64,000 nt of DNA from Thereva unica (taxonomy: Eukaryota > Arthropoda > Insecta > Diptera > Therevidae). The DNA is taken from assembly GCA_949987705.1 (NCBI GenBank), contig OX465283.1, forward strand, positions 51,436,953 through 51,500,952, written 5' to 3'. The position numbers were made by a program, and so were the translations under genes. The stretch's first letter is position 1. Each line of letters starts with the position of its first letter. The notes under the pieces were generated by a model that saw only the letters and a list, made by a program, of their open reading frames with translations, was not told where the DNA came from and did not search any database. Shown one piece after another: positions 1 to 64,000 of this stretch.

Positions 1-84
1 TATATTTGATTTTTTTTCGAGCGTGTAAATCAATTTATAAGCGGTTTCAACGCTACTTAACGTTTGTTTGGGGTGTGTAGATGT
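1..84. repeat. Left arm of an 84-bp perfect inverted repeat
   Basis: The first 84 bases are the exact reverse complement of 8201-8284. Identity stops at base 85 and may continue upstream of the window. The pair brackets a composite block of nested transposons. The sequence is probably non-coding terminal or subterminal DNA of the DDE transposon, because the right arm lies beyond the 3' end of its transposase. Confidence 0.9.
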
Positions 85-285
85 GTGATTAGCTATCAAA
101 TCTTCGCGAGAACAAGCTTGTGCCCCGAAACGAAGTGGCAAAACGTCTTTCTGAAACGCGTTCAAAACTGATTCACAATAATCTGATACATTTTGGTCGT
201 ATTTAATATCGAAAATTGACGCAGTTATACAGTTGGAATATCCGGTTCTCAATTTAAAAAGAAAAAAATTTGTTGTCTGTAAAGA
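85..285 (-). pseudogene. DDE (Tnp_4-like) transposase, middle fragment
   Basis: Read on the minus strand this stretch is open and encodes residues such as FKLRTGYSNC, DYCESVLNAF, KDVLPLRFGA and SREDLIANH. I recognise these as the segment just before the catalytic domain of a widespread insect DDE transposase family (DDE_Tnp_4 type). It directly continues the piece at 1926-2179, from which it is separated by the Helentron fragment. It runs into the 84-bp repeat at base 84, where the coding similarity appears to end. Family assignment rests on remembered motifs. Confidence 0.6.
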
Positions 286-1925
286 GGGTTTACGGACGAT
301 AGTTTAACGTGACAACGTCATGAAAAAACATTGATGAAATGATTGCATACTTTTATGAATAAAATTGCATCATTTATATTAAATTATCATTATTTTGTAT
401 GGATACAAAAAGGAGTGAAATGGAATATTCATTTTGATTGATAAATTAGCTTTTATTTGCACTAATGAATTCAAATATGTTTATTACTTTAATGAACAGA
501 TTATTTACAAGTAACAATGTGTAGTAACAAATTCATTTACAGCTTTTATACATGTCTGATATTTAACTTCTTGCAATCTGTGTTATTCTGTTAAGGATAG
601 GTCGATGATAGGAAAAGTATGAAATGAATGGGAGTGTTTCAAGTGTAATGTGCCTTGAAAAAGTCAAATCGAGGGTTGTTCCTCTCAGCGTTATTGACTT
701 AGTAACATCTGATGTGCATTCGAGATTGTACATATCCTTCATGAATTTGAGGAATGTATCATCATTTTTCACGTTTGTGTTGAAGTCGCCACAAAGAAGA
801 ATTGGTACATTGGTATCAACTTGCTTGATCGGGTGCACATACTGCCTGTTATGCACGTACGGAAAGAGTGCTTGGTGCAGCAATACACTAATGTTTGAGA
901 CACTTGCTCCAGGATGAATATACACTGCGCCAAGTACAATTTTAAACGTTGTATCAGCAGTGAAGCATGTAATTTCAGCCAAGCAGACCTCGCCTGTGTT
1001 TCTGATGAGACGAGTTGTGTCCGATAATTCAACGTGGAGAACTTTGGCCGTGGATGTTGATGTTAATTTTCGATAGATTGCCACTCCACCAGCTGCGTTT
1101 GTGTCAGAATCCGATCGATTATTCTGCCTGGTTATACATTCATAATTATTGATTGGAACTGGATCAAAATTGTCACGCATACACGTTTCAGTCAATACCA
1201 AATAATCCGATCTTGGTATCACGGGATCCGTTTCAAAATCGGCGAAGTGCGCAGACAAACTCTGAACATTAAGGTTTGTCACTACAGTTTGCCCAGCGTT
1301 GTTACCGTCATCACAAAATTTCACTGCTTTCGAAGTGATTGTTTGAAGGGCGTGTCCACGGAGTCGAATGTATTCGTTACGGACATCTCGCGTAGTCTGT
1401 GAGTCGTTCCCATCCCGTCCGTGTTTGAAGATAAAAGGCGCATCTTTTTCCGTGATGATGTGCAAGCCGTCTATATTCGTTACCCGACTCAGCGCGCCAC
1501 GTACACCAACTGTTGTGGTTGCTCCGAGGAGTATTTATAAACAATAACAGTAAACGACGTCCCACCTTGCGACTTGTGAATGGTAATAGCACAAGCAGGA
1601 ACGCAAGGAAACTGTTTTCGTTTGCATTTCACAGTTTTCGTCAGTGTAATGTTCACTATTTTCTTATACACCGGCACCCAGTTAGAAGACAGAGTCAACT
1701 GGCTTGCTTTGCTTATTGTTGACAATTTGACAAATTTAATCTAATTAAATATTGACAATTTTAATCAAATTTTTAAGATTACTACAATCAAATTTTTAAA
1801 ATTACTACGGGAAATAACGGGACATAACGGGACATAACGGGACAATGAGTCATCATTTTTCGTGCATGCAGACGGCGTTCATCGTTTTAATAGACGTTGT
1901 CACGTCAAAACGAAAAGAGCTTGAT
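286..1925 (-). mobile_element. Helentron (Helitron-like) 3' fragment
   Basis: A segment interrupting the DDE transposase gene. It carries the C-terminal helicase and endonuclease part of a Helentron on the minus strand (563-1725). The rest is AT-rich and non-coding, with three imperfect copies of a ten-base unit (aacgggacat-like) at about 1807-1845. Edges are inferred from where transposase coding stops and resumes, so they are uncertain by tens of bases. Confidence 0.6.
563..1725 (-). pseudogene. Helentron PIF1-type helicase C-terminus fused to an endonuclease domain
   Basis: The N-terminal part (1725 to about 1490) has the end of a PIF1/Rep helicase: ACAITIHKSQGG and, at the motif VI position, QQLVYVA. 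A 2-bp insertion near 1490-1495 shifts the frame exactly where ALSRV is expected. The reading continues from 1465 to 563 with TNIDGLHIITEKDAPF and then an endonuclease/exonuclease/phosphatase-like domain (NLNVQSLSAHF, LVLTETCM, LCGDFNTN, LDLTFSR, SYHRPIL). Helicase followed by endonuclease is the hallmark of Helentrons, which transpose by rolling circle. The Rep domain is missing, so this is a dead fragment. Confidence 0.75.
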
Positions 1926-2179
1926 TAACGCTGCGATTTTCAGAACTCCGCATGGAGACTAACAAGTTTTTCAAAAAGTTGATTTGTCCAACTGTGAAAC
2001 CAGTGAGCGATTTTATGCGTTCGTCGGATAAATTGTTATCATCTACTCTGTCTAATATACTGTTATTACAATTTTCAGAGAGACTGTATAAAAATGATGT
2101 CAATTCGTCGGAGTCAATATTACACGTACTTGAAACAATATGCAATCTCGGAATTTCATCTGCGTAAAATCGATCACTG
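1926..2179 (-). pseudogene. DDE (Tnp_4-like) transposase, N-terminal segment 2
   Basis: Minus-strand reading gives DEIPRLHIVSS, then LTSFLYSLSENCN, LSDERIKSLTGFTVGQINFL and RSSENRSVNQAL. This is the helical region upstream of the catalytic core in this transposase family (LSDE..LTGLT...RSS.NRS pattern). It is the direct continuation of 5379-6079, interrupted by the RTE element, whose 14-bp target duplication is at 2166-2179. It breaks off near 1926 at the Helentron junction and resumes at about 285. Confidence 0.6.
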
Positions 2180-5100
2180 GGGGGCAAAATCGTACCGTCA
2201 CCTCCTCGCTGGTGCCTCCTGGATAACCAACCGACGACGGACGTACCCAGTGCCCGGGGGTATAGCTGGGCCACCCTATCCGATGGGGTATAATTCACGG
2301 ATCCGGTCCTCCTGGTAGTGGGGTTGGGCGTTGGGCTAACTACCGGACCCTGTAAAAACACATCAGTTAAGAAACCCGATGAAAAGCCTCGGAACGGACG
2401 GAAAAAACGGCAACGACTACGGCAACAGCACCTGGAAATGATTTTTGGAACATGGAACACGCGAAGTATGTACCGAACTGCATCAGTTAAGTCACTACTA
2501 GACGAAGTGAGCAGATATAAAATCAAATTACTCGCGTTACAAGAGATCAGATGGATAGGAAACGGGACAATGGACCTTGGCAACTACAGGATATTCTACA
2601 GCTGCGGAAGGGAACATCACTTAGGAGTAGGCTTCGTAATACACAACTCAATCATAGATAATGTCATAGAGTTCAAGCCAATCAGTGAACGTCTATGTTC
2701 AATACGACTCCGAACGAAATTCTTCACCCTCACAATCATAAATGTACATGCGGAGACGGAGGAGAAAGCGGACACGACAAAGGACACTTTCTACTACAAG
2801 CTTGAACACGCATATGACACGGCCCCTTCCAATGACATCAAGGTGGTGATAGGAGACCTCAACGCCAAAATTGGAAGAGAGAACTGGTACAGACCAACCA
2901 TTGGAAAAGAAAGTCTCCACGAAACATCAAATGATAACGGACAACGTGTTATCGATTTTGCAATGAGCAAAAATATGATCGTCAGCTCAACATATTTTCC
3001 AAGAAAGGACATTCACAAATACACATGGCAATCTCCCAGCGAAAGGTACTGCAATCAAATAGACCATATACTTATAGACAGAAGGGCAGCTTCCAGTATC
3101 CTTCAAGTAAGATCCTACAGAGGTGCGAATTGTGAATCGGACCACTTCCTAGTTAAAGCTAGATTCAGATGTCGGCTGTCCACTCAAGAACAAAGAAGCA
3201 ACAAAGTAAAGAAATTCGACGTTGACCGCCTCCAGGAACTGACCGTATTGGAGAGATACCAGGCAACGTTAGCAGAGAGGATAGGTCCAAGCCTAAACAT
3301 AAATAATGAAGACACAATTGAGGGAAAATGGACAAGACTGAGGACGATACTGACAGATGTCACGAAGGAAACTGTAGGCTACAAACGCACTGCCAGAGCC
3401 AATGATTGGTACGACGAGGAATGTAAAACAGCTATAGAGGCCAGAAATAGAAATAGGAAAATTTACATAGAGAGACCGACGAGGAGCAAGAAACTGAAAT
3501 ATGAGGAAACAAGAAGAACCGCAAAAAACATCTGCAGGAAGAAGAAAAGGCAATTCCTCAACAATTACATCCTGAGAGCAGAGGAAAACTTTGCCCGAAA
3601 CAAAACCAGGGAAGCATATAAGGAAGTAAACTTCTTCAAGAAAGGCTTCAAACCCTCCTCCGGTATATGTAGAACGAAAGAAGGCACTATAGTTACAGGC
3701 AGCGAAGATGTAAAGAAAAGATGGAAGGAATTTTTTAGCGAGCTGCTGAACGCAAACGAGAGCATCCGACACGTACCAGAACCCCGTCCACAACATAACG
3801 ATGACACCAGAGAAACAAACGAACCCACTCTGGAAGAAGTACAAAGTGCCATACGACTCTTAAGAAATAACAAATCTCCAGGAATTGATAACATCCCAGC
3901 AGAGCTGATCAAGCAAGGAGGCGAACCGCTTTCAGCAGCTATACATGAATTACTATGCTGCATATGGAGGAACGAAAAAATGCCTGAAGATTGGGAGCAA
4001 AGCATTATCTGCCCAATACACAAGAAAGGAGATAGATTCAACTGTGAAAATTACAGAGGCATATCTCTTTTAAGCACAGTGTATAAAATAATGACCAATA
4101 TAATTAAGGCCAGACTGGAACCTTATGCAGAAGCCGTAATAAGTGAATACCAAGCTGGATTCAGAAGAAATAGGTCAACGATGGATCAACTTTTTTCAAT
4201 AAGGCAAATCCTCCGAAAATGCTGGGAATACAACATCGACGTGTATCAACTTTTCATCGACTTTAAACAAGCATACGACAGCATCGACAGGGAGCAAATG
4301 TATGCGACAATGCTGGACCTAAACATACCCCTAAAGATAGTGAAACTGACTAAAATGACAATGGAAAATACAAGGTGTGCAGTCAGAATACAAGGAGAAT
4401 TGACGGAGTCCTTCCCAGTCAAGCAAGGCTTAAAGCAGGGCGATGGGCTGGCACCCATGCTATTTAATCTCTGCCTTGAAGGAGTAATTCGCAAAGTAAA
4501 CATTGATGCGAACGCAACCCTGCTTAACAAATCAAAACAGTTGGCAGGATATGCCGACGACATAAACTGCCTTGCCAGATCACTGTCATACCTTAGAGAA
4601 GTATTCACAGAATTAGAAGATGGAGCTAAACATATAGGGCTGCAAATAAATGCAGAGAAGAGCAAGATTCTAATTCAGTCAAGGGTGGAAAGAAGAAGAA
4701 GAAACCACAACACCACCTGGGGGGAATATAACTTCGAACGGGTAAGCCAATTTAACTACCTGGGGTCCACAGTCAGTGAAGACAACGATGAAACGATAGA
4801 CGTACAAAGAAGAATAAACGCCGCAAACAGAACATACTTCTCACTACTGCCAGTAATGAAATCCAGAGACATCCACAGAAAAACAAAAATAAGAGTCTAC
4901 AAAACCATCATACGTACAGTAGCTACGTATGGTTGTGAAGCATGGAGTATCTCCCAAAAATCCGCCGACAAGTTGGATATATTTGAGAGGAAGGTTCTCC
5001 GAAGGATATACGGCCCAATTAATGAAGACAATGCATGGAGAATACGCTACAATCACGAATTGTACGACTTATACAAAGAATGTAAACTTTCGACCCATGC

Positions 5101-5364
5101 CAAGCTACTGCGTTTACGTTGGGCCGGTCATGTCCAAAGAATGGATGACTCAAGGATACCAAAAAAATCCCTGTATCTACTACCAGATGGCAAAAGACCA
5201 GTTGGCAAACCACGGTCAAGATGGGAAGATAATGTTAAGACCGATGCAGCGAAACTGCTCAACACGAGAAACTGGAGACAAGCTGCGGAGCAGAGAGACG
5301 TCTGGAGGAAGAAGCTGAAGGAGGCCAAGGCTCGAATTGGGCCGTAGAGCCATCGAAGAAGAAG
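2180..5364 (+). mobile_element. Apparently complete RTE-clade non-LTR retrotransposon
   Basis: The element is bounded by the 14-bp target-site duplication aaaatcgatcactg at 2166-2179 and 5365-5378. It has a 5' leader of about 140-260 bases, one long open reading frame and a very short 3' end terminating in (GAA)n, as is usual for RTE elements. The insertion lies inside the older minus-strand DDE transposase, whose reading can be joined across it once one duplication copy is removed. The perfect duplication and uninterrupted ORF indicate a fairly recent insertion. Confidence 0.92.
2438..5347 (+). CDS. RTE endonuclease-reverse transcriptase polyprotein
   Basis: The frame is open from 2318; the first ATG is at 2438, giving 969 residues. 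The N-terminal apurinic-type endonuclease shows TWNTRSM, LQEIRW, VIGDLNAKIG and SDHFLVKA. The central RT shows SPGIDNIPAELI, YRGISLLSTVYKI, QAGFRRNRST, FIDFKQAYDS (about 4253), KQGLKQGDGLAPMLFNL and the catalytic GYADDINC (about 4546). The C-terminus has the RTE-type LRWAGHVQRM and a W-rich tail. All key residues are present, with no stop or frameshift, so the protein is probably functional for target-primed reverse transcription. Upstream in-frame codons (GTG at 2318) could extend it by 40 residues. Confidence 0.92.
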   Translation: MIFGTWNTRSMYRTASVKSLLDEVSRYKIKLLALQEIRWIGNGTMDLGNYRIFYSCGREHHLGVGFVIHNSIIDNVIEFKPISERLCSIRLRTKFFTLTIINVHAETEEKADTTKDTFYYKLEHAYDTAPSNDIKVVIGDLNAKIGRENWYRPTIGKESLHETSNDNGQRVIDFAMSKNMIVSSTYFPRKDIHKYTWQSPSERYCNQIDHILIDRRAASSILQVRSYRGANCESDHFLVKARFRCRLSTQEQRSNKVKKFDVDRLQELTVLERYQATLAERIGPSLNINNEDTIEGKWTRLRTILTDVTKETVGYKRTARANDWYDEECKTAIEARNRNRKIYIERPTRSKKLKYEETRRTAKNICRKKKRQFLNNYILRAEENFARNKTREAYKEVNFFKKGFKPSSGICRTKEGTIVTGSEDVKKRWKEFFSELLNANESIRHVPEPRPQHNDDTRETNEPTLEEVQSAIRLLRNNKSPGIDNIPAELIKQGGEPLSAAIHELLCCIWRNEKMPEDWEQSIICPIHKKGDRFNCENYRGISLLSTVYKIMTNIIKARLEPYAEAVISEYQAGFRRNRSTMDQLFSIRQILRKCWEYNIDVYQLFIDFKQAYDSIDREQMYATMLDLNIPLKIVKLTKMTMENTRCAVRIQGELTESFPVKQGLKQGDGLAPMLFNLCLEGVIRKVNIDANATLLNKSKQLAGYADDINCLARSLSYLREVFTELEDGAKHIGLQINAEKSKILIQSRVERRRRNHNTTWGEYNFERVSQFNYLGSTVSEDNDETIDVQRRINAANRTYFSLLPVMKSRDIHRKTKIRVYKTIIRTVATYGCEAWSISQKSADKLDIFERKVLRRIYGPINEDNAWRIRYNHELYDLYKECKLSTHAKLLRLRWAGHVQRMDDSRIPKKSLYLLPDGKRPVGKPRSRWEDNVKTDAAKLLNTRNWRQAAEQRDVWRKKLKEAKARIGP

Positions 5365-5378
5365 AAAATCGATCACTG

Positions 5379-6079
5379 ATAAGATGTTCTGGACAACAAC
5401 GATTGCTTTTCGGAATGAAAATTCTTGAACTTATAAATACCTATAATCGAGCCTTGAACGGAACGACGACATAGTTTTTATCCCGATCAAGACAAACGCA
5501 ACAATATTTGTGAGTCGCGACAACTCTTTTGAAAGGCATCTCGATTGTTTCCCGTTGAGTCGGTTCTCTTACACGGACAACGTAAGATGGGTCACCAAAA
5601 GATTGCGATGACTGCGATTCCGAAGATTCCGAGGGTTGTTGCGAGGGTTGTTGAGAAGACTGTAGAGGTTGTGTTGCCTGAGACAAATCTTCTGATGCTG
5701 ATAAGTTGGACAGCTGTGATAATTGTCTCTCCACGGGATCACCATCTTGCGGAAGAGTTTCGTGAAAATCGTGGCTCGTCGATGGTAGACATGGATCCAC
5801 GGGCATCAGAACCTGGACATCGTCATCTGGTGGCGGGGATACATGATGATCGTGGCTCGTCGATGGAAGATTTGGATCCTCACTGACTGGACGAGTTGAA
5901 CGACCACATTTTGCGCAAAAAATGTCGCCTATGGTCACATCCTTGTTCAGCAGAACAGAAAATAAGTTGGCACGTTCTTCGGAAGTAATAACTTGTTTTT
6001 TTCCGGTGTCGTATCGCAAAAGTTTGTTGCATTTTACGCATCGTTCATCTCTTGGAAGTTTTGGTTTTTTCGGTGGCAT
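5379..6079 (-). pseudogene. DDE (Tnp_4-like) transposase, N-terminus
   Basis: Starts with ATG at 6079 (MPPKKPKLPRDERC). Two CxxC pairs (CVKC, CAKC) lie in the first 60 residues, followed by a long Ser/Gln/Pro-rich linker and a second Cys motif (CCVCLDRDKNY). One in-frame TAG at 5441 follows VPFKARL; downstream the same frame continues with FISSRIFIP and CCPEHL until the RTE insertion at 5378. The layout of zinc-binding N-terminus, low-complexity linker and transposase matches insect DDE_Tnp_4 proteins. The remaining parts are at 1926-2179 and 85-285. Confidence 0.6.
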
Positions 6080-6114
6080 CTCCGTTTTAGCTTAAAAAAA
6101 GATATGACGTGCAA

Positions 6115-6553
6115 ATATATCGTTGGTTTACAAGCAGAATTCACTAAGTACAATTTTTCAAGTTTTCAGTTTTTTATACTAAAGTAAGTCTTATAATGCC
6201 AACTTTATACTGGCAATACCTTATAGCCCGCACACTAATATTGTTAAGGTTTTTAGGGGGTTAGTTTCGGATTTACCTTGTTCATAATGACACAAAACTA
6301 CCAAATCATTTCTGCCAAAACTCACTAATTCGTTGCGTTTTTTTATTTTAATCTAAAAATCCAGTATTAGAATTAAATAATTATTTCAATTCTTTTGTAA
6401 ACTAAACTAAGAAATCTAAAAAACAATGTATACTGAGCCGATTACTATTATATGCCATTACAAAATTTTCAGAGACACAAACATCTTAAATATCGATTTA
6501 CTAAAAACTATGGTTTTTGACTTAGTGAGTTCTGCTTTTAAACCCACGATATT
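6115..6553. mobile_element. Foldback/MITE-like element, about 440 bp
   Basis: The arm 6115-6149 pairs with 6520-6553 as an imperfect inverted repeat of about 35 bp, sharing aagcagaa.tcactaagt. The interior is AT-rich and non-coding. It sits between the divergent transposase pieces. No convincing target duplication was seen, so the ends are approximate. Confidence 0.55.
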
Positions 6554-6639
6554 AAGAATTTCTTACTAAATCATTATACTAAATTATACTAAAATACCGT
6601 TAAAAGGTATTTTTGGTATTTTTTGTGTGTATTTTACGG

Positions 6640-6812
6640 TATTATACCGGCGACAACAACGTGTGAACGCGCAGCAAAGAACACCCGCCAGCGCGACGGA
6701 ACATGCGCGACAACGCGGTCGTGAACGCGCGACAACGTGGCAATAAACGCCTCACGACGCAACGGAACACGCGCGACAATGCGTCAATAAACACCTTACT
6801 CTGCGACGGAAC
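6640..6812. repeat. CpG-rich degenerate tandem repeat
   Basis: About 2-3 imperfect copies of a unit containing gcgacggaaca, gcgcgacaa and caataaacgcct-like words. It is strikingly CpG-rich compared with its AT-rich neighbours. No coding potential seen. Confidence 0.5.
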
Positions 6813-7104
6813 ACAATTATCTCAATTGTTTACAATTATTTAATATACTTACCAAGTGAACTACTTTTTCACCTTTCACCGATTTCTGAATTTGTTATAA
6901 CCGAGGAAAAATATTAAAGCAAGCACATTAAACTTTAAATAAATGACGTATGATAGAACAACAAACTAATTTTATAACGAACGTAGCGTGTGCACAGGAC
7001 GGAGGCTGCTTACAAAAAGAGAGAAATTGTTAGCACGTGCGTTGGAGTACTGTGCACTTCGGTGCGCAGTGTAGGTGCACAGTAGCAAATTAGTGTTACA
7101 TGAT

Positions 7105-7825
7105 GGAGAAGTTACATGATGGTGGTAGAGGCTGTTCATGGTAGTATTGGTACTAAATTCAGATTGTTGCATAATCAATTTGACAAGATGTTGACATCTG
7201 CGATGCTTTATTGCAAAGTAGCCAATTTTTTGGTTAATGAGTTCGAAAAAAGACTGAATTATGATACCGATTTACAAGATGAAATAGCCGAGCAAATGTT
7301 GTTGAAAAAAGATGTTGATAATTCTTTAGCTGAAGTAGTGGAAGAAGAGAACTGGAATAGTAAGAAAAGGATCTTCAAACCATTAACATCAAACGATGTA
7401 ACAAACTTTCCAGAAATGACAGAAAAAGATTTGAAGATCCTTTTCACAGGTTCTTATCAATTATCACAAACTGTTTCTTACTTGGCGGAGATATATACCG
7501 AAGATGGACTTCTCAACATGCAATACTTATTAGAAGATGAAACCATTTTGAGGTCAAGTCAAGGCAAATAAACAGGAAAGTGTACAAATGTTACGTTCAT
7601 TACACTCCTAATGCAATCGGACGTTGCGGTATAAAAGAGTATGTCTGCGATTGTGCGAATGGGCTTAGAACTGTTGGATGTTGTGCACACGTTGCAACAA
7701 TCATTTACTTTTTAAGTCATGCGCGATATTTGTCGAAAATTATCCGTCCAGTTCAAATTCTGACAAATCTGTTCCACGTTGAAAGAGTCGAACCAGTTAT
7801 AAACGAAGACAGTGACGAAGATTAG
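7105..7825 (+). pseudogene. DDE (Tnp_4-like) transposase, C-terminus with SWIM-like zinc motif
   Basis: The first part (to 7569) encodes VVEAVHGSIGTKFRLL, TNFPEMTEKDLKILFTGSYQ and VSYLAEIY, all typical of the C-terminal third of the family. A frameshift or stop near 7570 separates it from the tail YVCDCANGLRTVGCCAHVATI, a CxCx(n)CxH SWIM-type zinc motif, followed by YFLSHARYLS and the acidic end INEDSDED. It begins abruptly at the start without the catalytic core. Its orientation is opposite to the N-terminal pieces at 85-6079, so the original gene has been inverted or two copies have been joined head to head. Confidence 0.65.
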
Positions 7826-8200
7826 CAATAGATTTTATCATAATTTTGACATCAAATTCTGGTTCAGCGACCTCGAAAACCCCTAATATACATTATTTTT
7901 TGTGATTTTTTTGTTTAGATAAACTTCGAATTATTTTAGAGTTCAAAATTTTATACTTTCAAAATTCGCGTTTTACTCAAGTTCAAATGTCGGCGGCTAC
8001 ACGCAACCAAATGGGCTTTGCTTGACGCAATTTTGTAGGGGAAGAGTGTATCTTTCAACCGTATTGGGGCCGTTATTTTGGATCAAGTCTACACTCAAAT
8101 CCCATGGGCTTGAAAAACGCGATTTTTACCGATTTTTTTGGTTTCAAAGCGATGTTTCACTCGATTAAACATAACAGTAAAATCTAAAAAAATTCAGGGG

Positions 8201-8284
8201 ACATCTACACACCCCAAACAAACGTTAAGTAGCGTTGAAACCGCTTATAAATTGATTTACACGCTCGAAAAAAAATCAAATATA
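8201..8284. repeat. Right arm of the 84-bp perfect inverted repeat
   Basis: Exact reverse complement of 1-84. It lies about 375 bp past the transposase stop codon, as expected for terminal-region DNA. Confidence 0.9.
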
Positions 8285-8979
8285 AAAAAAACACATTTTT
8301 TTCGTTTATGGGGTTTTAGTGGGGGTCCATGGGGGCGAAAAAAATCTAAAAAAAAAATTGTTTTGGTCCTCTTCAAGGTTTTGGGGTCGATTTTATCAAA
8401 CCCTGTGGGGGCCGCCAGACCCCTCTTAACCCGCTACCCCTTTTCGATTTATTGCTTCATTCACAACTGCACACGTCATTGTTCTTTTTTTCACAGAAAA
8501 CTCACTCGTTAGAACTTTAATTACACTTTAAACTATTCTTTATACTTTCTTTCTTTTTTTAAGCTAGTTTTAAGAATATAATTTCGAATAACTTTATAAA
8601 AAAAACGAGTGTGCGTAGGACCACACTTTAGAAGTGTTAACTTCTATGGCTAGTCTAAATTTCCAAATCATTCTTAATACAGGACGATAAGGATTAATAT
8701 ATTTTATTTATGAATATTCTGTTAAAGTTTATTTAATTGTTACTTATATGCACTCACTCCAAAATGTGTTGCAATGTTTTGGAAATTAAACTATTTGTCT
8801 TAAACTTACCACACAAAGATCGGACAATTGATGACTGGGATAATGTAGTTTAGTAAAAATAGTAGATAATATATAGTAATAAATACATAGTACATAGTTC
8901 ATAGGAAATATGTAGTACATAGTACACAGTACTTATCGTCGGGTTGATGCAATAGTCACGAAACATTGTGCAAATATGC
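8285..8979. other. Non-coding AT-rich DNA
   Basis: No coding sequence recognised. The stretch includes a short G-rich patch (8310-8420), a small palindrome agaagtgttaacttct at about 8630 whose relative recurs in inverted form at about 14868, and low-complexity atagtacatagt repeats near 8880-8935, ending at the LTR element's target duplication atgc (8976-8979). Confidence 0.6.
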
Positions 8980-9454
8980 TGTGGTGGTATTTAATCTCTT
9001 TTGAGAGCAGCAGCAATGCTTGGCTCTTGGGTAGAGCAGCGAGACTCGCTATGCTCTGGACTTAGTATGGAGCAGCTTGCTAGCACAACTCCGAAATGAA
9101 TAACTTCAAGTCTGATTACTAAGTGTCTTTATTTTAAGAATTCTTACTCTATTTATACTAAATTGATTACATTGATTTATATCTAAAATATAGGCCCGCG
9201 TCTCAAATACCTGGCTCATCAAAATCGTCCACTTAATTGCGTGCTCCATGTGACGAAAGTTTGTTTACAAACAACCGGCGAAAGTTAATTATGACCCCGT
9301 TAGCCGGGCGCGGTGTTTTTATATTTTTGTGTGTGTATGCACTTTAGCGGGACGGTGGTGATTTGAGGCGCGTTCTTATTTTGTAATTTGACTTACTGAA
9401 CTTAAGAATTATATGTTTTTAGGGCATGTGTTTGTTGATTATGATTTCATCACA
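8980..9454 (-). repeat. 3' LTR (left copy)
   Basis: 475 bp, matching 13020-13494 base for base in my block-by-block reading, which implies little time since insertion. Bounded by TG...CA and target duplication atgc on its left. Confidence 0.95.
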
Positions 9455-9465
9455 CCCTCCCCCTT
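9455..9465 (-). other. Polypurine tract
   Basis: On the minus strand the 11 bases next to the 3' LTR read aagggggaggg, the expected primer for plus-strand DNA synthesis. Immediately beyond it is a long poly-A/poly-T stretch. Confidence 0.75.
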
Positions 9466-9662
9466 AGGGAAAAAAAAATTTTTTTTTTTTTTTGTATCAG
9501 GGCGAAAAAAAATTTTTTTTTTTTTTTTTTTTTTGATTACTACCTAATGTTATCCAAGTTCTTTAATTCTACTGAGCTGTATTTACAATTTGTTTGTATT
9601 TTTTATTTTTTTTTTTTTTTTTTTTTTCTTTGCTTTACTGTTTATTATTTACATTTTTATCT

Positions 9663-11090
9663 TTACATTTTCCTTACTCTATTTTTATGTATTCTTATTA
9701 CTTTTTTGTTTGCATCCTCCAAAATGCAGTTTACTGTTTCTAGTGCTTTTACAAGGTATGGTCCACTGTATAGAGGATCTAACTTTTTTCTATTTTGTAT
9801 CGTAACTAATACTCTATCGCCAACTTTTATTGATAAGGGGTTACTATCGAGTTTACTGTTTTCTTGTCTAGCTGCTTTTGATGCTTCTATATGTTGTTTT
9901 GCATTGTTTAAGGCTTTTTGTAGCCTGTATTTCATCTCGCTGTTGAAGAGTTCATAGTTGTAGATGGGTTCTGTTCCTCCTTTTTCCAATTCTGCTGGCA
10001 AGCTTACTTTTTTGGCGAAAATTAGCTCAAATGGTGTGTAGCTGTGTACAGTATTTGGTGTGGTGTTGTAGCAAAATGCGTAGTATGGGATCCATGTATC
10101 CCAATCATCTCTGTTTTCATTTACGAAACACCTTAGGTCAGTGATTTCCAACCTGTGGGGCGCGCCCCCCTAGGGGGGCGCGAGACTGTTGTAAGGGGGG
10201 CATGCAGCTGTTTCCAAAATATCATTTTCGAATACAAACCAAAAAAGTCGAATAGGTGTCAAAAAAATGAATCAGCAAAATATGTATATACGTAATCCAC
10301 AATCCAAATTAAGGGGGCGCAACAACTTTTTTTTTAAAGGGGGGCGCAGGTACAAAAAGGTTGGAAACCACTGCCTTAGGTATTCGTTTAGGCATTTGTG
10401 ATTCCTTTCTAAGGCTCCAACTGTTTCAGGGTGAGCGGCTGTTGCGAATATTTGTTTTATTTTTAATGTATTGCACACTTCTGCAAATATCTGGTTTTTA
10501 TATTCCGTTCCTAAGTCAGATTTTATTTTTTCCATGGGTCCATAAGTTAAAATGAATCCTGTTACAATTGCTTTTGCAATTGTGTTGGCCTCCTTGTCTT
10601 TGACAGGGAGTGCGACTACATATTTTGTAAGGTCGCACTGCATGGTGACTGCATATCTGTTGCCATTTTCTGTTCTTGAAAATGGGCCTACTGTATCTAT
10701 TGATACTACACCAAATGGTTTAACGGGTGTTGTTGTTATCTCCATTATTTCTTTGTTGTGTTTCTGGTGTTTATTTTTCGCGCATAGTTCACAATTTTTT
10801 ACGTAGGCTGTTATTGTGTTTTTCATTCTTCTCCATCTATAAAATTGTTTTAGTTTATTGAACATTCTCGATTGTCCCAAGTGTCCTCCTGTTGGTGTGG
10901 CGTGGAAATTATGTAAAATTTCTTCAATTTGTTCCTTATTAGTGATGTACTTAATTGGTTTATATATTTCTATTCTAACTGTTTTTAGCTTCTTGTTTCC
11001 TAAGGCCTTAAATGAGGTCATATGTCGATTAGTTTGAAAATTTCGCTCTCGGCCGAGAGTTTCAGAGTCTTGGTCTGAATTGTTTTGCAT
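9663..11090 (-). pseudogene. Retroviral-type integrase, interrupted by a MITE
   Basis: The first ORF piece (11090 to about 10382) has an HHCC zinc domain (GGHLG, then CELCAKN) and the core with SIDTVGPF (first Asp), KSDLGTEY (second Asp) and ALERNHKCLNEYLR (Glu), so the DDE triad is present. The hAT MITE at 10139-10373 with its 8-bp duplication breaks the frame right after the Glu helix. The C-terminal piece (10130-9663) continues with WIPYYAFCYNTTPN, TPFELIFAK, VGDRVLV and a GPY-type YSGPYLV motif, ending RVRKM. Without the MITE it would look like an ordinary Gypsy integrase. The domain inserts the cDNA copy into chromosomes. Confidence 0.88.
10139..10373. mobile_element. 235-bp hAT-type MITE inside the integrase gene
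   Basis: Terminal inverted repeats of 16 bp with one mismatch (CAGTGATTTCCAACCT and CAGTGGTTTCCAACCT). A perfect 8-bp target duplication ccttaggt lies at 10131-10138 and 10374-10381; 8 bp is the hAT signature. It contains G-rich tracts and no ORF. It is younger than the LTR element it interrupts. Confidence 0.93.
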
Positions 11091-11374
11091 ATATATTTCT
11101 CCAATTCTTCGAAAGCCTGCTCTAGTGCAGTTTCTACTGTTAATTGGTTTCTTTTATTGTTTATTAACCTCTTCCATATTTTTATTTTATTGTGCACTAT
11201 ATTAATTTCTAATTTTATATTTTCTCTGCTATTCTTAGTTTCTATATGTAGTTCGGGTATGTTTGCTATTTCAGTTTCTGAGAGTTCTTCTGTTACACGC
11301 AGTTGATCAGGCTGCTGTGTTTCCTGGATACTCCCTTTTTCGACTGTTCTTTCTTGTTTCTCTTTTTTCTTCAT
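11018..11374 (-). CDS. Short Lys/Glu-rich ORF between gag and integrase
   Basis: ATG at 11374 gives 118 residues starting MKKKEKQERTVEKG. The product is highly charged and predicted helical, with no protease (DTG/DSG) or RT motif. It begins about a dozen bases after the gag stop and overlaps the integrase ORF start (11090) in another frame. It is most likely what remains of the front of pol, or a junction ORF produced when the middle of pol was deleted. The break is probably near 11040-11060, where a ctcggccgag palindrome lies. I cannot assign a function. Confidence 0.5.
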   Translation of the reverse strand: MKKKEKQERTVEKGSIQETQQPDQLRVTEELSETEIANIPELHIETKNSRENIKLEINIVHNKIKIWKRLINNKRNQLTVETALEQAFEELEKYICKTIQTKTLKLSAESEIFKLIDI

Positions 11375-11385
11375 CGCCCTGGTTT

Positions 11386-12201
11386 TTACTTGTAGTATAG
11401 TATCCTGTCTGCCGGTGGTTTATCTACTGCTATTGCTTTTGTTACCACTTCATTTAGTGTGGTTAAATTTGTAGCCTTCAGTATTAGAGATGTCTCTGGG
11501 TTTTCGGTGTTGTCTATGAACGTTTGTACCGAAAATTTCTCGGCTAATTTCTCGGCTGTTTCGGTTGTTGCTACGTTTTCGGATATGAAGGCTCGTGTTA
11601 GTAGGGATGACAGGTCCTCAATTTGTTTGGAGTAGTCTACTAGTTTCCTGTGTCCCTGTTTACAGTTTCTTAACTGAGATAAAATAGCATCGGATGATAA
11701 TTTAATTGTGAACTTTTGTTGCAGTTTTGTTTTTATCTGTTTTACCGTTGTCAAGTCGTTTGATATTATGCTTTTGGCTTTTCCTGTGATGCGAGTTTTT
11801 ATAAATTTTACCATAATATTCTTCTGTTCTGTTGGTGTTAGTTCGTCCAACAGTTCCATTGATTCTATAAATGATTCCGTCTCCTCCTCCTTGCCGTCGT
11901 AGGTGCGGAGTAAGGATGTGGCGGTTTTTATATCGAACGCCATGCTTAATTTTCTTTGTGTTCCTATCAGCTCGTTTATGGTAGAAGCAATTTTCTTTAT
12001 TTCCGTGTAAGTATTCTTTATTTCTTGTATATTTTCTGCCTTGGCTATTTTTCCTGTCGTTTCTTTTGCTTTTATGTAGAATTCGTACACCTGTTGTTCC
12101 TTTTTTGCTAACGTCTCGCTGGTGTACGGTCGATTTGGGCTTTTTCTGAAATTTGTTAGTATATTTTGTAGTTCTTCCTTTATTTCTGCTAGCCTTTCCA
12201 T
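11386..12201 (-). CDS. Gag capsid-like protein of the LTR element
   Basis: 271 residues from ATG 12201 (MERLAEIKEELQ). The N-terminal half is coiled-coil-like. The second half has the retrotransposon gag/capsid helical pattern: LRTYDGKEEETESFIESMEL, then KFIKTRITGKAKSII, VKQIKTKLQQKF, LRNCKQGHRKLVDYSKQIEDL. There is no CCHC knuckle at the end. It would assemble the particle that packages the element RNA. The ORF is intact. Confidence 0.75.
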   Translation of the reverse strand: MERLAEIKEELQNILTNFRKSPNRPYTSETLAKKEQQVYEFYIKAKETTGKIAKAENIQEIKNTYTEIKKIASTINELIGTQRKLSMAFDIKTATSLLRTYDGKEEETESFIESMELLDELTPTEQKNIMVKFIKTRITGKAKSIISNDLTTVKQIKTKLQQKFTIKLSSDAILSQLRNCKQGHRKLVDYSKQIEDLSSLLTRAFISENVATTETAEKLAEKFSVQTFIDNTENPETSLILKATNLTTLNEVVTKAIAVDKPPADRILYYK

Positions 12202-12215
12202 ATGGTATATTTAGT

Positions 12216-12434
12216 CTATACATTTACTTGAACTGGGGTGTTTAGATATCTTTTTCGGAGTCCCCTTCTATGATTGATGTAGACTTTATACGTTAGTGTT
12301 ATGCACTTAATTACCACAATGATGATTAGTAAAATTAATATTTCTTTATTTTCAACTGTTACCGTATCTTGTACAGTTACGTTATTTATAACTTGTCCCG
12401 TATTCTCTGTTGGAGTACTGTATGTCTTTCCCAT
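12216..12434 (-). CDS. Small single-pass membrane-like protein of the LTR element
   Basis: ATG at 12434 gives 72 residues starting MGKTYSTPTENTG; upstream non-ATG codons could extend it by 9. One strongly hydrophobic segment (ILILLIIIVVIKC) is followed by a basic tail (INHRRGLRKRY). It sits between the two gag-like ORFs with only 14 bases to the next start codon. The N-terminal MG could allow myristoylation. I do not recognise a family, and it could be a shifted piece of gag. Confidence 0.45.
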   Translation of the reverse strand: MGKTYSTPTENTGQVINNVTVQDTVTVENKEILILLIIIVVIKCITLTYKVYINHRRGLRKRYLNTPVQVNV

Positions 12435-12597
12435 TTTGGAGAATGCAAAATTGAAGAACAATAATTAGAAGGAATTGCAGGACAAAATGTTTTTACTTAG
12501 AAAAAAAAATTTTCGAAAAGAGAAGACTAAATTAAGACTAAAATTTACTGATTAATTTATTTGATATTTTTATTCTATTATTATTATTATTTTTTTT

Positions 12598-13020
12598 TTA
12601 TATTTTATAGCTCAACATATTTTTGGACCTCTTTATATTGTTATATTTTTTTTTTGCTTGTCCCAGTAAGTGTTGATATTTTTTCTTCTCTTCCTCGGTG
12701 TTTGATAATGCCACTAGTTGACTATATTTTTCGATCTCTCTGCTTATCCTGGCGCGTGCTCCTCCTCTTGACTTCCTTTTTTGTTCCCTTTGTGTCTTCT
12801 TATCTTCCAGTCGCTGTCTGTATTGTTCAATTGTTAATTTACGGGGGCCGGCTGTTGCTAGGTGCAGCGGTGTTGATGGCTGTGGAGTCGGTGAATGACG
12901 TATTGGCTGATTAATTTTGTATAGTGTTAATCCCTCGATGTTCCTTTCTGGGATGTTTTCTTCAATTGTTTTAAAAATCTTCTGGAACGCAGCTTCGATC
13001 TTGGATGTCACGGTCGCCAT
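12598..13020 (-). CDS. First gag-region ORF of the LTR element (basic protein)
   Basis: 140 residues beginning MATVTSKIEAAF. The A of the ATG is the last base of the 5' LTR (13020) and the following codons are read from the primer-binding site itself. The product is basic and helical, with REQKRKSRGGARARI and a Lys-rich C-terminus (AKKKYNNIKRSKN). It may act as a matrix- or nucleic-acid-binding protein. No known domain recognised. The frame is also open 12 codons back into the LTR, so the true start is uncertain. Confidence 0.55.
   Translation of the reverse strand: MATVTSKIEAAFQKIFKTIEENIPERNIEGLTLYKINQPIRHSPTPQPSTPLHLATAGPRKLTIEQYRQRLEDKKTQREQKRKSRGGARARISREIEKYSQLVALSNTEEEKKKYQHLLGQAKKKYNNIKRSKNMLSYKI
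13006..13019 (-). other. Primer-binding site, tRNA-Arg type
   Basis: Directly next to the 5' LTR the minus strand reads TGGCGACCGTGACA, the sequence I associate with tRNA-Arg priming in Drosophila mdg1/412-type Gypsy elements. There is no spacer between LTR and site. Confidence 0.8.
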
Positions 13021-13494
13021 GTGGTGGTATTTAATCTCTTTTGAGAGCAGCAGCAATGCTTGGCTCTTGGGTAGAGCAGCGAGACTCGCTATGCTCTGGA
13101 CTTAGTATGGAGCAGCTTGCTAGCACAACTCCGAAATGAATAACTTCAAGTCTGATTACTAAGTGTCTTTATTTTAAGAATTCTTACTCTATTTATACTA
13201 AATTGATTACATTGATTTATATCTAAAATATAGGCCCGCGTCTCAAATACCTGGCTCATCAAAATCGTCCACTTAATTGCGTGCTCCATGTGACGAAAGT
13301 TTGTTTACAAACAACCGGCGAAAGTTAATTATGACCCCGTTAGCCGGGCGCGGTGTTTTTATATTTTTGTGTGTGTATGCACTTTAGCGGGACGGTGGTG
13401 ATTTGAGGCGCGTTCTTATTTTGTAATTTGACTTACTGAACTTAAGAATTATATGTTTTTAGGGCATGTGTTTGTTGATTATGATTTCATCACA
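13020..13494 (-). repeat. 5' LTR (right copy)
   Basis: 475 bp, matching the left LTR throughout my reading. Target duplication atgc follows at 13495-13498. It should carry the element promoter, reading toward lower coordinates. Confidence 0.95.
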
Positions 13495-13498
13495 ATGC

Positions 13499-13970
13499 AA
13501 AAAAGTCATATTATATTCAGCCAAAGTCACGGATCTAAATTTTTATGGGAATCTACTGGATTCAAGTTGAATTTTTTTCAGAACCAGTAAGCGATTTATA
13601 TTTATATCATAAACATAAATTCAAATATATGTTTATACATTAATGATATAAAACTTAATGGCTGAGGTAACTGAGATGATTAACAAAGAAAACGACCAGC
13701 TACGAAGTTTTTCAACACGCTTTTTGCGCGAAATCAAACACTTGGTCACCAAACCCATTCTCCTCTGCATTACTTATAAGTCATTACAGAAAACACTAAA
13801 TAAAGAAGTACTTCCAAATCGACTTCCCACAGTAAATACTTGTGATTTTCCATACTGGGTTTCTACCCCAAATATGTAAGTAAAATACAGACGCCCAGTC
13901 GAATAGGCGAAACGCCGAAACGTATTCCATTTCGCCGAAAGCGATTAATCCAAGCAAAATAGTTAAATAT
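13499..13970. other. Unassigned DNA between the LTR element and the foldback
   Basis: AT-rich. A 73-codon open frame at 13658-13879 matches nothing I know. The end of the stretch (13900-13940) has cgccgaaa-type words. No gene called. Confidence 0.5.
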
Positions 13971-14040
13971 TGCAGCCATTTAGCTGGCTGGAGCATGGCA
14001 ACTTTTAGTCGAGGTCCAGCAACAGACAGCAGCGATGGTT

Positions 14041-14734
14041 TCTGGGCACTTGTGCCTATGCAGCTGGCTAGAGCATGGCAACTTTTGGTTTAGCTCCACC
14101 TAGAAACAGCAGGGTATAATTCTATGTGTGCGAGGCAAAATAGCCCGCGCTTGGTGGGAGGGATTGGGTTTCAATGTTGCAATGCAGAAGCTGCTCTCAG
14201 CATTCATTTCATATTCTCGCAATGCAGACGCCGCTCTCCAAATTCATGTCATATTCTCGCACGCCATCGCTGCTGTCTGTTGCTGGAGCTCGACCAAATT
14301 TTACTTAAGGCCCCCATACACGGTCAAATTGGTTGTACATCCAGAATTTCATCAAACCCATAAGCGCAACGAGTTTTGGTCGGCCGGCCGGCCCACAATC
14401 GATAGTTTTGGTTGTACATCCGCCCTTCGATGTAGATCCAATTTGACCGTGTATGGGGGGCTTTACATATCTGATCTGGGGAACTTTTTTTAGTCGAGGA
14501 TGAAATGAATGCTGAGAGCGGCGTCTGCATTGCGAAAATATGAAAAGAATGTGAGCGAGAATATGACGTGGATTTTGAGAGCGGCTTCTGCATTGCAGGA
14601 ATACGATATGAATGCTGAGAGCAACTTCTGCATTGCAACATCGCACACATAGAATTATACGCTGCTGTTTGTAGGTGGAGCTAAACCAAAAGTTTCCATG
14701 CTCTAGCCAGCTGCATAAGCACAAGTGCCCAAAA
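14041..14734. mobile_element. Foldback element (about 694-bp palindrome)
   Basis: Arms 14041-14134 and 14641-14734 are near-identical inverted repeats (agctggctagagcatgg and its complement). Inside each arm are short tandem units containing ttctgcattgc or its complement. The axis falls at about 14387, in ggccggccggcc, and the inner repeat pair (14309-14463) shares the axis. A partial extra copy of the arm start lies at about 13985-14030. No coding sequence. The architecture matches foldback-type transposons. Confidence 0.75.
14309..14463. mobile_element. Inner palindromic MITE at the foldback axis
   Basis: Terminal repeats cccccatacacggtcaaatt and its near complement at the right end enclose a short spacer. 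A ttaa precedes the left end at 14305-14308; the right side has a diverged ttta. The terminal sequence resembles that of the TTAA-flanked MITE at 22091-22426 (catacacgg against tatacacgg). Confidence 0.55.
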
Positions 14735-15009
14735 ACAGGTGAGCAACAAATGTGCGCGTTGACCCCATCCCTGCCACATGTGTCCAGAAACGGGTGTGCA
14801 ACAAAGTGCGCGTGTCGCGAATTCTTTGTTTTACCCCCAGCGAAAAAGTGCCAAACGCGCCTAAAGAAGTTAACACTTCAAAAACTCGTCTTAAAAAGTA
14901 TTCCACCGAACGCGGGAACACAAGCAGCTAACTAACCCAATTTGACAGAAGACCCGCAAATTTCACTACGGTCACATACAGGGATTATACACACGAGGGC
15001 CTTTCTTGA

Positions 15010-15310
15010 AGTTCTCTATTCTAAGATGTACGTTTTTCAAGAATTAGAAAATCAGAAAATTTTGATTTCCTAGCTACAAATGGTAGAGCATTGAACATAG
15101 TGTATCCTGAAGCTCTCCAAGCAATCGGTTAAGAATTGATCAATAAATATGGAAAGGAGGATCGGAAATGTGTGATTTATATACAATGACTAAGAATTAA
15201 AGAAACCCTTCATCTCTGAGATTTTAGGTATAAGTCGAGGAATCTGCGTTCTGATCATCATGATATCGTTGCAAGCGATTTTACACAAAAACTCAAGAAA
15301 ATGATGGATC
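15010..15310 (+). repeat. Unknown dispersed repeat, copy 1
   Basis: Shares about 230 bp with 27952-28151 plus 30280-30345 (cctagctacaaatgg, agtgtatcctgaagctct, aagtc..gaat). Both copies translate to a similar reading, including ATNG..LNIVYPEAL, so the ancestor was probably protein-coding. I do not recognise the protein. This copy has several stops. Confidence 0.6.
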
Positions 15311-16220
15311 GCCTGATAAAAGGACAATTTTTCGGTTCAATTTGCTGCAATATATATTGTGTTGAGTAGCAGAAGCGTGGTTGAGCGCATGCTCATCTTG
15401 TACATTAATGTAATTGGAGTTTCTGTCTGTGATTTCAAAATAATTGTCATTTTATTTGCATTATATTAAAACAAAATGAAGTATTTTTAAAATATTTGTC
15501 AGTACTTCTGTAGCATGATTCAGTATTTTCCTTGGCGACTATCGGATCAGACTGAAAACATGACTCGTAGGAACTCGAATGAAATACTGTCACTGAGATA
15601 TATAGTTCTTATAATTGGCGGAAATACTAGGAATCATTACAGTTTACCATCTCCACAAATAAACGATGGGTCTGAAGATAATTTAAACAGAGAATATGTG
15701 GAACAGAATGAACCAAAGTTAAAGAATGAACAAAAAGATAACTATCAACAGGGTCAATACGACTGAATTTTTAATGTCTCTTTTTAAGGGGGCACTGGCA
15801 TAACTTTCTTAATTAATCATATATTACCCAAAAAACCTTCAGATAAAAGGTTTACCGTAGTAGGCTCATTAGCAGAGATTGTGGCAAATTTACTCGCATA
15901 AGGAAAACCAGCTCATTCTATGTTTAAGATACTGATCGTAGAAGACCATATTAAAAATCCTGCGTGCAACATATCTTTAACCAGTCCCAAAACTAAGGTT
16001 GACAGGACTGCATGTCCTGTTCGGGACGAACCCGTTAGCAGAACGATATAAAGTGTAAGGAAGTCGGAAAGATAAGGCGGAATTTTAGTACGGAGAACTT
16101 TATGCAAGAGAACCAATGCCATAAACAATCAATAAAGCGAAAAAAGCCGCAACCAAGCAAGGAATTTTGTACACCAGACACATGATCAGACCTCCGCATG
16201 TGAAAAATAAACCTTAAACA
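15311..16220. other. Unassigned DNA
   Basis: No gene recognised. An 83-codon frame at 15515-15766 (+) and a 71-codon frame at 15913-16128 (-, with LLHKVLRTKIPPYLSDF) are open. The latter resembles tails of retroelement or host proteins, but too weakly to call. Confidence 0.4.
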
Positions 16221-16224
16221 ATAG

Positions 16225-17182
16225 TGTTACGTTTTTACGGCTTAACGGATTCGTAGGATTAATTAAGGAATACACTTTTTAATTATCCACACAAAATTTA
16301 TTTATTACAAACCAAAACACAATTTAATAACAAGCACAATTCTTACAGTTCACTATAATCACTTTCAGTTTAATAACTCGCACTATTAAATTCTATCTAT
16401 CGCTTTATAGTTCACTTTTAAATCACCACTTTTCACTGTTCTCACTTTAGAACACTTTTTATCGCCTTTCAAATCAAAACTGACTTTCTCAGCGCCTGCA
16501 AGCCGCTTTTATATCCAAGCTCCACCTTTATCTAACTTCTGGAACCTTCGTCCCTTTTCTAGTGCCTAGTGGTATGTTCGTTTCTTTTCGTCCAGAAGCT
16601 TGAAGTTGTCTTCACTTATCGCTCGTTCCAATTTTAGTTTAGTACATAAATCGTTAGTTGAGACAACAACCACAGTCATTAGCTGCGTTCCTTTTCTGCT
16701 AATTTTTACAATTTTTTACAAGTGCGTACTAGCAACTACACTTGCTCTTATAAACGAGTGGATATCACTTGCAATAACGCAATTGAAATCCGCTAGAGGA
16801 AAGCTCTTATTTGGAGTCTATTGTGAATTATTTTGCATTTACTGAAAATCCCATAGATGGCTTTTGATTGTTTTGAGCTTTTTTCATATAAAAACATCTA
16901 TAAACAAAATTTTATTTGTATAATTATCTAAAACTATTCTTTCGTTTCATTTTGAAAATTAATCACATAAATTTCTATTTTGTTGTAAATTCTTTTAACT
17001 TTTTGTTTATATACAAATAAAATAACATCAAAAATGTTAAGATAGGTTTTACTCAAATCAGCAAATTTTGCGTTCCTTTTCTGCTCTGCTCACAAGTACT
17101 AAAAAGTAGAAAAGGAACACAGCTATTAACGACAATCGTTGATTCAGCTTTTTAATGGACAGATGGCGCATAAATCTTCACA
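16225..17182 (-). repeat. Probable solo LTR (958 bp)
   Basis: Starts TGTTACG and ends CTTCACA, flanked on both sides by atag (16221-16224 and 17183-17186), a 4-bp duplication. The minus strand has a TATA-type box (ggatataaaag, about 16515-16505) followed by leader-like sequence. An inner inverted pair (gcgttccttttct at about 16684 and agaaaaggaac at about 17107) could fold. No internal coding region, so it would be the product of LTR-LTR recombination. Confidence 0.5.
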
Positions 17183-17380
17183 ATAGGTTTAGGTTGAGCA
17201 GCCGTGCCCATAGAAGACAGACTAACCTGGACCTTTTCTAAAGTATCGCCGGGTGCACTGATGGCTCCAAAACAGAGACAAGGGTGGGAACCGGAATCAG
17301 TACAGCAAAAAGCCTAGGCACCCTAGCAACTGACTTCAAGCAAAGATGTACGTGTACGGATGAGTCCACCCTCTACTTTC

Positions 17381-18960
17381 TTTATTTATTTATTCGCCAA
17401 ACAAGGCACACTTACAAACTAAGTACAACAAAAATGACACTTAAATTAAAAAACATAGCAGTACAATAGTTTTTTATAAGATTATATAACTATTGACAGC
17501 TACTGAAAACCTAATATTGTCAAGAGAGGGCGAGTTATATTGGTAGGGAACTGAGTATTTTCTTATAAGATGCCTTGTTGAGTGAATGAGAAAGTGAAGC
17601 TATTACTATTGAAAATCATGCATCTGTTGGCGGGCTCGTTCCTAGCGTAATGGACAAGGTGTGGATATTTCCTAAGTAATTTAGTGTGTAGTGTGTATCG
17701 GCGTGTCGTGTACCTACATCATTGCATTTGATCTTGTCCGACGGAAACTGCACTTAAGTTTTCCACTTAGGACTTTAAAGACAGCGCAAGATATGAGCAG
17801 TTTTCTCCTGCTAGATAATGGCATGAGATCGAACACTTCGAGCCTATCCAAGTAGTGTGGTAGGGTTTCGTTCAGGGGGGTCGTTTAGATCTCTCAGGGC
17901 AAAAGGGAGAAAACTCTTATGAACTGATTCAATCCTCCTGTACTTGGAATATAGGATCTCAGATAAGACACGCATATTCCAGGATAGGGCGGACTAGAGA
18001 ACAGAAGAGTGTTTTAGGGACCCATACATTATCGAATTCTTTGGATCTCCTGTTTATGAAGCCAAGAAGTTTGTTGGCTCTGGCAGTAGTATTATCCTAG
18101 TGCAGGTTGAAATTGAGCTTTGTGTCTAAGGCTAGGCCTAGATCTACGATATGATCTACTTGATTCAACATTATGCCGTTAAGATAATAGTACTGCTTCT
18201 GGGTGTTTTTTCCACGGGAGAAGGTAATTGCATGGCATTTGCTGGCGTTAAGTTGCAATTTATTCGTAGTGCACCAGTCTTGTAAGGCATTCAATTTCGT
18301 CTGCATGAAGGAAGCCTCAGTTTGTGTCTTAATGACGCTATAAATTTTGAGACTATCCGCGTAGAAGAGATGTAGAATATTTATTAGTTTTTCCGATAGA
18401 TCGGATATGAAAATATTGATAAGAAGAGGACCAAGATGACTACCCTGAGGAACGCCAGAGGTTACTTCGATCTCATTAGATAGAAAACCTTGGAATAACC
18501 TGATAACCTGTGTTCTTCCGTTAAGATATGATTTTAACCATTCCAGGGCAGAACCTGATATTCCAAATTTTAATAATTTTGCAATTAAAATGTCATGGTC
18601 CACTCGATCAAAGACCGTGTACACAGCATCCAATTGATGGCCGCTCTCCGTGCCGCAGAGTAATTCGGAGATTAGGACCATAAGGTTTGAAGTCGATGAA
18701 CGCCATTTCCGGAAACTGTGTTGTTCGTTTAGGAAAGAGTCGATAAGAGGAGCTTTCTTGTTATAAACAAGTTTTTCAAAACGCTTAGGAATTGATGATA
18801 AAATGGCAATGCTCTTATAGCTTTCCACCGAGTGCTTATCGCCGGATTTATAGATTGGCAAGATTTCTTCCATAGCGTAGGAAACGTTCCTAACGATAAA
18901 GATTTGTTGAAGATGAGATAAAGAGGAAACACGATATGTTTTAAGCAGCGCTGCATGAAA
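17381..18960 (-). pseudogene. Jockey/CR1-type non-LTR reverse transcriptase remnant
   Basis: On the minus strand from 18960: frame-shifted N-terminal RT, then ILPIYKSGDKHS, YKSIAILSSI, RRVDHDIL-like FDRVDHDIL, GVPQGSHLGPLLINIFISDL and FYADSLKIY. The YADD motif has become YADS and motif A has lost its Asp (AVYTVFDRVDH instead of the usual D-F-S-K-A-F-D-R), so it is catalytically dead. The 3' end reads into (AATAAA)n at about 17381. A diverged copy of its 3' part is at 55520-55912. Confidence 0.8.
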
Positions 18961-19109
18961 ATAGGAGGGGGATTGTCAAGATCATTGCCTTACCATTAGA
19001 AGTGTCCGGCGTGATAAAAGGTAGCAGATAAATGAGCTCGCAGAAAAAGCGGAAAACGCGGCAAAAACACAGGCAACAGTAAAGTGCTGTACCAAATTAC
19101 TAAACAGCT

Positions 19110-19360
19110 CTCGGAAAGCACTCTACTAAAAAGCATGCCGTTAAGAGTGCGGATGGAAGGCTGCTGTGCAGCGACGAGGAGGAACTCCAAAGATGGAGGG
19201 ATTACTTCTTCGCCGCCCTGAATGGGTCATTTACACAGGATCCCCAGGAAACAGCAACAATGCGCAGCCAATAAAAATCGCCACCCGGGCCCCATCCAAA
19301 ACGGAAATAGTAACCGCAATTCATGCACTGACCACTAAAATACTGTGTTATGGTAAATTA
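19110..19360 (+). pseudogene. Non-LTR retrotransposon linker fragment
   Basis: Plus-strand reading contains ADGRLLCSDEEELQRWRDYF and AALNGSF, the segment between endonuclease and RT in RTE-type ORFs (compare GTIVTGSEDVKKRWKEFF in the intact element at 2438-5347). Ends in a poly-A/T stretch. Frameshifts are present. Confidence 0.6.
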
Positions 19361-19369
19361 TCACGAAAA

Positions 19370-19990
19370 AAAATTTTTTTTTTTTTTCGTTTTTCCAATT
19401 TTTCGCTCATTTTTCCATTTTTTACCATTTATCGAAAGTAGACGTAACTACGAGTAAGTGAGCCAAAACAGAACTCCGTAGGAAGCGTAGTTTTAAGAGG
19501 AATCGCAGGTCAAAATATCGCTTTAAAAAAAATTTAACAACAATCTCTAAATATTTCCGTCTGAAAAAATTACTACCTTTTTGCAACACAAAAATGTATC
19601 TTTTGCCCAAGCTTCAGATAATAGAAAACATAGAAAATTTTTGGCGTTTGTTATAAATCTTTTTATTTCCTCCAACTTTTACATTTAACTTTTGTTATTT
19701 TATTGAATTTTCTTATAATAATTGTTAAATTAATTTTTTAATTTAACATTTTGCTTCAGCTCAGCCGTTTTAATAAATATTTCCACAGACCTTTTATTTT
19801 AACAATTGTTTACTTTTATTTTAACAATTGCTTTTTTGGCCAACCCTAGAGAACATAAGTTAAAAGATTCTCCTTCCTCATTAAAACACGTCTGCTCATC
19901 ACGGCGGCTGAAACAAAAATAAAATGGAACCTAAAGTGATACAAAATGGAATTAGAACAAACAGCTGATCAGAAAAGGCGAACGTTAGTC
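19370..19990. other. AT-rich DNA without recognisable genes
   Basis: Poly-T tracts (19373-19388) and generally AT-rich sequence. No ORF, repeat or signal recognised. Confidence 0.5.
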
Positions 19991-19995
19991 GCTTT

Positions 19996-20354
19996 GGGCT
20001 GTTTCACACGAGCCGACGGCCAACCAACAGAAATCGTATGAAAACGTCATTTGTAGAGAAGAGGGTGAGAGAGGACGATGGGGAGGGAAGATTTTTCCAT
20101 TCAACTTTCTCACACGATTTTCGATACGACTTTTTGACAGCTGTGTGGTTGTTGTTGTTTTTTATTCCTTTGGGAAAAAGAAAAGAAAGAGAAAAGACAA
20201 AACAACAACAATAAGCTGAAGCGTTTTGACGTAGAGTTGGTTGGAAAAATTGGCCCGTGTGAAAGCCCATGCGACTTTTCGTCGAGTTTCAAAAGGGAAT
20301 GGCCGATAACAGCCGATTTCTGTTGGTTGGCCGTCGGCTCGTGTGAAACAGCCC
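19996..20354. mobile_element. MITE with about 41-bp terminal inverted repeats
   Basis: The left end gggctgtttcacacgagccg and the exact inverted complement at the right (20314-20354) form long terminal repeats. ttt flanks both sides (19993-19995, 20355-20357), a possible 3-bp duplication as in PIF/Harbinger elements. 359 bp, no coding sequence. Confidence 0.85.
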
Positions 20355-20639
20355 TTTAAAATCGAGACGCACTTCCCTCCAACCCGAACACTCCCCGCAT
20401 GCACAAATATCGTGTTGAAAGGTGGTGGGCGCGACCCGTCTAAACAGGCACTTGTACAATCATTAAAGGCTACATTCAGTTTATCGCGACAGAAGACATC
20501 AAGGGAAGGAAAGACCAGGCAGTTTTGATTATCTTTGATCGAGTTTCTGTGCAGAATAGAGGCCTATAGCCACAGGCGGCGCGAATTGCCATAAATGTAT
20601 ATTTTAGATAGAGTATGAGAAACTTTATCGCAGCAAGTT

Positions 20640-21560
20640 AATTGCGAGTTCAGATAGACTCCTAGATTTTTTTTTTTTTTATGTGGTAGTGCTAAGCTCA
20701 GGAGTCACCCTTTGTACTACTAGATTTGTACTCGTAATTGGCAAGGTAAGTACCTGTTCATGAGGATCATGGGTGGAAGGGATAAGGTGTATAATGGACT
20801 CTCCTATACATTAGAATGCTATAGGATTTAGAGGCATTTAGTAATAAGTGGTTTGATAGAGACCAATGATAAATACGCTCAAGATCGGCATTGATGTTGT
20901 GTACACAGTTTTCTACCACTCCAATGAGACTATTTAAATAAATTTGAACATGATCAGCTTACATGTGCAGCTTACAATTTGTTACGGCACGGCTGGGATC
21001 ATTTATGTACATAGTGAAAAATAACGGTCCTAGTATGGAACCCTGCCGAATTGACTTTTGTAGCCATACTTTTTGACATCGATAATCTCGAATTAAGGAA
21101 GCAGCTGAGGTTCAAAAACGCATGTGGTCTATTAGCTTAGTTTCTAGAGACTTATGGCTGACACGGTCAAATGCCTTACTGAAGTCAAGGAGTACAAGAA
21201 AAGCAAGGTCGTCAGAATTAAGAGCCTTTCGCAGGTCGGCGGTTACTTTCAGTAGTGCAGTTTCAAAACTACTCCTTTTGCGGAAACTAGAGCTGCTCCC
21301 CGACTAGAGCTGCTGTTCGACATTGCGCTCTATACGTAGAAAATAGATTGTCGACAGTATAAACGGCCTTTCCTGAGACTCTAGTCTTTCACATAAAAAA
21401 AAAACAGTGGCCTTTAATTTGCCAGGACATTAGTTTTTCCAGTACTTTGCCTAAGAAGCATAATATGCATATAGGACGATAATCAGCGGTCAATTGGAGA
21501 CCGCCCCGAGCAGCATAAGTTCTACCACTGATTTGTATGCTTGTTTGGCAATTACGAATA
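20640..21560 (-). pseudogene. CR1/Jockey-type reverse transcriptase remnant
   Basis: The minus strand contains LLDFSKAFDRVSHKSLETKL (about 21210-21150), preceded by ADYRPI-like sequence at about 21480 and followed by a decayed LGPLFF..YIND region. Many frameshifts and stops. Poly-T tract at 20668 on the plus strand. Confidence 0.65.
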
Positions 21561-21747
21561 TATGTGATTATGCCATCACAGATCTTCGCCTGAACATATT
21601 ATGACGTGCCGTACCGTAAGTAAACTGAACGAAAATGAGCTTACTTTTGTCATTTTGGCACATTGAAAAAGTGAGAATAGATTTCGTAAATGCAGATTAA
21701 AGCAATTTATGCAAAATAACAGGAAAAAAATTTTGCTGAAAAACTGC

Positions 21748-22086
21748 TTGGGGACACATAATAAACTTGATCGCCAACAAAATTGGCAACATTTGATGTT
21801 GGTGTCAGAATTGAAAGTGAGTGGGCTGGTTAACAACTTAAAATTGAAGTTTACCGACGCGACGGTTGGAATTAAATCAAAAACTTTTGATTATTAGTAT
21901 AAGTTTGGCAACCATGTTGTATGTTTGTAGTGGTGCGGAGAACCAGCGAACATTATTTGAAATAGAATATCATATAATAATATCCACTTCGTGGATGTTT
22001 GCGGGAAATTTGACAATCTAGTTGGAGTGTTTGTCTATTTCCTGAGGCCAACTTTGTTATCAACCAAGTTTGTCGTATGTAGGCTG
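21748..22086. mobile_element. TTAA-type MITE, copy 1
   Basis: About 80% similar to the neighbouring copy at 22091-22426 over its full length. The right end (gtatgtaggctg) is followed by ttaa. The left end is degraded and lacks a clear ttaa. Confidence 0.75.
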
Positions 22087-22090
22087 TTAA

Positions 22091-22426
22091 GCAGCCTATA
22101 CACGGCAAACTTGGTTGCCAACAAAGTTGCCAACATTTAGTGTTGGTGTCAGAATTGAAGGTGTGTAGGTTGGTTAACAACTTAAAATCGAAGTTTGTCG
22201 ACGGTTGGAATGAAATCAAAATTTTTTGATTTTTAGTAGAAGTTGGCAACCATGTTGTATGTCTGTAGCGGTGTTGAGAACTTAGCCAGCGAACATCATT
22301 TGAAAAAAGTAATTTGAATGGTGCACTTCGTTGATGTTTCCACGGATGTTGACAATCAAGTTGGAGTGTCTGTATATTTCATGATGCCAACTTTGTTGTC
22401 AACCAAGTTTGTCGTCTGTAGGCCGC
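22091..22426. mobile_element. TTAA-type MITE, copy 2
   Basis: 336 bp with 27-bp terminal inverted repeats (gcagcctatacacggcaaac at left, complement of gcggcctacagacgacaaac at right) and ttaa on both sides (22087-22090, 22427-22430). TTAA duplication points to a piggyBac- or Kolobok-dependent MITE. It abuts copy 1, sharing one ttaa. Confidence 0.88.
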
Positions 22427-22689
22427 TTAATAGGCAAAATTCAAAATGGCTGTAGACAACATTTCAGCTCAGGATTCGCCGTATTTATGATATTTTGGCT
22501 ACAAGCCTCGAACGCTCAAGAAAGGGATTCAGAGAATCCAAAACTATGCTGCCACTACGAAAACATACCACTTCAGTGAAGTGAAAAATGTCTTGAAACC
22601 TTAGTCTTATAATATCTGAGCAACTTTTTTATGTGGAAAACTAAGCTTAGTTTGAAAAGAGGAACGATAGTAATAGGCTAAGGGAGGTC

Positions 22690-23330
22690 CAGTTTGTGCT
22701 GATGAGGCAGATAATGAAGTTAAAGTTAAACTATAAGGATAGTTCCACAGTCTAGCTGTTCTATGTATTTACGAATGAATTCCTTGCCTATAGTGTGTAG
22801 TAAAAGAACAGTTGCGGACTGTGGGTTTGATCCGAGCAGTCTAGACTTGTGTTGCAGGAATAATATCACCGTGTAGGTCGAAATGTGTATATTTCAGTAG
22901 AACAGGGAGGCAGGGATGGCAGTGTTTGCCAGGGTTGTAATATTTCTTCTCTGGTTTCACCTCCGATGAGTTCAGGAACACGCTTTTGCTTCTTATACGT
23001 ATAGCCACGAAAAAGTAGTGTTCGAAGCACCAAACTAGACACACGAATTCTTTTGAAGTAAGATAGCTTCAGGTTTTATTATAGACAAGACAGTAATTTG
23101 CTTTGGAGGCATTAAATTCGACACGATGTACATATATCCCCGTTGATTGAATAGGGCACAACATGTGCATTATCGAAGGCGCAGGAGTAACACAAAATGC
23201 CGCCATTAGCGAAGCTGTAAAGTGTGCTGCAAAAGATTGAGAGCAGGTCGTTTATAAAAGTTAGCGAAAACGGTAGGTCTCTGCGATATGGGGTGCGACA
23301 ACGAAAGAGACCCAACCTCCACTGGAAGGA
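22690..23330 (-). pseudogene. CR1/Jockey-type retrotransposon 3' remnant
   Basis: The piece at 23100-23330 reads FINDLLSIF and LYSFANGGILCYS, a YADD-region motif with both Asp lost. The piece at 22740-23040 is related to the C-terminal/3' part at 30740-31000 (gagcagtctagacttgtgttg shared with small changes). Not coding. Confidence 0.55.
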
Positions 23331-23470
23331 TGGCGTAGACCAGGACGCTCAGAGTTTAGCAATGCCAAACTGGATGACATCGGCTCAGAATTGGGACCGG
23401 TGAAGAGCACAGTTACGAGAGGTCAGGAGCGGATCCCAGTTGTAGAGCCGTTAAAGAAGAAAAAGAAGGA
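23310..23470 (+). pseudogene. RTE-type 3' terminal fragment
   Basis: The plus strand reads HWKDGVDQDAQSL and NWMTSAQNWDR, the tryptophan-rich C-terminus of RTE proteins, followed by a stop and a gaaga-rich tail (23452-23475) like the intact element's 3' end. 5'-truncated. Confidence 0.6.
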
Positions 23471-23554
23471 AAAACGCGGGTGGTAGAAATGAGACCTGAA
23501 ACAAGCAGAAACAATTTCGGATATAGACTCGACACCACCGCTTGTATACATTTA

Positions 23555-26144
23555 GGTTAGGTTAGGTTAGATATGGCTGAGCTGTTGGTTTGAGCTCAAA
23601 CACTTAGGCCAAAAGGATAGGCCCATTGTGATGCCATAGTGATCCCACTTTAAACTTGTTGTTCAAGTGTCGTTTCTTCGCTAAACCATCTCGAGGAAGT
23701 AATGAATCTTCTAAGTTGCGGGATACCGATCTTTGAGATCTCCGTAAGCGTGTTTAAAAAGGGCTCGCCAAATGCGCTTAGTCTCTTTCTGCATAGGGCT
23801 GGACAGTGACAGAGGAGATGTAGTACACTTTCCTCCTCGCCCGGATTTTTACAGCTTCTACAAAAATCGTAGGTGTCAAGACCTAAGCGGGTCGCATGCG
23901 TCCCTATCAGACAGTGTCCGGTAAGCACTCCCACTATAGCTGAGAGGTCTGGTCTACCGAGACTCAGTAATGAGGTGGTCCGCCGAAGATCATAAGAGGG
24001 CCAGGTTAGTTTGGCCACCATGCATTTATTAAGATCTCTCCAATGCCTTTTCGCTTGTAGCATTGTGTGCTGTTTGCATTGGAGTTTAAAAGAGGCCCAA
24101 GGCATACCAACTCTTTCCTTTTCCGGAAGGAGAGTAGCGGTCGTGCCCTTCCTAGCCAGTTCGTCAGCTTTACAGTTTCCCTCTATATTTCGGTGCCCAG
24201 GCACCCATACGAGGAGGGTCCTGAACTGTTGAGCCATCTCGTTAAGAGATCTGCGACATTCAGAGGTAGTTCTAGAGCTGTTTGTGCAAGAGCGCAGGGC
24301 TTTCAGAGCCACCTGACTATCTGAAAAGATGTAAACAGTCCGATTTCTGTCGCCTTGTTGGTTGATCAGTAGAACAGCCTCATGTATTGCTAAAACCTCT
24401 GCTTGGTATACACTACAGTGATCGGGTAGTCAAAAGGAGACTTCAATCCCAAGCTCTGGGGAAAATACTCCTCCTCCTACTCGACCTTCGAGTTTAGAGC
24501 CATCAGTAAAGAAGTTTGTGGCACCTTGAGAACTGTGTGGTCTGTTTCTCCATTCACAACGTGAAGGGATGTGGACTCCGTAATTTCTTGTGAAGTTGAT
24601 TTCGGGTATGCAGAAGTCCGTTTTTATGGGGATGGTAACAGAGTCCAGCACTTTCGTGTGTCCTCCTACGATTCCGGTCCAAAAGCCAGATTCTTTTATT
24701 TTCTTAGTCACAAGATTTAAAGGAGGAAGGAATAGCATAACATTTAGGGCGTCTGTAGGAGTGGAGCGAAGGGCTCCTGTTATGCATAACTCCGCACATC
24801 TTTGTACTTTCTGTAGTTTGTTGAGCACAATGGACTTATTTAGGGTTGGCCACCATACTAAGACCCCGTATAGGAGTATTGGACGGACAATCGCTGTATA
24901 GATCCATCGTACTATGTTCGGGGAGAAACCCCATTTCTTCCCTATGGATTTTTTGCAAGCGAAAAGCGCTATGTTCGCTTTCTTAATGCGCTCTTCTGTG
25001 TTTTCATTCCAGAGGAGCTTCTTGTCCAGGGTTATTCCCAGATATTTGGCACTGTTGCTGAATTTGAGCCTGACATTGTTTAGCCGGGGTGGAGTTAGTG
25101 GTGGAGTTTTATATCTCCTCGTGAAGAGAACTAATTCTGTTTTATCAGGGTTAACGCTGAGTCCGTGGGTGGCAGCCCAGTTTGAAAGAGTTAGTAACGC
25201 CGCCTCCATGAGATCACAGAGGACTTGTGGGAATTTTCCTTTTATGATGATGACAATGTCATCCGCGTACGCCAGTACATGATGTCCCACTGCCTCCAAG
25301 AGTCGCTGGTTCACGGTCGCGTCCCATAAAAGTGGAGAAAGTACTCCTCCTTGCGGGGTACCTCTGTTGACGGCCCTTCGAACCGAGCAGTCGCCAAGGG
25401 TTGAGCTCACGATCCTGCCGGTAAGCATTTGATGTATAAGAGACACCAGCGGCGCCTCTATTCTCAGCTTCGCCAAGGCCAGGGTAATGGCGTCCGGGAG
25501 CACGTTGTTAAAAGCTCCCTCTAAAAACCACTTTTACCTCTTTCCAGCTAGAAGGAATACAGTTGATCTGCAGGCACCCGGAAAACATGGCCTGCAATCA
25601 CGGCATTATATGACTAAGCGTGCGTTGCAGTTGTGCCGGTACTATGCCGTCAGGGCCTGGTGATTTATAGGGCTGGAAGGTGCTTACAGCCCATTCAATT
25701 CTCGCTTTGCTTATGATGGATTTGACCAGCTGTGGTGAGGCTGGAGGGTCTAAGGCGATGGTTGTCTCAGTTACGGTACTACTCGGGAAGTGGGTGTCCA
25801 TGAGTAGTGTCAAAAATTCTATGCTTGAGTCTGTCCAATCGCCGTTTTCTTTGCGTAAGTAACTAAGCATTATTGGCGCTTTAGTAAGTATTTTACGTAG
25901 CCTTGAGGCTTCCGATGTGGACTCTATATTGCTGCAAAAGGTGGCCCAGGAGGTACGTTTGGCCTTCCTTATTGCCATTTTGTATCTATTCAGCTTCGAC
26001 TTGTAGCAGCCCCAGGAGGTTACGTCGTTGCTGCGTCTAGCTGAATTAAATTCCTTTCTACACTCTCTGCGGAGTGTTTCAAGTTCTGGAGACTACCATG
26101 GGGGTTTGAAAGCCTCTTTATGAGGTCTGTTCGGACAATCTTTA
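23555..26144 (-). mobile_element. 5'-truncated I-type non-LTR retrotransposon with telomere-like 3' tail
   Basis: Flanked by the 13-bp duplication ttgtatacattta (23542-23554 and 26145-26157). The 3' end, on the left, finishes in CCTAACCTAACCTAAC on the minus strand, i.e. ggttaggttaggttag on plus. The 5' end is cut inside the ORF after the endonuclease, as often happens in target-primed reverse transcription. Confidence 0.9.
23650..26110 (-). pseudogene. I-type RT-RNase H polyprotein, nearly continuous
   Basis: Order on the minus strand: linker (ELETLRRECRKEF, with a W-to-stop at about 26095), SPGPDGI (about 25640), SWKEVKVVF, then an abrupt join to LEGAFNN near 25530, which means about 100 residues of RT fingers are deleted and an in-frame stop lies there. 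The RT continues with RGTPQGGVLSPLLW, AYADDIVIII (catalytic, about 25270) and KYLGITLDKKL. RNase H has FFTDGSK, a single in-frame TGA (24430), FSDSQVAL and VWVPGHRNIEGN. A Cys/His tail (CRSCKNPGEEESVLHLLCHC) closes it at 23650. RT and RNase H residues are intact apart from the stops and the deletion. Confidence 0.88.
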
Positions 26145-26157
26145 TTGTATACATTTA

Positions 26158-27950
26158 AGTAAGTTATATTTATAATTTTTACCAAAAGGTTCATTTATTT
26201 CATTCTCAAATTGATTTCGAAAGGTAGGTTGCTCCCATATACTTGCTGGAGCAATGAAATTTTTAAATTCAAAATTATTTTTTTACTTTTTAGCGATTTT
26301 TTTAGTTTTATTAAACTATATATTTCTGCATGAAGATATCTAATTAGAAAGTGTACAATGGTGACGAGAATAGTGAAGAAGCAATATAATATAGGCAAAC
26401 ATACTTTTATAGTGGCAGCCATCTATCCATATCGCAAATTAATAAACCACCCACATTTCTTTTCTGTCATATAAATTAATTCCCTAGTGAAAATTTTTTC
26501 CCAAAAACTTCCATTTTCAGCTTTAAATTCGCAATTCAATAAATAAAATTCTGTAAAATATTTCTGTAAGGAAATTCCTAAAATTTATTACACATGGTTA
26601 CAATTTGTTTGATGGACTGAGGCATAAAATATCTGTGAAAGCTTGTGGAGAAATTTGCATATAACAATTATAATGTAACCAACGTAAGTCATTACATTAT
26701 TTCAGAACAAAACGCCGACAATGTCACAATAATTGGTCGAAGAAATACGTAATAAAACTATATTTATCTGACATGTAGGAAGCTTTAACTATGTATAATA
26801 AATTTTCAATTAAATTAGAGTAAAAATTGAGTTGAGCCTTTAACCATTTTACTCAAAATCAAAAACTAATCACGCCTATGCTTTAATTATGTGTATATAG
26901 ATTTTAAATCTATATATGTGTATGTATGTATGTATGTATGTATGGATGCATGTATGTTTGCAATAGCCTCCTACACCGTGCAACTGATCTTAATGAAAAT
27001 TTAACCATGTGCTATTTACATTAAAACTAACATAGGTTATTTTATATTCTAAAGCCACTGCTAGATGACCGCCGAAATATGACCGAAATTCAAAATTGCC
27101 GCGACTTTATGAAAATTTAAATTCAAAATGGCCGCACCAATATGGCCGACGAGTTTGCGAATTGGATTCCGTTTTTAAGGTAGTAAAAAACACTGTTGTA
27201 CAGAATCGATTTTTAAATTCTACCTAAGAAAACCCTTTACAGCATTTGTAAAGGACATCAAGACGATTCAGAATCCAAAATTTCAAACAATTCTATATAA
27301 AATTTAAAGTGTTATTAACAAAAAATTGTCTAGTGTTTATATTTTTGTTATTGTTTATTTACTTGTTAAACTTTGCTATTTAGTTTTTCGTTCACGTGTT
27401 TATTATTTCAAAATTTGTCTGAACGATGAAATACCGTTCCTTAGCATTCCCAGGTCACTTCGTCCCTTTTATACCTGGCCAGGTATAAACCTTATCTACT
27501 TTTACTTTTGACTCGAACACCGCAAGGCAAACATTCTGCTTAATGAGCCGATTTATAACTTTTCTTTTCATTTTTTGGTCAAATTTTCGTTTTAACAACT
27601 TTATTATTAATTATTATAATAAAATATTGACAACGTAAAACGTTTTAATTAATTATTCACCACTCCTATACCAAAAACCAAGTAAATTGGACAATATTTT
27701 TTTCCTTTCTTTTCAAACTTTAAACATTAATAACTTTGATATTTTTTTATGAATTTGCATACAACTTTTTCGAAATATCATAATTAAATACAATGAACCC
27801 ATTCTGCTTAGTCTCGACCTTAGGTAGAATTCGCTGTACAACAGTGTAATGAATTTATGACCAAAATTTATAAATTCAAAATTGTGGGGACAATACAGCG
27901 GAAGAATTTTGCTAAATAAGTGTCATTTCCCGGTTAGCTGTATGTAGGTT
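26158..27950. other. Unassigned AT-rich DNA with ancient repeat
   Basis: No gene recognised. 27060-27150 (ttcaaaatggccgc, aatatggccgacga) reappears inverted at about 46145-46190, so it belongs to a dispersed repeat. A minus-strand frame at 26195-26422 begins like a signal peptide (MAATIKVCLPILYCFF), but no downstream exon could be tied to it. Confidence 0.5.
26915..26960. repeat. (TATG)n microsatellite
   Basis: About ten tatg units with small interruptions (atggatgcatg), a common arthropod microsatellite. Confidence 0.9.
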
Positions 27951-28151
27951 GTTAAAGAGTTGGAAAATCGGAAAATCTTGGCATTCTAGCTACAAATGGA
28001 AAAACATTGAATATAGTGTATCCTGAAGCTCTCTAAGCAATCGGATCAGAATTGGTCAACAAGGTTTTTTTGGAAAGATGGTACGGAGAACAGGAAATGT
28101 GGGATGATTTATGTGTAATCAATGGACAAGAAGGAAAGAAACCCATCACCT

Positions 28152-30279
28152 CAGTGGCGGATTTACCAGGAAGCAAAGGAAGCAATTGCTTGGGGCCCCG
28201 CTTGGACAGGGGCCCCAAAAATTGAAAAATTTTGAAAACATATTCGGAAATTTGAAAAAAATAAAAAAATGCAAAATGAAAAAATCCATGTAAACAATAT
28301 CGATTATTCATTGTCCCCAAACGATTTTAAATTAGTTCAAAACTGTATTTCGCGTGTACTCGAGAGAATGGTTGCTTTACTCTCCACACACTCTCTCTCC
28401 AATGTTTATTGTTTTGTTTGTCTGTTGTTTTGTCCACGCACCACTCCTTTAGTGGTGACGGGTTTTTAGACTAGCGAAATTGTAACGACGTCCGGGATGC
28501 CCAGTTGACGGTTTTAGTTAGACAACGACAGCTTAATGCTTCTTGTGATCTTACCGTACAAATCGACAAGGATCGGGAATACTGGCGTGTTATTGCAGTC
28601 ATTCGAACGATAGCGCAACCAGGCTTCGGAGGGTCGAATGAGAAGTTTAGAGAATCACATTGTGGCAATTTTATTAGTTTATTAGAACTGGTGGCTCAAT
28701 TCGATCCGTTTTTTGAAAAACCATATTGATATGAAGGGCAATTGCGGTAGTGGTAATACGTCGTATTTATCTAAACCAACTTGCGGTGAATTGGTCCACC
28801 TAATGGCAAACAAAGTTCGGAAATCTATTTTTGAAGATGTAATTGCTGTAGGGTACTTTAGTGTTTCAGTCGACTCCATGCCAGATGTATCTCATATTGA
28901 TCACCATCTGTGATCGTTCATTTTGTATGTTTTACAACTGGTTTACCTGTAGAAAGGTTTTTGGCCTTTCTTGAGATAGAAAGTCATACTGCAAGGTACT
29001 TAGCAAAAACTACTTTAGAGTATTTAGTTAACGGCGGGCTTGATTTCGATTTGTGTAGAGGACAGTCGTACGATAATGCGTCCAATATGTCCGGTATATA
29101 TAACGGAATGTAGCAGGCACTTTTAGAGGAAAATCCTGCTCGCTCATTGAGTTTAGTTGGCCAATCTTCTCTAGCGTCGTGCTTAGAAGCAGTGAATTTT
29201 TTTGGTATAATTCAAGCTATTTATGTATTATTCGCAGGTTCAACGAAACGATGGACTCGTCTTAATGCATGTTTAGGTCCAAACGCTCCAACCGTAAAGC
29301 AATTGTCAACACCTCGCTGGAATGCCCACGCAGAGGCTGTGTCAGCTGTTTCGACGAACTATGATAAAATAGCTGATATTTTACAAAAGATCGCAGATGA
29401 TCGTGATCTCGACAGTGATACTCGAAACCAAGCATCAAGTTTAGTAAAGAGTATGGAGAATCTTCAATTCATTTTCATGATCATTTTTTGGGGATCAGTC
29501 CTTCACGAATTTGTAAAAGTCTCAGCTACTTTACAAAATCCGTCGATTTGTCTTGAAACATGTCGTCGAGATTTATCGTGATGACTTTTCGGATATCGAA
29601 GCCAAAGCGAAGGAGTTGTTCCTGGTTCTGATTATAAAGCGAGCACGCAAAGAACAAGACGCAGAAAGGCACAATGTAACGACGGGCCTGCTCCAGATGC
29701 GCTTGAAAATCTGTCTCCGCATGATAGTTTTCGGATAAAATCGTTTCTTCCGTTGATCGGTTCTTTGATAACCAACTTGCGACAACGTGCTACGGCATAC
29801 ACTCTCTTTTCTTGCCAATTTAAATGCGTCGAAGGAGGAAATCACAGAAAGTTTAGAAAGACTGATAGAAGACTATCCAAATGATGTTAACATGAGCATT
29901 GTGACTGAAACTCCAAATTTTCACGTCTATGTGAAACAGGTATACGGAAACGAGAATCGTAAAACATTCGTTGAATTGTACCAAATCATTTTCAAGAATG
30001 AATTGTTTTCAGCGTTTCCAAATGTTGAATGCCTCATCAAGCAATTCTTTATACTACCGATAACTAATAGTACAGGGGAGAGATCGTTCAGCGCATTGAA
30101 ACGCGTCAAAAAAAAATTTATTTTTAATTTAGTTAGTAAATTATAAGCAAACTATTGATTTTGCAAAATTAACTGATTATTAATTATTTTAAAATATTTG
30201 GGGGGGGGGTGAATTTTAGAATGAGGGCCCCGAAAACCTTAGGTTGCTTGGGGCCCCGTTATAGGTAAATCCGGCACTG
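28152..30279 (+). mobile_element. hAT DNA transposon (decayed)
   Basis: Terminal inverted repeats start CAGTGGCGGATTTACC (left) and CAGTGCCGGATTTACC (right, complement), continuing with ggggcccc blocks. The 8-bp target duplication catcacct is perfect (28144-28151, 30280-30287). It contains a transposase pseudogene. Confidence 0.92.
28505..30146 (+). pseudogene. hAT transposase, DUF4371/ZMYM1-like
   Basis: Pieces in different frames line up as one protein: IDKDREYWRVIAVIRTI and FISLLELVAQFDPF; then GNTSYLSKPTCGELVHLM and FSVSVDSMPDVSHID (28713-28913); PVERFLAFLEIE and CRGQSYDNASNMSGIYNGM (28910-29113); CLEAVNFFGIIQAIY and TRWNAHAEAVSAV-like sequence (29147-29581); and the hAT dimerisation end TNSTGERSFSALKRVKKKF (to 30118). 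I know these motifs from insect zinc finger MYM-type protein 1-like hAT transposases. At least five frameshifts or stops make it inactive. Confidence 0.85.
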
Positions 30280-30639
30280 CATCACCTCTGAATTTTTATG
30301 TATAAGTCTAGAATTCTGCAATACGGTTGGCATCTGGGTAAACAAATAAAACCTGAGTCAGTGACACAGTGACAGTGACCCCCTCAGTACGTAACTGCAA
30401 GCGTATTATGTCCATCACCGACAAAATTCTATTTCTAAATCTGAAATTAGTAGATATAATATTATTAAATTATTTTTTTTTTTCAGGATCTATTAATATT
30501 TTTTGATTATTGAATGTTTAATTTAACTAAAAGTCCATACGAATGCCTGAATTTTTTTATGAAAAAAAAAACCAAGCTGAGGAGTAACCATTTATACTAT
30601 CAATCCGTCATGTCGCTCAGGTCATGGTGCAATGTCTAG

Positions 30640-31156
30640 TAGTAAGCTTGGTTTGAAGAACAGAGGAGAATAGGAAAAGTTAGAAGGGGTCTGGAGAGTG
30701 TAGGAGAAAATAACGATGAACCTCACGTTTGAACTCTAAGGTGTTGTAGGAGTTCGGAAATACTGACTGCGGGAGCTTATTCCACAACAATCGAGTTGTT
30801 CTATTCATAAACGAACGTCTAGACCGTTTGTACGCGAACGGGGGGGCTGTAGGGTATGGGGGTGAGCCGAGCAGACTAGTCTTGTGTTGCGCGTAAAATA
30901 TTGCCGTCCAGGCAGGAGGTCCTGAATTTCAGTGGAACAGTCGCTGTGGTAATAGCGATAAACGGTGGCTTAAGGTGTCTATAGAGGCGCGAAAGAGGCC
31001 ATCACCAATGAGTTTGAGAGCTCGATTTTGCACCTTATCGAGGCAAGGTGGTTTTTGGGGCGCCTGCGAGTGGTATTTAAGGCGGGGCCGCATGTAGCAT
31101 TTGTAGATTGTAGCCAAGGCGGCTGGCTCGAGGAGGAAAGAAAACCCCTCTGTCAC
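30640..31156 (-). pseudogene. CR1-like RT C-terminal fragment
   Basis: The minus strand reads AALATIYKCYMRPRLKYHSQ, PPCLDKVQNRALKLIGD and IDTLSHRLSLLPQR, the thumb/C-terminal segment of CR1/L2-type reverse transcriptases. Its 3' part resembles 22740-23040. Confidence 0.65.
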
Positions 31157-31680
31157 GGCGCTTAAAAATTATATCTGACATGGTAAAAAACATTTTTTCA
31201 ATGACAGGCTTATTTTTATGGATAAAGGACATCTTAAACTTCAGTTGTTTTCTTTTTGAACAAGGTGTTCTGAAATGCCAGTGGTTGATCTTGATGCATT
31301 GATGCTGCGCATTCAAAATTCAGTCTGACAAATTTATTAACAAAAATTGTCAGCCAGACAAGCTTTAATAGACAGAAGAAATCTTGAACTTTATGTAAAA
31401 CAAAATTCAAGGAGGTGTTATGAAGTGCATTTTTATAAAGAAAAAGAATTTATAACATAAGGTCTGTCAGAAGCTAATTAACAAAAATTGTCAGACAGAC
31501 AAATTTTTTCAAAAATGGTTCATTATTTACTACAAATTGTATAAATTTCAGACAGGTGTTTTGGAAAATAAAATGATTGTTTTTTAACAAAATTCAAAAA
31601 TTCTTAAAAAATAGCAATTAACAAATTTTTACTAGTCTGGCGGGCTTTACATGTTTTTTACATGTTTTTCAGCCAATCTC
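31157..31680. other. AT-rich insert between two RT fragments
   Basis: Separates the C-terminal (30640-31156) and N-terminal (31684-32240) RT parts. It contains three spaced copies of a gtcagacagac/gtcagccagac-type word with flanking acaaaaattgtc (31340-31500). Nothing coding. Probably a diverged non-autonomous element or unrelated insertion. Confidence 0.4.
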
Positions 31681-31683
31681 ACT

Positions 31684-32240
31684 TTATTGTTTTGAGGTGT
31701 TCGATGGGGTACCTATTTTGCTGTGGGAGCTTAGACTATTGGACATATCTAGAGCAACCAGAGAAGATTCACCAAAGCGATGGATACCTTGGTGAAGGCG
31801 CTCTGTTAGACATACAAGGAGGTCGCCAGTAGATCTTTTGGATCTAAAGCCGTACTGTCTGTCAAGAATAATTTTGTTGGTTTCCAGATATTCCATTAGT
31901 TTTTTTTATTGATTAGGGTCTCCATGACTTTGCAGAGAACAGACGTAATTGCTATTGGGCGGTAGTAATCGCTAGAGTCACCTTTTTTCGGTATAGGCTG
32001 AACATGAGCCAGTTTACACGAGTCTGGATAGACTCCGGAGAAGTAAGACAGGCCAAAAAGTTTGCGCAGAGGTTTAGCCAAAGGTGATGCACATTTATTG
32101 AGAACCATAGGGGGTATTTTATCGGGGCCAATGGATTTATTGACGTCAAGCTCTTTGAGACATCGATATACATCTCTAGTTCTGAAAAAAACTCCGTCCA
32201 TTGAATGAGCTGTTCGTTCGAGGGGAGATGTTGTATAGCA
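31684..32240 (-). pseudogene. CR1-like RT N-terminal fragment
   Basis: The minus strand reads VYRCLKELDVNKSIGPDKIPP, CKLAHVQPIPKKGDSSDYYRPIAITSV, a frameshift at about 31896, then QYGFRSKRSTGDLL and SSLVALDMSNSLS, where motif A (LDMSKAFD in the family) is broken off. Same family and strand as 30640-31156, so probably one disrupted element. Confidence 0.75.
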
Positions 32241-32363
32241 GCATCGGTTAGCATTTCACTCATTAACCACATGTGGTCAGTGTTTGCCGTTCGACTAGAC
32301 CCACTGAATTTTCTGCAAAAAGTGATGAGATTGAGCCGAAACCGGAAAAGCACGTTGAAGTTA

Positions 32364-32490
32364 TAGTGATGAGCAAAAATGGTCTTGTTCTTGCAGTCGT
32401 GTTTTGTTCTTGGAACAAGACTTAGTTATGCTTGCAAGAACAAGAACAAGGCAGACGGAACAAGAACAACACTAGATTAGAATCACTAGT
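32364..32490. repeat. Self-complementary CTTGTTCTTG repeat, copy 1
   Basis: Begins tgatgagcaaaaatggtct and contains several cttgttcttg and caagaacaag words, able to fold back. A second copy in inverted orientation lies at 54714-54868. Confidence 0.75.
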
Positions 32491-32559
32491 TGAAGTCGAT
32501 CAAAACTGAAGATGATGTTGACAGTTTTTTTCGGGATTGTGCACTCGGAATTCTTGGCA

Positions 32560-32971
32560 GAAGGTAAGAAAGTAAATAAAAAATAATATGTGAGCGTTAA
32601 ACTTCGTTTGAGAGAGCAAATTCCTCGAAAAATACCAGTTTTGTGGATGAAAACCTCATAGATTTTGCACCACGATTTCGCACCCTTATGAGACTATCAT
32701 TGTGAACGAACTTCTGGCCAAAAACCCTACAGATGTTATCGAACAGTCACCGTCCAGTCACTTTTTTCTTTTTCCAAAACGCAAGTTATCACTTCGAGGC
32801 ACCCGTTTTCAGTCGATAGATGACAGAAAAAAGAATTCGCGGCGAGTACTGAAGTCCATTTCAAAAAATGCGTTTAGAAAATGTTTTGATGATTGGCCTA
32901 TTGATTGGCGTAAGTGTATTATTTCCAGAAGGGCCTACTTTGAAGGCGATACAATAAACTTGGATGAATAA
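32560..32971 (+). pseudogene. Mariner transposase C-terminal fragment
   Basis: Open from about 32702: LLAKNPTDVIEQSPSS, FFLFPKRKLSLRGTRFQSI, NAFRKCFDDWPIDWRKCII and RRAYFEGDTINLDE, the characteristic end of mariner transposases (FFLFPKLK, FEGD.INLDE). The PDLSP-type stretch holding the last catalytic Asp region is deleted, and sequence before 32700 is frame-shifted. 5' two-thirds absent. Confidence 0.85.
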
Positions 32972-33087
32972 AACATATTTTGTGTTTTATTGACCTAAAT
33001 TGAGAATTAAGGTATACTTTGCATTTCGAACAAAAACCACCTGCCCACCTCCCCCCCCCCCAAGAATAATTCTCTAGTTATGCCCAT

Positions 33088-35204
33088 TAGTCCATGGAAA
33101 TGGTACTTTAACATTGCAAAAATGCAGGACAAGGTTTTATTTTTGGGATGTGTAGGGGGGGTCAGTGTGAGCTTAAGTTTGAGTTTTCGGGATTCTAACC
33201 CCCCCATTTGGCCGCCATCTTGGAAAACGTGTGCAAATGGTTTTTCCACTATATCTCCGAAACGGTACATCTTACCGAAAATTTGCAAGGACACTTTTTG
33301 TTTAGAATTAAATAATCTACAATTTATTACTTAGAAATTTTGTGGTAAAATGAATAATTAATAAGTTATAAGCCTTAGAACACAAAAATTAGTCACAATA
33401 TTTTCTTTTAAAGGCTATAACTTTTTTTCCTTCAACTTTACCAAAAAAAATAATAGCAAGTTTTTTGTAGAGGGTTTCATTAGGAATAATTTTCATTCAT
33501 TACTTTTTTAATTTCATTCACTACGAAGGGTTTTACAGCGCCCCGAAGGTATGAAAGTGACAGATTTTCGGAATATTTTATTACAATTTTACCTCCTAGA
33601 AATTAGCAATAACAGCTAGCAAGTAATAATAATGAATGAAAGACTATACGTTATAAGAAATGCCGATGTTTGAGTAATGTAATAAAATTGTTTTCGCATT
33701 TTTTTGCGGGTTTTTATTGCTGTTATGCCATGTTTTATAAGGTACGATATGGTTTAAAATGAAATTCTTTGAATAGTAACATGCGTTACTCCAATTTTTT
33801 AAAATAATTTGTTTTAGAGCTGCACAAAAAAGTATTTCATTTATTCTAACTATCTAGCAACATACGGGCGTATTCATTTTATGACAAGCGTTTGCAAGTT
33901 GTATAACTCATTTCCACACCACCTGCGAGGTAGAGTTTGCCGGTGCGTTTTTAAAGTGGTGTCCCCAATACGACTAATCCAGGATGCTGCTTTTCTATCT
34001 ACTCTATTCTTGGTCCTTTTGAAGGGCTATGCATCGGTTCATGATCAATTACTGGACATTTTTAGATTTGCTGAGGAATTATAGCAGAGTACAAAGGTGT
34101 CAAGGCTGAAAGTTCAAAGAGAAAATAAAACAGTTGGTCAGGAAATTAAAATCAATCAAGGGAGCTTCTAGTGTACAAGACAGTATCGTCGCTGTTGCTG
34201 GTACTATGACAACAAACGCTGTTACCCGTACGACTATCAGAATAACTTTTATAACAAATAGAGTGTAAACTATCCTCCAAAACTTGTGTTTTGGTAGTAT
34301 GCGCAACGGAATAACTATTTACACAGATATAAATATGAAAATTTAACTAAGATCAAACTGAAATAACAATTTTGAAATAAGACTAAGATAATTCAAACTT
34401 TTATCACAAACTGAATACGTCCATATTTTGCTAGATAGTTAACATAACTGAATAAAGCACTTTTTTGTGTAGTCCTAAAACAAATTATTTTAAAAAATTG
34501 GAGTAACGCATGTTACTATTCAAAGAATTTCATTTTAAACCATATCGTACCTTATAAAACATGGCATAACAGCAATAAAAACCCGCAAAAAATGCGAAAC
34601 AATTTTATTACATTACTCAAACATCGGCATTTCTTATAACGTATAGTCATTCATTCATTATTATTACTTGCTAGCTGTTATTGCTAATTTCTAGGAGGTA
34701 AAATTGTAATAAAATATTCCGAAAATCTGTCACTTTCATACCTTCGGGGCGCTGTAAAACCCTTCGTAGTGAATGAAATTAAAAAAGTAATGAATGAAAA
34801 TTATTCCTAATGAAACCCTCTACAAAAAACTTGCTATTATTTTTTTTTTGGTAAAGTTGAAGGAAAAAAAGTTATAGCCTTTAAAAGAAAATATTGTGAC
34901 TAATTTTTGTGTTCTAAGGCTTATAACTTATTAATTATTCATTTTACCACAAAATTTCTAAGTAATAAATTGTAGATTATTTAATTCTAAACAAAAAGTG
35001 TCCTTGCAAATTTTCGGTAAGATGTACCGTTTCGGAGATATAGTGGAAAAACCATTTGCACACGTTTTCCAAGATGGCGGCCAAATGGGGGGGTTAGAAT
35101 CCCGAAAACTCAAACTTAAGCTCACACTGACCCCCCATACACATCCCAAAAATAAAACCTTGTCCTGCATTTTTGCAATGTTAAAGTACCATTTCCATAG
35201 ACTA
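33088..35204. mobile_element. Large palindromic element, TAGTCCA family (2.1 kb)
   Basis: Two arms of about 775 bp (33088-33862 and 34430-35204) are near-perfect inverted copies, with small indels such as homopolymer changes. Ends read TAGTCCATGG at left and TAGTCTATGG (complement) at right. A 3-bp duplication cat flanks both sides (33085-33087, 35205-35207). The 570-bp centre has two open frames (67 codons at 33881 +, 68 codons at 34306 -) without known similarity. Two other elements with the same terminal word are at 53165 and 61508. Confidence 0.85.
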
Positions 35205-35207
35205 CAT

Positions 35208-35900
35208 GGCCATACGCTAAACCACATGTTACCTCCCAAATTGAATAACTGAGTGTTATTTTTGTATTACCACAAAGGTCAATCATACAGAATACTACCT
35301 ACAAATTACTCTTTTTGTATTTTGTATGAAATCCTTTAAGAAAACTATCAGAAGAACAAAAGCAAAAACAATTAGTTATGTCTGTTAAAAAATTCATTTA
35401 AAGCCACACCACCACCTTCATTCATTTCTGAATACAACCAGAATAATACAACCTATAATACTTAATCTCTCTTTGTATTAACTGAAAGCAGTTAATTTGC
35501 ATTTTTATTATCATCTATCTATCTAATACGTCAGAAAGGACATCAGTATCAAAACCGCAACCACAATCCTTTATGCAAAGTTCATCTCCAATAAAAATTC
35601 ATCACGGCACAACATTACAAAACTTTTTTGATAGGGAAAATATTACGTTCGATTTGTATGTAAATAAAATTAAAGGCCGGCTTACCTGATAAGTAGGTGT
35701 AAGAAGATATTAAAATTCTTGGTCAATCCTCTCCTTTTTATGATAATAAAAAAAAGTAGAAAATAAAATTTTATAATTGTATACAAACTCCATGTTAAAC
35801 TTTAATACCCACACATTACCTTCTTTTTAAAGGAATCACTGCCGTTTCCTTAAAAGGACACTTGTCCAAGACTTCAGGATTATCCTGATTGGTTGCTGGG
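35208..35900. other. Intergenic DNA upstream of Trissin
   Basis: AT-rich, no gene or repeat recognised. Includes an inverted CCAAT (gattgg) at about 35887 just before the predicted promoter. Confidence 0.5.
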
Positions 35901-35917
35901 ACTTATATACTGGACAG

Positions 35918-35925
35918 TATAAATA
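35918..35925 (+). promoter_or_regulatory. Predicted TATA box of Trissin
   Basis: TATAAATA, 268 bases before the start codon. An initiator-like tctcattg lies about 35 bases downstream (about 35953), which would give a 5' leader of about 240 bases. Confidence 0.5.
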
Positions 35926-36192
35926 TACTTAAGGCATTCCCAGATTAGACAGTTTCTCATTGCAGTTTGTGTAGTCAACAAGTTAAGAAGCTCTCCCAGT
36001 AGTCGAGATATAGTAGTGTTCTTCAGTGCTGTGAATTAAGCAAACCTTTAACGTTCTTTTGTAACCTAAAAAATTATTGTGCCGTTAGTAGTAAAGATAT
36101 ATTAGTGTGGATTTAGTAATTAATTTAATTATTTTTTAATTTTTCATAATAATTAATCTGACTTGTGTGCGGTGATATAAAGGATAAACGAT

Positions 36193-39100
36193 ATGAAGGG
36201 ATCATCTATGGGTGTTTACATGAATTCGAAAATTAGTTTTGCACTATTCTTTTTACGTAAGTGCTGAACTACTTTTTTTTTGTTACAATAAATAAATCCT
36301 AGGATTTTTTAAAGTTTTTACTATTGTGTTGGTGCAGAAACCCTTTGTTGCATTTTCATAATTTATTATTTCAATAGTATTGAACTTAAAAAACCGATAT
36401 TTTCGCACTTGGAATACCCGCTTCAATTTCTTAATGGCATTAATAAGTGATGTTCAAACATTCCAAAATCAAAAAAACTGAGTTGCTGCAAATATGGAAA
36501 CTAAATAAGGATAAATATCAGTAGAATTATCAAATTCCGAACGCTGCTAACATATCTTCGTAATATTAAAGCCGTTCTAACTAAAAATTATACACACACT
36601 ATATTATTAAACTAATCCACTTATAGTTAAAATTTTATATAAAAAGATAAGTTTTAGGGGTTTGTGCATAAGTTAAGCATCTTCCTTACTTAAACCTCCA
36701 ATCACGACAAATACTGTTGCCAAACTACTGCAAACTATCTTACATATGTTCAACATATTTCAGTAGACCTTTCTCAAGCGCTAACTTCCATTAAATTGTA
36801 AATTCATTTAATCCTTTCTTCATGCCGTCAAATATTTGGCACTACTGGCCAACCGGCATACGGCCCTTCGCGGGAAATTGTGCGGCCCAACAAAATTTAA
36901 CAAAATATTTTGTACTAGAAGGTTCCAACATATGGAAAAGTAAAAACAGAGCCAACAATTATTGAAACTAAACAAACAAAATTCAAAATTACCTACAATT
37001 AAAATCTATCTATCTAAAATCTTCATTGGCTGAACGCGATTTTCTTTATCATCAACACAAAAGGACGCGCAATGAAGCAATTCGTAAGATTTCTGAAAAT
37101 GTGCGTAATAAAACGATTGCTCTTTTACTATCAGCTAAACGATCATATGCTAAAAATAAGCTCGGCACTAATCTACCTCCAAAAAAATTATGGCGCAATA
37201 TTCGCAATCTTGGTACGTATGGGCACGATTTTCAACAAGTGGTTTTAGAGCCCAATATTTTAAACGAGTTCTTTTCATCCATTTCTGAAAGCAACTCTAC
37301 TTCAGTTGAAGGTAACTGTACCAATCTGTACCCACCTAATGGCTTTTCCTTTCGTTGTATCAACACCCACGAACTTCTTTCTGCATCATTCTCTATCAAA
37401 TCAAACCACGTGGGTGTTGACAACGTCTCTCCAAATTTCATGAAAATGATTGCCCCATTAATATCAATGTTCTTACTCATATTTTCAACACCTGCCTTCA
37501 ACAACACCTAGCCGAAAAAGGTCTCTCCATCGCAAGCATCTGACTTCCGTCCAATCAGGCTTCTATGTTTCCTTTCTAAAGTTAAAAAAAAATTATTTAA
37601 AAAAACTAAAAAAATACGCTTTTATTTTAAAAAGACCCAAAAAGTAAAAAATAATTTTGAATATAAAGTGTTTATTGCTGCAGCCACTAAATTAAATGTA
37701 AAAATGCGTGGAGCACTCTTTACCTATTTTCTTATTTTATTAATACTGGAACTTTTCTTTAGCGCCCCACTCAGAAATAAAAAATATTTTTTTCTTTGGC
37801 AATGATTTACACAAGAAAAGTTTCATTGCAAAATAAGAAGTGCTAGAACTGAGGCTTATCGTAAAATTCAATGCGTATTAACAATTTTAAAATTATATTA
37901 TCTCGTTTGATTTTAAATGTTTGAACACTTATCAATAAATTGTGTAATTTTACAACATTTCAAGTGCGGGAAATCTGAATCGTTTTGAAATTTTGCTACA
38001 TTGTGCAACACGCAACAAGCCATAACTATCTTAGGAGCCCTCTCGGTGGACAATCTCACTCTAGAACTCAATATTGGAAATCTTCTACCCGCAGTACCCG
38101 CTCTATGATTACTCTTTCACGAGTTTGTAATTTGTTGTGCTTTTGTTCTAAATTGATTGTTACATTTTTAAAAGGGGCATAATCTTTGGTGTCAGGTCAT
38201 AACCCTCATCTTCCAGCAAAATGGCTCCTGCAGAATTTTCATTAAGAGTACTGGACATTGCAGAGTTACGCCAGATTCATGAGTTGTGGATAGATCCCGG
38301 CCACTGAACATCTACACTTGTAAATTGCTCTTGTACATTTACCGTCGCCTGCACATTTTAATGAAAAAAACCTTTTCAATTTAGGTATTCGTCCCCGTGA
38401 AAACCTGACTTTAATATTTGAATATCAGTGCAATCTAAAGCACCTATTACGCTAGGAAACTTAGATATATTTAAATGGCCACTCTTCTTTTGCGTCTATC
38501 ATTTCCTCAAAGGTGGTTAGAAATTTAATCCATTCCCTTGCCTCCGAAGAAATAGCACACCATACATCCCAAAAAAAATTCGAAACTGCTGTTCTTAATA
38601 TTTTCATTAAATTCATGAATATTTTCATTCTTTCAACTTTTGGAATTGCACCACCAGCAGTTTCTCCAGCATCATCGGATAAGACATGATTGGTTATTAC
38701 ATAGCCCCATGAGAAAATTGTGTTTGTGTTCACACCAAATCGAGTGTTCACTTTTAACGAATCACCGCACTCAGGGGTGTTCACTTTAAGTGTACACTCC
38801 ACCAAATGTCACATTTCTGCACAGCTGGTGACATCGTCATGTCACTTTCACTTTCCTTGCAAAGCACAGGTATAATAATTACTTGATGTAACTTCTGGGT
38901 TATTGCACTGTTTGCTTGCAGAGATTGTTTTACAATACTCAGTAGTTGAATTGATTTATTAATGACATTACCATTCCTTTCAATTTTTGTTCTTCCTGCA
39001 ATTAATGTAGCGTCAAGTAAAACAGCATAGCAGCTAATTCATACCCTTTTTAAATCACTGGCGGTTAACGTTTGATTCGAATGTTGGCTTCCAACGATTG

Positions 39101-41759
39101 AGTCAATACCGACATCAGCCTGAACGTCTCCAAATACGAACGTTGGACGCTTGCCATTAGACACTCGTAGTTCGACCAACGGCCATACGATGCGTTCTAC
39201 CACCAAGCGTACAACGTTGGAGGGTGTTCACAGGCATCGTGTAGAGCCGGCTTTTTACGTTGTTAGATCAAGTTTTCTTCCGTCGTACGCTTACTTCTTT
39301 AAGCCATATAGTTTTCATTATTTACGTTTTTCTCTCAGATTTCTTCACGAATTTATGTTCAACGCAAGGCTCTTGAACGGAACGGCTGTTTAACAATCTT
39401 TCCTGAAGCCTGCTTTGCCTTTCTGCGATGGGCTGATCCTTTAAAATAGATGTTAAAATCTCCTAACATATAAGTAGTAGTACGATATCTCTGTAGTTGT
39501 GCTGGATAGTTTATCCCCCTACCTTTGATCGGCTTAGACGACAGATTCTTACACTTGTCTTGTAGAGCCTTTCAGAGTCGGGCAGATGTTCTATAAGTTC
39601 TATTTCCTGTGGAGGGGCGCCTTGGGAGGCACTGCAACCTATTTTGTTTGGTCTATTGTGCCATCCCCGTCTTTAAAAACCATTAAGGTTAAGGCTTCTA
39701 AAATAGCCTAAAACTGATTTAGGGTTTCTGCCCAAATCTCCCTGGGAGTAGGGAAGTCACGATGGAGGAGGCTCAATCGCTTCCTCGCTGTAGCCTCACA
39801 GTCGCACAGCAAGTGCTCCGTTTCCGTAGCTGACCCGCAGAACCGACACCCACAATCGGACACCGGTCCTATTTAGTTTATATGGTAGTTAAGCGAACAG
39901 TGGCCGGTCAGGAGCTCTGTTATTATTTTTAGCTCCCACCTCTTGAGAATTAAAAGTTTCCCTAGGTGATGAGTTTGCGCCTACTCTAGCCAGGCTGTCG
40001 GCAAATTCATTACTAATGTGACCTTCGTGGCCCGGAATCCACATCAGCGTGACACTGTTGTTCTTGCAGAGGGATTTCAAAGATTGAAGACATCCCAGGA
40101 CAGTCTTTGAAAACACCCTTTGAGATTTAATAGCCAGCAGTGCAGCTTGACTGCCCGAGAAAATAACAATGTTAGAGCTACTTGGAACTGTATTAATACA
40201 AGTCTGAGCATACACCTGGATGGACAGTGGGGATAGTGCCCAGAGCCATTGATATTTTGCTCCTTGGGTCATAAATACCCAGCCCTACCCTTTTATGGGT
40301 TTTGGAACCGTCCGTTTACCAAAAGGCCGTGCTTCCTCTAAAGGCCTGCCATGTTGCCACTCTGACCTTCTTTCGAATAATCGTCGTAAACGTTCGTCAA
40401 AGTCAAGAGTGGCAGAAATGGTATCGGACAAAAATATCATTGGCTCCAGGTTTAGCTCCTTGAGGATCGATAAATGATCCAGACGGTCTCCTGGCTTAAA
40501 GGAAAATAGATCCCGCAGACGCAGTGCCCCCACCAAAGCCTCCTTTTTCACTACTAGGTATAGCTGAGGGAGGTTCAGTAGGGCCTGCATAGCCGCAGTC
40601 GGACAAGTACTTTTGGCCCTTGTGATACCAAGACAGGCTAGTCTTTACACCCTCGCCAGCTTAATCAAAGCACCCTTTTGTTTGGTCTTTGTCCCGTCGA
40701 AAGTAACGTTGTCAAACGCACCCTAAATGTCTGCAGAGAGAGATTTCCTTGGCCCTGAGGGACTTTTCAACATCTCTCAGTAGCACATGAATGGCAGTCT
40801 CTCTAGATCTGCCGGGCCGGTAGGCAAATTGCAGGCAGTGAAGTGGGTTCGCTGTAAGACCCTCTCTAATATGCCTGTCTAGAACTTTCTCCATCGTTTT
40901 CAGGAGATAGGAGGAGAGGCTGATAGGTCGATAGGATTTTGCTTCTTCTCCCCGATTTAAGAATAAGACTACCCTAGCCTCTCTCCAACACCTCGGAATG
41001 TGGGCCAGCGAAAAGCTACTCCGAAATAGTGGTAGCAGGATTGGTAAGATCTCTTCCTTATTGTCATCTATGTTTGAGATACACCAGGCTAAATGAGGAC
41101 CTCCAAAGTTCAGGGTATTTCATCATGATCCGATCCTCTAGAACCCCATTTAGCAAACTGGCGGATCCCTCATACCCGGTTCCAGAATAATAGATAAGGC
41201 GTCCCATAATTGCTTTTCCTCTTCAAATGAGGTTACAATCAAAGTAGTACAAAAAATATTTAAAACAAAAGTATACCAAATATATGCATACATAGTATTA
41301 ATAATATATACCATTATACCTCGCAATAACTTCAAACTATCTACTTTTTATCTTATAGTTTTCCTAACTTGGTTAGCTTGCTCAGATGCCGTAGCTTGTG
41401 ACTCTTGTGGAAGGGAATGCGCCAATGCTTGTGGTACAAAACATTTCAGGTAAATTTTTTATATAATAATAATAAAAAATAATAAAATAACTTACTATTT
41501 TCTTCTACCTTAACTAAAACTATCAAGAACATGCTGCTTTAACTATCTCCGAAAGCGATCATATCCAAATGAACCAGATACTAGCGAAAATATCCCTGAC
41601 AACAATTCATTTGGCCTATCAACATTGGATCAAAAATTAGAGAATTGGATTCATGCAGCAAGAGATATCCAAAACGACATCCACCATGTCAGCACATCAA
41701 CAAAAGCCGTCTTATCTAAAAAGGGACTTTTAATTGAAAATATTCCCGATTATCCCTAA
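36193..41759 (+). CDS. Trissin: Trissin neuropeptide precursor (3 coding exons)
   Basis: Exons: 36193-36256 (donor gtaagt), 41359-41449 (acceptor ttatag, donor gtaaat), 41528-41759. Introns are 5102 and 78 bp; phases 1 and 2 join cleanly into 128 residues. Residues 1-34 are a signal peptide (SFALFFLLFLTWLACS core); an in-frame stop upstream fixes the start region, with later Mets at 6 and 10 as alternatives. The mature peptide has six cysteines (35, 38, 42, 46, 54, 55): CDSCGRECANACG, then TKHFR split by intron 2, then TCCFNYL before the processing site RKR. Trissin is a secreted insect peptide acting on a G-protein-coupled receptor. The similarity to Drosophila trissin is unmistakable. All splice sites are canonical, so the gene looks functional. 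The first intron holds Jockey, Harbinger and I-type debris. Confidence 0.93.
36258..37020. other. Start of Trissin intron 1, no recognised element
   Basis: AT-rich intronic sequence. A short GC-richer block (36840-36895, ggccaaccggcatacgg) may be a repeat fragment. Nothing coding. Confidence 0.45.
37026..37590 (+). pseudogene. Jockey-type ORF2 linker/RT fragment in Trissin intron 1
   Basis: 161-codon frame with AERDFLYHQHKRTRNEA, KLWRNIRNLGTYG, LNEFFSSIS, and KSNHVGVDNVSPNFMK, the start of RT in Jockey-clade elements. Frame-shifted continuation ASDFRPI at about 37545. Ends in A-rich sequence. Confidence 0.75.
37960..39060 (-). pseudogene. PIF/Harbinger transposase remnant in Trissin intron 1
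   Basis: Minus-strand pieces: EAREWIKF..FEEMIDAKEEWPF, FPSVIGALDCTDIQILKSGF (first Asp), VQWPGSIHNS, LEDEGYDLTPKIM (second Asp), RVIIERVL (Glu) and ACCVLHNVAKF, the order and spacing of Harbinger nucleases (GAIDGT, GDEGY, VIERVFG, VLHN). Every few codons need a frame change, so it is long dead. The stretch 38810-39010 reads like the C-terminus of the accompanying Myb/SANT-like protein (LIAGRTKIERNG, SIVKQSLQ). Confidence 0.7.
39600..41110 (-). pseudogene. I-type non-LTR RT-RNase H remnant in Trissin intron 1
   Basis: Minus strand: IPRCWREARVV, SYRPISLSSYLLKTMEKVLDRHI, QFAYRPGRSRETAIHVLL (40712-41000), then a deletion removing the catalytic RT core, then 40590-40285, RNase H with IFSGSQAALLAI (Asp to Gly) and LMWIPGHEGHISNEFADSLA (about 40045), and a Cys-rich tail CRFCGSATETEHLLCDCEA (about 39830). 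Separate family from 23555-26144. Confidence 0.8.
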
Positions 41760-41907
41760 ACAACAAAACCACGTGTATTTTATATTGTTTTAAAAAATTT
41801 TAGTTAAAAAATTTAATTTAGACAACTCTAACATTTCAATGGCTGGAAAAATGTTAGAGGTGTCTTTAGAAGGTCTCTATGTTTTATAGCTTAAGAATTA
41901 TAAACAA

Positions 41908-41913
41908 AATAAA
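41908..41913 (+). terminator. Poly(A) signal of Trissin
   Basis: AATAAA about 150 bases after the stop codon, in the short gap before the convergent CCAP gene. Confidence 0.6.
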
Positions 41914-42056
41914 TGTAGAAATTGCAAAATGAAATGTTTAATATCGTCGAATAAAAGACATCATCACTAAAATCGTGCTTCTTGCTTATTTCACATAATA
42001 ATAATTATTATCATTTACAAATGTTTTTGTTTTCTTCAATATATAATTTTTGTTTG

Positions 42057-42062
42057 TTTATT
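42057..42062 (-). terminator. Poly(A) signal of CCAP
   Basis: AATAAA on the minus strand about 108 bases after the stop codon at 42170. The two genes' 3' ends thus lie within about 150 bases of each other. Confidence 0.6.
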
Positions 42063-42169
42063 TTAACTTTTACAATTGCACTAAATTTAATCGTATAATG
42101 AAAGTTAAACTTTGTGTGTCCATTTACAACAAGAATATAATACAACTTTTTGTTTTATCAATTTTTAAA

Positions 42170-45100
42170 TTACTGAGCATTAAATGCTAGAGGGAATTTG
42201 TTCTGATGCTCAAGATTCCCCTTTCTTTGAGATGATATTTCTTTGCTGACCTCCTGTATAGCTTCAAAGAGCTTTGCTTGGGACATTATTTGGCGCATCA
42301 AGTCATCAACTGCTGGCTCTGCATTTAGATCGATTAAGTCACCAATTGAACTATCATTTTCCAATTCTTCTTGACCGAATTGACGGTTCCGTATATCATC
42401 TGATCGTTTTCTGCCGCATCCTGAATGGTTAAAGACATAATGTTCTCTTATAAATCAAAGCAGTTTTAGTATAAAGAAACAACGAAAATTAATTAAGACT
42501 AAACAAAAATTAGATTAATACAAATAAAACCTTTTGAGAAAGTACTCGTATAATATAAAAAGTTATTCAAAAAGATTTTAATTTTAAATTGCAACAAACT
42601 GCAACAAAAATAAAAGTATCCCCGAACTCAAAAGATAATGTGAGCAAATGTAATGAAAACCACACGGCGAACTACAGTGGGTGCCCTGTTTTCATCTCTA
42701 TCAACAAGAAAATCTGGACAACCACCCCGGTCACACAAGAACGTACTAATAAACCAAGATGGAAGTCAAGTTTCAGCCTACAGCCAGCCATTGATAAACC
42801 ATCCATTACAAACTAGCTATAGAACAGAGCACCTGACGTATGCAGATGTTATAAAAACAAACCCGCAACCAAGTAGACCAACCCAACAGGGCGAAGTCTT
42901 ACAGATTCTAATCACACTTACAAACAACATACAGCAACTCTCTAATACCATGCAACAAATGCAAACCATGTTAATGAAACAAGCAGAAATCCTATCTAAC
43001 CTTATAAAGCATGAACAGCCTAAAAATAGCCCGATGGAATGGGAACAGCTTAGCCAGTCGCAATAAAGAGCTATAACTATTCCTCATTACGAAGAAAATC
43101 GACATATGTTTATATCTGAACCCCATCTTACCAGCAAAAATAATTTCAAAATAAACGGACACACCTTCAACAACAATAACCACAGACAAACCCCAGGGAA
43201 TTACTGCCATCCTCATTAGAAATAGCATTAAGCACTACCCAAACACCTCATCTTTTCCAACTCTTTCATTGCATCTTTATTGCACGGTTTCATACCTGTC
43301 AATTTCTGACAATCAAGCTCCTCAATACATAGCCCTTCCAACGCCCTTATCCGACTCAATGCTACATACGCTTGACCTTCCTCAAACAGTTTGGAGCCCA
43401 AATACACTACAGCATGATCAACAGTACCAGTGGTCGCCCATGACAAAATTATTGACAACATCCATCTCTCGGCCGTTCCATAATTAAACTTTGGTGGAAA
43501 TTGTATGGCTTTAGGACGGCTAAGGTGTACGCCATCCCTTTCAAAATCAATTTGAACAGATGGTATGTATGTCTGTTTCATACATTTGCCTTCGACGAAA
43601 CTGAGGCCATACAATCTCTATGATGTAGCCACTGACATATAGAATGGACTGCTCATGAGGAATTTTTCATGGCACCAATTTGTTCCATAGGCTACAAACC
43701 TTTTTTCACCCCATGTAAACGCACCGGAATCACTTTTGAAATTTACATTTTTTTAAATACGTACTTAAAACATTAAAACAACACAAATATTTTGTTTAAA
43801 AAAATTAATAAACACTATTTTCACTTTTTCACCTTTTAAAATGCCTTTTTTTCATTAATTTCCAAATTTTATGTGTATCTGATTTAAGTTCTTAACGCCT
43901 GTTTTTCCTGTTCTTTTGAGTGCTTCTGTCAGTTTGGGGGCTTATGGATGAGCGAGTCGACTATACCTTTTTGGTGCCATCGGTTTGTATGGGAATAATT
44001 GCTGATGAGCAGTCCATTATTATATGTCAGGTCAGTGGATGTAGCCGATAGCGCCGCTCACGAACCCTTTCGAGAAGTCAACGTTAGCACGTCACATAAC
44101 GTTGGCTCCTACGAATAATTCAAGTTCTTGTGGTAAACAATCTGTCTTGGTAATATCTGCTGGTCTTCTTCTTCTTCTTCTTTGATCCGTAGCTGGCAAT
44201 CCGAGCAGATATGCTGCTATCGGTGCCGCTTTGAAAAATACGGTTTCTTGCCTAGTTTCTTCGGTTTCCCGTTTCTGATCAATTCGGCAGGTCGCCCACC
44301 CTCCTCCTTTCACACCCTGGGCTGGGGACCAGGGGACGCACATAGTACAGTCAATCTGTATTTTTGATTTGAAAAAATTACACCGGGGATTTTTTTTTCA
44401 TAAAGCTTAAACCCAAATTTGTGACCTCCCACCACTTGCAGGTTCTTGGAAAACCCAAAAAGTTTTTTGATGCATTTTTCTCGGAATCAGTGCACTTTAG
44501 AGAAAACGTTTATTAACAAAAAATATAGAGGACATTGCCGTCTATAATTAATATCTTTGAGTCAATTTCGTACGACTTAAAATGCAAAAGGTAGAGGGCG
44601 CTAAAGTATCATAAAAAGTGTTTTTTCGCTTTTCACCCAAAAAACATTTTTTTAGCGAAAAAAAAACAAACTTTAAAAAGTACTTCTGTAAGGGGTATGG
44701 TAAGGCCTACCCCTTACTAATAAGGGCTCATTTCAGTATTTTTCTGTAAGCTTACAGGTCCCACTGGGTCCGCCAAGGTCCGCCAAACCACATTTAAGTT
44801 AAATTGAAGCAATTTAACTACTCAAAAAAAAAGTCATTTTGGGGGGAAAGGGTTATTTTCGCTTCCCAATAAACTGAAAACACCGCGTATTTATTGAGAA
44901 AGCGATTAATTGGAACAATTTGTTTCTTTTTAACAACTTTAATTTCAAAATAAAACATTTTGCACACATGTGCTCCTCTCACTGCTCTACACAATCTTAA
45001 CTCCGCCGTCGCCTGGTCCCAAGCCCATGGTGTGAAAGGAGGAAGGTGGTTGACCTGTCGAATTGAACAAAATCGGTCAATAACTGAAGAAAGGCAAGAA

Positions 45101-47811
45101 ACCGCATTTTACAAAGCGGCACCGACAGCAGCGTATCCGTTGCGGAGACGTCTCGCTCGCACCGCCAGCTAACGGATCGAAGAAGAAAGAAGGCCCAATT
45201 TTATTGGTGGTTCAGTTAGAACAACCTTACTATATTGAGATGTGGCACTACACATGAACATGAATCTTCTCGGTGAATTGAAATTTTAACTTTCTCTTTT
45301 CCTCTTTTCGGTTAGCTGTTACACTGTCCCCTTCTTACTTAGTGTTCGTTCCGAACACAGATTCCTCCAGGAGCGCGTTCAAAAACCTTACTATGGTTAA
45401 CCATGGTTAACTATGGTAAACTTTTGTCGTTCAAAAACTCCGTGGTTAACTACAACATAACCACGAGCATAACTTTTTGGCGTTCAAAAACTCCCGTGGT
45501 TAACCATGGTGTAGTTAAATTTTAACCATGCTCGAGAGCATGGTTAGCGATAGTTAAGAAGAAGAAGAATAAAAACAATTTTTTGACATTTGTTTTAATG
45601 TTAATAATGAACAAATCAAAGTGGAATTTGTGAGATTATTTTAAATAAATAATTATTGGAAATAATTGAGGCAAAAGCGGTCACTATTTTATGGAAAATA
45701 TTTAAATTTTCTTTACCACGTAGTTAACCACGGTGCGTTCAAAAACCTCCATGGTTAAACATAAACTTTCGTGGTTAAGTGAAGTGATGTAGCATAACCA
45801 CAGCTTACCTCGTGGTTTACTATAGTAAGGTTTTTGAACGCGCTCCAGATCCCGTTCTTACCGATCGAACTTTTTGGATGTGATAGATGACATCGTTCAA
45901 CCTTGTGATGATAGTGTAGGGGCGCACAAATTAAAAAACCTATTTCGACCCTTTCTACCATTTTTACCGTTTCTATACTGGTTAGAAGGAATTTAAAAAA
46001 TGTTCTACATTTTAGAATATGTCTTGGAAAAATTCATGCACCATACTGGCAATTTTGAATTTATAAGTTTTGATCATAAATTCGTTATTTGCAACCTTAA
46101 AAGCCCCCAGATACGGATTTTCATTGGATTGGAATTGGACACAATTGGCCAATTCGTCGGCCATATTGGCGCGGCCATTTTGAATTTATAAGTTTTGACC
46201 ACAAATTCGTTTCTAACGATCTTAAAAAGCCCCAGATACCAACTTTCATTCAAATCACGTCCTTTTTCGAGCGAATTTGAAACGCGCCTAGCAATTCCTG
46301 GCGTCGTCGCCGAGTTAGCAATTTTTGTGGAAAAAATGCCTTAGTTGCAGTTTTTTGCCAAAAATCTTAAAAAAATTAAAAACCATAAAAAAAATTAAAA
46401 ACCTGAATTTTAATGATTGGATATTGTAAAGAGAGTCTTAGGGCATACGTAAAAAAATCAGGACCGACATGGGAGATTTTCTTTTGGCGCAGTAACAAAT
46501 TTAACTTTTTAAATTCACTTAATTGCAAAATGCACTATGCAAAAACTATTTGACCGACCGTGATCGGGTTTTGGATATAAGTTAATCATGCCTTTAACTA
46601 TCTAATTCCAAAATTAAATTGGAAGATAATGGTCTCTTCTTTCCTTGTGATAACTTTAAAGTGAGGTACTTTTTTTCGCGGTTTTCGGCTATTTTGCAAC
46701 CCAAAAATTCAAATTTCAAAAATCCACCTGAGGGTAAGTTTTGGCAAATCCAATAACGAACAAAACATGTTCAACAAATTTTTCGCCTAGAAGCCTTCGT
46801 TAAGAGATATTTAACAAGAAAGGTCAAAAAACGGGGAATTTTTAGTGAATTTTTCAGTTATTGGGCTACCACAAGTTTTCCTGGGAGTTTCATGCTTGCG
46901 CACCCCCTAAATATTGTTGGGGATGTCATTTCTGACCGATTCCACCAAAAAACTTCGTTACATCACGCCAAAACCACTGGAAATGCTCCAGCGCCCAGAC
47001 TACTAGGACATAGCAAAAATTATAATTTTTAATTTAAGCAAATTCATATTGTCGTCCTGAAAAGCATGGAAGGTTAATTTGTTCTAAACAAAAAACCAAT
47101 TTTTTGACAAAAAAAACTTAAAACTATTCTTTCTCTGGGCGCGGTTACATTGTAAAGGGCTTATTCTCTTCGAACTAGTATCAGAATGTAGGTCGATAAG
47201 CTCCAAGCTACTAATAAACTGGAAGCCGTTGGATCATAGGAAGAATTCGATGGAGTGGAGTTTCCACCACATTCCTGGGGTTGGTTCCGCCCAAATACTG
47301 CCCTGTTAGATAAATATTGCCTTTATACAACGAGGAATAAAAATCTTACCAAAGAATGGCAAATAAAAATCGAACTTGGAACTAGTTATACTTTGAATTT
47401 TAAATATCTTTGTTAATGAAACATAGACAAATGATCAATTGACTTTATCCATAAAAAACGCTCAATATTATCATTACTTTATGAAAAGTTCGTTTTGTAA
47501 CAAAAACGAATAATTTACATTGCAAAATGATAAACAGTATATGTAATAAAACTATAAAAAAATACAATACAACGAATTTAAATTTAAAATACATACCTGT
47601 GAATGCATTACAAAAAGGGCGTTTCTTTAAACCCATTTGATTTGCTCGTCTTATATCCATTTCCTTAACAAATTAAGAAAAAGAAATAAAACAATTTTAA
47701 ATTAACATTATTGTAAAAACTTACTCTTGGTGTTATCAATCCACATTCAATCAGCACAAGTAATGTTATATAAAACGTTACAAATATCGTCCTTAAATTA
47801 CGTACGAGCAT
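42170..47811 (-). CDS. CCAP: Crustacean cardioactive peptide (CCAP) precursor (3 coding exons)
   Basis: Exons on the minus strand: 47811-47725 (donor gtaagt), 47663-47597 (acceptor gttaag, donor gtatgt), 42420-42170 (acceptor attcag). Introns are 61 and 5176 bp, phases 0 and 1; the spliced ORF is 134 residues. Residues 1-25 or so form a signal peptide (TIFVTFYITLLVLIECG). The nonapeptide PFCNAFTGC (45-53) follows the cleavage site KKR and precedes GRKR, where Gly gives the C-terminal amide; its two Cys form the ring. Intron 2 splits the Gly-52 codon. The rest of the precursor is acidic (SIGDLIDLNAEPAVDDLM). CCAP controls ecdysis behaviour and heart and gut muscle in insects. The peptide is identical to the conserved arthropod form, so identification is secure. 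Confidence 0.95.
42589..43235 (+). pseudogene. Jockey-type ORF1 end and start of ORF2, in CCAP intron 2
   Basis: The plus strand has a zinc-knuckle-like NHTANYSGCPVF, then LTYADVIKTNPQ and a Gln/Met-rich helical tail ending at 43066, typical of Jockey ORF1. A second reading starts near 43080 with FISEPHLTSKNNFKINGHTF and AILIRNSI-like sequence, the beginning of the endonuclease. It stops at 43235 where Helitron sequence begins. Confidence 0.7.
43236..43620 (-). pseudogene. Helitron PIF1 helicase C-terminal fragment, in CCAP intron 2
   Basis: 128 codons open on the minus strand: IQFPPKFNYGTAE-type sequence, GTVDHAVVYLGSKLFEEGQAYVALSRIRALEGLCIEELDC in overlapping pieces, and KPCNKDAMKELEKM. 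VALSRIR is helicase motif VI. Only the last helicase part is present. Unlike the fragment at 563-1725, no endonuclease domain follows. Confidence 0.8.
43621..44060. mobile_element. Foldback/MITE remnant, about 430 bp
   Basis: The left end gatgtagccactgacatata with aatggactgctcat pairs with the complement of the right end (atgagcagtccatt, gtcagtggatgtag at 44013-44042). Diverged terminal repeats of about 60 bp. No ORF. Confidence 0.6.
44164..44334 (-). repeat. SINE with (GAA)n tail, copy A
   Basis: About 170 bp matching 44997-45192 and 55167-55360 in opposite orientation. Shared body: tggtccc.agccca.ggtgtgaaaggagg, cgacctgccgaattga, gaaaccgaagaaac, cggcaccga.agcag. On its own strand it ends in (gaa)n (44164-44182). 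No ORF is needed; open frames across it are accidental. Confidence 0.75.
44335..44996. other. Unassigned AT-rich DNA in CCAP intron 2
   Basis: No gene recognised. Contains duplicated ggtccgccaa words (44766-44788) and homopolymer tracts. Possibly an old non-autonomous element. Confidence 0.4.
44997..45192 (+). repeat. SINE with (GAA)n tail, copy B
   Basis: Starts cttaactccgccgtcgcctgg, ends ggatcgaagaagaaag. About 80% similar to copy C. A ggtt(g)acctgtcg stretch could be a diverged Pol III B box, but this is uncertain. Confidence 0.75.
45371..45845. mobile_element. MITE with repeated GCGTTCAAAAAC motifs (475 bp)
   Basis: Terminal inverted repeats gagcgcgttcaaaaacctta (left, and complement at right). 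Target duplication cag on both sides (45368-45370, 45846-45848). Within the element cgttcaaaaac and gtggttaac(c) words recur many times on both strands, like subterminal transposase-binding repeats. The 3-bp duplication suggests Harbinger-type mobilisation. Confidence 0.82.
45849..47590. other. Unassigned DNA, distal part of CCAP intron 2
   Basis: 46030-46260 contains two tandem versions of a block with gaatttataagttttga and aaaagccccagatac, and its ggccatattggcgcggccat stretch matches 27115-27150 inverted. The rest has no recognised element. Confidence 0.5.
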
Positions 47812-50800
47812 GTTTTTCTGTAATGGAATGATAACCGTAGAATGTGATATTTCATTTGCAAAACGTCATTGTTTTATTATAAATGTGTCAATAACAGTTG
47901 CATGTAGTGAATACACCTATTGTGGGTATGTACAAAAAGCTTCTATAAAGTCTTATGATTAGTTAGGGATATTGATAACATAATAGATTGAATAGAGCTG
48001 CAAGACATAACAATTCTCAATGCCATAGTTTTGATGCTACATATATTCTTTTCTTACCCTGGCCGTATGTTTAAGAATGTGTTGGTATTAAAATTTGTTT
48101 AATAAAATTTTAGTGCAGAATTATTTAAGACGTAATAATATTTAATATAGAAAAGAGAATGACAAGAAAGTTTCTAAACCATATAACTACAAATATTCAT
48201 TCTATATAATTTTTAGGGTGCTGAATCCGAGTCTTAGGTTTGCAAACAAAATTTCGTGATGCACAATTGATTGAAAAGAAAAAAAGGTAAAAAACTCGCT
48301 TCTAACTCGATACTGTCAACTTTTCTTAGATAGTTTCTATATATAAAATAAAATTTCTTATATAAAATATAATTTTCTTACAAATTTAAATTTTTTCTCC
48401 AACGGAGCGGTTCGGGCTCAGGTGCCAGATGTATGGCATATTTAAACTATCTGCGCAAAAAAAACTTTCTCCACTCCTATTAGCCTGACAATTCGTAAAT
48501 TTTTATAGGTGATAAACTGTTGTGTGGTACCTAGAGTGATATAGTGATTGAACAAATTCTAATACTATGTACGCAATGAGCAGAAAATTATGTAGAACCG
48601 TTCGCACTTGAGATGATTTCGTTTGGCTGTTTTTCCTAGCACCCAAATTTCCACTAGCAATTCCATTTCTCCATAACGAAGTCATGATTAAGGCAGGACC
48701 AGGACTTTTCGAAGCCCTGTGCAACTTGCTGGTGGAGGCTCTTAAATTTAAAAAAATTGAATACCAAGCTTTGAATAGTGCTATATTTATTCCCCTATAG
48801 TCCCTCGTGGGACATAAGGCGAAACAGTGGCCCTCCAGCAGACTCTGTTTCGTGCAACAGCTCTCAGCTCCGACTAGGATCTCCCAGTCCAGTCCATACA
48901 TAGAAAATTCAAAGTCTTTAGTTTTAAAGGTACTTGTGCATTATATTCTTAATTGTACAATTTGAAGCAAAACAAATATGTTTAGTACAGCCTAAAAAAA
49001 TTAAGTGATTTTAGGATGCTGCGCAGTCAGGCCCCATGTTCTGGTCTGGTCTGCCTGGTAGACCTAGTACACCAGGTTCATATTGCAAATTCTGAGACTC
49101 AAACCAAAACTCAAATTAATGCACCTTAGCCCGGATCAGCAAAATCCCGCTCAAAGCACAGCGAAGTTCAAAACTGCAGATTCGTTCCCTCACTTCGATA
49201 GCCATATGAGGCACAGCGAAGTTCAACTCAAACTCAGCCAAGGTGCAGCGAAGTTCAAAAGTCCATCCACTGCTAAACCTCATCGGAGACAACTGGAACT
49301 TCAACCCAATTCTCAAAGCTCATCCGAAGCACATCGATGTTCAATAAATCTCATACGCAGGTGGCGCTCTTTACCACCCAAGACTTCATCCACACCCAAG
49401 ACAACAGCCGATGACGGCACTGTGCTGATAATCCCATAGCTCTACTACTTGTGTTTTTTCACAATTTCAGTTAATTGCTGCAACTCTGAACCAAAAGGCT
49501 TGTCTACATTGATTCAATAAAATGTGACACCAAGTCCTGACACTAACTAACTTCAACCCAGGAAGCAGATGAAAAATCCGGGAAAATCAAAAATTCCTGT
49601 TTGGGTATTGTAGTTTATAGCCCAACAACAGTTTTCTAAGGCACAGCAAACAATTAAATTATTCGTAACAAATTATATTCAGCAAAATGTGAAATGTAAC
49701 AAATGTAAATTAAAAAAAGGGAATGCAATGGAATAAAACGTACCAAACTACAGGACGTCTTGAGATGAATGCAGCGTTTAACTCTTCAATAATAACAATA
49801 TGCTTTCCCTCTTTTTTCATATTTCTTCTAGCCTTCTAACCACTTTTAGCTGAGCTAAATAACTTTTACTGTGCTCTTTTCTTTTTCTTCCATAAGATCG
49901 CATGAGAAAAGACGCAACAGTGGCATACATTTTCTCGAAAACCATGGTACAGATTTTTTCAAACTCCGTGACACAAAAAATTCGAACAGTTCCTCGTTGT
50001 CAAATTTTATAAATTTTATTCTATCATTTCCCCTCTTTTTAGTTAAAACGGCAACAAACACAGAAAAAACTCAACAAAATAATTTGGGAAGCGATGCGCG
50101 CATGCCGAATGAATAAAGTTAATTTATCTTTATATGTGTTGAGCAGAGCTTTTAAATACATGTAAAGCCCCTGCTCAACAAAGGCAGTTTATCCATCATA
50201 ATAAGCATAATTTTACTATAATTATGCGAAATATTTCTCATCCCTAAATTTAAAATAATTTAAAAAATAATCTGAAAAAATTTCTTTTGAATGCTACTGC
50301 TTTTTCATTAATTAAACGAGAGTTCTCCTCAGCCGCAAGCAGCACAACCTCCCCGAGCAGAAGCGCGCATGCGACTGGCGGAAAACGTCAACAAACTAGT
50401 AATCAAAGTGATAAAAATACAAATTTCGTATTTTTTAGTATAAATTGCTACAAATTATTTCTGTAGCAATTGTGTAAAATACAAAAACCTTGAAATAAAA
50501 AAATATATAAAAAGGCGCGTTTTTCATTTAAGTCCCAGAAAAATACACCTCCCTCTAGCAATACGCAGTCGTGACTGATTAAATGGCAGCAAGTGATTTG
50601 ATAGGAGGTGGAGGAGTTAAACAAAGCTTTGCCCGAGCTTTTAAATATTTTTCAGAGCTTTGTTGGGGTATATGCGCGGACTATCACGACCTTTGAAAAG
50701 ATCTATACAATAATACAAGGTAGGCTAGTAAGGAAAAGCTTTGTTTCCATCTTGAAAAGCTTAAACGCAATTTGTTAGAGAAAAGATTACTCAGATCTTT

Positions 50801-52599
50801 GAAACGCTGCGCCGTTGATAAACTGAGAAGCGAATGACTTCATTTTGGAAATTCCAAAGCTTTCCGGAGATATTAGCAAAACTAATCAATGTAAAGTACT
50901 TGTCAGACTTGACCAAAAAGGACAAATTTTGCGGTAGCTACTGGAAATCCCGGGTTGAGCCGCAATTTCCTGAAACTGTATCACGCATAGAACACAATTC
51001 CCCGCCAAAAAGTGCTGATCCAAGATTTGAAAAATTCGTATTCACAGACCGTCAATAATATTGAGTTAACGTGAATATTGCGCAATATTATTGATAGTCT
51101 AGGAACCCATTACTGATTAATGTAAAATTGAACATTTTCAGTTTCAATTGACAGTGAAAAAGAAAAATCTGATCTGCCTTTTGGGAACTCTATACCTAGA
51201 TCAGTTGCTCCTTATCTATCTTTACATTGATAACTGAGACGTTCTTTACTGAAAGGAACTTTGGTAACATATTTACCGAACTTCTCGACCTAAAAAATGA
51301 TTTTAGACGAAAATTCAGTTCTACATATTATAATTAAATCTATGTTTTCTAAAAAGTATTACTTATACGAGTACCTACGGATGGCGAATATTCATCTAAA
51401 AATCTTCATCGCTTATTTACTGAACCCTTGCAGTGCGGACCCATAACTCTACCAGAATCATCATTAGCACCACACAGAAATCTTATAATTATTTTACCAT
51501 TATTGCACCATTAAGAATATATGGAATTACAAAAACAGAAGGTTTGACTTAAAATAGACCTCAATTTCTGTCATTAAGTCCATTTTAACATTTAGATAGT
51601 ACCCTGGCACTAGTCGCGCTGTGTAATCGAGTATTATAAATGAATATCAATACGAATGCTAACCAAACAAAAATTAATAGTATATTAATAACAGTTATGC
51701 CCATTGTTCCAATTGATAAATGCATAATATCCAGCTAATATATGTATGTTTGTACGAGTAATTCCAAAAGATGATAGAAATATGATATGAACCAGAGATC
51801 TTTCACCAATGGTGTTCATTTAAACATTTTCTCACTATTTCATGATATAAATTGCATACACTTTTGCTATCAATCCATTTCAACAATCTTATTTCAACAC
51901 AAAATAATATATTAACAACAATTTTACTCACTTTTTGCTTAACAAAATATTTAATAATTCCACTTGACAATACTTCGGCGACTAACGAATTTTACACCCC
52001 AACAGTTAGAAATGGACTAATGCACGCCGTGATTTTCCACGCCATTTTTATAGTGGCAGATCAAAATGTCCTTAATGCGATAAAACAAAAAAACAACAAA
52101 ACGGAGAAAAGCATTTGGCGCCCTGCGGTGACGATTACATTTTCACGACATTTTCTTATTGTTTCTTAAGCGGAAGGATAATAAGGCTTCACGCTAACCG
52201 AACACCCTATCTCGAACTTGTAAAACTGAAACAGTGTACGTACATAGTGCTCTGGATATGGCTCGTCCATGGGATGTTAAATTGAATTTTGTGTTTGAAT
52301 TTTTCTGACACTTTGTTAATACTTTTTCTTGACCATAACCGCAGAATGTTTTTTATTTTTTCCTCGCTTCCAATTGTGCTTCGTATGAAATTTAAATATA
52401 CACATTTTGATTAATTTAACAAGAAATTTCCCATTGGGATTATGTTTATCAGATCTTGGGGATTGGGTTGGAAAAAGATCTGGAATGAAAAGTTTGAATA
52501 TCTGCTTATTGACGACATTCTACTGGTGTTTCAATTTTCAATTCAGCTCCAGTTCAAGATGATACTTGACCGCAAACATTGCTTGATTAAAAAAAATGT
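47812..52599. other. Gene-poor region upstream of CCAP
   Basis: No confident gene. Noted: possible promoter sequence for CCAP (tttataataaaac on minus at about 47880); an odd 132-codon minus frame at 48503-48901 without known similarity; spaced repeats of cagcgaagttcaa (49157-49255); a palindromic tgttgagcag...ctgctcaaca at 50136-50182; caataatatt palindromes at 51052-51095; and a 105-codon plus frame at 51852-52169 of unknown origin. A CCAP 5' untranslated exon may also lie here. Confidence 0.45.
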
Positions 52600-53080
52600 A
52601 GTCTTAAATGCGTTGTTGGGCGTTGTCTAATGCTGCACTATGTAGTATTCCACATTTGTAATTAGATACAAAGAGACTCAGATCGGAATTAAGATTTGGT
52701 AGATAAGCTGATACTGCCAGATCCTTTAAGAAGAGGTCCTCAAGAACACGGTGTCTACTGTTAGCCAAAGCCAGCCTGCCGCTGAGTTCGGTTGTCTCGC
52801 CGGTATGTTCCTCTCCACAGCTACAGCGGTGAGTGTTGTAAGGAATTTTCAATCTGCATGATGCCTAATTGACCAGTGTCTCGTAATTTTCAGCATGATT
52901 CTGGCAATGTCCTCATGAGGCAACCCGAAGAGGTCGTGCGATCTCTGATCGCTATAACAATGTTAAAACTTCCTAGCCTTGGCGCATAATGACGTACATA
53001 GATATTTCTCTTTACCGCTTTCGAATTCATCTGCCTTTTCGTTTCCCTCGATGTTCCTTAGTCCAACAAAGGATGTATTG
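52600..53080 (-). pseudogene. I-type retrotransposon RNase H/Cys-tail remnant
   Basis: Minus strand: RNIEGNEKADEFESG (about 53065-53020, an RNase H motif as in VPGHRNIEGN.KADE.A), then ARIMLKITRHW and CSCGEEHTGE..LANSRHRVL (52830-52740), the zinc-binding tail. Heavily decayed. Confidence 0.6.
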
Positions 53081-53106
53081 AACGTCTGATGACCTAAATA
53101 AGTCGC

Positions 53107-53161
53107 GAATCAGTGCATATGAGTATTTTAAATCTTTAAAGTGACAACATCTCATAAATGG
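53107..53161. repeat. Relic of the palindromic family arm
   Basis: atgagtattttaa and gacaacatctcataaatggca resemble the arm sequence at 54378-54425 inside the adjacent element. The 53165 copy therefore inserted into, or next to, an older member. Confidence 0.5.
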
Positions 53162-53164
53162 CAA

Positions 53165-54695
53165 TAGTCCAGTCAAAATAGACGAAAAAGCGCCATAATT
53201 GGAAGATAATTCGGAAGTTGCTGAAAATTGGAACAGCCCTTAAAAACATTATTATACATAAGCTGTAGAGACTGCCACGCGATTGGACGACTGCAAACTT
53301 TTTTATTCAAGGTCAAAGGGTCAAAATATCAGTTTTTTGCAAATATATGCTAAACCGTTCGTCTTATCAGAAAATTGTGTTTACAACGTTTGTAGATTAG
53401 GCGATTATCTACAAAAAAATATATTATACATTTTCTCGTAGGAATTGCCATTTCTGAGATATTGTCGTTTTAATAAGTTAAAATACTCATATCATTCCCG
53501 ACTTGTAAAGGTCATCAGAAATTTTATAAATCCTTTGTTGGAGTAGGCGGCTAATATTTTCAGGGGTGATTCCTGGATATCTTGGGAGAAAAAAATTGTT
53601 CTACAGAGGGCGGCTATCTCCACTATCCACTAAGATACAGGGTGATTAGGGAAAAAATTTGGTTTTTTTTTTAAATTTACTGAAATTTGAATAACTCCTA
53701 AAGTAATTATCATAAAGTAGCCTAATTAGGCTCATCTTTTAGGTAAATGTGTATTCTTTAATTTGGTATAAAGCACAGCAATCTGAGTGACTCCGTTCAA
53801 AAAATATGTAGGCTCAAACCAATGCTACTATGCCGCAGTTGAAAGACGAGTAGCTTTTTAATTGTTCACGATAAAACTACTACTACTACTACTACCTACA
53901 AAACTACCCAAAATAAACACTTATTGTGTATGGAAATATTGTAGGTAATAGTTTGGTGCATCAGAAAAGCAAAAAAAATGTACCGTTAGTAACGAATTTT
54001 CTGAGAAAAACGAAGAAATCTGCCAGGTCTAGATGAAAGCATTGGTTTGAGCCTATATATTTTTTGAACGGAGTCACTCAGGTTGCTGTACTTTATACCA
54101 AATTAAAGAATACACATTTACCTAAAAGATGAGCCTAATTAGGCTACTTTATGATAATTACTTTAGGAGTTATTCAAATTTCAGTAAATTTAAAAAAAAA
54201 ACCAAATTTTTTCCCTAATCACCCTGTATCTTAGTGGATAGTGGAGATAGCCGCCCTCTGTAGAACAATTTTTTTCTCCCAAGATATCCAGGAATCACCC
54301 CTGAAAATATTAGCCGCCTACTCCAACAAAGGATTTATAAAATTTCTGATGACCTTTACAAGTCGGGAATGATAGAATATGAGTATTTTAACTTATTAAA
54401 ACGACAATATCTCAGAAATGGCAATTCCTACGAGAAAATGTATAATATATTTTTTTGTAGATAATCGCCTAATCTACAAACGTTGTAAACACAATTTTCT
54501 GATAAGACGTACGGTTTAGCATATATTTGCAAAAAACTGATATTTTGACCCTTTGACCTTGAATAAAAAAGTTTGCAGTCGTCCAATCGCGTGGCAGTCT
54601 CTACAGCTTATGTATAATAATGTTTTTAAGGGCTGTTCCAATTTTCAGCAACTTCCGAATTATCTTCCAGTCAAACCTCTAATTTGACTGGACTA
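53165..54695. mobile_element. Large palindromic element, TAGTCCA family (1.5 kb)
   Basis: Arms of about 660 bp (53165-53828 and 54038-54695) are near-identical inverted repeats. Both ends read TAGTCCAGTCAAA; flanking duplication caa at 53162-53164 and 54696-54698. The 209-bp centre holds a (CTA)n run (ctactactactactac). A right-end inserted palindrome tccagtcaaacctctaatttgactgga lengthens that terminus. No ORF of note. Confidence 0.88.
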
Positions 54696-54713
54696 CAATG
54701 TTAAATGGGTATC

Positions 54714-54868
54714 TTGAGAATTAGTCTAGTCTTGTTTTTGTCTTGTTCTTGGTCAGTCTGTCTTGTTCTTGTTCTTTCAAGCATAACTAAGTCTTGTTCT
54801 TGGTCTTGCTAAATGTGAATGAACAAGACAAGACTGCAAGAACAAGACCATTTTTGCTCATCACTAGT
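54714..54868. repeat. Self-complementary CTTGTTCTTG repeat, copy 2
   Basis: Inverted copy of 32364-32490, sharing gcaagaacaagaccattttt and aagcataactaagtctt. Both copies border RT fragments. Confidence 0.75.
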
Positions 54869-54884
54869 TGGCGCACAATGCACA

Positions 54885-55113
54885 ATTGGGCTTATTGGAT
54901 CAGGAATTTTTGCATACATGGATTTCTTGCAGCTCGTTCCACTGCAACTAATTTACTGGATATACAATTCGAAGCTTTGTCACTGGCGGCCAAACTGACC
55001 GTGTTTACACAGATTTCAGCAAGGCTTTCGACAAGCTCTCTCACTTTATTATAATTCCTAAATTAAAGAAATTATGCTTTCCGCATGCCCTTTTATCAAT
55101 TAGGACGTGACCA
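54885..55113 (+). pseudogene. Jockey-type RT fragment
   Basis: Reads HGFLAARSTATNLLDIQF and, after a frame change, VYTDFSKAFDKLSHFIIIPKL: RT motif A with its Asp. Only about 75 residues remain before the SINE at 55167. Confidence 0.7.
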
Positions 55114-55166
55114 ATTTGGTTGGTTGGATATATTCGTGCGGAACATTGTTGAACTTACTACTACCA

Positions 55167-55360
55167 TTAACTCCGCCGTCGTCTGGTCCCAAGTCCAGGG
55201 TGCGAAAGGAGGAGGGTGGTCGACCTGCCGAATTGACCATAATCGGAAAACCGAAGAAACTAAGCAAAAAACCGCATTTTTTAAAGTGGCACCGACAGCA
55301 GGGTATCCGTTGCGGGGACGTCCTGCTTGGACCACCAGCTAACGGATCAAAAGAGAAGAA
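55167..55360 (+). repeat. SINE with GA-rich tail, copy C
   Basis: Starts attaactccgccgtcgtctgg and ends ggatcaaaagagaagaac. Closest to copy B. Inserted downstream of the RT fragment. Confidence 0.75.
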
Positions 55361-55519
55361 CACTACTACTATTGAGTTTAAGAGAGATTGAGATCGATCA
55401 ATCTACTACCATGTTCATTGGTGGTGTTATGTAGGCCTATGCTTTCCTATGACTCCTAGGAACACTTCTTCTTTTCCTAACTTGATGGCGTTTGTTAGCT
55501 CTTGGTAGAATTCCTTTAA

Positions 55520-55912
55520 TAACTGTAACTATTGACAGCTACTGAAAACTTACTGTTGTCAAGAGAGGGGGAGGTATGTTAGTAATAGTTTTTTCTTATA
55601 GGATGCCTTGTTGTGTGAAGAGGAGAGACAGGAGCTATGAATATTGAAAACCACACAGCATCTGTTGACGGGCTCATTCCTAGCGTAATCGGTACGGTGT
55701 GGATGTTCCCCTAAGGGCCAAATGGAAAATTGTCTTTTGAACAGATTTGATCCTCCTGCTGCTTAATTGGAATATAGGATCCCAGATAAGACACGCATAT
55801 TCCAGAATAGAGCGAACTAAAGAACAGAAGAGTGTTTTTGGGACCCATACATTGACCAAGAAGTTTGTTGGCTCTGGCAGTAATATTATCGTAGTGCAGG
55901 TTGAAATTGCGT
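55520..55912 (-). pseudogene. 3' end of the 17381-type Jockey/CR1 element, second copy
   Basis: Matches 17485-18115 with internal deletions (ctattgacagctactgaaaa, gacacgcatattccag, gtttgttggctctggcagta are shared). 5'-truncated and non-coding. Confidence 0.75.
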
Positions 55913-57600
55913 TTTAATTCAAGTCGATGTCGTTGAGTCCGTCCTGTCCCAGGCCTGCTTTGAGGATTCGTGACGGATGGGTTTTTACGATGAAAGGATG
56001 TCAGCCTGTCGCCTAACCCCAACCTGGAAAACCAGTCCAGTATTTGCACACTATTCCGTGTGTTACTCTTGTATAGACAAGAGTATTCAGGAGTCACCTG
56101 ATGTAAATATCTTCGTGTAGGTGGAGGTAGAGTTCCGTAGCATATCGGAAGATCTTAGATCGAGTAGACCTTAGATCGCAGCATCGATGGCGTTTCTCAG
56201 GATTTATCTCTTTGATATACCAATAAAGGTCCTTAATGCCGTTACTACTATTTGACCTATCAGTCAGGCCCACCTTAACCACTGGGCTAAATGGGCTATA
56301 GCCGGGTCGCAATTTTTGTTGGTGTTATATTTTTTTGTTATTATGAGTTATTTTTATTTAAAATCTTTTCATGACAAAAATAACTAAATTACCTGTTTTA
56401 ATGAAATAGAAAACATTTATAGGTATATGTGGGGATCTGCTTTGGCGAACCGATCCTCAAAGTTATTTGAAGATATGGGTTTCTCTTCAAAACTTTATTG
56501 AATATAAAAATGATTCTCGACAAAATGCGTTTTTTTCTTTGAACAGAGCTCTAATGACTTTGTCTCTTTCTAGGACTCACATTTTAGTTTACTTCAATAT
56601 AATGTAAGGCTCGTAAGTAAGGCTAAGCTGTTTGATGTAAAATGAGTTGAGATAGCTTCAGATCCCACATTCGGCCATTCTGTCGTTTCATTCGTCCCGA
56701 AGGATTAGCCCTATTCTTAAGGCCATGCGCTGCGGCTATAGTTATCACTACAAGAGAAGATCTCAAAAATTAAGGTTTAAAGGGCTAAATTGTATCGGTT
56801 GAGACACGATTTGGGCTGTAGTGCCATTGGATGGACGGATTCTTCACTTCAGAAATAAAATATGGTTTTCTTATTAAGTGGGTAGACTACAGTAAAATTT
56901 TCAAAAAATTCATTTTTTTTTTGCTTTAAATTTGAAATCAGCAACCTCGAAAACCACCGAGTTAGAAATTTCATCACAAAATAATCAAGATTTCACATTT
57001 TGGCCAGAAATTTGGGACTCTGTCCCACAGTGCAATGTACAAACGCGTTTTTCTAGAAACGATGTTTTTCAAAACGGTGTACATGATATCTCAAGATCTA
57101 ATTAACGAATTGACTTGAAATTTGACACACTTCTTTTATGGATGAGTGCCTCTGGCGTCACGTAGGATTTTGTCAATATCTTGTTTTGTTCAATAATTAT
57201 TAACAATCATAACATGAAATTTGTGCCGAAAAAACGTATGTATAATTCAGGATTTTCTTTCTCGTTGCCAAAAAATGCTAAAAAAAAGGCTACGTGACGC
57301 GATAGCCAATACCATATAGATGATGAGAATATTTGTTTTTTTTTGTCTCAGACGACTGGTTTTCGCAGAATCATGTACACCATCCAACAATGCGTGAAAA
57401 TCATAGGGATGTGCGAAGCAACATATATCGAAATATAGCAACATATATCATAACAAAAAATTTTTTAAACGTTTTTTAATATGTACGGAAGATAATAAAA
57501 AAAAAATTATTAGAATAACATTATTAGTAAGTCAGCAATAAATTAATGAAAATGACCCACAAAAAATGCCCATTACTGTGCTCTACCCCCTTAAGGTTTC
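55913..57600. other. Unassigned DNA
   Basis: 55913-56320 is GC-richer and repeat-like (cctgtcgcctaaccccaacc) but not assigned. 56925-56960 (cagcaacctcgaaaacc) resembles 7865-7885 downstream of the DDE transposase, suggesting a non-autonomous relative. No gene recognised. Confidence 0.45.
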
Positions 57601-57603
57601 GGT

Positions 57604-57948
57604 CTTACTTTTTTATGTGATAGTCTAGAGGCTTTGGGAAAGCCCTAGTGCAATGTCGACCAGCAGCTCTAGTCGAAAGATAGAGTGAAGAGAGAGAGAA
57701 GGGAAGGAAGGAACTGCCACAATTAAGCCGCGATATTTTATTCCACTCACTCCCAAGCATTATTATCGCGACTCTGAAATCGGGGTATCGAGAACAACTC
57801 GCTGGAGTGTTATGCCTCATGAAGCAAATTGAATCTCATCAAGTGAGAAAGGCGAAGGACCGTGGTGCTGCCGAGATTCAAACCCGAGAGCTCTGGGATG
57901 GTAGCCAGGCGCCTTACCCCTAGACTACCTAGACTACTTTCATCTAGA
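57604..57948 (-). repeat. tRNA-derived SINE
   Basis: The head lies at about 57945-57875 on the minus strand: A-box-like ggtaaggcgcctgg and B-box-like gggtttgaatctc at normal tRNA spacing, beginning ggtagtctagggg. The acceptor arms do not pair, so it is not a tRNA gene. The body extends to about 57604 with no ORF. Confidence 0.65.
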
Positions 57949-58111
57949 TCAACATTTTCCAGCCATACTTTTTACACGGTATTAATATTCTTTTATACTA
58001 AACGCGTCCAATACTCGGGGAATTCCCGTCTTTGAAGCGGGGAATCCCTGGATGAATGAGGCGCAAATCATTTACTTTCGTTCGCCTACATTATACTTCG
58101 AATAATACCCT

Positions 58112-58243
58112 CGACACACTAGCATACTTAATTCGGATTATGACGTTCAGAATGACGTAGCCTCCATTTTATTTCCATATCTTTTATATGGGACTGCGTC
58201 ATTTTGACGTCATAGTTCAGATTAAGGGCGCTAGTGTGTCTCC
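58112..58243. mobile_element. Short MITE (about 132 bp)
   Basis: Inverted repeats of about 40 bp: gacacactagc..ttaattcgga against complement of tcagattaagggcgctagtgtgt, each also containing tgacgt. No ORF. Confidence 0.7.
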
Positions 58244-61200
58244 GGTATAAGTTAACTGAATAACTGGATTGAGCGATCCATTACTAAGTCTTATAAGGGT
58301 TCTATGATACCTCTTAATCATACTCATTTTCGGTATCACTTCTAGAACCATCGAGTGCTTCCTGATCGCTATTGACGATATCCCGGATCTTAAAGTGGCT
58401 ATATTGGGGTCTTTCCAGAGGCTGCCGTAATCTTCACTATCAAGACAAATTTAATGCCACTTTCATCGATGCGGAACGCGTGTTTCACCACTAATACCCA
58501 TCAATTGTGCCACTAGATGGTCACGGTTCAAGTGCCTTTTAACTGTTTCCTTTATGACCTGAAAGGTAGGACGAACTAGTACTACAAAGAATGATTGCTA
58601 AGCCTAACCTTTCTTTTAAAATCCGTTAAATTTCATTACGAACTCCCTTAAAACAAAAACGGAAACTACCAGGTATAAAGTTGGGGTTTAATTTAATTAA
58701 GCTTTCAATAAAATCATTCTTATTTATCTTCAATAAAATCATTCTTGCAAAAGCGAACACGTTACTAGCGCCACAATTTTTATCTGGAATGTATGGAAGC
58801 AATTAACCGAAATCTGCGCCACCTGTCCAAAGATTTTCAAACTTTCAGTGTTGAAAGTTCATTATTGGACTGTCAAAAAATCGGGGAAAATGTTCGGGCA
58901 TAGGCGCTAGGTAGTGGCTCATTTGAAATAAACTTTGTGCTGATTTTATACTAAGAATCTTATTGTGATGTTCTAATTTTCTTTGTTTTCAATTAATAAA
59001 CAATTCTAAAGTAATAAAATCATCATAATAATCAATTATCTTTCACATATATGGCCTAGCTTAGAAAGGGCTTTTGGCTACCAGGTGATGATCTCATATC
59101 GCAAAAGACTATACTTTTCAGTGATTTAGCAACAAATTTTCGAAGAATATTATCAATTTTATTGATAAAAAAAACTAAGATACTTCCTGTGCCATTGGGT
59201 GGCAACTTATATACAAAAATGTTTACACCTATCCAGCTGAAATAGATCTCATCGCTCGGTTTATCAACTAAGTATTTAAGTCTCTTATTAAGGATCAAAA
59301 TACTAGAATATAATAATGAAGAAACAATTTCATAAAATTAAAATTGCTGCTGAAAGCCTGTCTAGGTAAGTTTTTAAAAGAATTTATTCTAATGTATATT
59401 TCCAGAAATCATCAAAACTCACACCAATAAGAAAAGTTTGTTTTTTATCAGTCTTTCCTCTAGGTCAGCTATAAACTCCTCAATGATTCATTTCCATTCT
59501 GGTTGTAAATATATCGATGTGAACACAATCTATCGGATGATACTATCTAGGAACCTTTACTTAGCTTCATTTCACTGTGCGTACAAAAAAATTGGAATTC
59601 CTTTTATTGACATTTTTTTCAACATATATGTGACCACGCTGCTAAAAGTCTTGCAATTTTAATCTCAAAAGTATTTCAAGTTAACTGAGCCATTATTGAT
59701 AATGTTTATCTAAAGTAAGTGATAATTTTTAGGTAGTTAGCAAAGTACAAATTTATATATAGAGGCAATCGAATGTGCTTTCAGCGTATTGAATACGTGA
59801 AGGTCAAATTGTGTTCAAGATGAAAATAAGGACGATATTTTGTTTTATAATTCAAAAACGGCTTAAGAATCAATATTTAAATTAAAATTATAGCAAATGG
59901 GTAAGGGCTAGTTATCATTGTATAATAATAATCAAGATTATCAGTGGCGGATACAATGGGGGAAAATGAGGGACATTCCCCTTCCCCAAGAGCCTTATGA
60001 TTTATGAATTACTTTAGTTCTGGAAAAATCACCAATTGAACTAGGATATTTACTTCTATAATATGTTATCCTAAAAACTACTGTCTTTCTTTTCAACGAT
60101 GTATTCACAAAGTCAAAAAATCAGTTTGCAAATATGTATCTTTTAAACGCCCATAAAATAGTTTTTACAAATTTTGTAGGCAATGCGATTATTGCTTTAC
60201 GAATTGTCATTCATGAGATATCGCCGTTTTGAAGATTAAAAATACACAATGTCCTCAGAGGTAGCCCTAATAAGGTATCCCGCTAGCTTTTCCGGTTAGT
60301 AATATGGTGCCAAAGCTCCGCTTACGTCTGGTCTTCATCTTGTTCACCTGCTAGTTTGGTACTGCCTGCGTCACAGCCTTTGTTGACTGGTTAGAGGGAT
60401 TACTTGTTTTAGGAGGCAAGGCCCACCACATCACCTTGCGTGGCCTTGGGCTTAAATATGTTTGGAGGACTCTTCAGAATATTGAAATTCAAAAAAATCT
60501 TTGACTAAAAAATATTTTGGTAAGATTTGAAGCTCTGTTAATAATCTCCGATTGGAGCTTTAAGGAATTTTACGGATGGAAGAAAACGGACAATCGTAGA
60601 CTGGTTCTCGTTCGATGCGGTGGTCAAGCAGGGTATTGGACGTGGTTGGTTCTTAGTTGGGGGACCGCTCGGTTAAACTGCTGTCGACATTCGCGTTTAG
60701 AAGGTTGAAAAAGCAATTGCATAACATGAACAAAAATTAAAAATGATAAAAAATTGCATGATATTAGAAATAGAACGAAAGGTGGCAGAAAATATAAACT
60801 AGAATAAAGAAAAGTAGTGTTTACTTTATAAAAGTGATGAGTAGAAGAATCCATACCTATACACAAATACATATAACATATATTTTAGCATGCTTGTGTT
60901 TCAGGTTTTATATTACTTTTGCTTGACAATTAGAACGCAGGGATATGGCGGTTTTGGCGTTTTGGATCTCAAGCTAGTCCCGGGGCCCCTAGAGGACTAG
61001 TAAGCAAGGGTTTTCACCTTTTAAGTTTAACCGTATTCCCTTCTGGCCTGATGAGAAGAAGGTTTTCACTTTTTGAGTTTCACCGTATTTTCTGGGACCC
61101 CTCTGGCCTGGGGCCCAGAGCAAATAGTCCCAGTTTCCCCCTCTGTAGCGGGCCTGAGCATATCACGGTGTTATCTCAAGCTAATCCCGGCGGTTTTGTC

Positions 61201-61250
61201 TCAGACGGCTGTTAAAAAAATAAACTCAACATCCAGGAGTTCAACCGGTA
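58244..61250. other. Unassigned AT-rich DNA with element relics
   Basis: 59942 starts cagtggcggataca, like the hAT end at 28152 (probable solitary hAT terminus). 60109-60260 resembles an arm of the 53165 element (gattattgctttacgaattg, gagatatcgccgtttt). 60990-61200 has duplicated ggttttcac.tttt.agttt blocks. Short frames at 59056 (-) and 59438 (+) match nothing known. Confidence 0.45.
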
Positions 61251-61328
61251 GGCTCACTGCCTTCTCCAGGCTACCCTTAACCTATCATAGGCTCACTGCC
61301 TTCTCCAGGCTGCCGTTGAACTATCATA
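61251..61328. repeat. 39-bp tandem duplication
   Basis: Two adjacent copies beginning ggctcactgccttctccagg (61251 and 61290) with a few differences. Confidence 0.85.
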
Positions 61329-61507
61329 TCCTTTTTATATCTTCAAGCTAACCTTGCTATTAGACATTGCACCATGATATGACGACTTGGGTTATATTAT
61401 CAGGGGTGATTCCATTATGATATATTTGAAAAAAAAAAAAAAAGTTGGGTGACTCCATTTAGAAGATATGTAGCTTCTAAGAACGAGAAAAACTCCAATA
61501 TTTTTCA

Positions 61508-63335
61508 TAGTCCAGTCAATCTACGGATTCACCATGTTAATTTCCAGACAATTGAAGGCAGGAAAAAAAATATGGGCGTGTAGAACACTTAATTTGAAGA
61601 AAGATAGCCCGTTTTTTTTACGGAACTGCATTGGCGAACTTAACCTAAAAAATTCGCAAAAGTAAAAAAACGGTTTTTCGCCAATAACACAAAAAGTTGA
61701 GTTCAGATCCGAAAAAGTTAAATGAGAAAGTTATAGGTATTAAAATTATCTTTCAATTGATGTGGTACAAAATATTGGTTAGTGTCTTATACATGGAGAA
61801 AAATGCTAAAAACCGTTAAAAATCGCGTCTTTTTCATTTATTTTTTTCTTTTTATTGATGCGACCTAGAAACTTTTTACTTGGTAAAAATGTTGCTTTTG
61901 GCAATCTGAAAACTCATATTTTTTTTGGCTTGAAATTTTGCAAAATATGCTTGAAATTTCGATTTTTGTAAAAAAAAGGCGTTTTCGTAAAATCCTTCGT
62001 CTACAGCTCCTCGACCTCGTAGGACGTTTTTTCGAAGCTCTTTTTCTTTGTTAAGAGTTATACTATTATGCACTATTATTTAAAATTTGAGTTTTTCAAT
62101 TTTATATACAAAACACTCCACCGCATAAAAGACAAGTTTTTTTGCCGCAAAAAAGACAAGTTTTTTTGCCGCAAAAAAGACAAGTTTTTTATTTCATTAT
62201 TTTTCGACTCTAAACTACTATTTAATAAAAGTCTTTTTACTAATTTAAAAATAAAATAAAATTAACCGTACGACCGTCAACAGCGAAGACATTTTTTTTA
62301 AATTACGGAGTCTTTTTCCTTCGTTAAATACCTGTGAATTTGAGACATATTGTTGTTCAATACTTACTGTACTACATACATACAAGTTGTTATTGACGTC
62401 TCAACAGCACGGATCATGTGCAATTTCATCTTTTACATAGAATGTTTACTTGGTGAGCGGCCAATTCTAACTTTTCGCGCTGTAGTAATTTCTGGTTGTT
62501 CGAATCAATTTTTATTATATAAACTAGCTGGGAGCCGGGGCGCCTATGCTTCACCCATAAGCCAATAGTAGTAATCGGGTGAAGCATTTTAATATACCGT
62601 AAGGGAGTTTGAAAAAGGTAATTTTTTGGTATTTTTGATTCCAAATAACAAAATGTGAAACTATTAGGGATCTGACATGTTGATCGCGACAATAAAAACC
62701 ATCCATTGTAATATCATTTTTCGAGATATGAATTTTCATACACAGATGCAGTGTCGCAATGAACTGCTTATTTTCTGTATTTTGGATAGCTAGGACCCGG
62801 TGCGCCTCGCTGCAACTAACGTTTAAAATCAATTCAAAGCTTCTAAATTCAACGTTTATCAACCAATAATGAAAAACCAACTATTCCTATAAAAGTTGGA
62901 GTCATTAGATTCAAAATACATTTATTTGAACTATGACCAAAATTGCCTGTGTATTCTGTTAAAACAATGAACGTTAAAATATTTAAAATTAATGCAAATA
63001 GCCGCATTCAGCACTCGAAATTCGAGGGCCATTTTCTATAGCTTTTTTTAATTTAAATCTAGAAGTCTGCAATAACAAAATTTTTCGAGAACAATAAAAG
63101 TAAATTGAAAAATGAAAGAAATTTTTTATAGTTGGAAAAAGCCATGCCAAAAAACCAACTTTTATTATCATTTATATAATGTATGACCAAATTACCTATT
63201 TATTCTCTAAAAAGAACAACCAGAAATTACGTAAAAAAAACAGGCTATCTTTCTTCAAATTAAGTGTTCTACACGCCCATATTTTTTTTTCCTGCCTTCA
63301 ATTGTCTGGAGAATTTCCGTAGATTGATTGGACTA
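61508..63335. mobile_element. TAGTCCA-family element (1.8 kb)
   Basis: Ends read TAGTCCAGTCAATCTACGG and TAGTCCAATCAATCTACGG (complement of right). Terminal inverted repeats extend about 110 bp (through gacaattgaaggcagg and tagaacacttaatttgaaga), with a 10-bp indel. A 3-bp duplication tca lies at 61505-61507 and 63336-63338. The long AT-rich middle has no protein I recognise and holds the 24-bp tandem array at 62121. Confidence 0.85.
62121..62192. repeat. Three tandem copies of a 24-bp unit
   Basis: Unit starts ccgcaaaaaagacaag and repeats at 62121, 62145 and 62169. Being a multiple of three, it keeps one reading frame open (repeated KDKFFCRK), but this is likely incidental. Confidence 0.9.
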
Positions 63336-63338
63336 TCA

Positions 63339-64000
63339 TTGTTTTAGCGTTTTGCGATTTACAATATTTTTTTTATTATTTTATTCTTAGAGAGTCAGTT
63401 TTTTACTATAGTTTTTACTGTACACCGAATACTATTTCAGATAACATCATTTTGAGTTTTTTTTTCACTTGGACCCGATTATTGGTCCGACTACCGGATT
63501 ACATCGAAAACTTGAACTGATAGTCGAAGGAAAGCGAGTGAACACTGTTTTATCATTCCAATTGTAGATCTCAAAGTGCTCGATCTAAATATTTAGGTTC
63601 ACCTAAGTAAATATTGATCTATTATATGAAGCCTTTTTCTTCTTAGTCCGATTTTCTGGTTATCCCCGAGCCGAAAATGAAATTTTCCGCACCCTTCTTT
63701 GATAAAAAAAATTGCTTAAAAGTCTGCAACCCTCTGTCACGATTTAAAAAGGATTGCAAATAAGGATTGACTGATCCTACGTAATTTATTACAGTGTTGC
63801 AAAATTGTGATTTCCGCTGACATCACTGATTCCGATCAAAATATAATAGGAATTAATTTATGAGCGGAATCAAATGGAATACATACTGATTCCGCCAACA
63901 TTGCTGATTCCTATCGGAATTGATTCCGCTCAATTTTTTATGTCCACTCACATTGATTTCTTTGCTCGATGCCGCTCTTGTACAACCATGATTTTTGCAA
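63339..64000. other. Unassigned right edge
   Basis: AT-rich; no gene recognised. 63820-63940 contains several ctgattccg and ggaatt(c/g)attccg words on both strands, possibly the edge of a small palindromic element continuing beyond the window. Confidence 0.45.

What the first reader, a model, noticed from the sequence alone, without database searches (positions are those of the whole stretch)
42170..47811. CCAP gene whose nine-residue hormone is split by a 5.2-kb intron
Exon 2 ends in the codon for Gly-8 of PFCNAFTGC and exon 3 supplies the rest plus the GRKR amidation/cleavage signal. The active nonapeptide therefore depends on one splice across 5 kb of transposon debris.
Basis: partly seen in the sequence, partly recalled or inferred. 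Interest (0 to 1): 0.75.

Follow-up and report, generated by a model that had tools for sequence, protein, structure and literature searches.

The report
Fly hormone gene with conserved split
A fly's gene for the nine-residue heart and moulting hormone CCAP is interrupted by a long intron inside the hormone itself, but the same interruption appears at the same place in other insects, so it is an old, ordinary feature whose intron has been lengthened by repeats here.

Summary
On the minus strand, exons 47811-47725, 47663-47597 and 42420-42170 join into a 405-nt frame for a 134-aa CCAP precursor (Pfam CCAP, 111.5 bits). The Gly-8 codon of PFCNAFTGC is split G|GA by a phase-1 intron of 5176 nt; Cys-9 and the GRKR signal lie in exon 3. 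An exact pattern for exon 2 and the exon-3 protein each match once in the 910-Mb assembly, so no second locus is seen. The split is not special to this animal: of 243 proteins listed by three CCAP searches, 69 break at this junction, and their residues fit a phase-1 GT...AG intron at the same base, including four fungus-gnat-like rows that imply a 51-nt intron. Named rows that break there are from a fly, a beetle and a thrips. Some lineages appear to lack it. Published insect peptides (NPF, elevenin) are split likewise. What is particular here is length: the intron holds a 477-bp inverted-repeat element at 97-99% identity to 39 other listed copies, and other repeats. No transcript was available. 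Verdict: real, correctly read, ordinary; a known kind of gene with an ancestral intron.

The parts
47725..47811 (-). CCAP coding exon 1: start codon and putative signal peptide (MLVRNLRTIFVTFYITLLVLIECGLITPR)
   Evidence: donor AGA|GTAAGT, phase 0
47664..47724 (-). intron 1, 61 nt, phase 0
   Evidence: GTAAGT...TTAAG. Fungus-gnat-like rows P0063 and P0067 run off exon 1 at the matching place into Val (GTN)
47597..47663 (-). CCAP coding exon 2: spacer, KKR cleavage site, PFCNAFT and the first base of the Gly-8 codon
   Evidence: nonapeptide starts at 47618; only match of the degenerate pattern in the assembly
42421..47596 (-). intron 2, 5176 nt, phase 1, splitting the Gly-8 codon G|GA
   Evidence: GTATGT...CCATTCAG
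42170..42420 (-). CCAP coding exon 3: last two bases of Gly-8, Cys-9 (42418-42416), amidation Gly (42415-42413), RKR (42412-42404), conserved C-terminal propeptide, stop
   Evidence: one match in own genome
42057..42062 (-). candidate polyadenylation signal AATAAA, 107 nt after the stop
   Evidence: motif only; three ATTAAA motifs were also listed
45370..45846 (.). short inverted-repeat element (MITE-like, 34-nt terminal inverted repeats) inside intron 2
   Evidence: arms 94% complementary; 39 other near full-length listed copies at 97-99% identity, 40 of 1860 first-look candidates scored
44208..44338 (.). inverted repeat arm in intron 2, with partner 45007-45137; related copy outside the gene at 55167-55357
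43228..43617 (-). fragment resembling the C-terminal part of a PIF1-family helicase (Helitron-like debris is inferred)
   Evidence: PIF1 chains from E 8.2e-4 over residues 52-102; best chain an AAA ATPase, E 1.2e-4. Pfam gave only a sub-threshold DUF2301 match

Best explanation
This is the only CCAP (crustacean cardioactive peptide) gene found in the assembly of a fly. Pre-mRNA splicing joins three coding exons; intron 2 is an inherited phase-1 intron that cuts the Gly-8 codon of the hormone. After splicing, the precursor would be secreted, cut at KKR and RKR, and amidated at the Gly after Cys-9 to give PFCNAFTGC-NH2 with a Cys3-Cys9 bond (processing inferred from the known family). Intron 2 is long here because mobile elements inserted into it, at least one recently; nothing seen here suggests that the split has a regulatory role. 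Shown: frame, splice signals, family match, one locus, breaks at the same place in relatives, one young repeat. Inferred: the relatives' introns (from translated frames, not DNA), expression, processing, secretion.
For: Frame and splice sites. Pfam CCAP 111.5 bits. Closest named hit Condylostylus longicornis, 52% identity over the whole length. One locus. Same intron elsewhere (all 243 proteins listed): 46 rows break after FCNAF[T/A/E/Q]G, 19 start exon-3 sequence at that Gly, 4 show both sides. After FTG, 34 rows carry K11 E9 N4 D2 M2 and R, L, S, Q, A, T once each, as a GT(A/G)AG donor in phase 1 would favour; none carries the Val that phase 0 would give. On the acceptor side 23 of 23 rows allow ...AG|G. 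The 4 both-side rows (P0010, P0011, P0012, P0194) carry 16 extra residues, i.e. a 51-nt intron, and resemble the continuous Bradysia coprophila protein P0003.
Against: No RNA evidence from this species. 168 of 243 rows run without a break across the junction; many are named gene models, but some unnamed rows that look genomic (midge-like P0168, P0177; P0078, P0105, which I read as mite-like; fly-like P0007) suggest that the intron is absent in some lineages. In 5 of 23 acceptor rows only an AAG acceptor fits. In the 16 broken rows with FAG, FEG or FQG the following residue is K in 5 and never E, a weaker fit to the donor consensus. The DNA of the relatives could not be fetched.
Confidence: 0.93

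Rival explanations
1. The gene is a relic: a second, intact CCAP locus makes the hormone and this split copy is dead.
For: The intron holds repeats; the assembly has 930 contigs and may be incomplete, so a missing copy cannot be fully excluded.
Against: One exon-2 match and one exon-3 match in 910 Mb; frame open over 134 aa with intact splice dinucleotides, cleavage and amidation signals and a conserved propeptide.
Confidence: 0.02
2. The intron inside the hormone is a recent insertion particular to this species, created by a transposon.
For: Young inverted-repeat element (97-99% to other copies) and other repeats inside it.
Against: Breaks at the same base in rows from flies, a beetle and a thrips (P0059, P0076, P0192), and a moth model that fits a lone G at the end of exon 2 (P0049). 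The young element lies 1750 nt from the donor and 2949 nt from the acceptor, so it did not make the splice sites.
Confidence: 0.02
3. The split is kept because it gates hormone output: regulated retention of the long intron would block mature CCAP until splicing is allowed.
For: Retention would remove Cys-9 and the amidation signal. The position persists across insect orders.
Against: The intron can be as short as 51 nt (P0010, P0011, P0012, P0194) or apparently absent (midge-like rows), which speaks against a needed gate; no regulatory data.
Confidence: 0.03

Closest known systems
CCAP genes of other flies (Bradysia coprophila, Condylostylus longicornis, Drosophila)
   Same: Same nonapeptide, cleavage and amidation sites and conserved propeptide. 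In Bradysia-like rows both introns lie at matching places and phases (P0063 and P0067 for intron 1; P0010, P0011, P0012, P0194 for intron 2). The D. virilis model P0192 begins exon-3 sequence at the same Gly; an unnamed Drosophila-like row, P0057, seems to run off exon 2 on both sides.
   Different: Intron 2 is 5176 nt here and an implied 51 nt in the Bradysia-like rows. The intron itself was not seen in Condylostylus DNA.
Insect NPF genes (phase-2 intron in the C-terminal Arg codon)
   Same: An intron cuts the codons of the mature peptide at a conserved place (PMC6585902; passages seen).
   Different: Other peptide family, other phase.
Elevenin genes
   Same: [quoted passage not shown] PMC6585902, passages seen).
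   Different: Unrelated peptide.

Membership tests
CCAP precursor (Pfam PF11105) | Profile match above the curated cut-off | tested here: met
   111.5 bits against cut-off 27
CCAP precursor (Pfam PF11105) | One copy of PFCNAFTGC | tested here: met
   Exact in the joined frame
CCAP precursor (Pfam PF11105) | Basic cleavage sites on both sides and a Gly for amidation | tested here: met
   KKR before, GRKR after; G, K and R of G-x-K-R invariant in the 17 aligned sequences
CCAP precursor (Pfam PF11105) | Conserved C-terminal propeptide (DLIDLNAEPAV..LMRQIMSQAK) | tested here: met
   Alignment A1
CCAP precursor (Pfam PF11105) | Signal peptide | tested here: inconclusive
   Hydrophobic N-terminus seen; no predictor run
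CCAP precursor (Pfam PF11105) | Amidated, disulfide-bridged active peptide | not testable with these tools
   Needs mass spectrometry or a receptor assay
CCAP gene with the Gly-8 intron (grouping made here from the census) | Phase-1 intron splitting the Gly-8 codon | tested here: met
   G|GA at 47597/42420; 69 of 243 listed proteins break at the same junction
CCAP gene with the Gly-8 intron (grouping made here from the census) | Splice used in mRNA | not testable with these tools
   No transcripts of this species were available

The most novel reading that the evidence does not exclude
The Gly-8 intron has been kept through insect evolution because its splicing controls hormone output: retaining it abolishes Cys-9 and amidation, so CCAP production could be gated at splicing, with transposon growth of the intron tuning the delay between transcription and hormone.
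Probability: 0.03. Interest if true: 0.55.

Novelty: new member of a known kind. Interest (0 to 1): 0.2.

Why it matters
It shows that a striking feature seen in one window is inherited. For gene finders it matters practically: the full CCAP peptide cannot be found as one stretch of such genomic DNA, the difficulty that PMC6585902 notes for NPF and elevenin. The CCAP intron also seems to run from 51 nt to over 5 kb and to be absent in some lineages, a small test case for intron growth and loss at a fixed site under strong coding constraint.

Tried and rejected
Rejected: relic copy (one locus); species-specific or transposon-born intron. Led nowhere: scans of genome contigs and viral contigs for DNA of relatives (65 and 6 pattern stretches, none a relative) and a protein search of plasmids (no match). 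Six reading frames of the intron gave only three sub-threshold Pfam matches (DUF2301, TBK1_CCD1, Peptidase_M9_N). A target-site duplication of the inverted-repeat element was not clear. Seven paper searches listed no paper in which I saw the CCAP intron position described; beyond the listings I saw passages of eight papers, so I do not claim that it is unpublished. From recall only: older subscription papers on the Manduca and Rhodnius CCAP genes may describe it; I did not see them.

Limits of the census: the three protein searches listed 48, 120 and 120 (of 505) proteins, 243 distinct. Six were set aside as neither class (P0049, P0063, P0067, P0134, P0163, P0165); P0049, P0063 and P0067 are used in the text as separate evidence. 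One search, a first count before the third search, gave 33 FTG rows; with P0194 they are 34. labels 16 broken rows FAG/FEG; the recount shows 11 FAG, 4 FEG and 1 FQG (P0117), and one FAG row that is continuous (P0193).

Full report
What is there. Read on the minus strand, the window holds a three-exon coding gene: exon 1 47811-47725 (87 nt), intron 1 of 61 nt in phase 0, exon 2 47663-47597 (67 nt), intron 2 of 5176 nt in phase 1, exon 3 42420-42170 (251 nt with the stop). Both introns are GT...AG (GTAAGT...TTAAG; GTATGT...CCATTCAG). The joined frame is 405 nt and gives 134 residues...GLKKRPFCNAFTGCGRKRSDD...NAEPAVDDLMRQIMSQAKLFEAIQEV...NAQ. Pfam names it CCAP with 111.5 bits against a cut-off of 27. 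The one correction is that exon 2 ends after the first base of the Gly-8 codon (G|GA), so the intron is phase 1.

Not chance and, as far as can be seen, not a relic. The reading frame carries the exact nonapeptide, cleavage sites on both sides, the amidation Gly and the conserved propeptide. In the 910-Mb assembly the exon-3 protein has one match, and the degenerate DNA pattern of PFCNAFTG has one match against none for the reversed-pattern control; both are this gene. An AATAAA motif lies 107 nt after the stop.

Which animal. The closest named hit is the long-legged fly Condylostylus longicornis, 52% identical over the whole length, then the fungus gnat Bradysia coprophila (47%) and the sand fly Lutzomyia longipalpis (46%). 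I infer a fly; the species was not identified.

Is the split special? Genomic DNA of relatives could not be fetched. The protein database, however, appears to contain mechanical translations of genomic contigs, which run off exons into introns. Three searches listed 243 distinct proteins. Classified: 168 are continuous across Gly-Cys, 46 break off right after FCNAF[T/A/E/Q]G, 19 begin exon-3 sequence exactly at the Gly, 4 show both sides, and 6 fall outside the classes. If the intron is phase 1 and starts GTAAG or GTGAG, the residue after Gly should be Lys or Glu. Of 34 FTG rows, 20 are (K11, E9; 4.3 expected from general residue frequencies that I supplied from recall; nominal P 2e-10, rows not independent). 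The rest are N4, D2, M2 and single R, L, S, Q, A, T. None is Val, the residue that phase 0 would give. On the acceptor side 23 of 23 preceding residues allow a codon ending in A, as ...AG|G requires (nominal P 0.002); 18 of 23 fit the common CAG or TAG acceptor and 5 (P0044, P0176, P0206, P0210, P0231) only AAG. The 16 broken rows that read FAG (11), FEG (4) or FQG (1) in place of FTG carry K5, T3, N3, S2, I, A, R after the Gly, a weaker fit; their animal group is unknown to me, and some may not be the same kind of break.

The cleanest case is the fungus gnat. Bradysia coprophila P0003 is continuous (PFCNAFTGCGRKR). P0010, P0011, P0012 and P0194 resemble it but carry 16 extra residues between Gly and the next Gly-Cys, which is a 51-nt in-frame intron. 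P0063 and P0067 show exon 1 running into a Val-initial tail at the place where P0003 continues, as a phase-0 intron 1 would; P0063 and P0010 are both listed with a contig of 4240 bases, probably the same one. So both introns of the window's gene have counterparts there. Named species whose annotated models break at the same Gly: Dendroctonus ponderosae P0059, Frankliniella occidentalis P0076, Drosophila virilis P0192. The Loxostege sticticalis model P0049 reads FT|D and lacks the GCGRKR part, as expected if exon 2, ending in a lone G, was joined past the start of exon 3. P0198, very like Coccinella septempunctata P0115 from the Gly onwards (by eye), begins exon-3 sequence at the Gly. Rows with VYDSDLAAMFDPKKKKPFCNAFTG (P0068, P0070) remind me of Bemisia P0047.

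Evidence the other way. The intron is not universal. Midge-like rows (P0168, P0177, P0178, P0184, P0201) run from what looks like intron-1 sequence straight through Gly-Cys; rows that I read as mite-like, listed with contigs of up to 18 and 23 kb (P0078, P0105), and a fly-like row listed with contigs of up to 28.7 kb (P0007) are also continuous. Two other midge-like rows (P0175, P0176) do break. I infer losses in some lineages; whether mites ever had it is open.

The long intron. It contains a 477-bp element with 34-nt terminal inverted repeats (45370-45846); a search with 45340-45880 lists 39 other near full-length copies at 97-99% identity, with only 40 of 1860 candidates scored, so it belongs to a large, recently spread family. 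Arms at 44208-44338 and 45007-45137 recur at 55167-55357. A frame at 43228-43617 resembles PIF1-family helicases weakly (PIF1 chains from E 8.2e-4), as Helitron debris would. Genome copy number of the remaining intron was not measured because the genome search did not complete. Long introns in large insect genomes are expected: the locust and termite survey says that the much bigger Locusta genome gives much bigger introns (PMC4237046, passage seen).

Mechanism. Retaining intron 2 would give PFCNAFTG followed by 49 unrelated residues and a stop, without the Cys-9 or amidation signal, so mature CCAP does depend on this splice. That follows for any gene with an intron inside the peptide. [quoted passage not shown] My paper searches did not turn up a statement about the CCAP intron itself.

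Verdict. Confirmed observation, ordinary explanation: a fly CCAP gene, the only one found in its assembly, with an inherited phase-1 intron in the Gly-8 codon, enlarged here by mobile elements. The gating idea is possible but has no positive evidence beyond the persistence of the site.

Noticed in passing
47812-47840, minus strand: TTCCATTACAG|AAAAACATG just before the start codon looks like a splice acceptor six bases upstream of ATG, so an upstream non-coding exon is possible and the coding exons may really be exons 2 to 4.
   Followed up: no
2294-5347, plus strand: Open frame of 1017 aa that looks like a non-LTR retrotransposon endonuclease plus reverse transcriptase (read by eye, no family search); possibly a recent insertion.
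   Followed up: no
33011-33334 (+) and 34958-35266 (-): Two open stretches with nearly the same translation in opposite orientation about 1.6 kb apart: an inverted repeat outside the CCAP gene.
   Followed up: no
45370-45846: Inverted-repeat element with 39 other listed copies at 97-99% identity on seven contigs (C1 to C6 and C155): a recently active family in this genome.
   Followed up: partly
proteins P0052, P0053, P0062, P0066, P0075, P0080, P0082, P0092, P0133, P0135, P0138, P0143, P0150, P0151, P0154: CCAP-like precursors with PFCNAFAG (11) or PFCNAFEG (4), all broken off right after the Gly; the animal group is unknown, and if it lies outside insects the intron may be older still.
   Followed up: partly
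proteins P0168, P0177, P0178, P0184, P0201 versus P0175, P0176: Midge-like CCAP sequences appear to differ in having or lacking the Gly-8 intron, a possible recent intron loss within one family.
   Followed up: partly
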